This document shows, piece after piece, positions 1 to 64,000 of a stretch of DNA of 64,000 nt. This stretch comes from Solobacterium sp. (GTDB taxonomy: Bacteria; Bacillota_I; Bacilli_A; Erysipelotrichales; Erysipelotrichaceae), in assembly GCA_017469885.1 (NCBI GenBank), contig JAFUFO010000008.1:1-64000 (forward strand). Direction: 5' to 3'. The notes beneath the pieces were generated by a model. The model was not told where the DNA came from. It was given only the letters and a program-made list of their open reading frames with translations, and did not search any database. The position numbers and the translations under genes were made by a program. Every line of letters starts with the position of its first letter. Positions within the stretch are counted from its first letter, which is position 1.

Positions 1-84
1 AACTTTTTTTCAAAAGTTTTTGACACCCGATTTTTACCGGTTGGGTTCCGTGCCCCGCCGCGCTTTCCTGCGGCGTGCTAGATG

Positions 85-113
85 ATAGTAAATCTTCTCT
101 CTCCCCTTGTCAA
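85..113 (-). promoter_or_regulatory. Strong sigma-A promoter pointing out of the left window edge
   Basis: On the minus strand a perfect -35 TTGACA (113-108) is followed by a 17-nt spacer and -10 TACTAT (90-85). Bases 114-145 upstream are almost pure A/T tracts, resembling an UP element. The transcript would run off the left edge through an inverted repeat CGCCGC/GCGGCG (about 56-76). At bases 1-20 the A/T-tract motif seen upstream of this promoter recurs, as if a second tandem promoter followed. Tandem promoters with UP elements are typical of rRNA or tRNA operons, but the target lies outside the window. Nothing coding was seen in 1-171. Confidence 0.75.
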
Positions 114-171
114 CACTTTTTTTGAAAAAATTTTTTGACTTTTTCCAGGGGTGTTTTCTGTCGGTTTCTGA

Positions 172-729
172 TCACTCTGTACGCGTCATTTCCTGATAAA
201 TCTGATAGTACTTTTCCACGCATTCCTGATTGAACGGATCGTTTGCCTGGTCCATTTCATGAATCAGTTCATTCACTGTCCGCTCCACGATACGCATTAC
301 GTTCTTCGGGTAATGCATCTCCCTTGCATGCAGGTTGTATTCGTTTTCGTCCAGAATCTGATAGGACAGATCCGGATACAGTTTGATATCCAGATCATAA
401 TCAATATTCTTGATTGCTTCTCCATCATAGAGACTCGGTGAGGCAAGATTGCAGTAGTAATAGATACCGGTCTTTCTGAGCATCGCAATCACGTTGTACC
501 AGCGATGTGTCCAGAAAAAGCAGACCGCTGGCTCACGCGTCAGCCATTTTCTTCCGTCCGATTCAATTACCCAGGCCTTGTTCGTCACCGTGACAAAACG
601 ATCTTCGTTTGCCTCAAGCACATGCGCCTTGCACCAGGTACGGTGCAGACTGCCGTTGTGCTTGTAACTCTGAATGAACACTTCGGTATTCACTTCCGGG
701 ATCAGGTTGTAGTTTTCAGTTTCCGACAT
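172..729 (-). CDS. DUF402 / UPF0374 family protein (nucleoside di-/triphosphate phosphatase-like)
   Basis: The 185-residue soluble protein matches the DUF402 (YgaC/Ntdp) family of Bacillota in length and sequence feel, with an aromatic core around WLTREPAVCFFW and an acidic segment NIDYDLDIKLYPD. Characterised members hydrolyse nucleoside tri- and diphosphates, and this activity is inferred here from the family only. The gene sits downstream of the thiT terminator and has its own -10 (TAAAAT, 742-737) only 7 nt before the ATG. No Shine-Dalgarno lies at normal spacing, so a leaderless transcript is possible. Confidence 0.85.
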   Translation of the reverse strand: MSETENYNLIPEVNTEVFIQSYKHNGSLHRTWCKAHVLEANEDRFVTVTNKAWVIESDGRKWLTREPAVCFFWTHRWYNVIAMLRKTGIYYYCNLASPSLYDGEAIKNIDYDLDIKLYPDLSYQILDENEYNLHAREMHYPKNVMRIVERTVNELIHEMDQANDPFNQECVEKYYQIYQEMTRTE

Positions 730-760
730 GTTTTTTATTTTACTACCTGCTCTATCTAAT

Positions 761-786
761 AAAAAGAGTTCCTTTGCGGAACTCTC
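761..786 (-). terminator. Rho-independent terminator of thiT
   Basis: On the minus strand, AGAGTTCC pairs with GGAACTCT around a short loop and is followed by TTTTTATT. It lies just after the thiT stop codon and ends the riboswitch-controlled transcript before the DUF402 promoter. Confidence 0.8.
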
Positions 787-792
787 TGCTGT

Positions 793-1491
793 TTATGCTT
801 CTGTTTTCGGAAGAACCCGTGCTGCGAGAATCGGAACGATTAACGAGCATACGATCATTGTAACGAGATTGTATCCGAGATTATAGGAGAGGGAGAATGT
901 CCATGCCGCAGCGCTTCCGGCCGCTGTGCCCTCTGCCCAGTAATACGCACCGGAGATGACGGTCGAGAAATACTTCAGGAAGAATGCAGGAATAATGCCG
1001 AAGTATCTTTTCTTCTTAACGTAATAGAACGAGAAGGCAAATGTGCCGACCGCGAGAACGATTGCCGCGATCACTGATACAACGTTTACACCGAAGCTGA
1101 GCAGAATTCCGATGAACAGAAGAATTCCGCGCACGATCGATACGATCAGCTGGTTTTTCGGCGCCAGGCTGATGTAATGAATATGCAGTGAGGACAGACC
1201 GACAAATACCAGCGGCAGCACATAGTCCAGCGCAATCTGAACCGGATGGACGAAATACATCGGGAAGCCAAGGACAATCGTGATCAGCCACGACAGAATC
1301 GCAACCACAACGCCGCCTTTCCATTTCAGATGATAGGACGCAAGGCACACCGCAATCAGCTCAATCTCGATAGAACCGCCGTTCGGCATTGCAAGGAACG
1401 GGATTAAATTTCCCACGAACTTGAGCACGACATACATTGCAGTATAGAGCGCGACGAATGAAAGAAACTGAATCCGTTTTTTGTTTGACAT
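793..1491 (-). CDS. thiT: ThiT, S-component of an ECF thiamine transporter
   Basis: The 232-residue protein has about six hydrophobic helices and resembles ThiT (YuaJ), the thiamine-binding membrane subunit of energy-coupling-factor transporters. It would pair with a shared EcfAA'T module that is not in this window. The ATG is preceded by GGAGGTG at 9-nt spacing. A TPP riboswitch fills the 5' leader, and this independently supports the thiamine assignment. The gene is transcribed alone and ends in a terminator. Confidence 0.92.
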   Translation of the reverse strand: MSNKKRIQFLSFVALYTAMYVVLKFVGNLIPFLAMPNGGSIEIELIAVCLASYHLKWKGGVVVAILSWLITIVLGFPMYFVHPVQIALDYVLPLVFVGLSSLHIHYISLAPKNQLIVSIVRGILLFIGILLSFGVNVVSVIAAIVLAVGTFAFSFYYVKKKRYFGIIPAFFLKYFSTVISGAYYWAEGTAAGSAAAWTFSLSYNLGYNLVTMIVCSLIVPILAARVLPKTEA

Positions 1492-1539
1492 AAAAAATAC
1501 ACCTCCGTTTGTCAGAAGGCGTAAGGAATTACTGTTACG

Positions 1540-1612
1540 GAACTCCCTACGCTAGCATTAACTAGATCAGGTGATAAGGGTTATTCTCAGCCTTTCGGCA
1601 CCCCTGTTCACG
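1540..1612 (-). promoter_or_regulatory. TPP riboswitch (THI element)
   Basis: Read on the minus strand, the leader contains the conserved thi-box segments GGGGTGCC, GGCTGAGA, ACCCTT, ACCTGATCT, TTAATGCTAGCGTAGGGA in the canonical order, closed by a P1 stem. Downstream, TTCCTTACG (about 1521-1529) can pair with CGTAGGGA of the aptamer's 3' side. This gives a plausible alternative hairpin before the thiT Shine-Dalgarno. Binding of thiamine pyrophosphate is expected to lower thiT expression. Confidence 0.95.
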
Positions 1613-1618
1613 AAGTTA

Positions 1619-1647
1619 ATTATAGCATTGATATGCTATATTACCAA
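1619..1647 (-). promoter_or_regulatory. thiT promoter, overlapping the opposing msrC promoter
   Basis: The minus strand has -35 TTGGTA (1647-1642), a 17-nt spacer and -10 TATAAT (1624-1619), placed so that the transcript starts just before the riboswitch. On the plus strand an extended -10 TGCTATATT (1634-1642) lies inside the same element and faces the other way, toward msrC. The inverted repeat TATAGCA/TGCTATA (1621-1640) makes both -10 regions. Confidence 0.8.
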
Positions 1648-1648
1648 T

Positions 1649-2104
1649 ATGAATATTATAAATGAGCAAATTCGGGGGTTTCTGGAAGAACCGGACATGA
1701 TTGCGGCACTTTCCAACATCAGCGCACTCATCAATATGAGTTACGACAATCTCAACTGGGCAGGGTTTTACTTTGTCCGCAACGGCGAACTTGTCCTTGG
1801 ACCGTTCCAGGGAAAGCCGGCATGCACGCATATCCCTTTTGACAAAGGTGTCTGCGGAAAGACTTATCGCACAAAAGAGACGCAGCTCGTTGATGACGTA
1901 CTGCAGGTACCGGATCATATCGCATGTGACAGCGCAAGCCGCAGTGAATTATGCGTGCCCGTTATCGTAAACGGAGAATGCATCATGGAAATTGACATCG
2001 ATGCGCCGATTCCTTCCCGTTTTGATGAATGCATAAAAAAAGAGATGGAACAGGCAGCGGAGGATATTGCGTCCGCTTATGTGTCACATCTCTGGAAACT
2101 CTGA
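1649..2104 (+). CDS. msrC: Free methionine-(R)-sulfoxide reductase (fRMsr, GAF domain)
   Basis: The 151-residue single GAF-domain protein reduces free methionine-R-sulfoxide using thioredoxin. The family cysteines are present: Cys59 in GKPACT, Cys69 in GVCG and Cys93 in HIACD, matching C84, C94 and C118 of the E. coli enzyme. Cys102 is additional. The chosen ATG matches the usual family start. An extended -10 (TGCTATATT) ends 6 nt before it and there is no Shine-Dalgarno, so the mRNA may be leaderless. The stop codon abuts the stop of the convergent AAC(3)-like gene with no intergenic base. Confidence 0.93.
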   Translation: MNIINEQIRGFLEEPDMIAALSNISALINMSYDNLNWAGFYFVRNGELVLGPFQGKPACTHIPFDKGVCGKTYRTKETQLVDDVLQVPDHIACDSASRSELCVPVIVNGECIMEIDIDAPIPSRFDECIKKEMEQAAEDIASAYVSHLWKL

Positions 2105-2923
2105 TCAGCGATACAGATCGTAAATCAGATTCTGTTCAAACAGTTTTGTCGCCTCATCCACAGCGCTGCTGACCGGAAACAGACGGATCTTGCATCCGTT
2201 CAGGTCAGTCTCCCGGATGAGGTTTTTCTTTTCAAGCTCTGCGCGTACACGGTCAAATCCGGAACTGTCGATATCAAGATCCAGATACTTTCGCCACTCC
2301 CGTTTTCCATTGTTGGACAGACATGCATTCTGAACAACGATCGGACGCGCTTCCGTCCGGTACTCGCTGAGGTGCAGACAGGTCACGTTTGTGAAGTCAA
2401 CGCCCAGCGTAAGCACATGACCTTTCAGTTCATATAATCTTGCGACCGGAGATTCCTCTGCAAGCGGGAAGTGAAGTGACTGCCGGTTGCACAGAAGTCT
2501 TGCGTATCTTCCCCACGCCGCAAACGAGGTGCTCGGATGGTTGGAAAACATCACGCCGTCTCTGTGACGGAAGTTTTCCACAATCTCACCCATGTACCAG
2601 AGATCAGAACGCTCCGGATCATATGCAGGCATGTTCTCACGAAGTTCTTTCCAGACCGACGGCAGTGCCGGAGGATTTTCCCAGGATGACGGATCGGAAT
2701 TATCCGAAGTCTGCGTCGGCATGAGAATGGTGCCGCCGTCCGTAATCACTTCCATCAGCGCATCCACAATGGTACGTGCTCCGCCGACTACGTAACCGAA
2801 TGAGGAAAGTGAGGAATGGACTTCAATATTCATATTCGGCCCAAGCCCGACATATTCCAGTGCTTTGATGAAGGAATCCTTGGTTACGACGGATTCAATT
2901 GTCTTGTTCTTCTCGTTTTTCAT
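2105..2923 (-). CDS. AAC(3)-family N-acetyltransferase (YokD-like)
   Basis: The 272-residue protein belongs to the aminoglycoside N3-acetyltransferase fold, with the N-terminal segment VEVHSSLSSFG-like (IEVHSSLSSFGYVVGGA), a central GTILMPTQT stretch and the C-terminal histidine-containing region. Chromosomal members such as YokD use acetyl-CoA, and their true substrate is often unknown, so drug resistance should not be assumed. The ATG at 2923 is one base after the psuG stop codon, indicating translational coupling. A longer in-frame extension back to 3010 lies wholly inside psuG and is rejected. Confidence 0.85.
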   Translation of the reverse strand: MKNEKNKTIESVVTKDSFIKALEYVGLGPNMNIEVHSSLSSFGYVVGGARTIVDALMEVITDGGTILMPTQTSDNSDPSSWENPPALPSVWKELRENMPAYDPERSDLWYMGEIVENFRHRDGVMFSNHPSTSFAAWGRYARLLCNRQSLHFPLAEESPVARLYELKGHVLTLGVDFTNVTCLHLSEYRTEARPIVVQNACLSNNGKREWRKYLDLDIDSSGFDRVRAELEKKNLIRETDLNGCKIRLFPVSSAVDEATKLFEQNLIYDLYR

Positions 2924-2924
2924 T

Positions 2925-3836
2925 TCACAGCTCACAATATGCCTTTGCAATTTCCGTGCCGACTGCCGCGTTGTTGTAAACAAGCTGGATGTTGGATGCC
3001 AGCGATTCACCGCCGGTTATCTCGGCAATCTTCGCAAGCAGGAACGGTGTACATTCCTTCCCCTTGATGCCGCGTTCATCCATTTCCGCAATTGCCCGTT
3101 CAATCACGGCATTGATCTGTTCTGCAGGAATGGAATACTTCTCAGGGATCGGATTGGTAATCAGAATTCCTCCTGAAAGTCCCATTTCATGTTTCGCCCG
3201 AACGATTCGTGCACCGTCCTCATAATCACGGATCGCATAATCAACCTTCAGGCCGCTGGTGCGTGTATAGAATGCAGGAAGTTCCGATGTCTGAAAGCCC
3301 AGGACGGGAACACCTTTGGTTTCCAGAACTTCCAGTGTCTTTGGAAGATCAAGGATTGCCTTGGCTCCCGCACAGATAACCGTGACATCGGTACGGCCGA
3401 GTTCTTCAAGATCGGCAGAGATATCAAACGTATTCTCTGCACCGCGGTGAACACCGCCGATGCCGCCGGTTACAAAGAACTTTACGCCTGCCATCGCCGC
3501 AAAGATCATGGTTGTCGCAACAGTCGTCGCGCCCCAGCTTTTCGATGCCCGGATGATCGGCAGATCTCTGCGGGAAACCTTGGGAATGGACATCCCGCGC
3601 TTTCCGAATTCTTCAATCTCTTCCGCTGTCATACCGACAACACCGACACCATCTATGATTCCGATTGTTGCCGGCACACCGCCGTGCTCACGGACAACCT
3701 TCTCCACATTCAAAGCCGTCTCCACGTTCTGCGGATACGGCATGCCATGTGAAATAATTGTGCTTTCCAGCGCAATGACCGGACGGTTTTCCGCAAGTGC
3801 CTGTGAGACCTCCGGGTTTACTCTGAATACATCCAT
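2925..3836 (-). CDS. psuG: Pseudouridine-5'-phosphate glycosidase
   Basis: The 303-residue enzyme cleaves pseudouridine 5'-phosphate to uracil and ribose 5-phosphate. Family hallmarks are ALESTIISHGMPYPQN near the N-terminus, GGVPATIGIIDG, FVTGGIGGVHRGAE and the C-terminal NAAVGTEIA. The ATG has an upstream AGGAG. No pseudouridine kinase (psuK) sits beside it, so either the kinase is elsewhere or pseudouridine phosphate comes from another source. The AAC(3)-like gene follows in tight coupling. Confidence 0.95.
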   Translation of the reverse strand: MDVFRVNPEVSQALAENRPVIALESTIISHGMPYPQNVETALNVEKVVREHGGVPATIGIIDGVGVVGMTAEEIEEFGKRGMSIPKVSRRDLPIIRASKSWGATTVATTMIFAAMAGVKFFVTGGIGGVHRGAENTFDISADLEELGRTDVTVICAGAKAILDLPKTLEVLETKGVPVLGFQTSELPAFYTRTSGLKVDYAIRDYEDGARIVRAKHEMGLSGGILITNPIPEKYSIPAEQINAVIERAIAEMDERGIKGKECTPFLLAKIAEITGGESLASNIQLVYNNAAVGTEIAKAYCEL

Positions 3837-3895
3837 TCCGAAATTACTCCTGTGATATTGATAAATATATAAGCAATTCTAACACCGCCGTGAAT

Positions 3896-4453
3896 TCAGT
3901 TGTAGAGTTTTCTGACCCCTTTCATGCTTTCAGACAGATCATGAATCGCCTTATCCACGCCGTCCTTTGTATAAGATCCTGAAGTAAGCAGATTAAATGC
4001 ACTGATAAGACTTGTCCGAAATTCATTCCGCGATTTGGAATCCGTATCCGTCAGATTGATTCCGATACAGGACTGTACGAGCTCGTGAAGGACGAGCACA
4101 CGCTTTGCAAGTTCGTGTTCTTTATAGGTTTCATTAAACAGCCGGCGCAGTGTCCATCCGCTGTTGGTCTCATTCAGCATGATCTTTACACCGTCGAATT
4201 CTTCTCCGTCTACAGAAAGCCGATGCAGTACCGGAAGCAGTTCTTCCGCTTTCATGCCGTCAAACAGCATGAACCGCGACGAAAACTCCTGATGCCGGCC
4301 GTCAAAGTCTTCCTGGGCATCAAATACCTTGTCAAGCCGCTCATCCAGAACATCATCGCCGATAATATATGCAGCAATGCCGAGGTTATCCAGGATGATC
4401 TGTGTCTTATCCGCGTCTGCCTCATCCAGACCGTATAACAGTATTCGTTTCAC
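3896..4453 (-). CDS. DUF3783 domain protein
   Basis: The 185-residue protein begins KRILLYGLDEADADK and carries an MLFDGM segment followed by MLNETNSGWTLRRLFNE, features of the DUF3783 family of unknown function. The start is a GTG. An in-frame TAA at 4465-4463 rules out any earlier start. That same TAA is part of a TAAAAT -10 hexamer ending 6 nt before the GTG, so a leaderless transcript is likely. The gene precedes psuG by 59 nt and may be cotranscribed with it. Confidence 0.8.
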   Translation of the reverse strand: MKRILLYGLDEADADKTQIILDNLGIAAYIIGDDVLDERLDKVFDAQEDFDGRHQEFSSRFMLFDGMKAEELLPVLHRLSVDGEEFDGVKIMLNETNSGWTLRRLFNETYKEHELAKRVLVLHELVQSCIGINLTDTDSKSRNEFRTSLISAFNLLTSGSYTKDGVDKAIHDLSESMKGVRKLYN

Positions 4454-4474
4454 ACTAATATTTTACAGAAAATC

Positions 4475-4512
4475 CTGCCGCCGCGGCAGAATAATGACCG
4501 CCTGCCGGTCAT
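4475..4512. repeat. Two inverted repeats between divergent genes
   Basis: CTGCCG/CGGCAG (4475-4489) and ATGACCG/CGGTCAT (4494-4512) stand side by side in the 121-bp divergent region between the DUF3783 gene and the DtxR-family gene. Neither is followed by a T-run, so they do not look like terminators. They could be operators, but they are not AT-rich like known DtxR or MntR boxes. Confidence 0.5.
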
Positions 4513-4574
4513 ATGGTTACGATTTTCAGATTTCTCATTTATAATACGGGTAAGGCAGTCAGGAGATTTATTGC

Positions 4575-4940
4575 ATGAACATTTACGAAAGCGCAGAAGA
4601 TTATCTTGAGGCAATCCTGATGATTCAGGATCGCAAAGGTGTTGTTCATTCCATCGATATTGCGGAAGAACTGAATTTTTCCAAGGCAAGCGTCAGTATA
4701 GCCATGAAAAAATTCCGTGAGAACGGTTATATCTCCATGGAGAAAAACGGCGAGATTACCCTTTTAGCACCGGGGCGTGAAATTGCCGAGCGTATTTATG
4801 AACGTCACCGCATTCTGACATCGCTGTTTGAAAAACTCGGAGTTTCCAAGGAAATTGCCGCAAAGGACGCCTGCAAAGTGGAGCACGATCTCAGCCCCGA
4901 AACGTTTGATGCGCTGAAGAAATACGAACAGTCTATCTGA
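4575..4940 (+). CDS. DtxR-family metal-dependent transcriptional regulator
   Basis: The 121-residue protein has a winged helix (residues 1-70) and a short dimerisation domain, with no SH3-like domain. Aligned to MntR and DtxR, the visible metal ligands are Asp9, Glu12, His78, Cys100, Glu103 and His104. Cys100 in DACKVEH matches the iron-type DtxR/IdeR ligand, while Asp9 is the manganese-type residue. The metal specificity is therefore ambiguous. The gene has -10 TATAAT and an AGGAG ribosome-binding site. No metal transporter is adjacent, so it acts on distant targets. Confidence 0.88.
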   Translation: MNIYESAEDYLEAILMIQDRKGVVHSIDIAEELNFSKASVSIAMKKFRENGYISMEKNGEITLLAPGREIAERIYERHRILTSLFEKLGVSKEIAAKDACKVEHDLSPETFDALKKYEQSI

Positions 4941-4959
4941 GGCTGTCAGGAAAGCAATC

Positions 4960-4985
4960 AAAAAAGCTGCTACGGCAGCTTTTTT
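4960..4985. terminator. Bidirectional terminator between dtxR-like gene and yhfC-like gene
   Basis: AAAAAAGCTGC and GCAGCTTTTTT flank a 4-nt loop, giving a hairpin with a T-run on either strand between two convergent genes. Confidence 0.85.
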
Positions 4986-4987
4986 AT

Positions 4988-5800
4988 TTAGTGTGACGAT
5001 TCCGGAACTTCATGATTCTGTTTCCAGACCGTCCATGCGAACCAGCACACTGCGGCGGCTGTGCAGAGAATCACAAGTTCAGCCAGGACAGGTGTTAACA
5101 GCGCCCCTGCAATGACCGACAGGAAATCAATCAGTGCGTGAAGCTCTACCGCAATCAGAAGAAGACGGCGATTTCGCTCTGGATTCTTTACGGCATAGAA
5201 CACAAGGACAGATAACGCAATCTGTGCCGCCAGGGCGATCAGCCGCTCCGCAAAGGAAAGCAGATAGAGCCAGGGCGATGTAGTTGTAAGCTGCGCAAAC
5301 ACCATCTGCATCTGTGTCAGCATATCGCCCGACAGCGTTCCGAGAACCGCACCGGCAGAGCCGCTGTTGATCGATGCCGCATAAATCAGATTGTTGGCCA
5401 TCGTAACAGAGAACACGTTGAACATCTCACTACCGCCATGACCTGCCCCGTACATCACCGCATTCCAGTCCCGGCTCTGTTCTCTTTTCAGGATACGTGA
5501 AAAGCAGAAGTAACGCGCCAGTTCCTCAAACAGTCCTGCCGCAATTCCTCCGTACAGTGCATAGAGATACAGATTCCCCTGAATAAATGCTCCGACTGAG
5601 GAACGGAATACCAGCGCATGAAAGAGCCGTTCCAGAATATTGACCGCAATCAGGAACGCAAGCCACCCGACAAAAAATGCCCGCGGGGAAGCATGTTTCT
5701 TCCGGTTCAGGATAAAGAAGAGAACCAGCGGCACAATGATCCCGAGTGCCATACATACAGCAATCATTACGATAGATGCCTGTGGTACGTGATATTCCAT
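4988..5800 (-). CDS. YhfC family integral membrane protein (putative intramembrane metalloprotease fold)
   Basis: The 270-residue protein has about eight transmembrane segments. It carries the YhfC signatures LFEELARYFCF and GAGHGGSEM. The paired Glu and His residues inside membrane segments recall CPBP-type proteases, to which YhfC has been related. A substrate is not known. The ATG is preceded by AAAGGGG. The gene is flanked by terminators on both sides, so it appears to be monocistronic. Confidence 0.85.
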   Translation of the reverse strand: MEYHVPQASIVMIAVCMALGIIVPLVLFFILNRKKHASPRAFFVGWLAFLIAVNILERLFHALVFRSSVGAFIQGNLYLYALYGGIAAGLFEELARYFCFSRILKREQSRDWNAVMYGAGHGGSEMFNVFSVTMANNLIYAASINSGSAGAVLGTLSGDMLTQMQMVFAQLTTTSPWLYLLSFAERLIALAAQIALSVLVFYAVKNPERNRRLLLIAVELHALIDFLSVIAGALLTPVLAELVILCTAAAVCWFAWTVWKQNHEVPESSH

Positions 5801-5835
5801 AATAGATCCCCTTTGTGTTAATTATACGCGCATTT

Positions 5836-5861
5836 AAAAAGCTGAATGATTTCAGCTTTTT
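5836..5861 (-). terminator. Terminator after the flavodoxin gene
   Basis: AAAAAGCTGA and TCAGCTTTTT form a symmetric hairpin just below the flavodoxin stop codon. T-runs on both sides allow it to act in either direction. Confidence 0.75.
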
Positions 5862-5869
5862 GATATATC

Positions 5870-6298
5870 TCAGTAATTGAACGCGTCCAGTACTTCCGCC
5901 GCAAAATCCCGGGCTTCTTCGAGTTCTTCCTCACCCGGCTTGCCTTTGTTCATCAGAAGAAATCTTCCTTTAACAAGAAGGTGTCTGGGATAAACGGCAA
6001 TTCCCTTATGCTCAAGAAGATTTACTGCAAGCGCAAGATGGTCAGTGCCCGTAGCACTCGTGCTGAACAGCGCCGCGCCTTTGATGGCGTTAACCGGCAG
6101 CTGGTCCAGATAGTCCAGCATGGAACTGTCCGGCTTGCCGGCATAAATACCCATCCCTACAAAGAGCAGATCGGAACGGGAAATATTGTTTGGTTCATGA
6201 ATATCCACGGCTTCAACGCCGCATTCATCCGCAATCGCTCTGGCAATCTTCTCCGTATTGCCGCCGCGCGACTGATAAATCACATTAACTACTGTCAT
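5870..6298 (-). CDS. Flavodoxin-family protein
   Basis: The 142-residue protein opens VVNVIYQSRGGNTEKIARAIA, the phosphate-binding loop of flavodoxins (T/S-x-T/G-x-N-T replaced here by SRGGNT). It continues with LLFVGMGIYAG at the second FMN loop. It should bind FMN and carry electrons in the cytoplasm, but the partner is unknown. It lies 35 nt downstream of the YvlD-like gene on the same strand and probably shares its transcript. The nearest Shine-Dalgarno-like GAGG lies unusually far upstream (about 16 nt). Confidence 0.85.
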   Translation of the reverse strand: MTVVNVIYQSRGGNTEKIARAIADECGVEAVDIHEPNNISRSDLLFVGMGIYAGKPDSSMLDYLDQLPVNAIKGAALFSTSATGTDHLALAVNLLEHKGIAVYPRHLLVKGRFLLMNKGKPGEEELEEARDFAAEVLDAFNY

Positions 6299-6333
6299 AA
6301 TTTCAATTATTACTCGCCTCTGATTCAGAGTTC

Positions 6334-6675
6334 TTATTTTACAAATACGTGCTCAAATACACCGTTGAGGAATGCAAGAAGAATGGAAATCCATACAGCT
6401 GATCCGAATGATGCAATGGTTGAGCCGTCGCTGAACCGGAAAGCCGCCCACAGGACCAGTCCGTTAATAACAAACGAAAACAGGCCAAGCGTAGTAACCG
6501 TCAGGGGGAACGCCATCACCTTCAGCAACGGTTTGATCGTCTGATTGAGAATCGTTACAGCAAGTGCTGTACCCGCAAGTGCGGCGATATTCGCAAACGC
6601 AACTGACGTGGAAAAACGGTCGATGACCCAGAGTGACAGTGCGTTGATAATCCATACTTCAAAAAACTTACTCAT
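6334..6675 (-). CDS. Phage holin family 4 / YvlD-like membrane protein
   Basis: The 113-residue protein has four hydrophobic segments and matches the small YvlD family (PF04020-type), common on Bacillota chromosomes and not tied to phage. In Bacillus, family members belong to envelope-stress operons. Its function is unproven. An extended -10, TGGTAAACT (6693-6685), ends 9 nt before the ATG with no Shine-Dalgarno, which suggests a near-leaderless mRNA. Confidence 0.82.
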   Translation of the reverse strand: MSKFFEVWIINALSLWVIDRFSTSVAFANIAALAGTALAVTILNQTIKPLLKVMAFPLTVTTLGLFSFVINGLVLWAAFRFSDGSTIASFGSAVWISILLAFLNGVFEHVFVK

Positions 6676-6762
6676 ACGCTGATTAGTTTACCATCTTTTT
6701 TTCAATTCGTGCGGTTTCCCACACTTTTCACATAACATTCTTGTTTTCGAACTTCTGTGTTT

Positions 6763-8058
6763 TTATTTTGGCGGCATCAGCATCTTATGGAGCCATCTCA
6801 CAGCCGGCCTCAAAACCATGAATGCAAGGAGGGCAACACAGGCCCAGTCAAATATCTGCTGTGCAAGCGCTGTATAATTCACCGGCTCCTTTTCCGGTTC
6901 CCGAACGATCTCCGCGGTTAACGGAGAACGACCGATTTCTTCTCCATCCAGCAGGAAGACCACTTCGGCACTGATATGTTCCGGTGTCTTCGCGTCTTCA
7001 TTCTTCACGATGATTTCAGAAGTGATGCTTTCAGGCCCGACACCTTTCGGAAGAAGAATATTGAAACTGCTGTCAGCGGCAAACGTAACATCCGCAATAT
7101 GTGTTTTTCCGTCATCTACCGAGATTGTCTTTGTGCCGATCTGTTCCGGCGTGACTGTAATTGTCTGCGCACTCTCAAACCCATAGTTAAACAGCCTTGC
7201 CGCATCCTTGTAGGCCGTCTCTGCATTTGCTTCATGCATGACCACCGCGATGAGACCGGTGCCGCCGCGTTCCGCATACGCCGCAAGTGCATATCCGTTG
7301 GCGGGTGTGGAACCGATTTTTCCGCCGACTGCGCCGTCGTAACTGTATGCACCGTCACGCAGGAACTCGCAGTCGTTGGCAATCGTCCTTGTCTGTGCCT
7401 GCATGTTGGTGGCTGCCATTGTATGGGATGGTGCTCCGAATATTTTACGGAAGCGTTCATTCTTTATCGCATTACGGGTCAGAACCGCAAGATCATAAGC
7501 CGTTGAATATTGCCCGGCTGCCGCAACACCGAACGGGTTTTCAAAATGTGTTCCGGTCATGCCGTACGTTTCCGCCCGTTCATTCATCAGTTTTACAAAC
7601 GCGGAAATATCACCTGCGGTGCCTTCCGCCAGCATTGCACAGGTGTCATTTGCGCTTGCCAGCATGGTCGCGTATTCACAGTCGCTGACACTCAGGGTTT
7701 CTCCCTGCTGAATCCACAGTACGCCCTGATCATGGCTGTAGCTCTGAAACGCCTGCGAAGACATTGTCAGAGTATCACTGTCATTCAGTTTTTCCGCCGC
7801 AAGCAGAACCGTCATGATCTTGGCAAGCGACGCCGGGTCTCCCGGCTCTTCCCCCTGCTTGTCAAACAGAACGGTGCCGCTTCCCGCTTCGATCAGAACC
7901 GCATATTCTGTTGCCAGTTCAACCGCATATTCTTCCGCTGCTTCTTCTGTTTCTTCCGCGCTTCCCTCCGGATCGGTTTCCGGAGTCGGTGCCGCTTCCG
8001 CAAGAACCGGCGTCATCGCTGTCAGAACGGAAAGAAACAGTGCAATCAGTTTTCTCAT
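6763..8058 (-). CDS. dacA: Serine-type D-alanyl-D-alanine carboxypeptidase (S11, PBP5-like)
   Basis: The 431-residue protein has a signal peptide (MRKLIALFLSVLTAMTPVLAEA), an acidic linker, the S11 catalytic domain, a beta-rich C-terminal domain and a membrane anchor ending in LMPPK. It should trim the terminal D-alanine of peptidoglycan stem peptides outside the cell. The SxxK motif is SLAK (Ser77-Lys80) and SxN is SAN (135-137). The third motif reads KIG (247-249) in place of the usual KTG. The ATG at 8058 follows AGGAGAG. A farther upstream in-frame ATG would spoil the signal peptide. An extended -10, TGGTAAAAT, lies at 8159-8151. Confidence 0.93.
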   Translation of the reverse strand: MRKLIALFLSVLTAMTPVLAEAAPTPETDPEGSAEETEEAAEEYAVELATEYAVLIEAGSGTVLFDKQGEEPGDPASLAKIMTVLLAAEKLNDSDTLTMSSQAFQSYSHDQGVLWIQQGETLSVSDCEYATMLASANDTCAMLAEGTAGDISAFVKLMNERAETYGMTGTHFENPFGVAAAGQYSTAYDLAVLTRNAIKNERFRKIFGAPSHTMAATNMQAQTRTIANDCEFLRDGAYSYDGAVGGKIGSTPANGYALAAYAERGGTGLIAVVMHEANAETAYKDAARLFNYGFESAQTITVTPEQIGTKTISVDDGKTHIADVTFAADSSFNILLPKGVGPESITSEIIVKNEDAKTPEHISAEVVFLLDGEEIGRSPLTAEIVREPEKEPVNYTALAQQIFDWACVALLAFMVLRPAVRWLHKMLMPPK

Positions 8059-8204
8059 AGTTCGTATCTCTCCTGTACCGGCATCCGGTTCAAAGATGCC
8101 ATGTGTAAGGTTTTGTGCCGGAATATGTCTGCACACTTCCGGATGCACCTATTTTACCATCCGCATTTTGCGGCTGAAAGACGTTTGGCAAACCGGAGGT
8201 ATAC

Positions 8205-8236
8205 AAAAAACAGCAGATGTTCATCACCTGCTGTTC
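8205..8236 (-). terminator. Terminator of the P1B ATPase gene
   Basis: On the minus strand AACAGCAG pairs with CTGCTGTT around an 11-nt loop and is followed by TTTTTG. It lies just after the ATPase stop codon. Confidence 0.8.
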
Positions 8237-8245
8237 TGTAATACG

Positions 8246-10987
8246 TTATTCCGCGTCCCCGAGCCGAAGCAGCCGCATTGCGTTCATCACGCACAGCATT
8301 GCCACGCCGGTATCCGCAAAGATTGCCCACCACATATTCGCAATACCGAAGGCACTGAGAATCAGGGTAAGAATCTTGATTCCGATTGCGCCGTAAATAT
8401 TCTGATTTACCACACGCAAAATCTTTTTTGCGCCGCTGATTGCCCGGGCCATGCCGGTCGGCTTGTCATCCATGATAACGACATCCGCCGCCTCAATCGC
8501 CGCATCGCTGCCGAGTGCGCCCATCGCAAATCCGATATCCGCTGCCGCAAGAACCGGCGCGTCATTGACGCCGTCACCCGCAAATACCGTGATGCCTTCC
8601 TTACGGTATTCATTGATGCGCTCCACTTTATCCTGCGGCATGCATCCGCCGTGCACTTCATCCACGCCAAGTGCCTTGCCGGCTTTTTCCGCAATCTTCG
8701 GATTGTCTCCGGATACAATCACGGTCTTCAGACCGCTTCGTTTCAGCTGTGCCACAGCATCTTTCGCATCGGCCTTCAGCCGGTCTTCCAGAATAATGTA
8801 GCCTTCATAAACGCCGTTCTTTGCGACATAGACCATGGTTCCCGGATCATCTTCTTCCTCGAATTCAATGCCGAAATCATGCATCATCCGGCTGTTGCCC
8901 GCAAGAATCATATCGTCTTTGACAGTTACCTGAACACCGCGGCCGGCAATCTCATTGACATTGTCGATATCTGCCGTATTGATTTCTTCACTGCACGCCG
9001 CCCGGATACCTGCCGCAATCGGATGATTGGAGGAAGCTTCCGCATATGCCGCATCCTTCAGAACTGTTTCACGGTCAAGTGAAGTACGGACCTCGCTGAC
9101 TTCAAACACGCCTTCTGTCAGAGTGCCGGTCTTATCAAGCACCGCAGTCTTTGCGCGTGCCAGCGGTTCCACCATGTTTGCGCCTTTGACAAGGATTCCC
9201 TGTTTGGAAAGGCCGCCGATTCCCGCAAAGAAGGACAGCGGAACAGAGATGACAAGCGCACACGGACAGGAAATGACGAGGAACGTACATGCACGGTAGA
9301 TGCCCGCATTTACATCTTTTGTCACGATTGCGACAATCACCGCAACCGCAATCGCTGAGAATACAACTGCAGGGGTATAGATACGCGAGAATTTCGTAAT
9401 GAAGTGTTCCGCATTTGCCTTTCTCGAATCCTGATTCTCCACCAGATCCAGAATCCGGGCAACCGTACTTTCTCCATACGGTTTTGTGACTCTGATTTCC
9501 AGCACACCGTTTTCGTTTACCGATCCGCTGATTACCTCGTCGCCTTCATCCACGTCACGAAGTTTTGATTCTCCGGTAAGGGAAGCGGTATTCAGGGAAG
9601 AAGCTCCATGCAGGACAACACCGTCCAGCGGAATCCGTTCTCCCGGTTTCACCCGGATCACATCACCGACCGCGACTTCCGCAGGTGATACCTGCACGAA
9701 TGCTTCACCGCGTTTTACGTTTGCATAATCCGGACGGATATCCATCAGTTCTCCGATGGAACGGCGCGAATTGTCAACCGCACGGTCCTGGAAGTATTCA
9801 CCGATCTGATAAAACAGCATGACGCCGGCAGCTTCACGGAAATCCTTCAGATACATAGCCGCAAGCGTTGCGACACTCATCAGGAAATGTTCATCGAATA
9901 CCTGGCCTCTGCCGATACCGCGAACTGCTTTGTACAGTACGTCATATCCAAGAATCAGGTATGCCGCAATTTCCGCAAGAATCTGCGGTACACCTTTCAG
10001 AAACAGACCGCAGACAAACAGCAGTGCACCTGCCGCAAGCCGGATCGGCATGATGTCTTTTTCTTCTTGTTCGGCAGTCTTACTCTTTGATTCATATGCC
10101 AGTACTCTGGCATCCGGTTCTTCCTTTGCGACAAGCTCACGGATCATCTGTTCGGCTTTCGACGGATCCGCGCAGTCAAATGTCAGCGTGCTGTTCATGT
10201 AGCTGAAGCTGACATTGGACAGACCTTCCAGTTTTGAAATCTTCTCTTCAAGTTCTGCCGCGCAGTCTGCGCAGTCCACATCTTCAATGCGGAGACGGTA
10301 TGCGCCGGACGGTTCATGGATCTCTGCTTCAAGACGTTCTTCCCCATGATGATCGTGATGATGTTCATGGTGGTGATGTTCATGTCCCTTTGCGGTGATC
10401 ACCGCATCCGGTTCTTCCTTTGCCGCAACCTCTCTGACCCGTGCTTCCATTTCCTTTCCTTTGGAATGGTCACATTCATAGGTCAGGGAATTCTTCATGA
10501 AGTTCAGCGACACATTGGAGATCCCTTCCAGCTGTGCAATCTTCCCTTCAAGATTTGCGGCGCAGTTTGCGCAGTCAATGCCGGTAATCTCAAAATGATA
10601 TACAGCCGTTTCTTCACCGTGTTCATGATGATGTTCATGACATTCACATTCTTCATGCGCATGATCATGGTGATGGTGCGCATGGCACTCACATTCCTCA
10701 TGTTCATGACTTCCGCATTCTTCTTCGTGGTGATGCTCATGATGATGTTCATGCCCTTTTGCGGTAATCACGGCATCCGGTTCTTCTTTTGCCGCAACCT
10801 CTCTGACGCGTGCTTCCATTTCCTTTCCTCTGGAATGATCACAGTCATATGTCAGGGAGTTCTTCATGAAGTTCAGCGACACATTGGAGATGCCCTCCAG
10901 CTGTGCAATCTTCCCTTCAAGCTTTGCGGCGCAGTTTGCGCAGTCAATGCCGGTAATCTCATATTTATATGTTGCCAGTTCGCTCAT
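8246..10987 (-). CDS. Zn/Cd/Pb-type P1B ATPase with three HMA domains and His-rich linkers
   Basis: The 913-residue heavy-metal exporter has three HMA domains with GIDCANC (residues 13-19 and 136-142) and DVDCADC (236-242). Between them lie His/Glu/Cys-rich linkers (about 78-126 and 200-216). The P-type core shows TGES (471-474), CPC (574-576), DKTGT (618-622) and GDGVNDAP. The last helix pair has the DTG of the Zn/Cd (ZntA/CadA) class. It would pump divalent soft metals out of the cytoplasm using ATP. The ATG at 10987 has a GGGTGA upstream. An in-frame ATG at 11005 would lie inside the operator and lacks a ribosome-binding site. Confidence 0.93.
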   Translation of the reverse strand: MSELATYKYEITGIDCANCAAKLEGKIAQLEGISNVSLNFMKNSLTYDCDHSRGKEMEARVREVAAKEEPDAVITAKGHEHHHEHHHEEECGSHEHEECECHAHHHHDHAHEECECHEHHHEHGEETAVYHFEITGIDCANCAANLEGKIAQLEGISNVSLNFMKNSLTYECDHSKGKEMEARVREVAAKEEPDAVITAKGHEHHHHEHHHDHHGEERLEAEIHEPSGAYRLRIEDVDCADCAAELEEKISKLEGLSNVSFSYMNSTLTFDCADPSKAEQMIRELVAKEEPDARVLAYESKSKTAEQEEKDIMPIRLAAGALLFVCGLFLKGVPQILAEIAAYLILGYDVLYKAVRGIGRGQVFDEHFLMSVATLAAMYLKDFREAAGVMLFYQIGEYFQDRAVDNSRRSIGELMDIRPDYANVKRGEAFVQVSPAEVAVGDVIRVKPGERIPLDGVVLHGASSLNTASLTGESKLRDVDEGDEVISGSVNENGVLEIRVTKPYGESTVARILDLVENQDSRKANAEHFITKFSRIYTPAVVFSAIAVAVIVAIVTKDVNAGIYRACTFLVISCPCALVISVPLSFFAGIGGLSKQGILVKGANMVEPLARAKTAVLDKTGTLTEGVFEVSEVRTSLDRETVLKDAAYAEASSNHPIAAGIRAACSEEINTADIDNVNEIAGRGVQVTVKDDMILAGNSRMMHDFGIEFEEEDDPGTMVYVAKNGVYEGYIILEDRLKADAKDAVAQLKRSGLKTVIVSGDNPKIAEKAGKALGVDEVHGGCMPQDKVERINEYRKEGITVFAGDGVNDAPVLAAADIGFAMGALGSDAAIEAADVVIMDDKPTGMARAISGAKKILRVVNQNIYGAIGIKILTLILSAFGIANMWWAIFADTGVAMLCVMNAMRLLRLGDAE
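10381..10592 (-). repeat. HMA-domain coding repeat, copy 2
   Basis: This stretch encodes the second HMA domain and the start of its His-rich tail. It is nearly identical to 10750-10961 at an exact offset of 369 bases (123 codons), differing at scattered positions. It marks a recent internal duplication within the ATPase gene. Confidence 0.9.
10750..10961 (-). repeat. HMA-domain coding repeat, copy 1
   Basis: This is the first copy of the 369-base HMA-plus-linker unit, matching 10381-10592. The encoded domains differ by only a few residues, such as AAKLEGK versus AANLEGK and CDHSRGK versus CDHSKGK. The third HMA domain is far more diverged, so it is the older copy. Confidence 0.9.
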
Positions 10988-11001
10988 ATCTGTCACCCAT
11001 A

Positions 11002-11025
11002 ACATATGAACGGTTGTTCATATGT
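11002..11025. promoter_or_regulatory. ArsR/SmtB-type metalloregulator operator
   Basis: A perfect inverted repeat, ACATATGAAC, 4 nt, GTTCATATGT, covers roughly +3 to +26 of the ATPase transcript. It fits the 12-2-12 ATATGAAC-type operators bound by CzrA, SmtB and CadC repressors, which release DNA on Zn or Cd binding. No ArsR-family gene is in the window, so the repressor must be encoded elsewhere. Confidence 0.85.
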
Positions 11026-11034
11026 TCCAAGAAC

Positions 11035-11063
11035 ATAGTATGCCCTGCACTGACGCATGTCAA
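11035..11063 (-). promoter_or_regulatory. P1B ATPase promoter
   Basis: A perfect -35 TTGACA (11063-11058), a 17-nt spacer and -10 TACTAT (11040-11035) on the minus strand. The predicted start site falls immediately before the inverted-repeat operator, so a bound repressor would block initiation. Its -35 adjoins the T-run of the dus terminator. Confidence 0.88.
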
Positions 11064-11107
11064 CGAAAAAAAAGAAAAACTGAAGGCCGCTGTGATCAGC
11101 TCCTTCA
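11064..11107 (-). terminator. Terminator of the GH2-hslO-dus operon
   Basis: On the minus strand CTGAAGG and CCTTCAG pair with an extended inner stem and are followed by TTTTTCTTTTTTTT. The hairpin starts over the last codons of dus. Confidence 0.85.
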
Positions 11108-12097
11108 GTCGTTTGTTCCGAGACTGTACTGTGCCAGTTTTGCGGCATAGTCATTCAGGATCTGCCGGAGTTCTGCAAGTGTCTCCGCTTTTGCGCAGGC
11201 AGAACGGGTTTTTGCGGCATACGGCATGCCTTCCATGTAGTAGGAAGCGATTCCGCGCATCATTGATACGCCGGTATGTTCCCCTTCATAGGCACACAGC
11301 CGCTCCGCGTAATCAATACAGAGCCGGATGCGTGCCTCATAAGACGGTTCATCATACGGACGGCCCGCAAGGCAGGTTTCGATCTGCTCAATCAAATACG
11401 GACGGCCGACCAGTCCTCGACCGACCATCACCGCATCACAGCCGGTTTCCTCCAGCATGCGCACCGCATCTTCCGGCGTGCGGATGTCTCCGTTTCCGAT
11501 GACGGGAATGGAGACCGCTTCCTTCACCATGCGGATATACCGGTTGTCCGACTGTCCCCGGTAAAGCTGCGTACGGGTTCTTCCATGCACAGCCACTGCA
11601 GAAATTCCGGTTTCTTCCAGCTGTTTTGCCAGTTCCGGTGCATTGATATGTTCCATATCATATCCGGCACGCATCTTTACCGTGACCGGACGATTTGTGT
11701 GAGTCACAACCGCTCGAGCAATGGATACCGCAAGATCCGGTTCCTTCATCAGCCAGGAGCCGGCATGGGATTTCAGCACTTTCGGCACCGGGCATCCCAT
11801 ATTGATGTCAATGATATCGCAGGCAGTATGTTCCGTAAGATATTCCGCCGCTTCCGCCATCGTTTCCGGATCACCGCCGAATAACTGCAGACTTACAGGA
11901 TGTTCGGTTTCATATACCCGGCACATATCAAATGTCCGCTCATTCTGATAATGAAGCGCTTTATCACTGATCATCTCAGAGACGGAAAGTGCCGCACCTG
12001 CATCATGACACACCTGACGGTAGACCGGATTGGAAATACCGGCGAGCGGTGCCGCCACAACATGACCGGACAGTTCAATGTTTCCGATCTTAAGCAC
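11105..12097 (-). CDS. dus: tRNA-dihydrouridine synthase (DusB-like)
   Basis: The 330-residue flavoenzyme reduces uridine to dihydrouridine in tRNA. It shows APLAGISNPVYRQVCHDAGA at the start, INMGCPVPKVLKSHAGSWLM with the catalytic-loop cysteine region, TVKMRAG and GNGDIRTPEDA. The GTG at 12097 is chosen because LKIGNIELSG matches the family N-terminus and GGAGAAG lies 8 nt upstream. An ATG-led extension to 12193 would run through hslO. The gene overlaps the hslO stop codon by 8 nt, implying coupled translation. Confidence 0.92.
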   Translation of the reverse strand: MLKIGNIELSGHVVAAPLAGISNPVYRQVCHDAGAALSVSEMISDKALHYQNERTFDMCRVYETEHPVSLQLFGGDPETMAEAAEYLTEHTACDIIDINMGCPVPKVLKSHAGSWLMKEPDLAVSIARAVVTHTNRPVTVKMRAGYDMEHINAPELAKQLEETGISAVAVHGRTRTQLYRGQSDNRYIRMVKEAVSIPVIGNGDIRTPEDAVRMLEETGCDAVMVGRGLVGRPYLIEQIETCLAGRPYDEPSYEARIRLCIDYAERLCAYEGEHTGVSMMRGIASYYMEGMPYAAKTRSACAKAETLAELRQILNDYAAKLAQYSLGTND

Positions 12098-12980
12098 GTG
12101 TTTTCTTCTCCAGAATTTCACGGAGTTCTTCCTCCGTGAACTGATACTTCTTCCGGCAGTAGTGGCATTCCGCTTCGGCACCGTGATCTTCATTGATCAT
12201 GGCTTCAAGGTCACTTTTCCGAAGTCCGGCAAGCGCATCTGCGAAATGTTCCTTGGAACAGTCGCAGTGCCAGCGAAGCGGTTTATGTTCGAGAATGCGG
12301 GCATCCGGAAACAGCTGAAGAATCAGGTCTTCCACCTCAATGCCCTCACTCATGTATTCGCTCATCGGGCGCATGGATGCGGCAACGCGTTCCACCGCCT
12401 CAATGATGTCTTCCCCCGCAAACGGCATCAGCTGAATGATCATTCCGCCGGCCGCGGAAACCGAGGAGTCGGTATTGACAAGCGCGCCCACCGAAACCAC
12501 GCTCGGAATCTGTTCGCTGATTGCGAAGTATCGTGCAAAATCTTCCCCGATCTCACCGGAGGAAAGCAGAACCGTACCGGTGAACGGTTCCTTCAGTCCC
12601 ATATCACGCGATACCTGCAGGGTTCCATCCGTTCCGACGACTTTTCCGACATCCAAGTGACCGTCGGCACGCGCCGCATACAGCTGCATATGGTCGCCGC
12701 AGCCTCTGACATTTCCCGCACCGTCTGCCTCTGCCCGGATTACGCCGATCGGACCGTTTCCGGCGATCCGCACACGGACATGTTCATCCGGATTTTTCAG
12801 ATCGCTTGCGATCAGTGCAGTGACCGTCATGGTTCTTCCCAGTGCCGCTGTGCAGGTTGCGGCACTGTCATGCGCAATGCGCGCGGCTTCCACTAACTGT
12901 GTCGACCGCGCCGCATGAATTCTTATACTGGTGCCGAGAGCCTCGGCAATTACAATTTCATCGTTCTGTTTTGTTGTCAT
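12090..12980 (-). CDS. hslO: Hsp33 redox-regulated chaperone
   Basis: The 296-residue protein is a holdase chaperone activated by oxidation in the cytoplasm. The C-terminal zinc switch is intact, with CDC in WHCDCSKEHF and CHYC in AECHYCRKKY, the C-x-C plus C-x2-C set. The N-terminal fold has the family segment ARSTQLVEAARIAHDSAATCTAALGR-like sequence. Its ATG overlaps the GH2 stop codon by 4 nt, so it belongs to the same operon as the GH2 enzyme and dus. Confidence 0.95.
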   Translation of the reverse strand: MTTKQNDEIVIAEALGTSIRIHAARSTQLVEAARIAHDSAATCTAALGRTMTVTALIASDLKNPDEHVRVRIAGNGPIGVIRAEADGAGNVRGCGDHMQLYAARADGHLDVGKVVGTDGTLQVSRDMGLKEPFTGTVLLSSGEIGEDFARYFAISEQIPSVVSVGALVNTDSSVSAAGGMIIQLMPFAGEDIIEAVERVAASMRPMSEYMSEGIEVEDLILQLFPDARILEHKPLRWHCDCSKEHFADALAGLRKSDLEAMINEDHGAEAECHYCRKKYQFTEEELREILEKKTRA

Positions 12981-14704
12981 TTAACACTCCTGTAACAGCG
13001 CTCATTCAGACGCCGGATTTTCCGTTCATCAATCTTGAGTACACGCCGGTCTGCACTGAACAGTCCGTTGCATTCATCCTCAACATCGGAGAGCTGTGTA
13101 TAAATTGCGCCGCTGAGTCCCTTCGGGATATTCTTCAGGACATCACGCGCAAAGGCTTCGAGCACTGCTTCATTCCACTTTGCCTTGTCCCTGAACTGCT
13201 TGTATCCATAGAGCTTTTCCGGCTCGCTGTGCCCCTGTTCGTAGTAGGTATATCCGCCGAACTCACTCAGCAGCATAATTCTGTCATCCGGCCGCGGTGC
13301 GCGGAACCGGCGGAAATAACAGTGGCGGCTGTTGAAGTCACCGGCACCGTTGTCATGCCAGCCGCTGGCACTGTCCACCAGTCTTGTGGTGTCATACTTC
13401 ATGATTGCCGAGGTGACTTCCGCACTGTCAAACTGTCCCCATCCTTCATTGAACGGGACCCAGGCAAAAATACACGGGAAATTATACAGCGTATCCAGAA
13501 TCATCAGAAGTTCCTGATAATAGGCATTGCGCTGTTCTTCATTTGGCCGTCCGAGCACCTCGTAATTGGAATCCGAGTATGTGCGGTATCCGATCGTCGG
13601 CAGCACCATGTTATGGAGCTTGTCGATTGGTCCGCCGCCGTTGGGAATATCCTGCATGACGAGAATTCCGTATACATCACAGAGGTAATACCATCTGCGG
13701 CACTCCACCTTCACATGTTTCCGCAGCACGTTAAACCCCATTTCCTTCACTTTTTTCAGTTCATACCGCATCGCATCCTCGCTCGGATACGTCATCAGTC
13801 CGTCGACCGAATATCCCTGGTCAAGCAGGCCGCTCAGAAACAGCGGTTCTCCGTTCAGCGTAAAGCGCACATTTCCTCTTGCGTCACGGGAGGAGCCGAA
13901 CTTTCGCATGGCAAAATAACTCTTTACCGTTTCCTCTTCCGTCTGAAGATACAGCGTATAAAGGAACGGGTCGGACGGTGACCATGCATGAATATCCTTC
14001 AGGGTGATGGTGTAATCCCGTTTATTTGTAATGCCGCGGTGAACGAGTTCATCGCCCGCAAACACAGTCACCACAACCTGCGTATAGGTTCCCGCCAGGC
14101 GCATGTATACTGCCTTGTTGTCATAATCCGGCGTCAGTTTGATATCCGTCACCGCATATGCAGGAAGGTCTTCCAGCCATACTGTCTGCCAGATTCCGGC
14201 CGAGGGCGTATAGAACATTCCGCCGTGATTGATCTTCTGTTTCCCATATGCACAAAGGCCCTGATCTGTATCGTCCGTGATCTTTACGAGCAGTTCATTG
14301 CTGGACTGGATCACCTGGGAAACATCCATGGAAAACGGTGTGTATCCGCCGACATGCCGGCCGACTTCAAACCCGTTGAGATAGACAACGCAGGTCTGAT
14401 CAACTGCCTCAAAATTGAGGATCACCGCATGATCCTTCGGCATATAGTCAAACGACTTCCGCATCCACAGTGTCTCACCCGGCATCAGATTCCGGTCCGT
14501 TCCGGACAGCTTGGAACCAAGCGCAAAGGGAACCACGATGTGGCTCCAGTGATCATTTCGGTCCGGCTCGCTGCCGTCGGTGATCGTGAATTCCCAGATT
14601 CCGTTCAGGGACGTAAAACTGCCGCGCTGCAATTGCATGCGCGGATATTCATTCAGCGGATCATCGAAATCAATGTGTTTTGCCCAGGGGCTCAGAAGTG
14701 TCAT
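12977..14704 (-). CDS. Glycoside hydrolase family 2 protein (beta-galactosidase/glucuronidase-like)
   Basis: The 575-residue protein lacks a signal peptide. It has an N-terminal sugar-binding jelly roll (FTSLNGIWEF, YLNGFEVGRHVGGYTPF), an immunoglobulin-like middle domain and a TIM barrel. The acid/base glutamate is in VPFNEGWGQFD and the nucleophile in LLSEFGGY. The substrate cannot be read from sequence, and GH2 covers beta-galactosides, glucuronides and mannosides. The ATG overlaps the upstream membrane-protein stop (ATGA). An operon with hslO and dus is an odd setting for a glycosidase. Confidence 0.88.
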   Translation of the reverse strand: MTLLSPWAKHIDFDDPLNEYPRMQLQRGSFTSLNGIWEFTITDGSEPDRNDHWSHIVVPFALGSKLSGTDRNLMPGETLWMRKSFDYMPKDHAVILNFEAVDQTCVVYLNGFEVGRHVGGYTPFSMDVSQVIQSSNELLVKITDDTDQGLCAYGKQKINHGGMFYTPSAGIWQTVWLEDLPAYAVTDIKLTPDYDNKAVYMRLAGTYTQVVVTVFAGDELVHRGITNKRDYTITLKDIHAWSPSDPFLYTLYLQTEEETVKSYFAMRKFGSSRDARGNVRFTLNGEPLFLSGLLDQGYSVDGLMTYPSEDAMRYELKKVKEMGFNVLRKHVKVECRRWYYLCDVYGILVMQDIPNGGGPIDKLHNMVLPTIGYRTYSDSNYEVLGRPNEEQRNAYYQELLMILDTLYNFPCIFAWVPFNEGWGQFDSAEVTSAIMKYDTTRLVDSASGWHDNGAGDFNSRHCYFRRFRAPRPDDRIMLLSEFGGYTYYEQGHSEPEKLYGYKQFRDKAKWNEAVLEAFARDVLKNIPKGLSGAIYTQLSDVEDECNGLFSADRRVLKIDERKIRRLNERCYRSVK

Positions 14705-15099
14705 CAGCTGTCCTGTTTTCCTCGTTTGATCAAAGCTATTATCCACTGCGCCGCGTATACCAGCACCGCCGGAAGATGTACCAGAAGCACTGCGGTACGC
14801 ATGCGCTGCGCTGCCAGTTCATTGGCAGCGGTCGTCAGTGCATAGCCAAAGCAGATCAGTCCGGAAAGAAGAATCATGACAAATTCGGAAACGGCCGGCT
14901 GAATCTCACGCCGGCGGAGTACATCCAGACAGAGCGGAAATGCCCCTGCCGCAAGCGCAATCAGATAAAAACCCGGGTGGTTCACCGCAAATCCTGTTTT
15001 CTGAAGCAGCACCAGCAGAAGAACTGCCATCATCATTCCGGCAGCCGCACCGATCATCACAGCGGAGATGATGCGGAATACATCCGATTTTGAATCCAT
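14704..15099 (-). CDS. Small integral membrane protein, unrecognised
   Basis: The 131-residue protein has about four hydrophobic segments (near residues 9-30, 36-55, 66-86, 108-124) separated by short basic loops such as RRREIQ and KRGKQDS. I do not recognise a family. It is first in a four-gene overlapping operon with the GH2 hydrolase, hslO and dus. Its TGA overlaps the GH2 start codon, so expression is tightly coupled. A partner role with the glycosidase is only a guess from position. Confidence 0.75.
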   Translation of the reverse strand: MDSKSDVFRIISAVMIGAAAGMMMAVLLLVLLQKTGFAVNHPGFYLIALAAGAFPLCLDVLRRREIQPAVSEFVMILLSGLICFGYALTTAANELAAQRMRTAVLLVHLPAVLVYAAQWIIALIKRGKQDS

Positions 15100-15167
15100 G
15101 ATTTTCCTTTCAACGTATCCATTTTAGCATGCCCGTTCCCATTTCATGCATTCCGTTCCCGGCATAT

Positions 15168-15198
15168 GAAAACCGGCACCCGTTTGGGCACCGGTTTG
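15168..15198 (-). terminator. Terminator-like hairpin after ftsH
   Basis: AAACCGG and CCGGTTT pair, with an inner CCC/GGG stem, on the minus strand just beyond the ftsH stop. The T-run is short (TTTTCAT), so termination may be partial. Confidence 0.6.
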
Positions 15199-15203
15199 AT
15201 GCA

Positions 15204-17198
<1,995 letters not shown>

Positions 17199-17227
17199 CG
17201 CTTATTTAACTCCAACTGACGGAAGGA

Positions 17228-17770
17228 TCAGTACTGGTCAGCTTTGAGCACTCCGACAAACGGAAGTGCACGGTAACGCTGGTCATAGTCAAGTCCGAAT
17301 CCGACCACAAAGTAGTCATCGATTTCAAAACCGACATAGTCCGCATTGACGTCGCAGACCCGTTTCGATGGCTTGTCCAGCAGGGTGACAATTTTCACAC
17401 TGGCAGCGCCCTTGTTCGCAAGCATGCCTTTGACAGCCTGCACGGTGCGCCCGGTATCGACGATATCCTCGACAAGCAGGATATCCTTTCCGACGATCGA
17501 AGTATCAAGGTCCTTCAGGATCTTGATATCACCGGTACTGCGGGTTCCTTCATAACTTGTGACATCCATGAAATCGTACTGAATGTCGAGATCGATATGT
17601 TTGATGAGTTCCGCAAGGAACGGCACCGAGCCGCGCAGCAGCGCAACGAGCAGCGGAGCTTTGCTTTCCTTTGCATAATCGTCTGTAATCTGTTCTCCCA
17701 GTTCTTTCGAACGGACACGGATCTGCTCTTCCGTGACAAGAACTTTGTCGATGTTTTCTCTGATAGACAT
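17228..17770 (-). CDS. hpt: Hypoxanthine phosphoribosyltransferase
   Basis: The 180-residue purine-salvage enzyme makes IMP or GMP from hypoxanthine or guanine plus PRPP. The PRPP loop LVEDIVDTGRT, the LLRGSVPF segment and the C-terminal VGFGLDYDQRYR are all present. ATG 17770 is chosen over an upstream in-frame ATG, because SIRENIDKVLVTEEQI is the family start. It lies 17 nt after tilS and 29 nt before ftsH. Confidence 0.96.
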   Translation of the reverse strand: MSIRENIDKVLVTEEQIRVRSKELGEQITDDYAKESKAPLLVALLRGSVPFLAELIKHIDLDIQYDFMDVTSYEGTRSTGDIKILKDLDTSIVGKDILLVEDIVDTGRTVQAVKGMLANKGAASVKIVTLLDKPSKRVCDVNADYVGFEIDDYFVVGFGLDYDQRYRALPFVGVLKADQY

Positions 17771-17787
17771 TGCGTCCTCCGTTTTTA

Positions 17788-19008
17788 TTAGATACAACGC
17801 GATAATTGTAACACAGAAAAACTTGGGCAAATAGAGTAATGACCCTTATCACAGCCAAGCCCCGGAACAAGGATTACCTCGCCTTTACAGTTGGTGATGA
17901 TCGGCCAGCACAGGCGGTCATAGCGCGGAATCTTCCGGTCAATGAAAAACCGGTGCACGGACTTGTGTCCAAAACGCATCGCAATCCGATCCCCATCCTT
18001 CGGGCTGCGCACCGTCAGCGGCCAGTCTTCTTCCTTTACGGTTACCGCGTTGACGCCGGGCACGCCTTCTTCAACTTTGAAGTCCGGCGCAGAAACTGCC
18101 TGCAGCTCGGAAAGATTACGAACGGTAAAGGCATACGGCTCCGGTGTCTCCATCACACGGATAAACGAATCCTGTACGGCAAGCAGAAGTGATCCGAGCG
18201 GAATCAGCGGATCGTCATGCGTCATCAGAACCGCATCAATCTCCTGGAGTCCCCTGCGGGAACGGGTGATGCCATGCGCCAGAAGCGCATCCCGCAGTGC
18301 CGTCAGGCGGTCTTCCTCACCCCAGGTTCGATACAGCGGAAGCTTCAGCCCCGCTTCCCTGACCCAGGCATTTACACGGCAGCGGCGCTCCTGCAGAACC
18401 GCGTTCTTTCCGGCAATCTCACGCAGCACCAGCTGCCGGTCCGCCATCGACATCGTATCGATGATCTCATGCCGGATCCGGTTCCGCTGCAGGGAACAGT
18501 CATCATTAGTCACATCATGAAAGGTGCGGATCTGTTTCTGTACGCAATAGTCTTCCAGCTCTGCTTTTGTCTTATCGAGAAGCGGCCGGCATACGAGCAC
18601 CCCTTCGATCATCCGTTCCTCTTTCAGTCCCCAGGTTTCCGGAATGATGCCCTTCTCTTCCTGCATGAAATAGGTTTCCAGAAGATCGTCCATATGGTGG
18701 GCGGTCAGAACACCGGAAAACCCGTGTTCTTTCACAACACGGGCGAAGAATGCATATCGGTACTGTCTTGCGGCAGCTTCAAAATTCCCGGTCCATTCAA
18801 ACGGATCGTTTTTTACATGGCATGGGATGCCGCGTTCCCTGCAGAATGAACGCACATATTCCTCTTCTTCCTGCGCTTCAGGCCGGTGATGATAATTGAC
18901 ATGCGCCGCGGCACAGGAAATCCCTGCGCTGATGCACATATCCAGCAGCGCCATCGAGTCCGGCCCTCCGGACACCGCGATCAGCCATGTTCCTCTGGTA
19001 AGATCCAC
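17788..19008 (-). CDS. tilS: tRNA(Ile)-lysidine synthetase
   Basis: The 406-residue enzyme adds lysine to C34 of the AUA-reading tRNA(Ile). The PP-loop SGGPDS is at residues 13-18, followed by AHVNYHHRPEAQEEE and the LTAHHMDDLLETYFMQ segment. The C-terminal RSPKDGDRI and RFFIDRKIPRYDR motifs match the TilS tail. It is essential in most bacteria. It starts 12 nt after the PemK-like gene stop and precedes hpt. Confidence 0.96.
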   Translation of the reverse strand: MDLTRGTWLIAVSGGPDSMALLDMCISAGISCAAAHVNYHHRPEAQEEEEYVRSFCRERGIPCHVKNDPFEWTGNFEAAARQYRYAFFARVVKEHGFSGVLTAHHMDDLLETYFMQEEKGIIPETWGLKEERMIEGVLVCRPLLDKTKAELEDYCVQKQIRTFHDVTNDDCSLQRNRIRHEIIDTMSMADRQLVLREIAGKNAVLQERRCRVNAWVREAGLKLPLYRTWGEEDRLTALRDALLAHGITRSRRGLQEIDAVLMTHDDPLIPLGSLLLAVQDSFIRVMETPEPYAFTVRNLSELQAVSAPDFKVEEGVPGVNAVTVKEEDWPLTVRSPKDGDRIAMRFGHKSVHRFFIDRKIPRYDRLCWPIITNCKGEVILVPGLGCDKGHYSICPSFSVLQLSRCI

Positions 19009-19020
19009 ATCCGCATCTTA

Positions 19021-19611
19021 TCACACCGCCCGGTCTGCGTCAGTCATTCCGAAGCCCGCAATAATTGCACGGACACGCCGCATCACCTCCTGAAACAGCG
19101 GCTCGTCCGGATCAATATGCGCACGGATTTCCAGAATCCGGGCCGTATTGATGAACCGGATGTCATTCAGGAACAGCGTGGACGGACGGTTCATACCGGG
19201 CTGCTGGCCGATCCGCATGAGATGAACACACGGATGAACCGTGTCTCCTGCCCGCTCATATGCGGCAGGATTGCTGGTCATCGGAACAATCAGTGCCTTG
19301 CGGTTGCACAGGGACAGCACGAGACCGAAATGCTGGTATCCCATTTCCTGATTGAACGTCTGCCCGTAATCCAGCCAGCAGATATCTCCGCGCGTAACTG
19401 TCACCCCGACATCCTCCCCGCTGCGGCATCTGCTTCGAAGCACCCACATCGCCTCCGAGCGCATGTTCGGTTTCACATACCCCGGCAGCAGCGTTTCATA
19501 GACATCATGCCGGCTGCGAATATAATCCGTCCATTCCTTTGGAAACGGGATCTCTCCGGGATAACTTCTGCCTTCCAGCAGTTTTCTTGAAGCTTCATAT
19601 ACATTCATCAT
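19021..19611 (-). CDS. PemK/MazF-like protein with N-terminal extension
   Basis: The 196-residue protein has a C-terminal PemK/MazF fold (about 68-190: TRGDICWLDYG, HFGLVLSL, ALIVPMTSNP, STLFLNDIRFI). Classical members are mRNA interferases neutralised by a small antitoxin. About 65 extra N-terminal residues precede the fold, and no antitoxin gene is next to it. Its place at the head of tilS-hpt-ftsH suggests a resident function, though the extension could itself be an inhibitory segment. AGGAGG sits 8 nt before the ATG at 19611. Confidence 0.83.
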   Translation of the reverse strand: MMNVYEASRKLLEGRSYPGEIPFPKEWTDYIRSRHDVYETLLPGYVKPNMRSEAMWVLRSRCRSGEDVGVTVTRGDICWLDYGQTFNQEMGYQHFGLVLSLCNRKALIVPMTSNPAAYERAGDTVHPCVHLMRIGQQPGMNRPSTLFLNDIRFINTARILEIRAHIDPDEPLFQEVMRRVRAIIAGFGMTDADRAV

Positions 19612-19676
19612 GAAATGTACCTCCTGATGAACATATAGAGAGCGATTTGAAAAATCCCCCGCCTGCGTGGAAAAAA

Positions 19677-19706
19677 TTAAAAAAACTGCCGAATGTTCAT
19701 TCAGCA
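19677..19706 (-). terminator. Terminator of tagO, spanning its stop codon
   Basis: On the minus strand CTGCTGAATG pairs with CATTCGGCAG and runs into TTTTTTTAATTTTTT. The tagO TGA (19699-19697) lies inside the hairpin, so the terminator is built into the last codons of the gene. Confidence 0.8.
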
Positions 19707-20893
19707 GCCTTGTCGTCTGTTTTCGGTTCGGAAGAGGCTTCCGGTTCCTTCTTCGTGTCATCCGATGGTTCATCGGAATTTCTGGCTTCTTCAATCAGCA
19801 GTGAATCCACCGGATCTTCCCCGTCTTCCATATGCGGCCAGCCGGTCAGCCGGTTGACCATCGAAAGAATCGGATGGAAATGCGGATTGATCATCCCGGT
19901 AAACTCAATGAAGAGGTCTGCCCCAAGCAGCAGTACCAGAATAACCGCAAGTCCCGCTTTCGGATTGAAGTAGGTAATCACCGCCGCAAGGGCAAACAGC
20001 AGGGTGACCACATACAGCACAAGCACGGTATTGCGGTGGCCAAGCTTCAGCTTGAACATCAGTACGTGATGCAGGTGTCCCTTGTCCGCCTGCATGATTT
20101 TCTGTCCCTTCAGTTTTCTGCGGATGATCGCAATCAGGGTATCCGAGATCGGAATGAAGAGAACCACCATCGGAAGACCGAGTGTGATCAGCGCCGTGGT
20201 CTTGAATCCGAGCAGCGACAGTGCCGCAATCATGAATCCCATGAACTGCGCACCGCAGTCACCGACAAACACGGATGCCGGATGGAAGTTATACGGCAGG
20301 AAGCCGAGGATCGCGCCGGACAGTGTCAGCGCCATGATGACGACGTCACGCCGTCCCATGAAGAATCCCAGCATGCCAATCGTCATGGTTACGATCGTAC
20401 AGATACCGGAAGACAGACCGTCCAGTCCGTCAATCAGGTTGATCGCATTGGTTACACCGATCAGCCAGAGGAAGGAAATCGTCTTGACGATGATCGGGTT
20501 GGAGATTTCAAACGACAGTACATGGAGATTGGTCAGGGACAGATTTCCGATGGTCAGTGCAGCGAGTGCACCGGAGAACTGAAACAGCAGCTTGTACTTC
20601 GGTGACAGATCATAGATGTCATCCAGCAGGCCGCCGATGAAGATCAGGCACCCGCCGATCAGAATGCCGTTGAGTTTGACATCCGTACGCCACAGAATCG
20701 CCACGGAAAGCAGAAAGGCAACATAGATCGCCACACCGCCGATCCGGACAATCCGGCCATGATGTACGGTACGTTTGTTTTCCACCGCATAGATGCCAAG
20801 CACTAGACCGATCCGCTTTGCGACCGGTACGAGTGCCAGGGAAATCACAAAAGGAAGCGCGAAGTACGGAAAAGCACCGATAATCAGATTCAT
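19697..20893 (-). CDS. tagO: Undecaprenyl-phosphate N-acetylhexosamine-1-phosphate transferase (TagO/WecA type)
   Basis: The 398-residue polytopic enzyme transfers a sugar phosphate, usually GlcNAc-1-P, to undecaprenyl phosphate, starting wall teichoic acid or other wall glycopolymers. It has about eleven helices and the family motifs GGLLDDIYDL, NAINLIDGLDGLSSG, VFVGDCGAQFMGF and HLHHVLM. The last 50 residues form an acidic cytoplasmic tail rich in Glu, Asp and Ser, longer than usual. It follows upp and the DUF1146 gene. Confidence 0.93.
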   Translation of the reverse strand: MNLIIGAFPYFALPFVISLALVPVAKRIGLVLGIYAVENKRTVHHGRIVRIGGVAIYVAFLLSVAILWRTDVKLNGILIGGCLIFIGGLLDDIYDLSPKYKLLFQFSGALAALTIGNLSLTNLHVLSFEISNPIIVKTISFLWLIGVTNAINLIDGLDGLSSGICTIVTMTIGMLGFFMGRRDVVIMALTLSGAILGFLPYNFHPASVFVGDCGAQFMGFMIAALSLLGFKTTALITLGLPMVVLFIPISDTLIAIIRRKLKGQKIMQADKGHLHHVLMFKLKLGHRNTVLVLYVVTLLFALAAVITYFNPKAGLAVILVLLLGADLFIEFTGMINPHFHPILSMVNRLTGWPHMEDGEDPVDSLLIEEARNSDEPSDDTKKEPEASSEPKTDDKAAE

Positions 20894-20965
20894 AAAAAAA
20901 CGCCTCCTTTCTGTGTCGTCATTATACCATCAGTGGCAGCGGAATCCGCTGCCACCGGTGTTCTT

Positions 20966-21166
20966 TCATCTGTAAATCAATGCGAGCACAAATGAGCCCG
21001 AAAGGTACGCCAGGCTCAGAACAAGGATCCAGTAGAGGATCCGTGCCTGCAGTACATGTCCCTGCTTAATGAACCGGCTGAAATTCAATGCGCCGAGTCC
21101 ATAGAAGCTGAGCATGAACGCTGCGATGTAAATCGCTGTCCGCACTGCGTAAACCGCAGATTCCAT
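20966..21166 (-). CDS. DUF1146 family small membrane protein (YwzB-like)
   Basis: The 66-residue protein has two hydrophobic segments (about 8-27 and 42-63) joined by NFSRFIKQGHVLQARIL, the typical DUF1146 linker. The function is unknown. It starts 8 nt after the upp stop codon and 72 nt before tagO, so it belongs to the upp-tagO transcript. Confidence 0.8.
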   Translation of the reverse strand: MESAVYAVRTAIYIAAFMLSFYGLGALNFSRFIKQGHVLQARILYWILVLSLAYLSGSFVLALIYR

Positions 21167-21174
21167 AGTGCAGA

Positions 21175-21795
21175 TTACTTCGTGCCGAAAATACGGTCGC
21201 CGGCGTCGCCAAGACCCGGAACAATGTATCCGATCTCATTGAGATGGTCATCCATTGCGGCGAGATAAATATCGACATCCGGGTGTGCAGTCTGCACTGC
21301 CTTGACACCTTCCGGAACACCGACCAGGCAGACCAGCTTGATCTGCTTTGCGCCGCGCTTCTTGATCATATCGATTGCCGCAACTGCGCTTCCGCCGGTC
21401 GCAAGCATCGGGTCAACGATCATGACGATGGAATCCGCCAGTTCCTTCGGGAACTTTGCAAAATATTCATGCGGTTCCAGCGTTTCCTCATCACGGTACA
21501 GACCGATGAAACCGACTTTTGCGGTCGGGACAAGACGGCGGATACCGTCAAGCAGGCCGATACCGGCACGCAGGATCGGCACAATGACCACTTCCTTGCT
21601 TAAGGTGTAACCGGTGCACGGCCCCATCGGTGTTTCGATGTCGACCGGTTTTACCGGCAGGTCACGGCATACTTCATATGCCATCAGCTCTGCGATCTCA
21701 TCGAGATTTTCACGGAAATCCTTGGTGGTGCAGTTCTTATCGCGCATCAGGGTCAGCTTGTGCGTGATCATGGGATGATTCAATACTTCCAGCAT
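21175..21795 (-). CDS. upp: Uracil phosphoribosyltransferase
   Basis: The 206-residue enzyme salvages uracil to UMP with PRPP. It begins [21 protein letters not shown] and has [10 protein letters not shown], the PRPP motif [10 protein letters not shown] and the C-terminal uracil-binding [17 protein letters not shown]. It leads a transcript with the DUF1146 gene and tagO. It could use the uracil released by PsuG, though the two genes are far apart. Confidence 0.97.
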
Positions 21796-21889
21796 AAAAA
21801 CCCTCCTGTTTTTAAAATTGCTCTCCGTAAATTCTAGAAGAAACCCTCTCTGAATTCAATACGGCAAAGAATGCTATACTTTAATTTAT

Positions 21890-22960
21890 ATGAAGGTAAT
21901 GATTTTTCCTTCCGTATGCGTTCCCGACTGCGGATCAGCTGTTCTGATCGCACGACAGCTTGCGGCGATGTTCCGCCTGCAGGGAATCGATACCGGAATC
22001 TGTGCAGACCGCAAATCACGATTCAGCGATATCGCTTTTTTTGAATCGCCTTCCACTGCCTCGCTGCGGCGCGGCAGTCCCGGCACTACTGTGGAAGAAT
22101 ATCTGCGGGGCCGCAATGCGCTGTCTGCCTCCTATCTGAAGAAGGACTATCATGCGGCATCCAGGGCAATTCATGAATACAATCCGGATTTCCTGATCGA
22201 GATCGAACGTCCTGCGGCGATTGCGGCAGCCGCAGAATACGGGCTTCCGGTTTTTTCCGTTGTCAGCGGAGGGACATTCCGGTTCCGCAGTTTCAAGGCG
22301 GATACCCTGAACGGTCTGAATTCGTTTCTCAATGAACTCGGACTGGAACAGGTGCTGCATCTGCGGGAACTGTACCGCTATACCCAGTGCTTTGCCTTCG
22401 GCGCAGATGAATTCCTTCCGCCGTTTCCCGGTTACCGGGTCGCGTCCTTCGGTGTATCTGCCATTGCGCCGGTCAGCAGTCCGCAGGACCGTGCATTAAG
22501 CATTGCATTTACGGAAACCGGTATTTCCGCCCGCCGCATGCGGCAGATCATCTCCGACGCATTTCTCGGGGCGCCATACGATGTTTACATCTATGACAGT
22601 TCCCAGCATCCCGGAAAAAACGAAAATCTGCATTTTCAAAATCTGCAGAGAACCATTACAATAAACGGAAGCAGGCTATGCATACATGACGGAAGCGATG
22701 CCCTGACGCAGTACTGCAATGCGCTCGGTATTCCGCAGATTATCCTGCATGATGATTCCTACCAGCGTTCATGGAATGCGGTATGTCTGGAGCGCAGCGG
22801 CGCCGGCATTGCCATACATGAATCTGAGCTGTCCATGGAACGCATGTATGAAGCATACCGTCAGGTTCTTGCGGACAGCCGCTTCTTCGATGAAGCCCGC
22901 CGGCTTCAGGAAAATGTCCTGGAGCGCGGTGATGCGGTTAACATGCTTGCGTATCTCTGA
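21890..22960 (+). CDS. GT-B glycosyltransferase, MGT/GT1-like
   Basis: The 356-residue protein has an N-terminal Rossmann half (FPSVCVPDCGSAVLIARQLAAMFRLQG) and a C-terminal donor-binding half with CIHDGSDALTQYCNALGIPQIILHDDSYQRSWNAV-like sequence. In that segment HDG replaces the common HGG of UDP-sugar transferases. Acceptor and sugar are unknown. An extended -10, TGCTATACT (21872-21880), ends 9 nt before the ATG with no Shine-Dalgarno. The NSS transporter gene follows 21 nt later. Confidence 0.72.
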   Translation: MKVMIFPSVCVPDCGSAVLIARQLAAMFRLQGIDTGICADRKSRFSDIAFFESPSTASLRRGSPGTTVEEYLRGRNALSASYLKKDYHAASRAIHEYNPDFLIEIERPAAIAAAAEYGLPVFSVVSGGTFRFRSFKADTLNGLNSFLNELGLEQVLHLRELYRYTQCFAFGADEFLPPFPGYRVASFGVSAIAPVSSPQDRALSIAFTETGISARRMRQIISDAFLGAPYDVYIYDSSQHPGKNENLHFQNLQRTITINGSRLCIHDGSDALTQYCNALGIPQIILHDDSYQRSWNAVCLERSGAGIAIHESELSMERMYEAYRQVLADSRFFDEARRLQENVLERGDAVNMLAYL

Positions 22961-22981
22961 TTTATTACAAAGGGGGATTGA

Positions 22982-24337
22982 ATGATGAAGCGAGATACAT
23001 TCGGATCAAGACTTGGTTTTATTCTTGTCAGTGCCGGTTGTGCCATCGGAATCGGAAACGTATGGAAATTCCCATACCTCACCGGACAGAACGGCGGCGG
23101 CATCTTCGTACTGATCTATCTGTTCTTCCTGATTATCATGGGCCTTCCGGTCATGACGATGGAACTTGCGGTCGGACGTGCATCCCGCAAGAGCGCTGTG
23201 GAAGCCTACCGCACGCTGGAACCGAAAGGTTCATTCTGGCACCTGCATGGATGGGTGTGCATTGCCGGATGCGCACTGCTTATGATGTACTACACGACTG
23301 TCAGCGGATGGATGCTCATCTACTTTGTGAAATTCCTGACCGGCTCCATGAGCGGGTTCTCCGTAGATGAAATCGGCACAGTATTCGGAACCATGCTGGG
23401 AGATCCGGTTCAGATGGGAATTGCGATGGCAGTAACCGTCGCAGCCGGATTTGCGGTATGTTCCTTCGGCATCCGCAACGGTCTTGAGCGGATCACCAAG
23501 ATCATGATGGTCTGTCTGCTTATACTGATCGTCGGACTTGCCGGTTATTCCATGACACTGCCCGGTGCCGGTGAAGGACTCTCCTTCTACCTCAAGCCGG
23601 ATCTGTCCGAGGTACAGCGGATCGGTCTTGGCAAGGTCATCGTTGCGGCGATGAATCAGTCGTTCTTCACACTGAGTCTCGGCATTGCGGCGATGGAAGT
23701 GTTCGGAAGCTATATGTCCGATAAGTTTACGCTCTACAATGAATCCATCCGGATTCTTATCCTCGATACGTTTGTCGCGATCTTCTCCGGTCTGATTATT
23801 TTCCCGGCCTGCTTCAGCTACCATGTAGAGCCGGATTCCGGACCGGCACTGATCTTCCTGACACTCCCGAAAATATTTGCGGAGATGCCAGGCGGCATGA
23901 TCTTCGGAACACTGTTCTTCCTGTTCATGACATTTGCGAGTTTCTCTACAGTCATCACCGTATTTGAAAACCTGATTTCCGCATCCATGGACAACTTCGG
24001 ACATTCCCGGAAAAAGGCAGTGCTGCTCAACTTCCTGTTCATTCTCATTGCCAGCATCCCGTGTGTGCTTGGCTATAACGTCTGGTCCAATGTGCATCTG
24101 ATCGGTGCCCGCGATATCCTCGACAGTGAAGACTTCATCGTTTCGAATCTGTTACTGCCGATCGGCTCGCTGATCTACCTGCTGTTCTGCACTTCAAAGC
24201 TCGGATGGGGATTTGAAGCGTACCGGAAAGAATGCAATAAAGGAGAAGGCGTCAAGCTTTCCAGAGGTCTCGGCGTCTATCTGAAATACATCCTTCCGGT
24301 TCTGATCGCGGTCATTCTGATCAGCGGTCTGATCTAA
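22982..24337 (+). CDS. Sodium-dependent transporter, NSS/LeuT family
   Basis: The 451-residue protein has about eleven or twelve transmembrane helices. Helix 1 contains SAGCAIGIGNVWKFPYLTGQNGGGIF, the unwound sodium and amino-acid binding motif of NSS symporters. It probably imports an amino acid with sodium, as bacterial members such as LeuT, TnaT and MhsT do. AAAGGGGG precedes the ATG, with a second ATG one codon on. The transcript ends at a strong hairpin shared with glyA. Confidence 0.93.
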   Translation: MMKRDTFGSRLGFILVSAGCAIGIGNVWKFPYLTGQNGGGIFVLIYLFFLIIMGLPVMTMELAVGRASRKSAVEAYRTLEPKGSFWHLHGWVCIAGCALLMMYYTTVSGWMLIYFVKFLTGSMSGFSVDEIGTVFGTMLGDPVQMGIAMAVTVAAGFAVCSFGIRNGLERITKIMMVCLLILIVGLAGYSMTLPGAGEGLSFYLKPDLSEVQRIGLGKVIVAAMNQSFFTLSLGIAAMEVFGSYMSDKFTLYNESIRILILDTFVAIFSGLIIFPACFSYHVEPDSGPALIFLTLPKIFAEMPGGMIFGTLFFLFMTFASFSTVITVFENLISASMDNFGHSRKKAVLLNFLFILIASIPCVLGYNVWSNVHLIGARDILDSEDFIVSNLLLPIGSLIYLLFCTSKLGWGFEAYRKECNKGEGVKLSRGLGVYLKYILPVLIAVILISGLI

Positions 24338-24349
24338 GAAAGAAAACAA

Positions 24350-24398
24350 AAAAAGCAGAATTCTGTGATTACACGAAGTAATCCGGAATTCTGCTTTT
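24350..24398. terminator. Bidirectional terminator between NSS gene and glyA
   Basis: AAAAGCAGAATTC and GAATTCTGCTTTT form a long perfect stem with an additional inner GATTAC/GTAATC stem. T- and A-runs on each side serve both convergent transcripts. Confidence 0.92.
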
Positions 24399-24409
24399 CT
24401 TATGGTCTC

Positions 24410-25630
24410 TTATGCGAACGGGAAGTTTGCGGTAAGCGCAATGACTTCCTGCTGGATCTGCTGTTTCAGCACCAGGTCTTCCTTGTTCTTGAGGACCTGT
24501 GCAATCCAGGTACCGACCTTGCGGAACTCTTCTTCCTTAAAGCCGCGGGTTGTCATAGCGGCAGTTCCAAGACGGATGCCGCTGGTTGTGTTGGGCTTTT
24601 CCTCATCGAACGGAATTGCATTCTTGTTTGCGGTGATGTTCACTTCATCCAGCGCAACTTCCGCTTCGCGTCCGGTAATGCCGATGGAACCCTTGACGTC
24701 GACCAGAATCAGATGATTGTCGGTGCCTCCTGCCACAAGCCGGAAGCCTTCCTTCTGAAGGGTTTCTGCCAGAACTGCACAGTTCTTTACGATCTGTGCT
24801 GCATAATCTTTGAATTCCGGCTGCATCGCCTCATACAGGCACTGTGCCTTGGCGGCTACGATATGACAGAGCGGACCGCCCTGCATGCCCGGGAACATCG
24901 CCTTGTCCACAGCCTTTGCGTATTCCTCCTTGCAGAGAATCATGCCGCCGCGCGGACCGCGCAGGGTTTTGTGTGTGGTTGTCGTAACGAAATCCGCATA
25001 CGGAACGGGATTTTCATGCATACCGCCGGCAACGAGTCCGGCAATGTGCGCCATATCGACCATCAGATATGCGCCGCATGCGTCCGCAATGGAGCGGAAT
25101 TCCTTAAAATCCAGCGCCCGGGAATATGCACTTGCGCCGGCGACAATCATCCGCGGCTGAAGCTCCAGAGCCTCTTTGCGAAGCTGATCGTAGTCAATGC
25201 GCTCGGTTTCCTTATTCACGCCATAGGAATAAAAGTCATACAGCTTTCCGGAAAAGCTGACCTTTGCGCCGTGTGTCAGATGACCGCCTGCCGCAAGATC
25301 CATGCCGAGAACCTTATCGCCCGGATTCAGAACCGAAAAGTACACGCCCATGTTGGCCTGAGATCCGCTGTGCGGCTGTACATTCGCATGGTCTGCGCCG
25401 AACAGTTCACACGCCCGGTCGCGTGCCAGATTTTCAATGACATCAACGTTCTCGCATCCGCCGTAATAGCGCTTGCCGGGATAACCCTCTGCGTACTTGT
25501 TGGTAAGAATCGAGCCGGAAAGCTCGCGTACTTCCTTCGAGCAGTAGTTTTCCGACGCAATCAGTTCAATGTTTTCACGCTGGCGTTTGCCTTCCGCATT
25601 AAGTGCCTTCTGCAGTTCCTGGTCAATCAT
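24410..25630 (-). CDS. glyA: Serine hydroxymethyltransferase
   Basis: The 406-residue PLP enzyme interconverts serine and glycine and feeds one-carbon units to tetrahydrofolate. It shows [16 protein letters not shown], the [11 protein letters not shown] stretch and the PLP lysine in [15 protein letters not shown]. Its ATG overlaps the tsaC stop codon by 8 nt, with AGGAGG inside tsaC, so the two are translationally coupled. Confidence 0.97.
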
Positions 25631-26234
25631 CTGTCTTCCTCCTCAGTGCCTGATTCATCTGTTCGATTGTAATCGGACCTTCCCGCAGGATCTTCGGGGT
25701 TTCCCCGGTGAGATCCGCGATCGTGCTGGCCCGGTTGTAGAATACGGTGCCTTCAAGGATACCGTCGAGCTTCGGACAGGAAACTTCAATTTCCTCTTCC
25801 GTCCGGCATTCCGGCATGCCCGACTGATTCGCGCTTGTCATAAACAGCGGTGTACCGACTGCCTCGATCAGCTGTTTCAGCTGACTGCCTGTCGCAAGCC
25901 GGATTGCCAGGGTGCTTCCGCCGCCGCGGATCGCGGCAGGGACGCTTTCCTTTGCCTTCAGGATCACGGTCAGCGGACCGGGCATGAATGTCTGAATAAT
26001 CGTGTCTGCCATATCGGATACCTCTGCGACTGTGCGCAGCTGGTTCACATCGGCACACATGATCGGGAACTGTTTGGAACGCGGCCGGTTCTTCACCTCA
26101 TACAGCCGGTTCATCCCCTCTTCCGAGATGCGTGCACAGACGCCGAAGACCGTGTCGGTTGCGGCAGCGATACAGCCGTCCTGTTTCAGGACTTCCGCAG
26201 CCGCTTCAATTTCATCAGATCCAAACCGTCTCAT
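25623..26234 (-). CDS. tsaC: L-threonylcarbamoyladenylate synthase (TsaC/YrdC type)
   Basis: The 203-residue protein makes threonylcarbamoyl-AMP for t6A37 tRNA modification. The KxR/S-type binding motif is seen in [16 protein letters not shown], with [12 protein letters not shown] and the TSANQSG signature following. The length fits the short form lacking the Sua5 C-terminal domain. AAAGGGAA precedes the ATG. It lies 12 nt after the tiny membrane-peptide gene and overlaps glyA. Confidence 0.93.
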
Positions 26235-26246
26235 ATTCCCTTTTTC

Positions 26247-26336
26247 TCAGCGGAACACGCTCAGCAGCATGCTCATCACGACAAGGATGACCATGGCGAT
26301 CATGAAATACCGCATCCAGACTCTGTTTCTGTTCAT
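26247..26336 (-). CDS. 29-residue single-pass membrane peptide
   Basis: The short reading frame encodes MNRNRVWMRYFMIAMVILV, continuing VMSMLLSVFR and a TGA. It has a basic N-terminus followed by one hydrophobic helix. Size and layout recall tiny membrane proteins such as Prli42 or DUF4044 proteins, but I cannot assign a family. It follows the srtB terminator, its stop is 12 nt before tsaC, and a TAGAAT -10 (26352-26347) ends 10 nt before the ATG. This is consistent with it being the first gene of a tsaC-glyA operon. No Shine-Dalgarno is seen. Confidence 0.6.
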   Translation of the reverse strand: MNRNRVWMRYFMIAMVILVVMSMLLSVFR

Positions 26337-26361
26337 AACAGTACGCATTCTATCATGATTT

Positions 26362-26392
26362 TAAAAAAATATACCCCCAAGTTTGGGGGTAT
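26362..26392 (-). terminator. Terminator of the rpoD-prfA-prmC-srtB operon
   Basis: ATACCCCCAA and TTGGGGGTAT form a perfect stem on the minus strand, followed by ATTTTTTTAAAA. It sits 66 nt below the srtB stop codon. Confidence 0.88.
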
Positions 26393-26457
26393 TGGTATAC
26401 AGACTATGTCCGGCAGCGGCATCGTCTGCCCGCTGCCGCAATAATTCTGTCTTACAT

Positions 26458-27441
26458 TCACTTCACGCGGATCATCTTGCCGAACACCGCATAACGTCCT
26501 TCCGAGGCGTCATAACGGCAGGTGGACAGACCGAGAATCTGATCTTCCTCCGTAACGACGGTATCCGTCTGGAAGGTGCTGTTTGCGCGGATATTATTGA
26601 TGAAATTCATGAATTCCGTATTGTCTGTAAACGATGTCTGATTGTAGGTGGAATAGGCATCGCCAAGCACATCCGCAAACGGTTCTACACGGTAAACCGC
26701 ATCCAGCGTCTGAAGCACAAAGTACGGATGTTCTTCCAGGAAACCTTCCTTCCGGTAGCCTTCCAGATCGGAGAACATCGAGCCGTTGCGCATGTGGTGC
26801 GCATACAGCATGTTGTTCTGATCGCTGAAATCTTTGTGATTCGTCACATCGATGAAAACACAGCCGGTATGGTTGGTTTCCTTCGTGAACAGATGTTCAA
26901 GGTAGTATTCATTGTCCGGTCCCTGGACGATCGGATAGTCGATCTGCGTACCGGGAATCGTGATCCAGCCGACAACATCGGAATTGATTTCCGCCAGCGC
27001 TTCAAAGTTCGCCGGTATGTATTCAATATTCAGTCCGTCATCTGCCTCTACTTCCTCCGGCGGATTTCCCGTATTCTTCTCGCTCAGCTTGGAATATGCA
27101 TTCATACCTTCGCGGTATGCCTTGTTTCCAAGATACAGCTGGAACCCGGACCAGGCACCGGTAATCAGGGAGGCAACCAGAATGATCCTTAACAGAAGCC
27201 GCGCTGCCGGCTTCAGCTTTCTTCCCTGTTTCTTCTTTTTCGGTGCAGGACGCGGAGAAGACACATCCGGTTTATCCTCCGCTTCTTCCGGAAGATCACT
27301 GATCTTCAATGCGGTTGTCGCCTCAAGGCCGGCTTCCCCGTCATCGCGGATCTTGATCACTTCGGTTTCCATCAGATCCGCTTCCGGATCTTTTTCATAT
27401 TCTTCTTCGAATTCCTCATCGACCGGTTCAATCTCTTTCAT
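26458..27441 (-). CDS. srtB: Class B sortase
   Basis: The 327-residue transpeptidase anchors proteins to the cell wall or assembles pili. An unusually long acidic cytoplasmic tail (residues 1-68) and a basic patch precede one transmembrane helix (about 82-102). The catalytic domain has His in LYAHHMRNGSMF, Cys in LGLSTCRYD and Arg in SEGRYAVFGK. The class B assignment rests on these contexts. No sorting-signal substrate is visible nearby. It starts 6 nt after prmC, which is an unusual partner. Confidence 0.92.
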   Translation of the reverse strand: MKEIEPVDEEFEEEYEKDPEADLMETEVIKIRDDGEAGLEATTALKISDLPEEAEDKPDVSSPRPAPKKKKQGRKLKPAARLLLRIILVASLITGAWSGFQLYLGNKAYREGMNAYSKLSEKNTGNPPEEVEADDGLNIEYIPANFEALAEINSDVVGWITIPGTQIDYPIVQGPDNEYYLEHLFTKETNHTGCVFIDVTNHKDFSDQNNMLYAHHMRNGSMFSDLEGYRKEGFLEEHPYFVLQTLDAVYRVEPFADVLGDAYSTYNQTSFTDNTEFMNFINNIRANSTFQTDTVVTEEDQILGLSTCRYDASEGRYAVFGKMIRVK

Positions 27442-27447
27442 CAGACC

Positions 27448-28317
27448 TCACCCTCTTTCCATCGCTTCCGGACAGTTGAAATATACAAACAGCATCCGGT
27501 CTTTTCCGTTCATGTCCTTACGGATCTCAAACTGCGCTTCCGGCAGTGCTTCCCTTACCAGCGCACTCATTGCCTCACGCTGGTTCCAGCCCATTTCAAA
27601 GGCCATAAACGCCTTATCCTTCAGCACAGACCGACAGTCCGCAAATACCTCACGGTAGAATTTCAGACCGTCTGCGCCGCCGAAGAGCGCCACATGCGGT
27701 TCAAAATCCACCACTGCGTGTTCCATTTCCTCATCCGAGGGAATATATGGCGGATTGCACACGAGTACATCATACATCTTTCCGGCTTCGATGAGCGGTT
27801 TTAACATATCTCCCGCATAAAATGAAATCTTTGCGCCGTTGTTCTCCGCATTGAGCCGGGCCGTCGCAAGCGCCGCTTCGGAAATATCCGTTGCGTCCAT
27901 GACGATCCGCGGTTCCTCACACGCAAGCGTCACCGCGATTGCGCCGCTTCCGGTGCCGACATCCACACAGGCTACATCCCCTTCCGGGAAACAGCGGTCA
28001 ATGCCCGCAAGAATCCGGGCGCACAGTTCCTCGGTTTCCGGCCGGGGAATCAGGACATCCCCGTTGACGGTGAACTTATAGCCGTAAAACCACGAATAAC
28101 CCAGCACATGCGCCATCGGTTCCTGTTTCAGGATACGCTCCATTCCGGCAGAAAACTTCGCCGCAAGATCTTCCGGCATCTCCTCATCATAATGCAGGTA
28201 GAGGTTGTAGCGCTCTGTCTGGGCGATTTCCACCAGAAAGGCCATGACGGTTTCCGCCGGCACATCACATGCCTCACAGCGTTTTTCATATTGTCTTACC
28301 GCTTCCGCAAATGTCAT
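27448..28317 (-). CDS. prmC: Release factor glutamine methyltransferase
   Basis: The 289-residue SAM enzyme methylates the GGQ glutamine of release factors. VDVGTGSGAIAVTLA is the SAM loop and LVCNPPYIPSDEEM the NPPY motif. It overlaps prfA, its substrate's gene, by 4 nt (ATGA), the conserved arrangement in bacteria. Confidence 0.96.
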   Translation of the reverse strand: MTFAEAVRQYEKRCEACDVPAETVMAFLVEIAQTERYNLYLHYDEEMPEDLAAKFSAGMERILKQEPMAHVLGYSWFYGYKFTVNGDVLIPRPETEELCARILAGIDRCFPEGDVACVDVGTGSGAIAVTLACEEPRIVMDATDISEAALATARLNAENNGAKISFYAGDMLKPLIEAGKMYDVLVCNPPYIPSDEEMEHAVVDFEPHVALFGGADGLKFYREVFADCRSVLKDKAFMAFEMGWNQREAMSALVREALPEAQFEIRKDMNGKDRMLFVYFNCPEAMERG

Positions 28318-29393
28318 TCTGCACTCTCCAGTTTTTTCTTCTCATCATCTGCCTGCAGGGCATCAATCACATCCTGCAGACGGCCTTCCATCACCCGGTC
28401 GAGCTGTGTGATCGTAAATCCGATCCGATGATCGGTGACACGGTTCTGCGGATAGTTGTAGGTACGGATTTTTTCCGCACGGTCTCCCGTGCCGATCTTG
28501 GCGCGGCGGATCTTTCCTTCCGCTTCCTCCCGCTGGCGCCGGTATTCTTCATATACCCGCGAACGGATCAGACGCATTGCCGTCTCCCGGTTTTCGATCT
28601 GACTGCGGCCTTCCTGGCAGTTGACTGTGATTCCGGTCGGCACATGCACGATCCGGACCGCACTGTCGGTCTTGTTTATATGCTGACCGCCCGCACCGCT
28701 GGCACGATGCGTCTCAATCGTCAGATCCTTCGGATCGATCTCAACATCCGCGTCTTCCGCTTCCGGCTGACAGAGCACGGTTGCCGTGCTTGTCTGGATG
28801 CGGCCCTGCGATTCGGTCTTCGGGACACGCTGAACACGATGTGCACCGCTCTCAAACTTCAGCGCCTTATACACATCATGGCCTTTGATTTCAAAAATGA
28901 TCTGCGAAAATCCGCCGGCTTCCGATTCGGATGCCTCAAGGACATCCACCTTCCAGCCGCAGCCTTCCGCGTATTTCACATACATGCGGTACAGATCACC
29001 CGCAAAGATGTTTCCTTCATCACCGCCGGCACCGCCGCGGATCTCCATGATCACATTGTGATCATCATCCGGATCCTGCGGAATGAGCAGACGCCGGATC
29101 TTTTCCAGCAGTTCTTCCTGTTTCGGCATGCATTCCGCAAGTTCTTCTTCGGCCATGGCCTTCAGTTCCGGGTCACTGTCATGTTCAAGTTCCTGTGCCT
29201 CGCTGATCCTTGCGTCAAGATCCTGCAGTTCATGCCGGGCCTCCACAAGCGCCGTCAGTTTTGCCTGGGCACGGGAAAGTTTTGTCACCTGGCGCGGGTC
29301 TTTGAGAACCTCTTCCGACATCAGCTGTTCACTGATGGAATCATATTCCTGTTCAATTTCCGATAGACGCGCGCGCATCGCTTCAATATTCAT
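28314..29393 (-). CDS. prfA: Peptide chain release factor 1
   Basis: The 359-residue factor ends translation at UAA and UAG. Domain 3 carries GAGGQHINKTDSAVR with the GGQ loop. An SEAGGFSQIIFEIKG stretch and the stop-codon-reading region (about residues 180-200, PKTESQGRIQTS) are present. It lies 33 nt after rpoD and overlaps prmC. Confidence 0.97.
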   Translation of the reverse strand: MNIEAMRARLSEIEQEYDSISEQLMSEEVLKDPRQVTKLSRAQAKLTALVEARHELQDLDARISEAQELEHDSDPELKAMAEEELAECMPKQEELLEKIRRLLIPQDPDDDHNVIMEIRGGAGGDEGNIFAGDLYRMYVKYAEGCGWKVDVLEASESEAGGFSQIIFEIKGHDVYKALKFESGAHRVQRVPKTESQGRIQTSTATVLCQPEAEDADVEIDPKDLTIETHRASGAGGQHINKTDSAVRIVHVPTGITVNCQEGRSQIENRETAMRLIRSRVYEEYRRQREEAEGKIRRAKIGTGDRAEKIRTYNYPQNRVTDHRIGFTITQLDRVMEGRLQDVIDALQADDEKKKLESAE

Positions 29394-29426
29394 CGTTACT
29401 GTCTCCTGAACAGAAGACGGGAAATG

Positions 29427-30575
29427 TTATTCCTTCCAGTCTCTGAGCTCCGGCTTCGAGCCGAAGTTATGATGCAGTTTGCGGAGCGCCTTGTTTTCAA
29501 GCTGGCGGATCCGCTCCCGCGTTACATTGCATTCTTTTCCGACATCCTCCAGCGTATGGACGATGCCGTCATCCAGTCCAAACCGCATCCGCAGGATCTT
29601 CTGTTCTCGCTCATTGAGCGTCAGAAGAATCCGGTCGATTTCCTCACGCAGAAAACGGTTGTTCGCATACGCCTCCGGATTGACCGTGCTGGTATCTTCA
29701 ATGAAATCCTGCAGGGTGGAGTTTTCCTCTTCACCTGCGGGCGTTTCCAGACTTACCGGCTCCATGGCGATCTTGAGAATTTCTTCGACCCGTTCTGCGG
29801 TCATGCCTTCCATGCGGGAGGCAATCTCACTGCTGGTCGGTTCCTTTCCGAGTTCCTGAAGCAGTTCCTTTTCCACCCGCTTAACCTTCATGATCTGTTC
29901 GCCCATATGGACCGGCAGACGGATGTCCCGCGACTGATCCGCGATTGCACGGATCATCGACTGACGGATCCACCAGGTCGCATAGGTGCTGAACCGGAAC
30001 CCCTTCGTATAGTCAAATTTGGCAACGGCACGCATCAGTCCCATGTTGCCTTCCTGAATCAGATCCTGCAGGGAAAGTCCGCGTTTCATATACCGTTTGG
30101 CAATTGAAACGACGAGACGGAGGTTCGAGTTGATTAAAAGCAGACGGGCATTCTCGTCCCCTTCCGCAGCCTTTTTCGCCGCATCGCGTTCCTGTTCGGC
30201 AGTCAGAAGCGGAATCTCGCCGATTTCCTGAAGATAGATCCGGACACTGTCCGAAGTCTGCACTCTGCGGCCGCTTTCCTGATACGGTTCGGGTGCACGC
30301 TCCGAAACATCCTCTTCTTCCTCCTCATCGCCAAGATCATCATCAACGGATTCTTCCTCTTCCAGAATCGCCGCCTCTTCCGGCGCAACGAAAATATCGT
30401 GCTCACTGCACCAGTCGAACAGGGCATCCTGTTCCTCTTCACTCAGATGCGCCTTCTCCGCACGTTCCTGAAGATGTTCTGTGCTGATTACTTCTCCGGC
30501 ATTGCTCCGTTTTAACAACTCATCTTCCAGATCTTTCAGAGTGGACTCTTTATGGATGTTCTTCTCTTCTGCCAT
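29427..30575 (-). CDS. rpoD: Housekeeping sigma factor (SigA/RpoD)
   Basis: The 382-residue primary sigma factor directs RNA polymerase to TTGACA/TATAAT promoters. An acidic N-terminal region ([19 protein letters not shown]) is followed by regions 1.2 to 4. Region 2 has [22 protein letters not shown]-type sequence and YATWWIRQ. Region 4 ends with [27 protein letters not shown]-type helix-turn-helix. ATG 30575 follows AAAGGAG. It is the first gene of an operon with prfA, prmC and srtB, and no dnaG is adjacent, unlike in many Bacillota. Confidence 0.97.
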
Positions 30576-30609
30576 CAGGTACTCCTTTCCCTTTTGACTT
30601 ATACGAAAT

Positions 30610-30618
30610 ATTTTACCA
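30610..30618 (-). promoter_or_regulatory. Extended -10 promoter of the rpoD operon
   Basis: TGGTAAAAT on the minus strand (30618-30610) is an extended -10 element about 35 nt before the rpoD start. No good -35 lies at 17 nt, as expected for TGn promoters. The same TGGTAAAAT occurs upstream of dacA. Confidence 0.65.
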
Positions 30619-30645
30619 CATGGCCACGGTGCACAAGAAAAGGAA

Positions 30646-30682
30646 GGAAAAAAGAAAACCCCCATATATACTGAGGGTTTGC
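30646..30682 (-). terminator. Terminator of rpmE
   Basis: AAACCCTC and the opposite GGGGGTTT pair across a TATATA loop on the minus strand, followed by TTCTTTTTT. It lies 26 nt after the rpmE stop and separates it from the rpoD promoter. Confidence 0.8.
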
Positions 30683-30707
30683 TTTTCCGATTTTCCGGGC
30701 AGGATGA

Positions 30708-30911
30708 TTACTTGAGTCCGTACTTCTTGTTGAACTTCTCGACACGACCCTGAGCCTGTGCGAATCTCTGACGTCCGGTATAGAACGGATGGCAGTTCGA
30801 GCAGGTGTCTACCTTGATCTCCTTGAGTGTGGAACCCGTAACGAATTCGCTGCCGCAGCTTGTGCATACGACCTTGCACTCATAGAACTTCGGATGGATG
30901 TCCTTCTTCAT
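30708..30911 (-). CDS. rpmE: 50S ribosomal protein L31 (zinc-binding form)
   Basis: The 67-residue protein has CTSC and CSNC pairs ([23 protein letters not shown]), the C-plus zinc form of L31, and ends KKYGLK. ATG 30911 is the family start ([11 protein letters not shown]). The in-frame upstream ATG adds 13 unrelated residues. It follows murA by 76 nt. Confidence 0.97.
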
Positions 30912-30987
30912 GTTCGTCTCCCTTCTGCCTTGAGCCTCATGCGTGCTCAAAGAAAGTGCTTATGTAATATATCATGCCTTTCCTGTT

Positions 30988-32259
30988 TCAGGCAATAGTT
31001 TCATCAATTTTTTCCCGCCGGATGACCCCGCCGAGTGCACGGAGCTTGCCGTCAATATTGTCATAGCCGCGGTCAATATGATACACATCGCTGATTACGG
31101 TTTCGCCTTCCGCAAGCAGACCGGCAATCACCAGTGCTGCCCCGCAGCGAAGATCGGTCGCGGTGACACGGTCGCCATAGAGTTTCGACGGTCCCTTGAC
31201 CTCGCATTTGCCGTTATACAGTTCGATATTCGCGCCCATCCGCTGAAGCTCCAGGCAGTGCTTGAAGCGTTCGGTATAGATGGTATCAGTCACTTCACTG
31301 ATGCCTTCCACCTGGGTAAGCAGTGCGGTCAGCGGCTGCTGGAGGTCTGTCGCAAAGCCGGGATACGGCTTTGTGGTGACATCCGCCGCATGCATATGTT
31401 CCGACTTGCGGACAAGGATCGAGTCAATTCCGATCTCAAGATCAGCGCCCATTTCGGTAAGCTTGGAAGTCAGTGCCTCAATATGCTTGGGGATGACGTT
31501 GTTGATGCGCATTTCATCCGCGCAGGCCACTGCCATGATGACAAACGTGCCGGCTTCGATGCGGTCCGGAATAATCTCGTGATAACAGCCCTGAAGCTGC
31601 TTTACGCCCTCGATCGTGATGACGTTTGTGCCGGCACCCTTGATGTTTGCGCCCATGTTATTGAGCAGGGTCGCCACATCGATGATCTCCGGTTCCTTCG
31701 CCGCGTTCTCGATAATCGTGCGTCCTTCCGCATAGACAGCAGCCATCATGATGTTGATGGTGGCACCGACGGAAGAAATATCCAGGAAGATCTTGGTTCC
31801 CTTCAGGTGTTCTGCCTGAATCGTATAACAGCCCTTTTCATATTCCACGGTTGCGCCGAGCGCTTCAAATCCCTTGATATGAAGGTCGATCGGCCGCGGG
31901 CCGAGATAACATCCGCCCGGCATCTTCATCCGTACATAACCGTATTTCCCAAGCAGCGCACCCATAAAGTAGTAGGAGGCCCGCAGCTTGGTGATGACAT
32001 CGGCGTCCAGGTCCGTGTTTTTCATATTGGCCGGATCAATGATGAGGTGATCATCCTTCTCCGTCACATCACATCCGAGAATGCGCAGAATCTTTGAGAG
32101 GGAATCCACATCTGCGATTGCGGGCACTCCGCTGATCGTAACGGGTCCGCCCGCAAGCACCGCCGCCGGAATCAGGGCGACTGTCGCATTTTTTGATCCG
32201 GATACCGTTACCTCACCGTTGAGACGGTGTCCGCCTTCTATTTTAATAACCTCTCGCAT
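30988..32259 (-). CDS. murA: UDP-N-acetylglucosamine 1-carboxyvinyltransferase
   Basis: The 423-residue enzyme adds enolpyruvate from PEP to UDP-GlcNAc, the first committed step of peptidoglycan synthesis. It begins [21 protein letters not shown]. The PEP-reactive cysteine is in [15 protein letters not shown], so fosfomycin sensitivity at this site would be expected. Its ATG overlaps the HAD-gene stop codon (ATGA). Many Bacillota carry two copies, and the second is not here. Confidence 0.96.
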
Positions 32260-32909
32260 CAGGCTTCCTCCTGTAGTATATCGTCGGCCAGCTGTGCGGC
32301 CGCGGTGATAATGCGGTCCGCCTTTGTCTGGTCCTGCGCAAACCGGTCATCCTTCCGTGCGTAAACGAACATGCCGGCGCGTTTCCCCGACAGAATGCCG
32401 GGTGTGCTGTCTTCATATACGGCGCAGTCTTCCGGCGGAACACCGAGTGTTTCTGCCGCCCTGAGATAGATCATCGGATCGGGTTTTGCCCGTTCGAGTT
32501 CCTCCGATGAAATCACGCAGTCGAAGTACTCCCGGATTCCCCTCACATCAAGACTCCGGTAAATCACCGACGGTGTGTTGCTGGAACAGCAGGCCATGCG
32601 GATTCCCGCATTCTTCAGCCGCTTCAGCGTATCGGGAATATCCGGAAACATCACCGCCCGGTAGTCCAGCGGATTCGCCGCATTCCGGGCAATCCAGCGC
32701 TGCCGGATCTCATTTCCGGTATAGGCACCGTCGAGAAGATCATACAGGATCTTCCACGTGCCGTCTGCGGTCGTTCCGACAACGTCATAGATCGGTTCCT
32801 CGGGACCTTTGTATCCAAGTTCCCGCATGACATCGACCGTGATGTCCATATAAAAACCTTCACTGTCGTAGAGAATTCCGTCCATGTCAAACAGTACTGC
32901 TTTTTTCAT
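32259..32909 (-). CDS. HAD-superfamily hydrolase (beta-phosphoglucomutase-like subfamily)
   Basis: The 216-residue protein has the HAD nucleophile motif FDMDGILYDSEG, motif II in MACCSSNTP and the acidic motif IV VYEDSTPGI. A helical cap lies between residues 15 and 80. It should be a phosphatase or phosphomutase of small sugar phosphates, with unknown substrate. It is translationally coupled to murA. Confidence 0.9.
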   Translation of the reverse strand: MKKAVLFDMDGILYDSEGFYMDITVDVMRELGYKGPEEPIYDVVGTTADGTWKILYDLLDGAYTGNEIRQRWIARNAANPLDYRAVMFPDIPDTLKRLKNAGIRMACCSSNTPSVIYRSLDVRGIREYFDCVISSEELERAKPDPMIYLRAAETLGVPPEDCAVYEDSTPGILSGKRAGMFVYARKDDRFAQDQTKADRIITAAAQLADDILQEEA

Positions 32910-32990
32910 AGGCTTCTCTCCCGGGCTTATTCTACTTTATTTGCCGGACAAATCCAACACGTATCCGCAGGACCGGTTTTACGGCGAAAG

Positions 32991-33017
32991 AAAAAGGAGA
33001 ACATCGGAATGTTCTCC
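32991..33017 (-). terminator. Terminator of fba
   Basis: GGAGAACAT and ATGTTCTCC pair around a 4-nt loop on the minus strand, followed by TTTTTCTTT, just after the aldolase stop codon. Confidence 0.88.
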
Positions 33018-33035
33018 CTTTCTGACAATGGTTTA

Positions 33036-33902
33036 TTAAGCCTTGTTGTCGGAACCGAATGCCTTGATCAGTTCAATGGTCTTGGCGATGATTGCGTCTG
33101 CGCCCGGTTTCAGGAGCTTACGGGGATCATAGCCCTTGCCTTCGAGATCCTTGCCGGCTTCGATGTACTTGCGGGTTGCGTCCGCGAATACGAGCTGGAG
33201 CTCGGTGTTGACGTTGATCTTGGAAACGCCCATATCGATTGCCTTGGATGTCTGATCGAACGGGATGCCGGAGCCGCCGTGGAGAACGAGCGGTTTGCCG
33301 TTGACAGCCTTGTTGATCTCATCGAGACGCTCGAAGTTGAGACCTGCCCAGTTTGCCGGGTATTTGCCGTGGATGTTTCCGATACCTGCGGCGAGGAAGT
33401 CTACACCAAGTGCAGCAACCTGTGCGCATTCCTGCGGGTCAGCAAGTTCGCCGTTGGATGTAACGCCGTCTTCTGTACCGCCGATGCCGCCGACTTCGCA
33501 CTCAACAGAAACGCCCTTAGAGTGTGCAAGTTCAATGATTTCCTTGGACTTTGCCATGTTCTCTTCGAAATCGAAGTGAGAACCGTCGAACATAACGGAT
33601 GTGAAACCAGCTTCGATGCAGGCCTTTGCACCTTCATAGGTGCCGTGGTCGAGGTGAAGCGCTACCGGAACAGTAATTCCCATGGAATCATGGAGATTTC
33701 TGACCAGGTCCGCAACGACCTTGTAGCCGCCCATGTATTTTGCGGCGCCTTCGGAAGCCTGGATCATAACCGGAGCGTTAGCTTCCTGTGCGGCTGCGAG
33801 AATGCACTTTGTCCATTCGAGGTTGTTCGTATTGAACGCACCGATCGCATAGTGGCCTTCATGAGCCTTGTTGATCATTTCTGTTGCAGAAACCATTACC
33901 AT
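33036..33902 (-). CDS. fba: Class II fructose-1,6-bisphosphate aldolase
   Basis: The 288-residue zinc enzyme cleaves fructose-1,6-bisphosphate in glycolysis. It shows YAIGAFNTNNLEW, the zinc ligand segment VALHLDHGTYE, LHGGSGIPFDQ and VSKINVNTELQ. AGGAGG lies 12 nt before the ATG used here, and a second ATG two codons later would be even farther from it. It is monocistronic, with a clear promoter and terminator. Confidence 0.96.
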   Translation of the reverse strand: MVMVSATEMINKAHEGHYAIGAFNTNNLEWTKCILAAAQEANAPVMIQASEGAAKYMGGYKVVADLVRNLHDSMGITVPVALHLDHGTYEGAKACIEAGFTSVMFDGSHFDFEENMAKSKEIIELAHSKGVSVECEVGGIGGTEDGVTSNGELADPQECAQVAALGVDFLAAGIGNIHGKYPANWAGLNFERLDEINKAVNGKPLVLHGGSGIPFDQTSKAIDMGVSKINVNTELQLVFADATRKYIEAGKDLEGKGYDPRKLLKPGADAIIAKTIELIKAFGSDNKA

Positions 33903-33945
33903 ATTGCAATTATTCCTCCTTTTTCTGCAATATATTTGCGTTATT

Positions 33946-33974
33946 ATTTTACTCGCTTTTTCAGGACTTGTTAA
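33946..33974 (-). promoter_or_regulatory. fba promoter
   Basis: On the minus strand -35 TTAACA (33974-33969), a 17-nt spacer and -10 TAAAAT (33951-33946), about 40 nt before the start codon. Confidence 0.8.
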
Positions 33975-33992
33975 GCAATATTAACACAACAG

Positions 33993-34016
33993 AAAAAGGG
34001 CTCACCCGCCCTTTTT
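33993..34016 (-). terminator. Terminator of rpoE
   Basis: AAAAAGGGC and GCCCTTTTT pair around a 6-nt loop, with the T-run after the rpoE stop codon on the minus strand. Confidence 0.85.
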
Positions 34017-34031
34017 CCTGCATGTCTGTAA

Positions 34032-34358
34032 TTAATACTCGTCTTCGCCCTTCGGCAGGTCGAGGATATCTCCGTCTTCGTATTCTTCGACTTCATCATC
34101 CTCATCGATCACGCTGTCTGCGGCGACTTCGCTGTAGCTCCGTCTGCTTCGAAGATCCCATTTATTTCCCTTCAGGGAGGCAAACCGTCTGTCTTCCATC
34201 AGTTCCGCATAGAACTGACGTTTTTTGCGGCTCAGCTTCTCTTCGGGAATCTTCATTGACTTTGCAACATCGGCCCAGAGTTTCGGAAATTCAACTTCCT
34301 TCTTACGCTTTGACATGATGTTGTACGCAGTGTCAGTCATCGTTACCTTCGTGCTCAT
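34032..34358 (-). CDS. rpoE: RNA polymerase delta subunit
   Basis: The 108-residue protein has an N-terminal HARE-HTH domain (MTDTAYNIMSKRKKEVEFPKLW region) and an acidic tail (IDEDDEVEEYEDGD). This is the delta-factor plan of Bacillota, which speeds RNA polymerase recycling. The tail is much shorter than in Bacillus (about 25 acidic-region residues). ATG 34358 is chosen for STKVTMTD, although the nearest GGAGGGG is about 15 nt upstream. Confidence 0.87.
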   Translation of the reverse strand: MSTKVTMTDTAYNIMSKRKKEVEFPKLWADVAKSMKIPEEKLSRKKRQFYAELMEDRRFASLKGNKWDLRSRRSYSEVAADSVIDEDDEVEEYEDGDILDLPKGEDEY

Positions 34359-34427
34359 AACTTTGTGTATACCCCTCCAGATATTACAATAGCCTTCCGG
34401 CAATGCATGAGTTTAACTCACATTTTA

Positions 34428-34457
34428 TTTATAAGCAACCTTTTTTGGCACTGTCAA
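34428..34457 (-). promoter_or_regulatory. rpoE promoter
   Basis: A perfect -35 TTGACA (34457-34452), an 18-nt spacer and -10 TATAAA (34433-34428) on the minus strand, leaving a leader of about 65 nt before rpoE. Confidence 0.82.
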
Positions 34458-34509
34458 CAGAAAAATACATTCAAGCATGCACTTTTGTACATTCAGGCAA
34501 AACTGTCAT

Positions 34510-34887
34510 TTAAACCGATGAAATCAGAAAAGTCAATTCGATTTCCGAAACCGTTTCTTTTTCCTGCATGAGGCGGTACCGGAACTGCACGCATGAGTCA
34601 ACCGCCGCATATTCGATAAGTTGTGTTGAAAACTCCATTTTCCCGAACATGGTTTCCGCATACGCGGTTCCTTCTCCCGCAAACGGCAGTTCCACCCGGC
34701 TTTCCGTTTCACCCCGGTGCGTCAGCACAATGCCGTCCTCTCCGAACAGAAGCGTGTCGCTTCCGGAAAACGGCGGACATTCCCGGGCTGAAAGCATCGA
34801 ACCGTTCCGGATCGCCTTTCCGGAGATAAATGTTCCCTTCGTGTTCTGCAGAATATCCCTTCGGATGCCGGTCAGATGCACGATCAT
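34510..34887 (-). CDS. DUF1934 family protein (YwiB-like)
   Basis: The 125-residue protein is predicted to be all-beta, beginning IVHLTGIRRD and ending SEIELTFLISSV, consistent with the calycin-like DUF1934 family. Its function is unknown. The ATG overlaps the HD-protein stop codon by 4 nt, so it is the last gene of the ispF-HD transcript. Confidence 0.75.
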   Translation of the reverse strand: MIVHLTGIRRDILQNTKGTFISGKAIRNGSMLSARECPPFSGSDTLLFGEDGIVLTHRGETESRVELPFAGEGTAYAETMFGKMEFSTQLIEYAAVDSCVQFRYRLMQEKETVSEIELTFLISSV

Positions 34888-36110
34888 AGCAGGTTCCGGA
34901 TCTCCTTCGGGTAATAGATGCGGTCATCCCGCAGCTGTTTGCCTTTCACCAGGCTCTGGACGATATTGGACGCTTCCGAAAGCTCCTTGATTTCTCCGCC
35001 GTGCAGGCGCACGCGGATCGCATTGCCTGCGGATACCCGGTAGGGTATGTATACCCGCTGACCGACATCATCACTGGTCAGGTAGTATTCCGGGTCATAG
35101 CCGGCCTGCTTGAGCACCGCCGTGACCTTTTCCCGGTTTTCCGGGGAATCTTCCATGTAATCAAACAGCCGGCGGTCGAGAATCCGGGAAGCGAGGTCTG
35201 CCGCGATCGGGTCTTCCCCGCGGCTGAGCACTTCAAATGCATAATTGCATGCATATTCGTCCAGCACATAGTAATCTTCAAGACTCATCGGTTCGCCGCT
35301 TAACAGCGCATCAAACTCCGGAATCGACGGCGGCATCTTTCCTTCCGCCCTGAGGTCACGGAGCCGCTGAAACAGTTTCTCCAGCATGCATTCAAAACTC
35401 CGGGCTCCCGGATGGTAGTAGATCTGCCAGTAACTGTGATAGCGGGCCATCACATAGTTTTCAATGGCATAGACACCGCTCTCCTTGACCACCACAAAAT
35501 CATTGTCAACCCGCAGGGTCCGCAGGATACGTTCCAGGTCAAAATGACCGTAGGTCGTGCCCGTAAAATAGGAGTCCCGCAGAAGATAGTCCATCCGGTC
35601 CGCATCAAGCTGGGCAGAGATCAGCTGCGGCAGGAGCGGATTGGCGGATTTATGGCGGATGACATCCGCCACTTCATGCGACAGTCCGGGTGCGGCTTCC
35701 TCAAGAATTTCGGTAATCTCCGTATTTTCCTCAATGATGCGGCAGGTAAAGGACTCATGGTCCTCGCCGATCACCTTTTCAAACGCATGGGAATACGGAC
35801 CGTGGCCGACATCATGAAGCAGGCCCGCCGCAAGCACGGTCACCTTCTCCCGTTCGTTCAGGGCGCGTTCAATATCCGGAACTTCCGTGATCATCCGGCG
35901 GACGATCTCATATACACCGAGGGAATGCGAAAACCGTGTATGGTCTGCCGTATGATAAACCATGAAGGCTCCTCCAAGCTGCCGGATCCGCCGCATCCTC
36001 TGCATCCAGCGGCTGTTGATCAGCTTCCAGATCACTTCATATTCCACCCGGTCATCCGCATGCACGGGATCACGCAGGACTTTTACTTCATCTGTTTTCC
36101 GAAATGTCAT
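34884..36110 (-). CDS. HD-domain phosphohydrolase (YwfO/dGTPase-like)
   Basis: The 408-residue protein has the HD metal site in HTRFSHSLGVYEIV, AGLLHDVGHGPYSHAFE and a later QLDADRMDYLLRDSYFTG segment, features of the YwfO and SAMHD1-like family. It probably hydrolyses nucleotides, though the substrate is unproven. ATG 36110 is one base after the ispF stop codon. The in-frame region back to 36287 is inside ispF and is rejected. Confidence 0.9.
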   Translation of the reverse strand: MTFRKTDEVKVLRDPVHADDRVEYEVIWKLINSRWMQRMRRIRQLGGAFMVYHTADHTRFSHSLGVYEIVRRMITEVPDIERALNEREKVTVLAAGLLHDVGHGPYSHAFEKVIGEDHESFTCRIIEENTEITEILEEAAPGLSHEVADVIRHKSANPLLPQLISAQLDADRMDYLLRDSYFTGTTYGHFDLERILRTLRVDNDFVVVKESGVYAIENYVMARYHSYWQIYYHPGARSFECMLEKLFQRLRDLRAEGKMPPSIPEFDALLSGEPMSLEDYYVLDEYACNYAFEVLSRGEDPIAADLASRILDRRLFDYMEDSPENREKVTAVLKQAGYDPEYYLTSDDVGQRVYIPYRVSAGNAIRVRLHGGEIKELSEASNIVQSLVKGKQLRDDRIYYPKEIRNLL

Positions 36111-36111
36111 C

Positions 36112-36585
36112 TCATGCCTCCTCAAGCAGCACCACTGCCTGGGCAAGCACGCCTTCCATGCGGCCGACAAAGCCCATGCCTTCGCCGCGGGTCGCCTTGA
36201 CACTGATATTTCCGATATCGGTCTCCAGCGCAGACGCGAAGTTTTCCCGCATGGCCTGAATATGCGGTGCCATTTTCGGCTTTTCAATCAGAATCAGGCA
36301 GTCCGCGTTTCCGATGCGGTAGCCGCGTTCCTTCATCATCCGCGCCACTTCCCACAGGATCACCTGCGAATCAACGCCTTCCCACTTCGGGTCGGTGTCA
36401 GGAAACCAGTGTCCGAGGTCCCCCAGTGCCAGTGCGCCGAGAATTGCCTCCGCAAGGGCGTGCGTCAGGGCATCTGCGTCACTGTGACCGAGCAGTCCCT
36501 TTTCAAACGGGATTTCCACCCCGCCGAGAATCAGTTTTCTTCCTTCCGCAAAGCGATGAATATCCGTAGATTGTCCGATGCGCAT
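36112..36585 (-). CDS. ispF: 2-C-methyl-D-erythritol 2,4-cyclodiphosphate synthase
   Basis: The 157-residue enzyme forms the cyclic diphosphate in the non-mevalonate isoprenoid pathway. The zinc-site DIH (STDIHRF), LLGHSDADALTHA and the C-terminal VKATRGEGMGFVGRMEGV are intact. It is not fused to IspD, which is not in the window. The HD gene follows one base after its stop. Confidence 0.96.
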   Translation of the reverse strand: MRIGQSTDIHRFAEGRKLILGGVEIPFEKGLLGHSDADALTHALAEAILGALALGDLGHWFPDTDPKWEGVDSQVILWEVARMMKERGYRIGNADCLILIEKPKMAPHIQAMRENFASALETDIGNISVKATRGEGMGFVGRMEGVLAQAVVLLEEA

Positions 36586-36657
36586 AGTACAGACCTCCGT
36601 TTCGTCTCAAATATAAGGATACATATAGATAATACAATACCCGGCAGAATCATTTTG

Positions 36658-36686
36658 TTGGAAACGTTTCCAAAATTTAGTAAAAT
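36658..36686 (+). promoter_or_regulatory. cca promoter with palindromic operator over the -35
   Basis: The -35 TTGGAA (36658-36663), 17-nt spacer and -10 TAAAAT (36681-36686) end 6 nt before the cca ATG. The 16-bp perfect palindrome TTGGAAACGTTTCCAA (36658-36673) covers the -35. It matches the cre/LacI-family operator consensus at 13 of 14 positions, suggesting repression by CcpA or another LacI-type regulator. Confidence 0.7.
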
Positions 36687-36692
36687 AGGCAT

Positions 36693-37907
36693 ATGAAAAA
36701 GACGATGCCGCTCCCGGCCTATATCAAATCCGTAATCCGAAAACTGAACGATGCCGGTTATGAAGCCTACGTTGTGGGCGGCGCCGTACGGTCATGGCTG
36801 CTCGGCACCGAGATTCATGACTACGATATTACAAGCAACGCACTGCCGAATGAAATCAAGAAAGTGTTTGAAGGTTACCGCACTGTCGATACCGGGATCC
36901 GCCACGGAACCGTCACCGTGCTCGATCGGAATAATCCGATTGAGATCACGACCTACCGCACGGAAACCGGGTATACCGATCACCGCCATCCGGATGCGGT
37001 TGCGTTCACCCGTTCACTGGAAGAAGACTGTGCACGGCGTGATTTTACGATCAATGCGCTCTGTTATCATCCGAAGGAAGGCATCATCGATTTCTTCGGC
37101 GGATGCCAGGACCTGCAGAATTTCCTGATCCGGGCCGTCGGTGAACCGGCAGTCCGGTTTGATGAAGATGCCCTTCGCATCCTGCGGGCAATCCGCTTTG
37201 CGGCGCAGCTCGGCTTCCATATTGAAGACGCAACCCGTAGTGCCCTTGCGGAAAAAGCGGAAACCCTCCGGTTTGTCTCGCAGGAGCGGATTACTGCCGA
37301 ACTGACCAAGACCCTTGCGGCACCCTATGCCAAGGGCATTCTGGAAGAATACCGCGGTGTCTTTGAGCTGCTCATTCCGGAGCTTCAGGAATACAGCGAC
37401 AGCCAGTACAGCAGTATGTGCGCCATGATCTCCCGCTGTCCGGGCGATGTGAACCTGCGCACCGCAGTCCTGCTTGACGGACTTCATGATGTATCCCGCA
37501 GTGATGAGATCCTGCGCCGTCTGAAGTATTCCAACAGCGACCGGTATGCCGTAACCAACTACCTGGAGACCGCTGATCTGCCGCTGGAGACCCGCATTGA
37601 CATGCGGAAGGCACTGAACCGGCTGAGTGTTCCGGTTCCGTCCTTTCTCAGCTTCCGCTGCGCAAAAGATCCTTCGCTGGACCGCAGTGCACTGGAAGCA
37701 CTGTATAAAGTCATCCGGAAAGACGGAGACTGTTATACGCTGAAACAGCTTGAGGTAACCGGCAAGGACCTCAAGGAAATCGGCCTGAAGGGAAGCAGTA
37801 TCTCAATGTCCATGAACGCGCTGCTTACCGCTGTCATGGAAGATGTCATACCGAATACACGGGAAGATCTGATGCGTTATCTCCGGGATTTGACCCGGGG
37901 CGCATGA
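36693..37907 (+). CDS. cca: CCA-adding tRNA nucleotidyltransferase
   Basis: The 404-residue class II nucleotidyltransferase builds or repairs the 3' CCA of tRNA. It has YVVGGAVRSWLLG, the catalytic HDYDIT pair, RRDFTINAL and ALRILRAIRFAAQLGF. It lacks the C-terminal HD domain of some relatives. The ATG follows the -10 hexamer by only 6 nt and no Shine-Dalgarno is present, so the mRNA should start at or next to the initiation codon. Confidence 0.94.
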   Translation: MKKTMPLPAYIKSVIRKLNDAGYEAYVVGGAVRSWLLGTEIHDYDITSNALPNEIKKVFEGYRTVDTGIRHGTVTVLDRNNPIEITTYRTETGYTDHRHPDAVAFTRSLEEDCARRDFTINALCYHPKEGIIDFFGGCQDLQNFLIRAVGEPAVRFDEDALRILRAIRFAAQLGFHIEDATRSALAEKAETLRFVSQERITAELTKTLAAPYAKGILEEYRGVFELLIPELQEYSDSQYSSMCAMISRCPGDVNLRTAVLLDGLHDVSRSDEILRRLKYSNSDRYAVTNYLETADLPLETRIDMRKALNRLSVPVPSFLSFRCAKDPSLDRSALEALYKVIRKDGDCYTLKQLEVTGKDLKEIGLKGSSISMSMNALLTAVMEDVIPNTREDLMRYLRDLTRGA

Positions 37908-37928
37908 GAAGCTTCCATCCCCCTCGTA

Positions 37929-37968
37929 AAGAGAGCGGAATACACGGGTTCCGCTCTCTTTCTTTTTT
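37929..37968 (+). terminator. Terminator of cca
   Basis: AAGAGAGCGGAA and TTCCGCTCTCTT form a 12-bp stem followed by TCTTTTTT. Confidence 0.9.
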
Positions 37969-37983
37969 ATGACTGACTGTAGT

Positions 37984-38009
37984 AAAAAAGCACGCTTCCG
38001 GCGTGCTTT
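37984..38009 (-). terminator. Terminator of darA operon
   Basis: AAAGCACGC and GCGTGCTTT pair on the minus strand and run into TTTTTTAC, just after the darA stop codon. Confidence 0.88.
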
Positions 38010-38023
38010 CCGATTACGCTGAC

Positions 38024-38347
38024 TCAGAGTTTGCGGAACTGTTCGACGTCGAGCACAAAGATCGTTGCGCCGCCGACCTGAACTTCCACCGGGAAGGACG
38101 CATAACGTCCGATATCATAGCTTGCGGTGGACGGGACGATTTCCGTACGCCGTTCCGACTCACTACCGATGATCTCAATGCAGTGTTCCACCAGATCATC
38201 CTCGGTTCCGACGATCATCGTGGTATTTCCTGCACGGAGGAATCCGCCGGTTGTCGCAAGACGGGTTACCGAAAAGTTTTCTTTTGTGAGCGCAGCACTG
38301 ACTGCGGTTGCGTCATCATTGGATACAATTGCCAGAATCAGTTTCAT
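38024..38347 (-). CDS. darA: Cyclic-di-AMP receptor, PII-like (DarA/PstA)
   Basis: The 107-residue protein matches the DarA (PstA, DUF970) family, PII-like trimers that bind cyclic-di-AMP. It has KLILAIVSNDDA at strand 1, TRLATTGGFLRAGNTTMIVG at the ligand loop and IVPSTASYDIG. The output partner is unknown in the family. AGGAGG precedes the ATG. It is the last gene of dtd-DUF951-ychF-darA. Confidence 0.92.
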   Translation of the reverse strand: MKLILAIVSNDDATAVSAALTKENFSVTRLATTGGFLRAGNTTMIVGTEDDLVEHCIEIIGSESERRTEIVPSTASYDIGRYASFPVEVQVGGATIFVLDVEQFRKL

Positions 38348-38426
38348 GATTTTATACCTCCTGCAATTAGTGTTCCTGTCACTTTCAATTTATCATCATG
38401 CGGAAAGAATTCCAACCGCATCGTCC

Positions 38427-39527
38427 TTACACATTGAAGCGGAAGAAGACAATGTCGCCGTCTTTCATCACGTAGTCCTTGCCTTCAATGCGGAGTTTTC
38501 CGTGTTCCCGCAGGGCAGCTTCCGTCTTGTATTCCATGATGTCCTCATAGCTGTAGACTTCCGCCTTGATAAATCCCTTTTCAAAATCCGTATGGATGAT
38601 GCCGGCACACTGCGGTGCCTTCATTCCTTCCCGGAAGGTCCAGGCACGGTTTTCCGGCTCACCGACGGTAAAGAAGGTGCGCAGGCCAAGCAGATGGTAG
38701 GCAGCCTGAATGATCTGATCAAGACCGGCTGTGCGGATGCCGAGTTCGTCCAGGAATGCCTTCTTTTCCTCTTTGTCCATGCCGGAGAGTTCCTCTTCCA
38801 TGCGGGCGCTGATTGCGATGCATTCACTGTGTTCCTTCGCCGCAAGTTCTTTCACGGCGGTATAGTACGGACTCTGATCCGGGTCGCTCACTTCATCTTC
38901 GCTCATGTTTGCGACATAGATGACCGGCTTTGCGGTAAGCAGGGAATAGTTCTTCAGAAGTTCCTTCTCACCGTCGGAAAGATCAAGCAGGCGCACCGGG
39001 GTTCCGGCAAGCAGCGCCTCTTTGAATTTCTGAAGTGCGTTGTTTTCCTCTACGGCGCCCTTTTCCTTGGTCTGTGCCTTGCGCAGAACCTTGGCAATCC
39101 GGTTTTCCACGGTATCGAGGTCTGCCATGCAGAGCTCAAGATTGATTTCCTCAATATCGCGCACCGGATCCACCGATCCTTCCACGTGCTCGATATTCGC
39201 ATCATCAAAACAGCGGACAACGTGAATGATCGCATTGGTCTCACGGATGTTCGCAAGGAACTGGTTGCCGAGTCCCTCACCCTTGGAAGCGCCTTTGACA
39301 AGACCGGCAATGTCGGTGAATTCAAAGGTCGTGTAAATCACCTTTTTCGGGTGAAACAGCTCCACAAGGTTGTCCATCCGCTCATCCGGGACTTCCACGA
39401 CGCCGACATTCGGCGCAATCGTCGCGAACGGATAGTTTTCCGCCAGCACCTGGCTGTTGGTGATAGCGTTGAATAACGTGGACTTTCCGACGTTCGGAAG
39501 TCCGACAATTCCTGCAGTTAATGCCAT
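38427..39527 (-). CDS. ychF: Ribosome-binding ATPase YchF (Obg family)
   Basis: The 366-residue ATPase has the P-loop GLPNVGKSTLFNAIT, a DIAGLVKGASKGEGLGNQF switch II region, a coiled-coil domain and a C-terminal TGS-like domain ending GDIVFFRFNV. It binds ribosomes and affects stress responses. GGAGG precedes the ATG. It lies 37 nt after the DUF951 gene. Confidence 0.96.
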   Translation of the reverse strand: MALTAGIVGLPNVGKSTLFNAITNSQVLAENYPFATIAPNVGVVEVPDERMDNLVELFHPKKVIYTTFEFTDIAGLVKGASKGEGLGNQFLANIRETNAIIHVVRCFDDANIEHVEGSVDPVRDIEEINLELCMADLDTVENRIAKVLRKAQTKEKGAVEENNALQKFKEALLAGTPVRLLDLSDGEKELLKNYSLLTAKPVIYVANMSEDEVSDPDQSPYYTAVKELAAKEHSECIAISARMEEELSGMDKEEKKAFLDELGIRTAGLDQIIQAAYHLLGLRTFFTVGEPENRAWTFREGMKAPQCAGIIHTDFEKGFIKAEVYSYEDIMEYKTEAALREHGKLRIEGKDYVMKDGDIVFFRFNV

Positions 39528-39564
39528 GTATATCTCCTCCGGCAGTTAAATACGATATGACGCG

Positions 39565-39777
39565 TCAGGCCGCATCCGCTGCGGGTGCCTTTTCCACAAC
39601 GCGCTTCAGTTTGCGTTCAAACTCATGACGCGGAAACATGATGACAGCTCCGCATCCCTGACACTTGATCTTGATATCCGCACCCATGCGGATCACCCGC
39701 CACACCTTGGACTTGCGGCAGGGATGTTCCTTTTTCATTTCGACAATGTCATTGAGATCATAATCCGGTACGACCAT
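39565..39777 (-). CDS. DUF951 family small zinc-ribbon-like protein
   Basis: The 70-residue protein has YDLNDIVEMKKEHPC, WRVIRMGADIKIKCQGCGAVIMFPR, the DUF951 signature with a C-x2-C pair and an upstream cysteine. It may bind metal or RNA, but no function is known. GGGAGG precedes the ATG. Its neighbours are dtd and ychF, which favours a translation-related role. Confidence 0.88.
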   Translation of the reverse strand: MVVPDYDLNDIVEMKKEHPCRKSKVWRVIRMGADIKIKCQGCGAVIMFPRHEFERKLKRVVEKAPAADAA

Positions 39778-39810
39778 ACAGTATCCTCCCTGCGCCTGTC
39801 AAAACAGTTT

Positions 39811-40281
39811 TCAGCGGCGCTGACTGCCGCCGGCCAGAACTTCTTCCGAATCCATGGTGATCGTCACCGGACCGTCATTCAGCAGGCGGACTTTCATGTC
39901 TGCGGCAAAGATTCCTTCTCCCACGGGAATCCCTCTGGAGCGCAGAACCTCATTGAAATACAGATAAAGCTCCTTTGCGTGTTCGGGAGAACCCGATTTC
40001 ACGAAGCTCGGCCGGTTGCCCTTGCGGCAGTCGGCATACAGTGTGAACTGGGAAATCGAAAGAACGGCTCCTCCGATGTCTTCGACAGACAGGTTCATCT
40101 TTCCGTTTTCATCCTCAAAGATCCGCAGTTTCCGGATCTTGTCGGCCATGCGTTCTGCGGTTTCGCGGTCGTCGCTGTCGCAGAACCCGACAAGGATCAG
40201 AAGTCCGTTTCCAATCTCTCCGTGAACTTCCCCTTCAATCGTTACGGAAGCCTCCCGGACACGCTGTATTACTGTTCTCAT
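39811..40281 (-). CDS. dtd: D-aminoacyl-tRNA deacylase
   Basis: The 156-residue enzyme hydrolyses D-aminoacyl-tRNAs. [17 protein letters not shown] and the C-terminal Gly-cisPro region [11 protein letters not shown] are intact. An extended -10, TGTTATAAT (40297-40289), ends 7 nt before the ATG and there is no Shine-Dalgarno. An earlier in-frame ATG would overlap the -10. A leaderless mRNA is therefore predicted, heading dtd-DUF951-ychF-darA. Confidence 0.94.
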
Positions 40282-40288
40282 AGAGTGC

Positions 40289-40297
40289 ATTATAACA
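40289..40297 (-). promoter_or_regulatory. Extended -10 promoter of dtd, leaderless start
   Basis: TGTTATAAT on the minus strand is a perfect extended -10. Its last T is 7 nt from the dtd ATG, so the expected start site is at or within about one base of the start codon. Confidence 0.75.
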
Positions 40298-40436
40298 CGC
40301 TCAAACAATGCGGCATCAGAGACGCAGATTCCGGCGAATTACAAAAAAGCACAAAAATATCAAAAAGTTCAGTTTTTGTTCACATTAGTATGTTATATAG
40401 ATATAAACTTATCCACTTAGAAAGAGAGATCCGCCA

Positions 40437-41402
40437 ATGGCCGATAAAAAAGAACTCCCCCTCGCTCTGCTAGAGATTCTGGAATCCTCCACAGACAAGG
40501 ATCATATTCTCTCCGCATCGCAGATCCGGAAGAAGCTCGAGAGCAAATACGGTCTTACGCTGGAACGACGCACGCTGTACTCCAATATTGAACTTCTTGA
40601 AAAATACGGACATAAGATCAGCAGCTGGCGCGACAACAGTGAAGGCTATTATCTCGAAGAGCGCCAGTTCAAACAGAACGAAGTGCGAAGCCTTCTCAAC
40701 GCGGTAAACGCTGCCGCCTTCCTCTCCCCCGCAGAATCCTCCGCACTGACGCGCAAGATTCTTGCGACGCTGAGTGTGCCACAGCGCAAACTGTTTCAGG
40801 AAGAGATTTACATCAGCTTCAAGAACGGCAGAAATGATGCGGCGATGTCCCGCAAGTTTGAACTGATTTCCGATGCCATCCGTTCCCGCGAGGCCATTGC
40901 CTTCACACCCCTGGCCTGGACGGAAGACCTGGACCTTGCGCCGGCGAAGGAACGCGTGCTGGCAGAACCCCGCTTTATCGCCTTCTTTGAGCACCGCCCC
41001 TACCTTGTCGCAACACTGCCTGACAAGGCCAGTGCCCGCTGGTATCGGATCGACCGGATCACCGATGTCACACAGGAGGAACACACCTTCGAGGCACTGA
41101 GCGAAGAAACCGCACGCTCTGTCACGCGCAGCTGCCCGCTCGACCGGGACAGCGCACAGGAAACCGCGATCTTCCGCTGTCACAAGTCCATGATCGATCC
41201 GCTGACAGACCGGTTCGAACCGTTCGCCGTCTTCCGGCCGCTCGATGCGGAACATTTTGAACTGCGCATCACCGCATCCGAAAATGTCATCCTGCGGATC
41301 GCGGAGCGTTATGCGACGTCCTGCGTCCTGCTGGAGCCCTCTCACCTCCATGAGCGCATGAAGGAACAGCTTGCGGCTGCACTGAACGCGTACAATAAGT
41401 AA
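40437..41402 (+). CDS. WYL-domain transcriptional regulator, paralog 1
   Basis: The 321-residue protein has an N-terminal winged helix (SASQIRKKLESKYGLTLERRTLYSNIELLEKYG), a middle WYL domain and a C-terminal extension domain. The canonical WYL tripeptide is not preserved; the equivalent region reads RPYLVATLPDKASARWYRIDRI. WYL proteins sense nucleic-acid or small ligands. It begins MADKKELPLALLE, as does the paralog at 60405. AAGAGAGA lies before the ATG. Confidence 0.85.
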   Translation: MADKKELPLALLEILESSTDKDHILSASQIRKKLESKYGLTLERRTLYSNIELLEKYGHKISSWRDNSEGYYLEERQFKQNEVRSLLNAVNAAAFLSPAESSALTRKILATLSVPQRKLFQEEIYISFKNGRNDAAMSRKFELISDAIRSREAIAFTPLAWTEDLDLAPAKERVLAEPRFIAFFEHRPYLVATLPDKASARWYRIDRITDVTQEEHTFEALSEETARSVTRSCPLDRDSAQETAIFRCHKSMIDPLTDRFEPFAVFRPLDAEHFELRITASENVILRIAERYATSCVLLEPSHLHERMKEQLAAALNAYNK

Positions 41403-41497
41403 TCTTTTACAATCACCCGACAGTGTCCGCATCCGGACACTGTTTTTTTCAATCCCCCGCATTCATGGTAGGATTATGAAGTTGTGAGGTTAAATCA

Positions 41498-42610
41498 ATG
41501 AAGAAACTGTTTCAGAAACTCGATCCGGCATATCTGAAGGTAGCCCTGTACGCAGGCGGCACCGTGCTGGTCACATACTTTGCGGGACTTGCGCTGTATT
41601 CCGCGCTTCCTGCACTGTCGAAGTTCTCTTCGCTTGTGCTTGCGGTTCTGCGGCCGATGCTGGTGGGATTTGTCATCTGGTATCTGTTATTGCCGGGGGT
41701 AAAGAAAATCGAAGGCGCGCTTGCGAAGCGCTTCGGTGAGAAGAAGGGGCTGCGCGGCATTGCCGTACTGATCTGCTTTCTTGTCATACTTGCGGTCATT
41801 GCGATATTCCTGATTGTGATATCCCAGGCATTTGTCTCGCAGATCAATTTTTCCAGCATTGTACATCTTGTGCAGGGAACGGAAACCGATCTGCAGGAAT
41901 TCATCAACCAGGCGATCTCCTATCTGGAGCGGTTCAACATCAAGATTCCGAATATCGGCTCCTCCCTCACCGGCGTGGTTTCCTCCATTGCCAGCTCCAC
42001 GACGACCTTCTTCTTCGGAATCATCTTTTCCATTTACTTCCTGATCGATGCGGACCGTCTGAGGACCTACTGGCGCAATGCGGCACAGAAGATTTTCACA
42101 AAACGTACGATTGCCCGTTTCCGTGAACTGCTTGGCGATGCGGATGTCTGTTTCTCCGGTTATATCCGCGGTCAGGTGACGGATGCGATCCTGGTCGGTG
42201 CGGTCGTTTCCATCGTGTTCTCCTTCATGAAGATGAAGTATGCGCTTGTGATCGGTCTGCTTGCGGGCATCGGCAACCTGATTCCCTATGTCGGTCCGGC
42301 GCTTGGCTATATCTCGGTCATTCTGGTCAACCTCATTGCGGGAGATTTCCGGATGCTGGTAATCGGTCTGGTGGTGCTGGAAGTAATCATGTTAATCGAT
42401 GGAAATATCATCAACCCAAGACTGCTTGCCGGAACGATCAAGGTGCACCCGCTGCTTGTCATCGCCTCCCTGCTTGCGGGCGGTGCGATCGGCGGACTGC
42501 TGGGGATGCTGCTGGCAGTGCCGACCGGTGCGTTTATCCGCATGCAGTTTGAAAAATGGCTCGCAAAAAAGGAACCGCCCGAAGAACCGGAAGCGGAACC
42601 TGCCGAATGA
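41498..42610 (+). CDS. AI-2E family transporter (PerM/YtvI-like permease)
   Basis: The 370-residue protein has about eight helices with the family layout: two N-terminal pairs, a soluble segment around QINFSSIVHLVQGTETDLQE, and a C-terminal region with NLIPYVGPALGYISV and IDGNIINPRLLAGTIKVHPL. Members export signals, ions or unknown solutes, and AI-2 export should not be assumed. TGAGG precedes the ATG. It ends at a terminator. Confidence 0.9.
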   Translation: MKKLFQKLDPAYLKVALYAGGTVLVTYFAGLALYSALPALSKFSSLVLAVLRPMLVGFVIWYLLLPGVKKIEGALAKRFGEKKGLRGIAVLICFLVILAVIAIFLIVISQAFVSQINFSSIVHLVQGTETDLQEFINQAISYLERFNIKIPNIGSSLTGVVSSIASSTTTFFFGIIFSIYFLIDADRLRTYWRNAAQKIFTKRTIARFRELLGDADVCFSGYIRGQVTDAILVGAVVSIVFSFMKMKYALVIGLLAGIGNLIPYVGPALGYISVILVNLIAGDFRMLVIGLVVLEVIMLIDGNIINPRLLAGTIKVHPLLVIASLLAGGAIGGLLGMLLAVPTGAFIRMQFEKWLAKKEPPEEPEAEPAE

Positions 42611-42612
42611 AA

Positions 42613-42643
42613 CAAAAAAAGTGGAAGTACTTCCGCTTTTTTT
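42613..42643 (+). terminator. Terminator of the AI-2E family gene
   Basis: AAAAAAAGTGGAAG and CTTCCGCTTTTTTT flank a 2-nt loop, a near-symmetric hairpin with a long T-run. Confidence 0.85.
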
Positions 42644-42696
42644 GTGCAGCCATGCACGCAGTATCCGTGTTTCCATAATGAAAGGAGGCAATTTTC

Positions 42697-43269
42697 ATGA
42701 ACCTCAGAACTGTAATTCTTTCGCTCAGCGCCGTCTGCTTCCTGCAGGCATGTGCATCTGCGCCGGCTGAGCTTCCATCAGAAACACCGGCTCCTACCGA
42801 ACCGGTATCACAGGCCATGATTCAGGATATTGATGACCCTGTCTGGGTCAGCGGCGAAATCAGGGAATATTTAGCCGCGCTCGGTGACGGTGAACATGGT
42901 TCGGATATCGTTGTCACACAGTCGGACGGAAGCGGAATGCCGTATGTACGGAAGCTGCGGTACACCGTATCGGACATTGATCTGCGGCAGTATCTGGAAG
43001 AGACGCTTATCGCGCATTTTGAAGAACGTTTCGGAGATGTGGTATTCAGCCGAGGCGATATCCGTGCCATCCCCGATTTCGGTGATCAGGAGGCAGTCGT
43101 GACGGATTATGAACTGATCTATGCCGGGGAACACGTCTTTGTCACCTTCGCATCCGTAAGAGACGGATCGGATATTATTTCCTTCTGCACGGTTACGGAC
43201 AAAGACCATCCGCTGGATGCGGAAACCCTGATCCGTGAAACCGCACGCGACGGTTACGGCGCAGAGTGA
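42697..43269 (+). CDS. Putative lipoprotein, unrecognised
   Basis: The 190-residue protein has a short signal peptide ending in the lipobox LQAC (Cys19), then a Pro/Glu/Thr linker (PAELPSETPAPTEP). The mature alpha/beta domain is acidic. It should be anchored outside the membrane by a lipid on Cys19. No family was recognised. AAAGGAGG precedes the ATG. The gene stands alone between terminators. Confidence 0.82.
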   Translation: MNLRTVILSLSAVCFLQACASAPAELPSETPAPTEPVSQAMIQDIDDPVWVSGEIREYLAALGDGEHGSDIVVTQSDGSGMPYVRKLRYTVSDIDLRQYLEETLIAHFEERFGDVVFSRGDIRAIPDFGDQEAVVTDYELIYAGEHVFVTFASVRDGSDIISFCTVTDKDHPLDAETLIRETARDGYGAE

Positions 43270-43291
43270 TCACGCCCTCAATATGCATGAT

Positions 43292-43341
43292 AAAAACCGG
43301 CCGCAGCACAATTCCTGAGGGATTGTGTACAGCCGGTTTTT
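43292..43341. terminator. Bidirectional terminator
   Basis: AAAAACCGGC and GCCGGTTTTT form the outer stem and CACAAT/ATTGTG the inner one, between the convergent lipoprotein and aldo/keto reductase genes. Confidence 0.88.
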
Positions 43342-43349
43342 GATGTCTG

Positions 43350-44462
43350 TTACTTTACTGCGTCCGCAAGTTCCTTCAGAAGATCCGGAATCTGGATGGA
43401 CTGCGGGCAGATGCCGGCGCAGGCACCGCACTGGATGCACATGTCCGGAGTTCCTTCCGAGACTACGCCCCGGTAGAGATCCATGTCCACACGTCCGCCG
43501 GATACCTTCCATTCGTTATAGACCTTGAGGTATTCCGGGATGTTGATCTGCATCGGACAGCCTTCCGTGCAGTAACGGCATGCGGTGCACGGCACGACAA
43601 TGCCTGCGCGGAAACACTCCGCCGCTTCTTTCAGAACTGCCTGATCCGCTTCGCTCAGAACACTGTCATCAGAGAAGGTATTCAGATTATCATTCATCTG
43701 ATCCAGGCTGTTCATACCGCTGAGAATCACCTGCACATTGGGCAGGCTCTTCACAAAGCGCATTGCCCAGGAGGCAGTGCTCCAGTCCGGATGTGCGTTC
43801 CTCAGAATCGCTTCCGCTTCCGGTGACAGCTTCGCAAGACGGCCGCCCCGCACCGGCTCCATGACGACGACCGGAATATTCCGTTCCGTCAGGATCTCAT
43901 ACTCTTCCTTTGCGGTATTGAAAAACCAGTCATAGTAATTCAGCTGGATCTGGGCAAAGTCCCAGTCACGGTACGACGCAAAGCGCCGCAGTGTATCGGT
44001 GCCCGCATGGCTGGAGAAGCCGAGGTAACGGATCCGTCCGAGTTCCTTCTGTTTCAGGAAGTACTCGATACAGCCGCTGTTCAGATACTCATCCGCATTT
44101 CCGTCCATGATGCAGTGCAGCAGATAGAAGTCGATGCGGTCGGTCTGAAGCCGCTTCAGCTGTTCTTCAAAGACCGCCTCATAATCCGGGTTTGCATGCA
44201 TATGGAACTTGTCCGCGATATAGAACGAATCCCGCGGATATTTCTGCATTGCCTCGCCCAGGCAGCGCTCCGAATCACCGCTGTTGTATACATAAGCCGT
44301 GTCAAAGTAGTTGATGCCGTTGGCATAGGCACTGTCGATGACTGCGTGTGCTTTCGGACGGTCGATCGGGGAATTGCCGTTGTCCGGATCACTCAGAATA
44401 AAACGCATGTTTCCGAGACCGAGCCGGGACAGTTCGATATCTTTGAATGGTTTCTTGATCAT
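43350..44462 (-). CDS. Aldo/keto reductase with C-terminal 4Fe-4S ferredoxin domain
   Basis: The 370-residue protein joins an aldo/keto reductase barrel (NYFDTAYVYNSGDSE with the catalytic Tyr and Asp, HCIMDGN) to a ferredoxin tail with CTACRYCTEGCP and CIQCGACAGICP. It has sites for two Fe-S clusters. Such fusions occur in anaerobes and probably exchange electrons between NAD(P)H or ferredoxin and a sugar-derived carbonyl. It lies 60 nt after the GH1 gene and is likely the last gene of the beta-glucoside operon. Confidence 0.9.
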   Translation of the reverse strand: MIKKPFKDIELSRLGLGNMRFILSDPDNGNSPIDRPKAHAVIDSAYANGINYFDTAYVYNSGDSERCLGEAMQKYPRDSFYIADKFHMHANPDYEAVFEEQLKRLQTDRIDFYLLHCIMDGNADEYLNSGCIEYFLKQKELGRIRYLGFSSHAGTDTLRRFASYRDWDFAQIQLNYYDWFFNTAKEEYEILTERNIPVVVMEPVRGGRLAKLSPEAEAILRNAHPDWSTASWAMRFVKSLPNVQVILSGMNSLDQMNDNLNTFSDDSVLSEADQAVLKEAAECFRAGIVVPCTACRYCTEGCPMQINIPEYLKVYNEWKVSGGRVDMDLYRGVVSEGTPDMCIQCGACAGICPQSIQIPDLLKELADAVK

Positions 44463-44522
44463 AGTTTCTGTTCTCCTGTCTTTTATTTTAATGCATAGTC
44501 AACAGGTATCGGAACACCATGC

Positions 44523-47440
<2,918 letters not shown>

Positions 47441-47467
47441 GTTATTCCCCTTTCACTTTTGCAAAGT

Positions 47468-48979
47468 TTATTCCTTGATTTTTCCCTTGAGGTCGCTTGC
47501 GATCTCGCTGGTCTTTGTGAAGTCTCTCCACTCGCTCATATCTTTGCCCCAGTCCTGTCCGTTGGATTTGATGAGCTTGCTGTACCAGTAGAAGGAGTCC
47601 TTCTTGTAGCGCTTCAGGTCACGGACATCGTCATCGGTGGTATTGACGAAGACGAGGCCGTAACGTTTTGCCATGCCGTTTCCGGTGGAAAGCAGATCGG
47701 TGAAACTCCAGGGATTGAAGCCCCAGACCTCAACGCCGTCCGCAATCGCAAGACCGAGGTTGTACGCATAGTCACGCAGATAGTCGATGCGGTAGTCATC
47801 GTGGATCTCACCATTTTCATCGAGATCTTCATGGGCACCGAAACCGGCTTCCGTGATGATCATCGGCAGATGGTAGTGGTCCCACATGTAGCGCATGGTG
47901 TAACGCATGGAGACGCCGTCAATATGCCAGTCCCAGTCAGTGGTTTCGACATACTGGTTGCGGTCGAGCGCATATTCACCAGGCAGGTTCGTATAGATGA
48001 ATTCGCCCTTGCGGCCGTACTTGTTCAGACCGATTTCCTGTACATAGGAAGGATCCGGCCACATACCGACATCGCTGCGGTAACAGTTGATTCCGAAGAA
48101 GTCGATCTTTGCCTTTGCGATTTCTTCCATGTCACCCGGCATGATCTTCGGATCGATATTGCGCTCCTTCCAGTAGTTCCTGATGAAGGTGCTGTATTCA
48201 CGGTATGCGTACAGGTCATCCCATACCTTCTGGGTCAGTTCTTCCGCATTCATCGCGGCGATCTGATCTTCCGGCTTGCAGGACTTCGGATAAATCGGTA
48301 CATATCCCGGAACCGGGCCGATCTTTCCGCCTTCAACCAGTTCATGGCAGGCAATGACTGCCTTGGCGTGGCACATGTTCATGATGTGGTTGATCTGCCA
48401 CTTCTGAACTTCCCACTCCTCATCGGTCAGTCCCTTGGCAACACCGAGCCACTTGCCGTATACAATCTGCATGTTCTGCTCGTTGATGGAGAGCCAGTAC
48501 TTAACGCGGTCGCCGAAGTTTTCAAACAGGACACGGCAGTAGTAATCAAATTCATCAATGATGCCGCGGTCATGCCAGCCGCCGAACTTCTCATCGACCC
48601 ATACCGGCATGTCATAGTGGTAAATGGTAACGATCGGTTCGATTCCGGCAGCCTTGAGTTCGTTGATCAGGTTGTTGTAGAACTCGATGCCCTTCGGATT
48701 GACCTTGCGGTCAGGCCCCGGAATGATTCTTGACCAGGAGATGCCGAACCGGTAGCTTGTGAAGCCGCACTCCTTCATGAGCGCGACGTCTTCCTTGTAA
48801 TGATGGTAGTGATCTGCGGCGATGCTGTTGTCCGCAAACGGCTTCTTGGTCTGGGAGTTCAGATCGATGATCGCCGGCGTACGGCCGTCTTCACCGGTCG
48901 CGCCTTCTACCTGCCATGCGGCAGAGGATGCGCCCCAGAAGAATCCTTTTGGAAATACGGGATTGGTGTTGTGTTTCAT
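47468..48979 (-). CDS. GH1 6-phospho-beta-glucosidase, copy 2
   Basis: The 503-residue GH1 enzyme has GFFWGASSAAWQVEGA, the acid/base region WLSINEQNMQ and the nucleophile in MIITEAGFGAHED. It is clearly diverged from the neighbouring copy, so the two probably cleave different aglycones or linkages. AAAAGGAGA precedes ATG 48979. Earlier in-frame ATGs lie within the leader next to the palindrome. It leads the operon GH1-PTS-GH1-reductase. Confidence 0.93.
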   Translation of the reverse strand: MKHNTNPVFPKGFFWGASSAAWQVEGATGEDGRTPAIIDLNSQTKKPFADNSIAADHYHHYKEDVALMKECGFTSYRFGISWSRIIPGPDRKVNPKGIEFYNNLINELKAAGIEPIVTIYHYDMPVWVDEKFGGWHDRGIIDEFDYYCRVLFENFGDRVKYWLSINEQNMQIVYGKWLGVAKGLTDEEWEVQKWQINHIMNMCHAKAVIACHELVEGGKIGPVPGYVPIYPKSCKPEDQIAAMNAEELTQKVWDDLYAYREYSTFIRNYWKERNIDPKIMPGDMEEIAKAKIDFFGINCYRSDVGMWPDPSYVQEIGLNKYGRKGEFIYTNLPGEYALDRNQYVETTDWDWHIDGVSMRYTMRYMWDHYHLPMIITEAGFGAHEDLDENGEIHDDYRIDYLRDYAYNLGLAIADGVEVWGFNPWSFTDLLSTGNGMAKRYGLVFVNTTDDDVRDLKRYKKDSFYWYSKLIKSNGQDWGKDMSEWRDFTKTSEIASDLKGKIKE

Positions 48980-49032
48980 ACGCGTCTCCTTTTCTTGACA
49001 CTCAAAGAATAGTTGAGCGCGCATTTCAAAAA

Positions 49033-49049
49033 GGTTCATGAATTGAACC
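49033..49049. promoter_or_regulatory. Palindrome A, candidate RpiR-family operator
   Basis: GGTTCA, 5 nt, TGAACC form a perfect inverted repeat in the GH1-operon leader, 54-70 nt before its start codon. A related TCGAACC/GGTTTCGA repeat lies at 49161-49179, beside the rpiR promoter, suggesting a shared site type. Confidence 0.55.
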
Positions 49050-49063
49050 ATGGCACCCGGTTT

Positions 49064-49082
49064 GGTATCAGATTCTGATACC
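49064..49082. promoter_or_regulatory. Palindrome B, candidate operator
   Basis: GGTATCAGA T TCTGATACC is a perfect 19-bp palindrome centred between the divergent GH1 operon and rpiR. It has no T-run and is more likely a protein-binding site than a terminator. Confidence 0.55.
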
Positions 49083-49110
49083 GCTTACAGAAGGCGTGCA
49101 TGCAGGGCAT

Positions 49111-49141
49111 AAAAAAACTGACAATTTCACAGGTTTGTCAG
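49111..49141 (-). terminator. Terminator-like hairpin in the GH1-operon upstream region
   Basis: On the minus strand CTGACAA pairs with TTGTCAG around a 10-nt loop and is followed by TTTTTTTATG. It stands upstream of palindromes A and B. It may be a leader attenuator, or it may stop antisense transcription from rpiR. Confidence 0.6.
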
Positions 49142-49193
49142 TTATATGCAAATGTACAAATCGAACCATTCGGTTTCGAACAATAAAGAATGA

Positions 49194-49201
49194 TATATAT
49201 T
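49194..49201 (+). promoter_or_regulatory. rpiR -10 element, leaderless start
   Basis: TATATATT holds either TATATT ending 6 nt before the ATG at 49208 or a TGA-extended TATATA ending 8 nt before it. No Shine-Dalgarno lies between. Confidence 0.6.
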
Positions 49202-49207
49202 AGATGT

Positions 49208-50053
49208 ATGAGCACCCCCGGGAAAGACAAGAAGTACAATGCGGTCCGGTTTAATCCGCGGACTTCCTTTCTTGCGGTTCTGAATTCCAATGATGAAAGC
49301 GACACCAACGTGGTCCTCGCAAAGTATTTTCTCCAGAATTTCCACCGCATCTCGGACATGAGTATTTACCAGGTTGCGGAGGAGTGCTATACCTCCCGAA
49401 GCTCTGTACAGCGCTTCATCAAATCCATCGGATATGAAACCTTCACTGCACTCAAGGACTCCACGGAGGAGGTAATCAGTCACCAGACCTCCTATCATAC
49501 CTATGCGGACCATACGGACTACCCGGAATATCTGATGCATTCCGTCACATCGATGATGGAAGACATAAACCGGATGGCAGAGAAGCAGCGGCTTGCCCGG
49601 CTGGCGGAAACCATTCATGACAGCACAGATGTGTATATCATCAGTGCGGAGGACAGCAGTTCCGCCGCCCGCATCTTCCAGCAGCAGATGCTTTCCATGA
49701 ACCGGCTGATCCGCATCGTCACAAGCAGCGCCCATACCAATCCGGAGATCGTCAATACGCTGGATGAACACGACTGTGTGATCACCTGTTCCGCCTCCGG
49801 AAACTACGCCCTGACGATCAATGAGGAAATGCAGGCAGTCAGAGCCCATAAGGCACTTGTCACGCTGAACCGGACCACCCTGTTTGAGCCGACGTATGAC
49901 TATATCTTTTATCTCAGCGGGGACTACCTTCCCAGCAACCGTTCCCTCACAACGATCCGGAACGTCTATACCCGCTACGGGATGTCCTACTTCTTCGATC
50001 TGCTGTTCCATTACTACTACGCGCGCTACCAGAATGAAGTGCGCAGTCTCTGA
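49208..50053 (+). CDS. RpiR-family transcriptional regulator (HTH-SIS)
   Basis: The 281-residue protein has an N-terminal helix-turn-helix (MSIYQVAEECYTSRSSVQRFIKSIGY) and a C-terminal SIS sugar-phosphate domain with VYIISAEDSSSAARIFQQQ and CVITCSASGNYAL. It very likely senses a sugar phosphate and controls the divergent beta-glucoside operon. The ATG at 49208 is favoured, and six upstream codons in frame overlap the -10. It ends at a terminator. Confidence 0.9.
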   Translation: MSTPGKDKKYNAVRFNPRTSFLAVLNSNDESDTNVVLAKYFLQNFHRISDMSIYQVAEECYTSRSSVQRFIKSIGYETFTALKDSTEEVISHQTSYHTYADHTDYPEYLMHSVTSMMEDINRMAEKQRLARLAETIHDSTDVYIISAEDSSSAARIFQQQMLSMNRLIRIVTSSAHTNPEIVNTLDEHDCVITCSASGNYALTINEEMQAVRAHKALVTLNRTTLFEPTYDYIFYLSGDYLPSNRSLTTIRNVYTRYGMSYFFDLLFHYYYARYQNEVRSL

Positions 50054-50060
50054 TTCCATG

Positions 50061-50090
50061 CACGCCTGCCCTGCGCAGGCGTTTTTCATT
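50061..50090 (+). terminator. Terminator of rpiR
   Basis: ACGCCTGC and GCAGGCGT pair on the plus strand and lead into TTTTTCATTT, shortly after the rpiR stop codon. Confidence 0.8.
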
Positions 50091-50117
50091 TAAAACGGGC
50101 AGACGATGTCTGCCCGC
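50089..50117 (-). terminator. Terminator of the ADP-ribosylglycohydrolase gene
   Basis: On the minus strand CGGGCAGAC pairs with GTCTGCCCG and is followed by TTTTAAAT. Confidence 0.75.
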
Positions 50118-50122
50118 ATGGA

Positions 50123-50941
50123 TTATTCCGGACGGGATGTTCGCTGTTTTCTCATCGCAGTAAACTGATCCAGCACTGCCTTCATCTCCGGTGTGATGCG
50201 TTTCTCACATTCGTTTACGAGATCTTCCGGGACGCCGTAATACGCCTCTGCCATACTTCCGGCAATGCATGTCAGGGTATCACAGTCGCCGCCGAGCGAG
50301 ACGGCCGTGCGGATCACATCCTCAAAGTCCGTGCCTTCCAGGAATGCGGTGATCGCCTCGGGAACCGTTTCCTGACAGGACTCCACATGATGATATCCGG
50401 GGCGTATCTCATCGCACGTCCGCGACAGGTCATACCCGAATTCCCGTACGATGTAGTCCCGGATTTCTTCCTTCGAATGTCCCGTCCGTGCCAGAAAGAT
50501 TGCGGCGGAGACGGACTCTGCCCCTTTGATTCCTTCCGGATGATTATGGGTCACCTCTGCGGCTGCCTTTGCGGCGGCACGTGTTTCTTCCATCGTGTCA
50601 TACAGCCAGCCGGCTGAGGATGTCCGCATGGCGGACCCGTTTCCCCAGGAATTATAGGGGCCGGTATAATCCGTAAACAGCCAGTGAATGAAAGCTGCGC
50701 CGTATCCGGCATCCGGATACGCCCTGCCCCATTTTTTCATGGAGCGGATCACCGTTTCATGAATGTCATCCGGATCGGGATGACTCCCTGCCTCCATCAG
50801 TCCTTCCGCAACCGCTATGGACATCACGGAATCATCCGTGAACTGTGACTTCCGCACAAACAGCGGAAACTCCTTTGTCTTGTTTCCCCGGTCAAACTCA
50901 TAGACCGATCCAATAATATCTCCAAGAATTGCACCTATCAT
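50123..50941 (-). CDS. ADP-ribosylglycohydrolase family protein (DraG/ARH-like)
   Basis: The 272-residue protein has the magnesium-site motifs of DraG/ARH enzymes: GAILGDIIGSVYEF, FTDDSVMS and GGDCDTLTCIAG. It should remove ADP-ribose from proteins or small ADP-ribosyl compounds in the cytoplasm. No ADP-ribosyltransferase is nearby. AAAGGAGG precedes the ATG. It is divergent from the methyltransferase gene and monocistronic. Confidence 0.93.
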   Translation of the reverse strand: MIGAILGDIIGSVYEFDRGNKTKEFPLFVRKSQFTDDSVMSIAVAEGLMEAGSHPDPDDIHETVIRSMKKWGRAYPDAGYGAAFIHWLFTDYTGPYNSWGNGSAMRTSSAGWLYDTMEETRAAAKAAAEVTHNHPEGIKGAESVSAAIFLARTGHSKEEIRDYIVREFGYDLSRTCDEIRPGYHHVESCQETVPEAITAFLEGTDFEDVIRTAVSLGGDCDTLTCIAGSMAEAYYGVPEDLVNECEKRITPEMKAVLDQFTAMRKQRTSRPE

Positions 50942-51090
50942 ATCTGTGTTTCCTCCTTTACAGCTTCAGTCTAAGTCGGATTATGATTCCTGCGGTCGCC
51001 TCGGAAGCGACATTGTAATTTTCTGTTCCTCCCCATTCAGTTAGAGTATACTAACATGTGAGAATTCATGATTCCGGGAGGCTGATACCT

Positions 51091-51921
51091 ATGGCATATC
51101 ATATTGAGAAAAATACGATTCAGGAAACACTGGTCATTCCGCTGTTCGGCCGGATGATCTGTTCGGAACATTTTCCGGATCTGTATCAGGATCCGGAAGC
51201 TGCCCGCATCTGCGGGGAACTGGATTATGACTTTGCGGAAAAACGAAAGCTGATGGAATCCGTATTCGGACTGTTCGGTGCCCTGGAAGTTGCCCAGCGT
51301 CACTACGATCTGATGTTTGAAGTACGCAGTTATCTCAATACGCATCCGGAAGCTGCGGTCGTCAATCTTGGCTGCGGACTGGATGACACCTTCCGAAAAA
51401 CGGACAACGGCACCTGTCATGGATACAACATCGATATGCCGGATGTCATCGATGTGCGCAATGCCCTGTTGCCTGCAGGAGAGCGGGAAGAAAACATCGC
51501 ACATGACCTCAATGATCACGCATGGATGGGCAGGATTCCTTCAAAGCATGGCGCCGTCTTCTTTGCGGCGGGCGTATTCTACTACTTCAAAACCGAACAG
51601 GTAAAGGCGATTGTTCAGAAACTCGCCGAGCGGTTTCCGGGAAGTGTTCTGGTATTTGATTCCTGTAATCAGCGCGGCGCCCGGATGATGACAAAGACCT
51701 GGCTGAAAGAAGCAGGTATTAAAGATGTCAGCGCATTCTTCTCGCTGGAGAATGAATCGGATCTGAAAACCTGGAGTCCGAAAATCCGGGCTGTTACCTC
51801 AAAAAGCTATATGCGCGGCTATCGGGATATCTATGATTCCCTGCGGCCGCTTCACAAGCTGATGATTCATTTCTGCGATTCGTTTGTGCGGATGCGGATC
51901 GTCCGCATTGATTTCAAGTAA
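51091..51921 (+). CDS. Leucine-carboxyl-methyltransferase-family SAM methyltransferase
   Basis: The 276-residue protein has the SAM loop VVNLGCGLDDTFRK, YNIDMPDVIDVRN and FFAAGVFYYF, the plan of the LCM/PPM1/TcmP family of small-molecule O-methyltransferases. The substrate is unknown. GGGAGG precedes ATG 51091. It lies 14 nt before an ATC-hydrolase-family gene, so the two probably modify or handle the same compound. Confidence 0.85.
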   Translation: MAYHIEKNTIQETLVIPLFGRMICSEHFPDLYQDPEAARICGELDYDFAEKRKLMESVFGLFGALEVAQRHYDLMFEVRSYLNTHPEAAVVNLGCGLDDTFRKTDNGTCHGYNIDMPDVIDVRNALLPAGEREENIAHDLNDHAWMGRIPSKHGAVFFAAGVFYYFKTEQVKAIVQKLAERFPGSVLVFDSCNQRGARMMTKTWLKEAGIKDVSAFFSLENESDLKTWSPKIRAVTSKSYMRGYRDIYDSLRPLHKLMIHFCDSFVRMRIVRIDFK

Positions 51922-51935
51922 AGGAGGACCGTTTC

Positions 51936-52568
51936 ATGAAGTATGCAGGTATGCCGATGGGCATGTGGGCGCTCTTTCAGCGCTCCTTCACTCAGAAGCT
52001 TGTTTCAGTGCTTGGCTATACCAATGCGCAGGCGGAAGAAATCAAAACAAAAGCTGCCCGGGAATACCGGATCATCATCGCATCGCTTCCCGAATTCGAA
52101 AAGGAAGACCGCTTTCAGATGAATATTGTCAGCTGCGCAATGCTGTGCGCATTTCTCCGCAGTCTGCCAAAACGTCCTTCGGTGGAGGAAGCCACCGCAT
52201 ATTACCGGGAATCGATGATGACCGGACCGATGAAGTGGTTCTGCCGGAGGAGCGGAAAAAACAAGTTTTCCGCAAATGATCTGAATTCCATGAAACAGAC
52301 CGCCGCTTTTAAGGCTGCCGACCGCAATCCGTATTCCTGGAATATGGAATATTATCCGTATCCGGACAACAGCGGCTATGAGGCGCGCTTCACAAAATGC
52401 GGCATCTGCGTCCTGATGAAGGAGCTTGGGCTCTTCGATCTCGTTCCGGCGATGTGCCGGCTGGACTATACGATGAGTGAAGCCGGCGGTGTTTCCGACT
52501 TTGTCCGTGAACATACACTGGCGGAAGGCGGTCCGTACTGCGACTGCGGATATAAAAAGAAGCACTGA
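51936..52568 (+). CDS. ATC-hydrolase-family protein, copy 1
   Basis: The 210-residue protein ends with a conserved FVREHTLAEGGPYCDCGY pattern and has CGICVLMKELGLFDLVPAMCRLDYTMSEA before it. This fits the L-2-amino-thiazoline-4-carboxylate hydrolase family (PF14196 type). The named activity is known for a Pseudomonas enzyme only, and most relatives are uncharacterised. It is paired with the LCM-type methyltransferase gene. AAAGGAGG precedes the ATG. Confidence 0.75.
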   Translation: MKYAGMPMGMWALFQRSFTQKLVSVLGYTNAQAEEIKTKAAREYRIIIASLPEFEKEDRFQMNIVSCAMLCAFLRSLPKRPSVEEATAYYRESMMTGPMKWFCRRSGKNKFSANDLNSMKQTAAFKAADRNPYSWNMEYYPYPDNSGYEARFTKCGICVLMKELGLFDLVPAMCRLDYTMSEAGGVSDFVREHTLAEGGPYCDCGYKKKH

Positions 52569-52598
52569 CGGAACTCACTCAGTACTTCTTCATCTTAC

Positions 52599-53516
52599 TT
52601 ATTCAAAACAGTCTGCGCTCTGCGCCAGCAGTGTTTCCACTTCTTCGCTTGTCGCAAGGGCATCGGAGAATGCACTCGCGCTGCCCGTGCAGACGCCCCA
52701 GCGGAATGCCTCCGCATAATCACGGTTTCTGCGGTAACCGGCAAGGAAGCCGGCGACCATGGAATCTCCTGCGCCGACCGAGTTGACCAGTGTTCCCTTC
52801 GGCGCAGAGGCACGGTATGCATCTCCGTTCTCTGTGACCAGCACCGCGCCGTCTCCTGCCATGGAGACCAGTACATTGCGTGCCCCCAGTTCCTGCAGTT
52901 TTTTCGCATATACGATCACATCCGCTTTGGATGTGATTTCTTTTTGAAAGATCTCTCCGAGTTCATGATTGTTCGGCTTGATCAGAAACGGATGATACGG
53001 AAGCACCCGGACAAGCAGGTCCTTTGTCGCATCGACCGTCACCGCAATACCGCGGCCGTCAAGATGTTTCAGGATATCCATATAGACCGTCTCCGGCATG
53101 CCGGAAGGAATACTTCCGGAGAGCACAAGGCTGTCGCCTTCCTTCAGCTGATCCAGCTGACTGTACAGCCGGTTCATATCGGCTTCGGAGATCACCGGGC
53201 CCCGTCCGTTGATTTCGGTTTCCTGATCGGAGCGCATCTTCACATTGATCCGGCTGGTTCCTTCGGCGGCACGGATAAAGTCTGTGCGTACGCCCATCTC
53301 CTCAAGCAGCCGCTGAATCTCATCGCCGGTAAATCCCGCCAGAAATCCCAGGGCGGTGGTATCACAGCCAAGGTTATTCAGGACGATCGATACATTGATT
53401 CCCTTTCCGCCGGGATAGATCAGTTCCTTTGTTGTCCGGTTGATCTCGCCGGCCTGAAAGTGATCGACGTTAATGATGTAATCCAGAGACGGATTGAATG
53501 TCACAGTATAAATCAT
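52599..53516 (-). CDS. 1-phosphofructokinase-like PfkB kinase
   Basis: The 305-residue PfkB-family kinase has YTVTFNPSLDYIINVD, YPGGKGINVSIVL and the anion-hole motif NSVGAGDSMVAGF. It fits the FruK/LacC group, phosphorylating fructose 1-phosphate or tagatose 6-phosphate. No fructose PTS gene is adjacent, so the sugar is uncertain. GGGGAG precedes the ATG. The gene appears monocistronic. Confidence 0.88.
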   Translation of the reverse strand: MIYTVTFNPSLDYIINVDHFQAGEINRTTKELIYPGGKGINVSIVLNNLGCDTTALGFLAGFTGDEIQRLLEEMGVRTDFIRAAEGTSRINVKMRSDQETEINGRGPVISEADMNRLYSQLDQLKEGDSLVLSGSIPSGMPETVYMDILKHLDGRGIAVTVDATKDLLVRVLPYHPFLIKPNNHELGEIFQKEITSKADVIVYAKKLQELGARNVLVSMAGDGAVLVTENGDAYRASAPKGTLVNSVGAGDSMVAGFLAGYRRNRDYAEAFRWGVCTGSASAFSDALATSEEVETLLAQSADCFE

Positions 53517-53565
53517 GAATATGGCTCCCCATAACGAACATGTTAATCATAACAGAACAGCGAAA

Positions 53566-53591
53566 CGGACAGGAGACTCTCCTGTCCGCTG
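53566..53591 (-). terminator. Hairpin after the cysteine-rich protein gene
   Basis: CGGACAGGAG and CTCCTGTCCG form a strong 10-bp stem just after the stop codon at 53596. On the minus strand it is followed by TTTCGCTG only, so termination may be weak. Confidence 0.55.
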
Positions 53592-53595
53592 ATAC

Positions 53596-54324
53596 TTATG
53601 ATTCCGGAAACAGCAGCTGCGCGAGGTGGCACGCATCGGCGCCGCCCGAAAGCAGCCCCTCCAGACAGTAGTGACAGTAACAGATCACCTTCTCTGCAGG
53701 AATTGCCCTGCAGTATTCGTGCATGATTTCCGCAATTTCCTCTTCCGTATGCGGGATGAATTTTCCGGCCGCACCTTCCACGTAATGTTTCGGCGCCAGC
53801 TTCGGATTCCGTTCCGGCTGTTTCCGATACAGCGAGCTTCCGCAGAACTGTGTATCCGCATGATTCTCCGGCAGTTCAGCGTACGCAATATTCATCTTTG
53901 CGAGCAGGCGGCGGACCGCATCCTGTTCTTCCTTCCGCTCTCTTGATCTCCAGCAGTCCTGCACGGCCGCAGTCATACCGGAATAGTCCGGGAAGACGAA
54001 CGATTCATCCTGATCGATCAGTTCCCAGAGGGAATGCACTTCCACGCCCGGATGCATTTCTTCAATGATGTTATTGCAGTTGTGGCAGAGGGAATAAACG
54101 ATATCCCCTTCTTTAAACATTCCGGAATCCGGCAGTGCCTTCCAGCACTCCCGAAGTTCTCCCTCCGGCATCTTCTCTTCAAAGAAGGACAGTTTATAAC
54201 TCGGCACACAGCAGCGGACGATTTCAAATCCGAACCGTTTTGTCACATACTCCTGAATCCGCTGGCTGAGCTCCGGAAAGCGTGAAGTAAATACGCAGCT
54301 TGCGATGTAATAGTGTTTTGCCAT
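53596..54324 (-). CDS. Cysteine-rich (CCG-like) putative Fe-S protein
   Basis: The 242-residue protein has IVRCCVPSYK, YSLCHNCNNIIEE and ICYCHYCLEGL clusters, which resemble the cysteine-rich domains of heterodisulfide-reductase-like proteins that bind an Fe-S cluster. It has no membrane segment. The physiological partner is unknown. It is preceded by a small gene (54363-54557) that may share its transcript. Confidence 0.6.
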   Translation of the reverse strand: MAKHYYIASCVFTSRFPELSQRIQEYVTKRFGFEIVRCCVPSYKLSFFEEKMPEGELRECWKALPDSGMFKEGDIVYSLCHNCNNIIEEMHPGVEVHSLWELIDQDESFVFPDYSGMTAAVQDCWRSRERKEEQDAVRRLLAKMNIAYAELPENHADTQFCGSSLYRKQPERNPKLAPKHYVEGAAGKFIPHTEEEIAEIMHEYCRAIPAEKVICYCHYCLEGLLSGGADACHLAQLLFPES

Positions 54325-54362
54325 GACTGTACTCCTGAAACTGTTATTTCCGTCTGTGTCAG

Positions 54363-54557
54363 TTATTCTTTTGCCTGAAATCCAATCGGTGTGGCACCGC
54401 TGATCATATCTTCCGTTCCAAGCAGTACTTTCTCAAACAGGTCTTCGACATGCAGCGTTTCGTGTTTATAGGTTTTTCTGTCCGCTGTGAATTCCACGGT
54501 ATACAGTGTTTCATTCGGCGTATGCAGATAATAACCGGAAACATCCAGTTCCTCCAT
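54363..54557 (-). CDS. Small hypothetical protein
   Basis: The 64-residue protein is acidic and beta-rich with no recognised family (ELDVSGYYLHTPNETLY, ending GFQAKE). An in-frame TGA a few codons upstream fixes the start at the ATG at 54557. No clear Shine-Dalgarno is seen. It lies 38 nt before the cysteine-rich gene on the same strand. It might be spurious, but the coding composition is plausible. Confidence 0.5.
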   Translation of the reverse strand: MEELDVSGYYLHTPNETLYTVEFTADRKTYKHETLHVEDLFEKVLLGTEDMISGATPIGFQAKE

Positions 54558-54653
54558 GTCCGGCTGTCAGCCTGTCAGAGTCAGCTCCCCTGCTGTATAA
54601 GTCAACTATAACGTAAGAACGGCCCGATTTCTCCGGCCGTCTGTCTCTTATAA

Positions 54654-55433
54654 TCAGTTGTTCGGTTTTCCGTGCACGATACGCCGCAGTACATACAGCA
54701 TCTCCTTCTGAAACACCTTCAGGAAGACCACCATGCCGGCCATAAGCAGCGTGTATAACAGGGCGATATGCCAGTCCCCGTTGATGAGACTCGAGCCGAT
54801 CGCACAGCAGATCAGAATATTCAGAAAGCTTCCGAGCCATACCGCAACGGCAAACTGCTTTACGGTAATATCCATCCGGGCTGCCATGACGGGAATGAGA
54901 CCGTTGGGAATCATCGGAATCATGCAGGCAAGGACGGTGGTATAGCGCGGCGGGGTATCCGCCGTGAGATATTCATGGATCTTTCCCTGAACCATCCGAT
55001 CCACCGGCAGGATCTCCTTCATCTTTTCTCCTGCCCTGCGCCAGAACACCATCGAGGCAGTCATTGCGGCAGTCGACGAAAGATGACACATCGCAAATCC
55101 TTTCAGAGTTCCGTACACCACACCGGCCGCCACCTGAATCGGAATGCCGGAGATCACGATCGTCCATACCTGCAGGCACTGCAGTAACATCGTCGCAAAG
55201 ATGCCCTTCCAGTCATTATGCGCAATCATGTAGCTCTGGATCTCATCCACATTGCCGTGTTCAAGGATCGGCAGAAGTTCAATGAATGTCTCAACGAAGG
55301 CATAGTAAAACAGAACGGCTGCAGCTGCGAGCACGCCGAGGATAATCAGAATCCGGATCCACTTTCTGTTCTTCATTTCGGTTTTCACTTTCTGATACAC
55401 ACAATCTGTCTGTATCGGAGAAATCGTTGTCAT
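54654..55433 (-). CDS. TVP38/TMEM64 family membrane protein
   Basis: The 259-residue protein has about six membrane segments and the VTT-domain core IVISGIPIQVAAGVVYGTLKGFAMCH plus PMIPNGLIPVMAARMDITVKQFAVAVWLG. Relatives act as lipid or undecaprenyl-phosphate scramblase-like proteins, but the role here is unproven. The start could also be the ATG 19 codons later (55376), which begins a more typical basic-then-hydrophobic N-terminus. Neither start has a good Shine-Dalgarno. Confidence 0.85.
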   Translation of the reverse strand: MTTISPIQTDCVYQKVKTEMKNRKWIRILIILGVLAAAAVLFYYAFVETFIELLPILEHGNVDEIQSYMIAHNDWKGIFATMLLQCLQVWTIVISGIPIQVAAGVVYGTLKGFAMCHLSSTAAMTASMVFWRRAGEKMKEILPVDRMVQGKIHEYLTADTPPRYTTVLACMIPMIPNGLIPVMAARMDITVKQFAVAVWLGSFLNILICCAIGSSLINGDWHIALLYTLLMAGMVVFLKVFQKEMLYVLRRIVHGKPNN

Positions 55434-55484
55434 AATCGTAATACACTTTCACATATCTTTTCCAAAAGATACCGTGCAATGATA

Positions 55485-55522
55485 CGAAAAAACGGCAGAA
55501 TTGTCTACCGTTCCGTTCTGCC
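55485..55522 (-). terminator. Terminator of the DUF89 gene
   Basis: GGCAGAA and TTCTGCC pair on the minus strand and lead into GTTTTTTCG. Confidence 0.75.
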
Positions 55523-55559
55523 AGTATTGGCATTATTGTGCATTGTGTTCAAACCGTAA

Positions 55560-56405
55560 TTATTCCGTTTCTTCGGTAAACATCCCGGTCATGCGCGGCA
55601 CATTGAAGCGCTGCGCAAACATCTCACACTTGCATAACAGAAGATAAAAGATATGCCAGCCTTCCCCATACAGTCCTTCATAGTTTCCCTGTCCTTTTGC
55701 CAGGATGACATCCGCTTCATCCATGGCGGCTCTTGCCTCATCGCTCATCAGAGCCGGCACTACGCCGCCTGTCGCAGAACCGCAGGTGATGACCTTCGCA
55801 AGGGATGGAATGCCCGCATATTCCGCATCTTCCATTACCGCATCATTGTAAACTTCCCCGCCCCGCACCATGACGGTCAGTTTCAGTTTCGGAAACCGCT
55901 TGTGTAGCTGTTCCAGCATGAGGCGGTCGAGCACGATCTCCCCGCAGTTATCCGCAAGCAGTAAGAACGACCTTGCATGTTCACATTGCGTTATAAATGA
56001 TGCATATGTTTCGCGGTCATGCGCATCTGCCTTGTTTTCTTCCAGCAGGCGGATCAGGGTTTCCGGTTCCACATGGTCCATCGCCGCAAAGTCGATGTAG
56101 TTTCCGGTGCGGGAATAAATGAGTGCGGAAAACAGCGGGTCCTCCGATGCTTCGATATTGGTTCGGATCGCATCTTCCATGGACAGCACGAGATCGTTGT
56201 ACTGTTTCCGGATCGGCGCATAGGATTCGGCCGGACCGAAAAATTTCTCATATGCCTGCGCAAACCGAAGCGCCATATACGGAGAGGAATCGTCTTTGAT
56301 ATGGTCATCCATGATCTTCCGGACCGTATCCAGATACTCGCGGTTATCCGTCAATGCCTCCTGTTTGGAAATCATGCAGGAAGCACACATCTCATTCATA
56401 TGCAT
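55560..56405 (-). CDS. DUF89 damage-control phosphatase (ARMT1-like)
   Basis: The 281-residue protein has an N-terminal CASCMISKQ cysteine pair and the DUF89 metal-site motifs LLADNCGEIVLDRL, MVRGGEVYNDAVMEDA and AKGQGNYEGLYG. DUF89 enzymes dephosphorylate toxic or damaged sugar-phosphate by-products. The substrate is not predictable. It is monocistronic, with its own terminator. Confidence 0.9.
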   Translation of the reverse strand: MHMNEMCASCMISKQEALTDNREYLDTVRKIMDDHIKDDSSPYMALRFAQAYEKFFGPAESYAPIRKQYNDLVLSMEDAIRTNIEASEDPLFSALIYSRTGNYIDFAAMDHVEPETLIRLLEENKADAHDRETYASFITQCEHARSFLLLADNCGEIVLDRLMLEQLHKRFPKLKLTVMVRGGEVYNDAVMEDAEYAGIPSLAKVITCGSATGGVVPALMSDEARAAMDEADVILAKGQGNYEGLYGEGWHIFYLLLCKCEMFAQRFNVPRMTGMFTEETE

Positions 56406-56498
56406 ACATCAGTTCTCCAGTGTCCTTCCATCCTATCACGGCGAAGGGGTGTTACGTCAGTGTGAAAGGATTATAATATAGACAGAGGAATCACCCCG

Positions 56499-57416
56499 AT
56501 GACAGAAAATCATGCATATTACGGCAGAGAGGTCCTGCCGTTTCTTGCGGAACAGTATAAGCAACTGTATATCCCGCCTTCCGAAGATGCACTGGAAGCG
56601 TATCGGGGCGTTGTGCTTTCCGGCAGGGAACCGGAACATCACTCCCTGTCGCATTTCCTGATGCATGCGGAAGACTCTGCGGTATATGAGGAAACTCCCG
56701 TCGGTCCGGTGCTTTCGGTAACCCTTCATGAACGGAAAGACTTTGAAACCTTCCTTCAGATCATTGCGAATAAGTGTCAGCCCGTTGAAATCCCAGCCAC
56801 CCAGGGTGCGACCACGCTGGAGGGACTGATCAGCTGGCCGAAGATCGAAGCACATAAACAGGCATTCCTTGCGCAGGCAGAAGCCGACGGTGTCAAAGAT
56901 CCTGACTGGGACAGTGAATTCACAAGGTTTACATCTGTCAGGTCCAACTTTACCGATGCCATGCTGGTGCTGTCGGCCGGACCGTACAGTGCGGTAAACG
57001 GTGCGGAATTCGGCATTCCCGAAGAACAGTGGAGAAAGGATTCCGTTACGATTCGCCGCTACCATGAGCTGAACCATTTCATCTGCCGGAAACAATGGCC
57101 GGAAAAGATCAGTGCGGTATGGGATGAACTGGTCGCCGATGCTATCGGACTCTATGCCGCATACGGCAGGTATGACATCGCCATGGCAGAGCGCTTCCTT
57201 GGAATCCGGGACGGCAGCTATACCGGCGGACGCCTGGAAAACTATGTTGAGGAAACGGATCCGGTAAAAAAACAGGACACCCTGAACCGGCTTGCCCGGA
57301 AGATTCACCCGATTTTGGAATCGTTCGCCGCAATCATCAACACACATCCCGGCATTCATCCGTTCGAGATGATTCCGCTTCTCGAAGACCACTTTGCGGG
57401 GGATATCACCGCCTGA
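56499..57416 (+). CDS. Uncharacterised HExxH protein, gluzincin-like
   Basis: The 305-residue protein matches no family I recognise. It contains HELNH (189-193) in RRYHELNHFICRK, followed 17 residues later by ELVAD (210-214), an ExxxD. HExxH then ExxxD is the zinc site of gluzincin peptidases, so it may be a metallopeptidase or a zinc hydrolase. It has no signal peptide or membrane segment. A TATAAT and AGAGGAA precede the ATG. The small zinc-ribbon gene follows 77 nt later. Confidence 0.78.
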   Translation: MTENHAYYGREVLPFLAEQYKQLYIPPSEDALEAYRGVVLSGREPEHHSLSHFLMHAEDSAVYEETPVGPVLSVTLHERKDFETFLQIIANKCQPVEIPATQGATTLEGLISWPKIEAHKQAFLAQAEADGVKDPDWDSEFTRFTSVRSNFTDAMLVLSAGPYSAVNGAEFGIPEEQWRKDSVTIRRYHELNHFICRKQWPEKISAVWDELVADAIGLYAAYGRYDIAMAERFLGIRDGSYTGGRLENYVEETDPVKKQDTLNRLARKIHPILESFAAIINTHPGIHPFEMIPLLEDHFAGDITA

Positions 57417-57493
57417 ACCACCGATACGCAGAAATGAGTATTCCAGTGAATATTCGTATATACATTCAGAACTACAGAAGGAGATGATCATTC

Positions 57494-57748
57494 ATGTCTG
57501 GTTTCAACAATCCCGAACGCATCAACGAAGAACTGGAGGACGTGATCCGCGGCAGATCAACGAACTCCCTGACGCATGAGGACTTCCTTGCGGAACCAAC
57601 CATCGTGCGCACAACCCATCCGGCACGGTGCCCGCAATGCGGCTCCAAGGATGTCATTACCATCCGGAAACAGATCCGTATGCCGGACAGTGACGCCGGT
57701 GTCCTGCCGACCTGTCACTGCAATCACTGCGGTTGCGACTTCCTGTGA
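57494..57748 (+). CDS. Small zinc-ribbon protein
   Basis: The 84-residue protein has an acidic N-terminal part and a C-terminal ribbon with CPQCGSKD and CHCNHCGCDF, two C-x2-C pairs that should bind one zinc. Its role is unknown. GAAGGAGATG lies upstream. It may be cotranscribed with the HExxH gene and ends at a symmetric terminator. Confidence 0.75.
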   Translation: MSGFNNPERINEELEDVIRGRSTNSLTHEDFLAEPTIVRTTHPARCPQCGSKDVITIRKQIRMPDSDAGVLPTCHCNHCGCDFL

Positions 57749-57768
57749 GATCATTTGTTTCTCCATTT

Positions 57769-57794
57769 AAAAAGTGCAGTTTCCTGCACTTTTT
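57769..57794. terminator. Bidirectional terminator
   Basis: AAAAAGTGCAG and CTGCACTTTTT flank a 4-nt loop between convergent genes, and the SRAP stop codon sits at its edge. Confidence 0.85.
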
Positions 57795-58401
57795 AAACGT
57801 TCTCGTGATAATCCATCGCGGTAAGCAGATCTTCCAGTACATCCTCCGCCGGAATGCCCGGATCGATCCAGTCATCGATCCGGCTTTTTGGAATGATGAC
57901 CGGCATGCGGTCATGGATAAAGGCAATCGATTCTTCCGCTGCTCTTGTCAGGATGACAAATTCGGGAACGCCGCCGTTCAGTCGGTACAGCCCGCAGAGC
58001 GATACCCCGTCTGAGGCACTTGGCTGAAGGACGTAGCGGATCGCCTTCTGTCCGGAGGGATGCGCCCACTCATAATAACAGGAAGCGGGAATCACACAGC
58101 GCCGGATTTTCCATGCGTCCTTGAACAACGGTTTTTCTGTGGCGGTTTCGAGCCTTGCGTTGAGCACCTTACGGTTTCCCTGTCCGCTCAGCCGGAATCC
58201 GAACAGCATCGGAAAGAAACTCTTTTCGCCGTTTTTATTGCGGGCGATCACCGGCGCCAGGGAGCCGGGATAGACATCCCCCTCCGTGACCAGCGAGGTA
58301 TGAAGTTCCTGTTCCAGTTTCTGTTGAAGCGGCGAGCTTTGAATCACCCGGAACATCGCCGCAAATTCCGGCGAGGCACCGATGAAATATGCTGTGCACA
58401 C
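57793..58401 (-). CDS. SOS-response-associated peptidase (SRAP, YedK/HMCES)
   Basis: The 202-residue protein starts MCTAYF, leaving Cys2 free after Met removal to crosslink abasic sites in single-stranded DNA. The glutamate in ASCYYEWAH and the histidine in AFIHDRMPVII complete the family active site. It shields abasic DNA during replication. It ends next to the PH-like gene by 9 nt on the same strand, so the two may be cotranscribed. Confidence 0.92.
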   Translation of the reverse strand: MCTAYFIGASPEFAAMFRVIQSSPLQQKLEQELHTSLVTEGDVYPGSLAPVIARNKNGEKSFFPMLFGFRLSGQGNRKVLNARLETATEKPLFKDAWKIRRCVIPASCYYEWAHPSGQKAIRYVLQPSASDGVSLCGLYRLNGGVPEFVILTRAAEESIAFIHDRMPVIIPKSRIDDWIDPGIPAEDVLEDLLTAMDYHENV

Positions 58402-58410
58402 AGTCTGAAA

Positions 58411-58791
58411 TCAGCCGATCACCGCAAGGACTGCTTTTCCAAGCGCAGCCACATCGGCCTTTCCCTTGAATTTGAAGGTGATGGATTTCCCGCCCTTGAA
58501 ATCAAGGCGCAGCTGGGATTCGCCCATCAGTCCGCCCGGGTTTTCCACACCGATCGAACGGACTTCCTTATACGGCAGCACCGCCACCGCATCACTGTGT
58601 CCGTTGAGATCCCGCGCATCCGCATAGATTACGTTCCGTACGGTAAAGATCACCTGGTCATTCCGGTTACTTTCCGGACGGCACTGCAGTAAGACTGCCG
58701 AAGTCCCGCGCATCGTCTCCGCAAGTTCATTGATTTTCACGCCTTCATTGACGACTAGGCTGAGTTCATTCTGGTCATAAAATGAGAACAT
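58411..58791 (-). CDS. PH-like domain protein, tentative
   Basis: The 126-residue protein is predicted mostly beta with a C-terminal helix (ADVAALGKAVLAVIG), and has VRSIGVENPGG and LRLDFKGGKSITFKFKG strands suggesting a bacterial PH-like fold. This is a fold-level guess. ATG 58791 has GGAGG 8 nt upstream, better than the ATG five codons earlier. It lies just before the SRAP gene. Confidence 0.7.
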   Translation of the reverse strand: MFSFYDQNELSLVVNEGVKINELAETMRGTSAVLLQCRPESNRNDQVIFTVRNVIYADARDLNGHSDAVAVLPYKEVRSIGVENPGGLMGESQLRLDFKGGKSITFKFKGKADVAALGKAVLAVIG

Positions 58792-58915
58792 GTCCTGATC
58801 CTCCAAAACAATTCATGTATCGTTTCATTCATTGTATCGCAAAACGGGATTCTGTCCGTATATGGTCCTTTTTCCGGGAAATGATTACAATTAAATTCAT
58901 AAGGAGGTTCTTCCA

Positions 58916-60244
58916 ATGGCTATTGATCCGAAATTCTTTATTCACGAAGATGACAAGGCTGCCCTGGATGCCCTCAAGGCAATTCCGGGTTTCACAGCGT
59001 TCATCAAGGCATTCATGAAGGTCTGGAACGAAAACCAGTTCCGGATTCTGAACATGTCCTCCCGTATTCGCATTGATGAAAACCAGCTGCCGAAATACTA
59101 CCGTATGCTGGAACCGATCTGCGAAAAGCTCGGTATTGAAGTGCCGGAGCTTTACCTCGAACTGAACGTCAATCCGAATGCATACACCTACGGTGACACA
59201 AAACCGTTCATCGTCATGACATCCGGTCTCATCGATACCGTACCGGAAGAACTGATTCCGACGGTGCTTGCGCATGAGTGCGGCCATATTGCCTGCCATC
59301 ATACGCTGTACCGCACAATGGGTCAGATGATTCTCAGCGGCACGATGGGTATTCCGGGCATCGGCGCGCTGATTTCCCTGCCGTTACAGATTGCCTTTGC
59401 GTACTGGATGCGGTGCAGTGAATTCTCTGCCGACCGGGCTGCGATTCTCGTGGACGGAGATGCAGAGAACATCATCGATCTCTGCATGCGGCTGTCCGGT
59501 TATACCAAAAATGTCGGCGACGCAGCACACAAGGCAGAATTCCTGAAACAGGCCGAAGAATACAAGGCGCTGATCAAGGATGACGTACTGAACCAGACGA
59601 TGGAATTCATGATTCTCGCCGGCCAGAGCCATCCGCTCACCGCAGTGCGTGCCTATGAGGCTAACGCATGGGCATCGTCCGACAATGTCACAAGACTGCT
59701 CAACTATTACGGCGAAGTCTCCCGCAGTATGCCGCATACCGAAGTTCCAATCGGCGAAGCCGCTGCCCTGATGAAGGGACGCAATGCGGAAGCCCTTGCG
59801 GCAGAACTGAAGGACGCCGGTTTCACCAATGTCACCTGTGTCCGTGAAACCACGGCGGACCTGTTCACTTCGGAAGGATCCGTTACCGGTATTTCCATTG
59901 ACGGTGTTTCCGACTTCAATGCGGACAGCTGGTTCCCGTGTGATGCGAAGGTTGAAATTTCCTACTATGCCCCGCTGACTCCGGAAGAAGAGGCCGCCGC
60001 GCATCCGGGTGAGATCCGCATGCCGATGTCCTCGCTCAGCTGTTACGGACGGGATTATGTTTCGCTCTGTCAGGAGCTTGTGAATGCCGGATTCAAGAAT
60101 ATCTTCACCGTACAGGATCCGGGTATCCGCCCGCTGTTCCTGAAAGACGGCGGCGTCACAAAGGTGACGGTCGGAGAAGTTTCCGACTTTGAAAAGGGAG
60201 ACTGGTTCCTGGCATCCATAAAGATCCGCGTCATGCATTTCTGA
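58916..60244 (+). CDS. M48-family metallopeptidase with two C-terminal PASTA-like repeats
   Basis: The 442-residue protein has HECGH (120-124) and SEFSADRAA (168-176, third ligand Glu169), the M48 zinc site. A hydrophobic stretch lies between (about 143-165) and there is no signal peptide. Two repeats follow, AAELKDAGFTNV...DGVSDFNADSWFP and CQELVNAGFKNI...GEVSDFEKGDWFL, which look PASTA-like. The orientation and substrate are unknown. AAGGAGG precedes the ATG. It ends at a clear terminator. Confidence 0.87.
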   Translation: MAIDPKFFIHEDDKAALDALKAIPGFTAFIKAFMKVWNENQFRILNMSSRIRIDENQLPKYYRMLEPICEKLGIEVPELYLELNVNPNAYTYGDTKPFIVMTSGLIDTVPEELIPTVLAHECGHIACHHTLYRTMGQMILSGTMGIPGIGALISLPLQIAFAYWMRCSEFSADRAAILVDGDAENIIDLCMRLSGYTKNVGDAAHKAEFLKQAEEYKALIKDDVLNQTMEFMILAGQSHPLTAVRAYEANAWASSDNVTRLLNYYGEVSRSMPHTEVPIGEAAALMKGRNAEALAAELKDAGFTNVTCVRETTADLFTSEGSVTGISIDGVSDFNADSWFPCDAKVEISYYAPLTPEEEAAAHPGEIRMPMSSLSCYGRDYVSLCQELVNAGFKNIFTVQDPGIRPLFLKDGGVTKVTVGEVSDFEKGDWFLASIKIRVMHF

Positions 60245-60268
60245 GCCCGATCACACATTACAGCACAG

Positions 60269-60300
60269 GAAAACGGAGTGTGTCTCCGTTTTCTTTTTTT
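60269..60300 (+). terminator. Terminator of the M48 gene
   Basis: GAAAACGGAG and CTCCGTTTTC pair around a 5-nt loop, followed by TTTTTTT. Confidence 0.9.
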
Positions 60301-60404
60301 GTCCGGGGAGCGGATTGTGTTTTTCACTCCACCTGTGCAGAAAATTGCTGTTCAAAAACGGAGATTCGAATTTACAATGTAGTCAGAAGGAATTTGAGAT
60401 TTTT

Positions 60405-61370
60405 ATGGCAGACAAAAAAGAACTCCCGCTCGCGATGCTCGAGCTTTTGATTCGCTACACCGACGAAGAGCATTCCCTGAGCACCAGTGAACTGAAACAG
60501 TACCTTGAACAGGAATATGATCTGACCCTGGAACGCAGGACCCTGTACGCAAATATGGACCTGCTTAAGAAATACGGGCATGACATCAGCACCTGGCAGG
60601 AAAACAGCTTCGGATACTTTCTGAAAAGCCATCAGTTCACAAAATCCGAAGTGCTGCTGTTATGCAATGCGATTCATTCCAGCCACTTCATCTCCCAGAA
60701 GGAAAGCAGTCAGCTGATCCGGAAACTGCTCTCAACACTGAGCATCTACGATCGGAAAGAATATACCGATAAAGTCTATCTGCCAAACCCGAAGAAGACG
60801 GAAAACGAGAAACTGCTCGATAATCTGTCGCTGATCAGCCAGGCTATCCGGGAGCGCAGTCCGATCCGGTTTGACTACCTGCGTCACAGGACCGACAAGA
60901 CGCTGTATTCTCCGCGGACCTATGAAGTCGAACCGCGTTATATCGTCTACCAGGACTCCCGAGCGTATCTGATCGTCACCAGCGATCACCACGAGGGATT
61001 TGCGCATTACCGCATTGACCGGATCACCGGCATTGATATCATCGAAGACCGGAAGTTCAGGGCACTTCCGAAAGAGATGGATGCCTATGAATACGCAAAG
61101 AACATGTTCTACATGTTCAATGACGAAAAGGTCCATGCCTCCCTGCGCTGTGAGAAGCGCGTCCTCGATTATATGATTGATACCTTCGGAAGCGATGTCA
61201 TGATCCTTCCGGTGGATGATGATTACTTCGACATCCATATACGCGGAAGCCGGACCGGCATCCTGCTGTTTGCCCAGCAGTACATCGATGCCGTTACGAT
61301 TCTCGAGCCCGAAGATCTGCGTAAGGAAATGAAAGAGCGGCTGAACAGAGCCGCTGACAATTACAGCTGA
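60405..61370 (+). CDS. WYL-domain transcriptional regulator, paralog 2
   Basis: The 321-residue protein begins MADKKELPLAMLELL and has the winged helix LSTSELKQYLEQEYDLTLERRTLYANMDLLKKYG. The WYL region reads RAYLIVTSDHHEGFAHYRIDRI. It is the same length as the copy at 40437 and clearly paralogous. AGAAGG lies 14 nt before the ATG. It is followed by glgA after 15 nt, so it may control glycogen storage. Confidence 0.87.
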   Translation: MADKKELPLAMLELLIRYTDEEHSLSTSELKQYLEQEYDLTLERRTLYANMDLLKKYGHDISTWQENSFGYFLKSHQFTKSEVLLLCNAIHSSHFISQKESSQLIRKLLSTLSIYDRKEYTDKVYLPNPKKTENEKLLDNLSLISQAIRERSPIRFDYLRHRTDKTLYSPRTYEVEPRYIVYQDSRAYLIVTSDHHEGFAHYRIDRITGIDIIEDRKFRALPKEMDAYEYAKNMFYMFNDEKVHASLRCEKRVLDYMIDTFGSDVMILPVDDDYFDIHIRGSRTGILLFAQQYIDAVTILEPEDLRKEMKERLNRAADNYS

Positions 61371-61385
61371 CAGGAGAACAAATCT

Positions 61386-63206
61386 ATGAAAATACTGTTT
61401 GCGACAAGCGAATGTGCACCGTTTTCCAAATCCGGAGGTCTCGCCGATGTGGCGTTCTCCCTTCCGCCCGCGCTGAAACGGGCACACAATACCACTGCGA
61501 TCATCACCCCGTATTACAAGTGCGTGAAGGACCGCTTTGCGGACCAGATCGAACTGGTAAAGGAACAGACCGTACGGCTCGGCAGTGCCGAACTGTACTG
61601 CGGCCTGTTAAAGGGAGAGCTTTCCGGTGTTCCCGTCTGGTTCATTGACAATGAAGCGCTCTTCAACCGGGATCGTCTCTATGGCTACGATGATGACAAG
61701 TTCCGGTTTGCCTGGTTTTCCAAGGCAGTCGTCGACCTCATGCAGGAACTGGATTTCATTCCGGATATCCTTCACTGCAATGACTGGGAAACTGCCCTTG
61801 CGGTCATCTATCTGAAAGATGATCAGGCAAGACGTTCCATCTACCGGAATATCCGGACGGTCTATACCATTCATAACATCGCCTACCAGGGTCAGTTCGG
61901 CGCATCCGATCTCACCACGACGTTTGCGCTCGATCCGGGATGGTATCTCGGAGGACTTGGCTATGAGTATGAAGGAAGACATGACGTCAACCTTATGAAA
62001 GGCGCGATGTTGATGGCGGATGCGGTATCCACTGTTTCTCCGACCTATGCCCGCGAGCTGCATACCCATGAATTCGGAAAAGGACTCGAAGGCGTATGCG
62101 ACATCGTCGAATCCAAGATGTACGGAATTCTCAACGGCATCGACCCGGCCCACTATGATCCGGGAACCGATCCCCGCATTCCGAAGAACTTCACTGCGGA
62201 TGAGATCTCCGGGAAGCAGAAATGCAAGGAATACCTCCAGGAAACCTTCGGCCTCCGGAAGGCAAAGAAATGGCCGCTGTTTGCGGTCGTCGCACGACTG
62301 GTCGAACAGAAAGGCGTGGAGCTGATCAGAGAAGCACTCCCGATCATGATGGAGCGCGGCATTCAACTGATCATTTTCGGTCAGGGCGATCAGAAATATG
62401 TGGATTTCTTCAATGCATGCAGGGACCGCTATGCCGGACAGTTCGGTTTCTCCGATCAGTACACCGAGGAGATGGCCGCCCGTGTATTCGCCGGTGCGGA
62501 CTTCTACCTGATGCCTTCCGCATTTGAACCGTGCGGACTCTCGCAGATGATGGCCATGCGTTACGGAACCGTTCCGATCGTTCATGAGACCGGCGGTCTC
62601 AAGGACACCGTACGTCCCTACTCTGACTTTGATGGGATCGGCGATGGATTCTCGTTTGCGGATTATACAGCGAAAGGGATGCTGCTGGCGGTGGATGAAG
62701 CAATCAAGGTCTACTTTGCGGAACGCAAGGTCTTCCGTGTCATCCGTGACCGCTGTATGCGCAAGGACTTCTCCTGGAAGAAATCCGCAGGCACCTATGT
62801 CAAAATGTATTCCGATATCTGCGGCAGCGGCTTCGATCCGAATGTCACCTTCCAGGATGCCTATGATGCGCTGAAGGTTGTCTATGAAGATCTTGAACCT
62901 GTCCGCAGTGAATATCTCGCAAAACAGCCGGATGACTACCAGAATGTGGTTCAGATTGAAATTCTCGGGCCTGGCTCCGGAACGTTCTATCTGAAGTTTA
63001 CGAAGGCAGGCATGGAAATGGCACCGTACAGTTATGAAGGCGCGGATGCCACAATCAGCGCTTCGATCGACAATCTCTACGATATGGCGATCGGCACCGC
63101 AAGCGCAGATCGGCTCTTCGTCAACGGTCAGATGAAGGTCAAAGGCAATATCTCCAAAGGTGCGGAGATGCGCTATCTCATCATGGAGCCTTCCAAAGAA
63201 GATTAA
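61386..63206 (+). CDS. glgA: Glycogen synthase with C-terminal SCP2-like domain
   Basis: The 606-residue protein has a GT5 starch/glycogen synthase region (1-490) with KSGGLADV (15-22), the THNIAYQG-like HNIAYQG stretch and FEPCGLSQMMAMRYGTVPIVHETGGLKDTV-type C-terminal motif. It would extend alpha-1,4-glucan from ADP-glucose. The usual length is about 480. The extra 110 residues (about 499-606; GADATISASIDNLYDM, VNGQMKVKG) resemble an SCP2 sterol-carrier domain. CAGGAG precedes the ATG. No other glycogen gene is adjacent. Confidence 0.93.
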   Translation: MKILFATSECAPFSKSGGLADVAFSLPPALKRAHNTTAIITPYYKCVKDRFADQIELVKEQTVRLGSAELYCGLLKGELSGVPVWFIDNEALFNRDRLYGYDDDKFRFAWFSKAVVDLMQELDFIPDILHCNDWETALAVIYLKDDQARRSIYRNIRTVYTIHNIAYQGQFGASDLTTTFALDPGWYLGGLGYEYEGRHDVNLMKGAMLMADAVSTVSPTYARELHTHEFGKGLEGVCDIVESKMYGILNGIDPAHYDPGTDPRIPKNFTADEISGKQKCKEYLQETFGLRKAKKWPLFAVVARLVEQKGVELIREALPIMMERGIQLIIFGQGDQKYVDFFNACRDRYAGQFGFSDQYTEEMAARVFAGADFYLMPSAFEPCGLSQMMAMRYGTVPIVHETGGLKDTVRPYSDFDGIGDGFSFADYTAKGMLLAVDEAIKVYFAERKVFRVIRDRCMRKDFSWKKSAGTYVKMYSDICGSGFDPNVTFQDAYDALKVVYEDLEPVRSEYLAKQPDDYQNVVQIEILGPGSGTFYLKFTKAGMEMAPYSYEGADATISASIDNLYDMAIGTASADRLFVNGQMKVKGNISKGAEMRYLIMEPSKED

Positions 63207-63220
63207 CGGATGTATGTATG

Positions 63221-63248
63221 GAAGCCGGTATTCCGGCTTCCTTTTTTT
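63221..63248 (+). terminator. Terminator of glgA
   Basis: GAAGCCGG and CCGGCTTC flank a 4-nt loop, followed by CTTTTTTT. The next gene's -10 (63250-63255) begins immediately after the T-run. Confidence 0.88.
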
Positions 63249-63249
63249 C

Positions 63250-63255
63250 TATAAT
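63250..63255 (+). promoter_or_regulatory. -10 element of the second ATC-hydrolase-family gene
   Basis: A perfect TATAAT ends 6 nt before the ATG at 63262 and abuts the glgA terminator. No -35 is clear because that position is occupied by the terminator stem. Confidence 0.6.
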
Positions 63256-63261
63256 GGAATC

Positions 63262-63879
63262 ATGGAATACGGAATCCGCGAACATGCGCTGTACTATGCA
63301 CTGCTCGCAAAGGCAGTGCTGGAGACAGAACATCTGCCAAACGCAGAAGAACTGCTGAAAACCATCACATCCGAATACGGAAGACGCCGCGGAAAACGCA
63401 TGCGCGCAAACGCGGAGACGCTCTGTCCCTCGGATGATCTTTCCGCATTTTTCCGCACCGGAGAATGGGCCGGAAAACCGGGTGAGAACCGGTCCGAACT
63501 GATCCGTAATCAGGACACAACCGAATCCCATGTCCATGTCTGCGCCTGGTATGACACCTGGAGACAATACGGTCTGCTTGCATATGGTACGTATTACTGC
63601 CGGTGGATCGACCCTGCGATTGCGGAAGGGTTTGACGGCAGTTTCCGCTTATCCGTTCCGCAAACCAAAGGCGCCGGAGATTCCGTCTGCCGGTTTGTCT
63701 GGAATCAGCCGGTCAGCGCTCCGGAGAGCGAGCGTCCGTTCCTTCTCCCCTTTTCGTTTCATATCGAAGAACTGCGTCATACCGCACAGGAGGTTCTGTA
63801 CAGGACCGTGCCTGAACAGGCGAAAGATATCCTGAAGCGGACCGAAGATGCGTTTCAGGAATCTGTTCAGACGTTATAG
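63262..63879 (+). CDS. ATC-hydrolase-family protein, copy 2
   Basis: The 205-residue protein has HVHVCAWYDTWRQYGLLAYGTYYCRWIDPAIAEGF, a pattern of the L-2-amino-thiazoline-4-carboxylate hydrolase family (PF14196 type). It is diverged from the copy at 51936. The activity is not established. The start ATG at 63262 begins MEYGIREHALYYALLAKAV, and there is no Shine-Dalgarno behind a -10 only 6 nt away. Confidence 0.72.
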   Translation: MEYGIREHALYYALLAKAVLETEHLPNAEELLKTITSEYGRRRGKRMRANAETLCPSDDLSAFFRTGEWAGKPGENRSELIRNQDTTESHVHVCAWYDTWRQYGLLAYGTYYCRWIDPAIAEGFDGSFRLSVPQTKGAGDSVCRFVWNQPVSAPESERPFLLPFSFHIEELRHTAQEVLYRTVPEQAKDILKRTEDAFQESVQTL

Positions 63880-63886
63880 CACCCAG

Positions 63887-63911
63887 AAAAAGCCGGACGT
63901 TCCGGCTTTTT
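63887..63911. terminator. Bidirectional terminator
   Basis: AAAAAGCCGG and CCGGCTTTTT flank a 5-nt loop between convergent genes. Confidence 0.88.
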
Positions 63912-63913
63912 AT

Positions 63914-64000
63914 TCAGGATTCGTTCTGAGGATCCGCCCCGCTCATCGCAAGCAGACGGCTGCGGAGTCTTTCCAGTTCTGCTGTTTCGGTTATGACTTC
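63914..64000 (-). CDS. Partial gene, C-terminus only
   Basis: On the minus strand an open frame of 28 codons ends in TGA at 63914. It reads EVITETAELERLRSRLLAM and SGADPQNES, an amphipathic helix followed by a polar tail. The gene enters from beyond the right edge. The family cannot be told. The hairpin at 63887-63911 would end its transcript. Confidence 0.55.
   Translation of the reverse strand, partial: EVITETAELERLRSRLLAMSGADPQNES

Follow-up and report, generated by a model that had tools for sequence, protein, structure and literature searches.

The 64,000-nt stretch of Solobacterium sp. DNA analysed here (the window) carries an open reading frame in which a GT5 glycogen synthase runs on into an SCP2 domain, both of them complete (Table 1), and Pfam, AlphaFold2 and Foldseek are concordant on this assignment. 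The same architecture is present on 80 other contigs, which rules out chance as well as an assembly or frameshift artefact. Literature searches for a glycogen synthase with an SCP2 domain, with most subscription papers outside their reach, returned nothing relevant, and SCP2 is not mentioned in the available portion of a 2024 review of prokaryotic alpha-glucan enzymes. The silence of this portion suggests that the combination has gone unnoticed, and GlgA-SCP2 is apparently a conserved domain fusion without published description.

Table 1. Features of the GlgA-SCP2 locus (positions within the window)
Feature	Position	Strand	Basis
Terminator-like hairpin, upstream edge of the two-gene unit, 5' of the WYL gene	60267..60295	+	12-bp stem and T run; pattern match only
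WYL-domain transcriptional regulator, 321 aa	60405..61370	+	PF13280, 48.6 bits; WCX weak, just under cut-off
GlgA-SCP2 fusion gene, ATG start, 606 aa plus stop	61386..63206	+	Open reading frame; architecture shared by 80 further loci
GT5 glycogen synthase catalytic part, residues 1-478	61386..62819	+	TIGR02095, E. coli GlgA 2qzs, Foldseek, catalytic residues
SCP2 domain, residues ~487-599	62844..63182	+	PF02036, AlphaFold2, Foldseek
Intrinsic terminator directly 3' of the fusion gene	63220..63241	+	GGAAGCCGGTATTCCGGCTTCC + TTTTTTT; pattern match only

The catalytic part shares its domain, its catalytic residues and the GT-B fold with the GT5 glycogen synthases of E. coli (2QZS) and A. tumefaciens (1RZU). 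Pfam detects PF08323 (E 1.4e-76, residues 2-237) and PF00534 (E 1.2e-13), and the protein scores 524.8 bits against the NCBIfam model TIGR02095 (glgA, cut-off 328) and stays below cut-off for the narrower GlgA equivalogs of NCBIfam. Sequence comparison with E. coli GlgA (2qzs) gives an E-value of 9.9e-82. For the full-length model (pLDDT 85), the top Foldseek matches are the glycogen synthases of E. coli and Agrobacterium (2qzs at E 7e-44); it has a low-confidence joint at residues 481-484, so that its arrangement of the two domains relative to each other is tentative. All eight catalytic residues mapped from E. coli GlgA, which we take to be K15, D21, H161, N246, R300, K305, E377 and C379, are present as K15, D21, H163, N250, R304, K309, E381 and C383 and are invariant in the 36 aligned fusions. 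On this basis the GT5 part is very likely to be active as an ADP-glucose: alpha-1,4-glucan synthase.

An SCP2 pattern in the C-terminal part of GlgA, at about 62880-63203, had been claimed in the first-pass annotation, and the present analysis places the domain over a closely similar span. PF02036 is found in the whole protein at residues 518-595 (E 2.2e-10, 41.2 bits) and reaches 45.3 bits when the tail is scanned alone, the gathering cut-off being 21.3 bits. The tail also folds as SCP2: its AlphaFold2 model, built on an alignment of 35 sequences, has a pLDDT of 89.5 and a pTM of 0.81 and follows the canonical element order of two helices, four strands, two helices, strand and helix. Against the PDB, Foldseek returned 42 matches at E<=0.001 with SCP2 domains at the top; Yarrowia SCP2, Archaeoglobus SCP2, UbiJ, human SCP2 and alkylsulfatase C-terminal domains are matched at E 3e-6 to 1e-3 with moderate superposition (TM 0.48-0.63). 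The complete fold is common to the SCP2 family PF02036 (rabbit 1C44, human MFE-2 SCP-2L 1IKT, Yarrowia 4JGX), and so is the motif G-x-[LMI]-x-[VIL]-x-G-N. Seven tail residues (G528, G532, P547, G581, G587, N588 and K591) are invariant in 36 aligned fusions. With UbiT and UbiJ, SCP2 accessory proteins of ubiquinone synthesis, the tail has the fold in common, whereas membership of the NCBIfam UbiT family (NF047962) was rejected at a weak 27.2 bits against a cut-off of 46.9.

Unlike other SCP2 domains, the tail is joined to a glycosyltransferase and carries a near-invariant arginine at one of the tunnel positions. In human SCP-2L, V83, A100 and Q111 mark three positions along an apolar tunnel, Q111 lying mid-tunnel (PMC10946309). 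Ungapped alignment to this protein maps A568 to V83, V585 to A100 and R596 to Q111. The first two are mostly small or hydrophobic, with alanine in 28 of 36 fusions at A568 and V, I, L or M in every one of the 36 at V585; R596 is arginine in 34 of the 36 and lysine in one. In our view, an arginine within the tunnel would suit an anionic amphiphile, and from the conservation of the mapped positions we lean slightly towards a lipid-type ligand.

Tethering to the membrane or allosteric control by the SCP2 module, both raised in the first-pass annotation, are possible. A sensor, in which the glycogen synthase is turned on or off when a fatty acid, acyl-CoA or similar ligand binds, would agree with a ligand-binding fold joined to the committed enzyme of a storage polymer, with the near-invariant arginine at the mid-tunnel position and with the short linker (low pLDDT at 481-484) that ties SCP2 to the GT-B core. 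However, the usual control point of bacterial glycogen synthesis is GlgC, and nothing in the low-confidence linker points to a fixed contact between the domains; we regard such a switch as unlikely. A membrane or surface location is in turn countered by the absence of any hydrophobic anchor or signal accompanying the SCP2 domain.

The module could also be a protein-protein part, serving oligomerisation or docking to other glycogen enzymes with lipid beside the point. SCP2-fold domains can act mainly as scaffold or oligomerisation parts, which counts against a ligand, and a precedent is the role proposed for SCP2 proteins as scaffolds of enzyme complexes. UbiJ, part of the Ubi metabolon (PMC9499169), ranks with alkylsulfatase C-terminal domains among the top Foldseek matches of the tail, and the Lys/Ala-rich tails that recur in this group, on free SCP2 proteins as well as on GlgA and GlgB, hint at a common assembly. 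Against this stand the two mostly apolar tunnel positions across 36 fusions and the completeness of the SCP2 domain, which is free of degradation, so that we consider a purely protein-binding role rather unlikely.

The search for the same fusion in other genomes, proposed in the first-pass annotation, was productive. A scan of GTDB genome contigs gave 558 stretches encoding GlgA relatives, the best 80 of which (59-98% identity) all run through the SCP2 domain. Their hosts are mostly rumen and gut MAGs of Erysipelotrichaceae ('Solobacterium'), Lachnospiraceae, Oscillospiraceae and other Clostridia. One fusion lies on the 501-kb contig CADATZ010000001.1 (locus L065) of a MAG labelled Chloroflexi, either a cross-phylum transfer or a mislabelled bin. 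Counting strong SCP2 hits that sit on open frames of ~600 aa, with a check against GlgA matches, we find the fusion in 28 of 245 genomes of the order sample, spread over 4 of 73 genera; within the genus of the window it occurs in 14 of ~50 sampled genomes. The phylum sample (1 of 344 genomes) and the class sample around a clostridial carrier (1 of 291) contain no carrier beyond the window's genome and that clostridial genome, respectively. The fusion is thus patchy and confined to certain lineages, and since this patchiness extends into its own genus, it is dispensable.

A GT5-domain tree built by maximum likelihood places 41 fusions from Erysipelotrichaceae, Lachnospiraceae and Oscillospiraceae on one side of a branch with support 100/100, apart from 22 other GlgA proteins, some of them on long branches. 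This topology indicates one origin of the GlgA-SCP2 fusion. The Erysipelotrichaceae fusions are nested within clostridial diversity in this tree; depending on its root, a transfer from Clostridia would fit. Comparison of the window with L005, one of its two closest relatives, gives, at a dS close to saturation, dN/dS values of ~0.04 (catalytic part) and ~0.06 (tail), which indicate that both parts are under purifying selection. The gene might be a spare copy of an ordinary glycogen synthase, its tail neutral in function, in keeping with its patchy, stand-alone occurrence and with the normal GlgA that carriers retain. Selection on the tail and the retention of SCP2 in all of the best 80 homologues, across several families, argue against neutrality and make it very improbable.

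The fusion is a stand-alone paralogue of GlgA. Other GlgA proteins, among them the second GlgA of Solobacterium sp. itself, have no SCP2 tail, and the fusion differs from them by this extra C-terminal module and by lying, as a second copy, away from the glg cluster. The idea that it replaces the normal GlgA was rejected, because carriers nearly always have another GlgA. At least two GT5 matches, some of the extra ones being fragments, were found in 27 of the 28 carriers of the order sample (the exception, G240, is 82% complete), and a further GlgA is encoded in 30 of the 31 genomes behind the fetched loci, the exception being a 0.9-Mb assembly. The stand-alone status also explains why glgB, glgC and glgP are missing next to the fusion gene, as noted earlier: none lies within the window, and the ordinary glg cluster is located elsewhere. 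In the Solobacterium sp. genome, glgC, glgD and the ordinary glgA are clustered on contig C23 with glgB and glgP nearby; a second glgB is found on C32 and a second glgP on C25. Within the genus, at least two GlgB proteins are encoded by 14 of 14 carriers versus 17 of 36 non-carriers (Fisher p 0.0003, ignoring kinship). As a general rule, a duplicated GlgB as obligate partner was rejected, with none in the 14 carriers of the other three genera. Duplication of GlgP had no clear link to carriage of the fusion.

The WYL gene had been placed 15 nt upstream of glgA, and the intergenic gap (61371-61385) agrees with this. With this short distance and a terminator-like hairpin on either side, the two genes probably form one transcript in Solobacterium sp. 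Elsewhere a WYL gene lies directly upstream of the fusion in the two closest relatives (L004 and L005) and in no other locus, and WYL was rejected as a fixed or general part of the system. A WYL homologue of 46-48% identity is located within ~3 kb downstream of the fusion at L030 and L042. Across the loci no conserved operon with the fusion gene was found, including one with lipid genes; the neighbours vary by lineage and comprise housekeeping genes. The gene that follows the fusion in the window (63262-63879) encodes a PF14196 protein (L-2-amino-thiazoline-4-carboxylic acid hydrolase, 69.9 bits), which among the loci recurs in L004 alone.

The reading we prefer, at slightly below even chance, is that of an auxiliary ADP-glucose glucan synthase whose SCP2 module positions or tunes glucan synthesis via a hydrophobic ligand or surface. 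The GT5 domain would elongate alpha-1,4-glucan from ADP-glucose in the normal way, alongside the housekeeping GlgA and from a shared ADP-glucose pool. The C-terminal module, as kin to free clostridial SCP2 proteins, would bind an amphipathic ligand or a hydrophobic surface and might thereby position part of glucan synthesis, e.g. at the inner membrane or the surface of the glycogen granule; alternatively, binding would adjust glucan synthesis to lipid status. That positioning is its main consequence is a tentative suggestion, which we hold with somewhat less conviction.

The fused module is related to free-standing SCP2 proteins of Clostridia (e.g. L111, L113 and L116; L085 in the window's genus). 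It starts with VTFQDAYDALK as the free proteins start with MTYQEIYTKVK (VTFxD versus MTYxE), and hhalign aligns it with the profile of the free proteins at a probability of 99.5. In contrast to the fusion, the free proteins are unfused, have a second helical region shorter by ~10 residues and often carry a Lys/Ala-rich tail. The fused tail is the sole SCP2 domain detected in the Solobacterium sp. genome, and no genome of the order sample, a small one with 28 fused and one free SCP2 (G187, L085), has both forms. The free SCP2 genes at L111 (1498-2001), L114 (1510-2073) and L116 (1474-2001), from three clostridial genomes, all encode Lys/Ala-tailed proteins and lie directly downstream of a putative pyruvate kinase gene, as judged by eye.

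Lys/Ala-rich stretches were detected by a composition scan in 12 of ~1,100 non-overlapping ORFs at the fetched loci, which are related to one another and were picked because they hold glgA or SCP2, in some cases for a long open frame. All 12 are glycogen enzymes (the fusion L083, other GlgA proteins at L090-L093 and L107, the second GlgB at L118) or free SCP2 proteins (L111, L113-L116); neighbour genes are not among them. The fusion protein of the window has no such tail. The second GlgB of Solobacterium sp. (L118 1138-3372, C32:13770-16004) bears an N-terminal Lys/Ala-rich, histone-H1-like extension of ~110 residues, and similar, often shorter Lys-rich N-termini are found on GlgB at L127, L129, L130, L131 and L133; L129, L131 and L133 are from non-carriers of the fusion. 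Long Lys/Ala-rich tails are N-terminal in the third GlgA paralogues at L090, L091, L092 and L093 and C-terminal in the clostridial GlgA proteins at L095, L107 and L108. Similar tails on PhaF and AlgP position PHA and polyphosphate granules (PMC9239181). By analogy, some rumen and gut Firmicutes might possess a system of glycogen-granule-organising proteins comparable with phasins and AlgP, in which SCP2 modules, fused or free, and histone-H1-like Lys/Ala-rich tails on GlgA, GlgB and SCP2 proteins would attach glycogen enzymes to membrane, nucleoid or a polyanion; this is a speculative proposal and unlikely to hold as a whole.

The occurrence of one fusion in at least 80 genomes suggests a tie, in the carriers, between glycogen synthesis and a hydrophobic ligand or surface. 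The fusion offers a concrete handle on whether bacterial glycogen synthesis is organised in space or coupled to lipid. By Rosetta-stone logic, the otherwise unexplained free SCP2 proteins of Clostridia gain a candidate role in glycogen metabolism.
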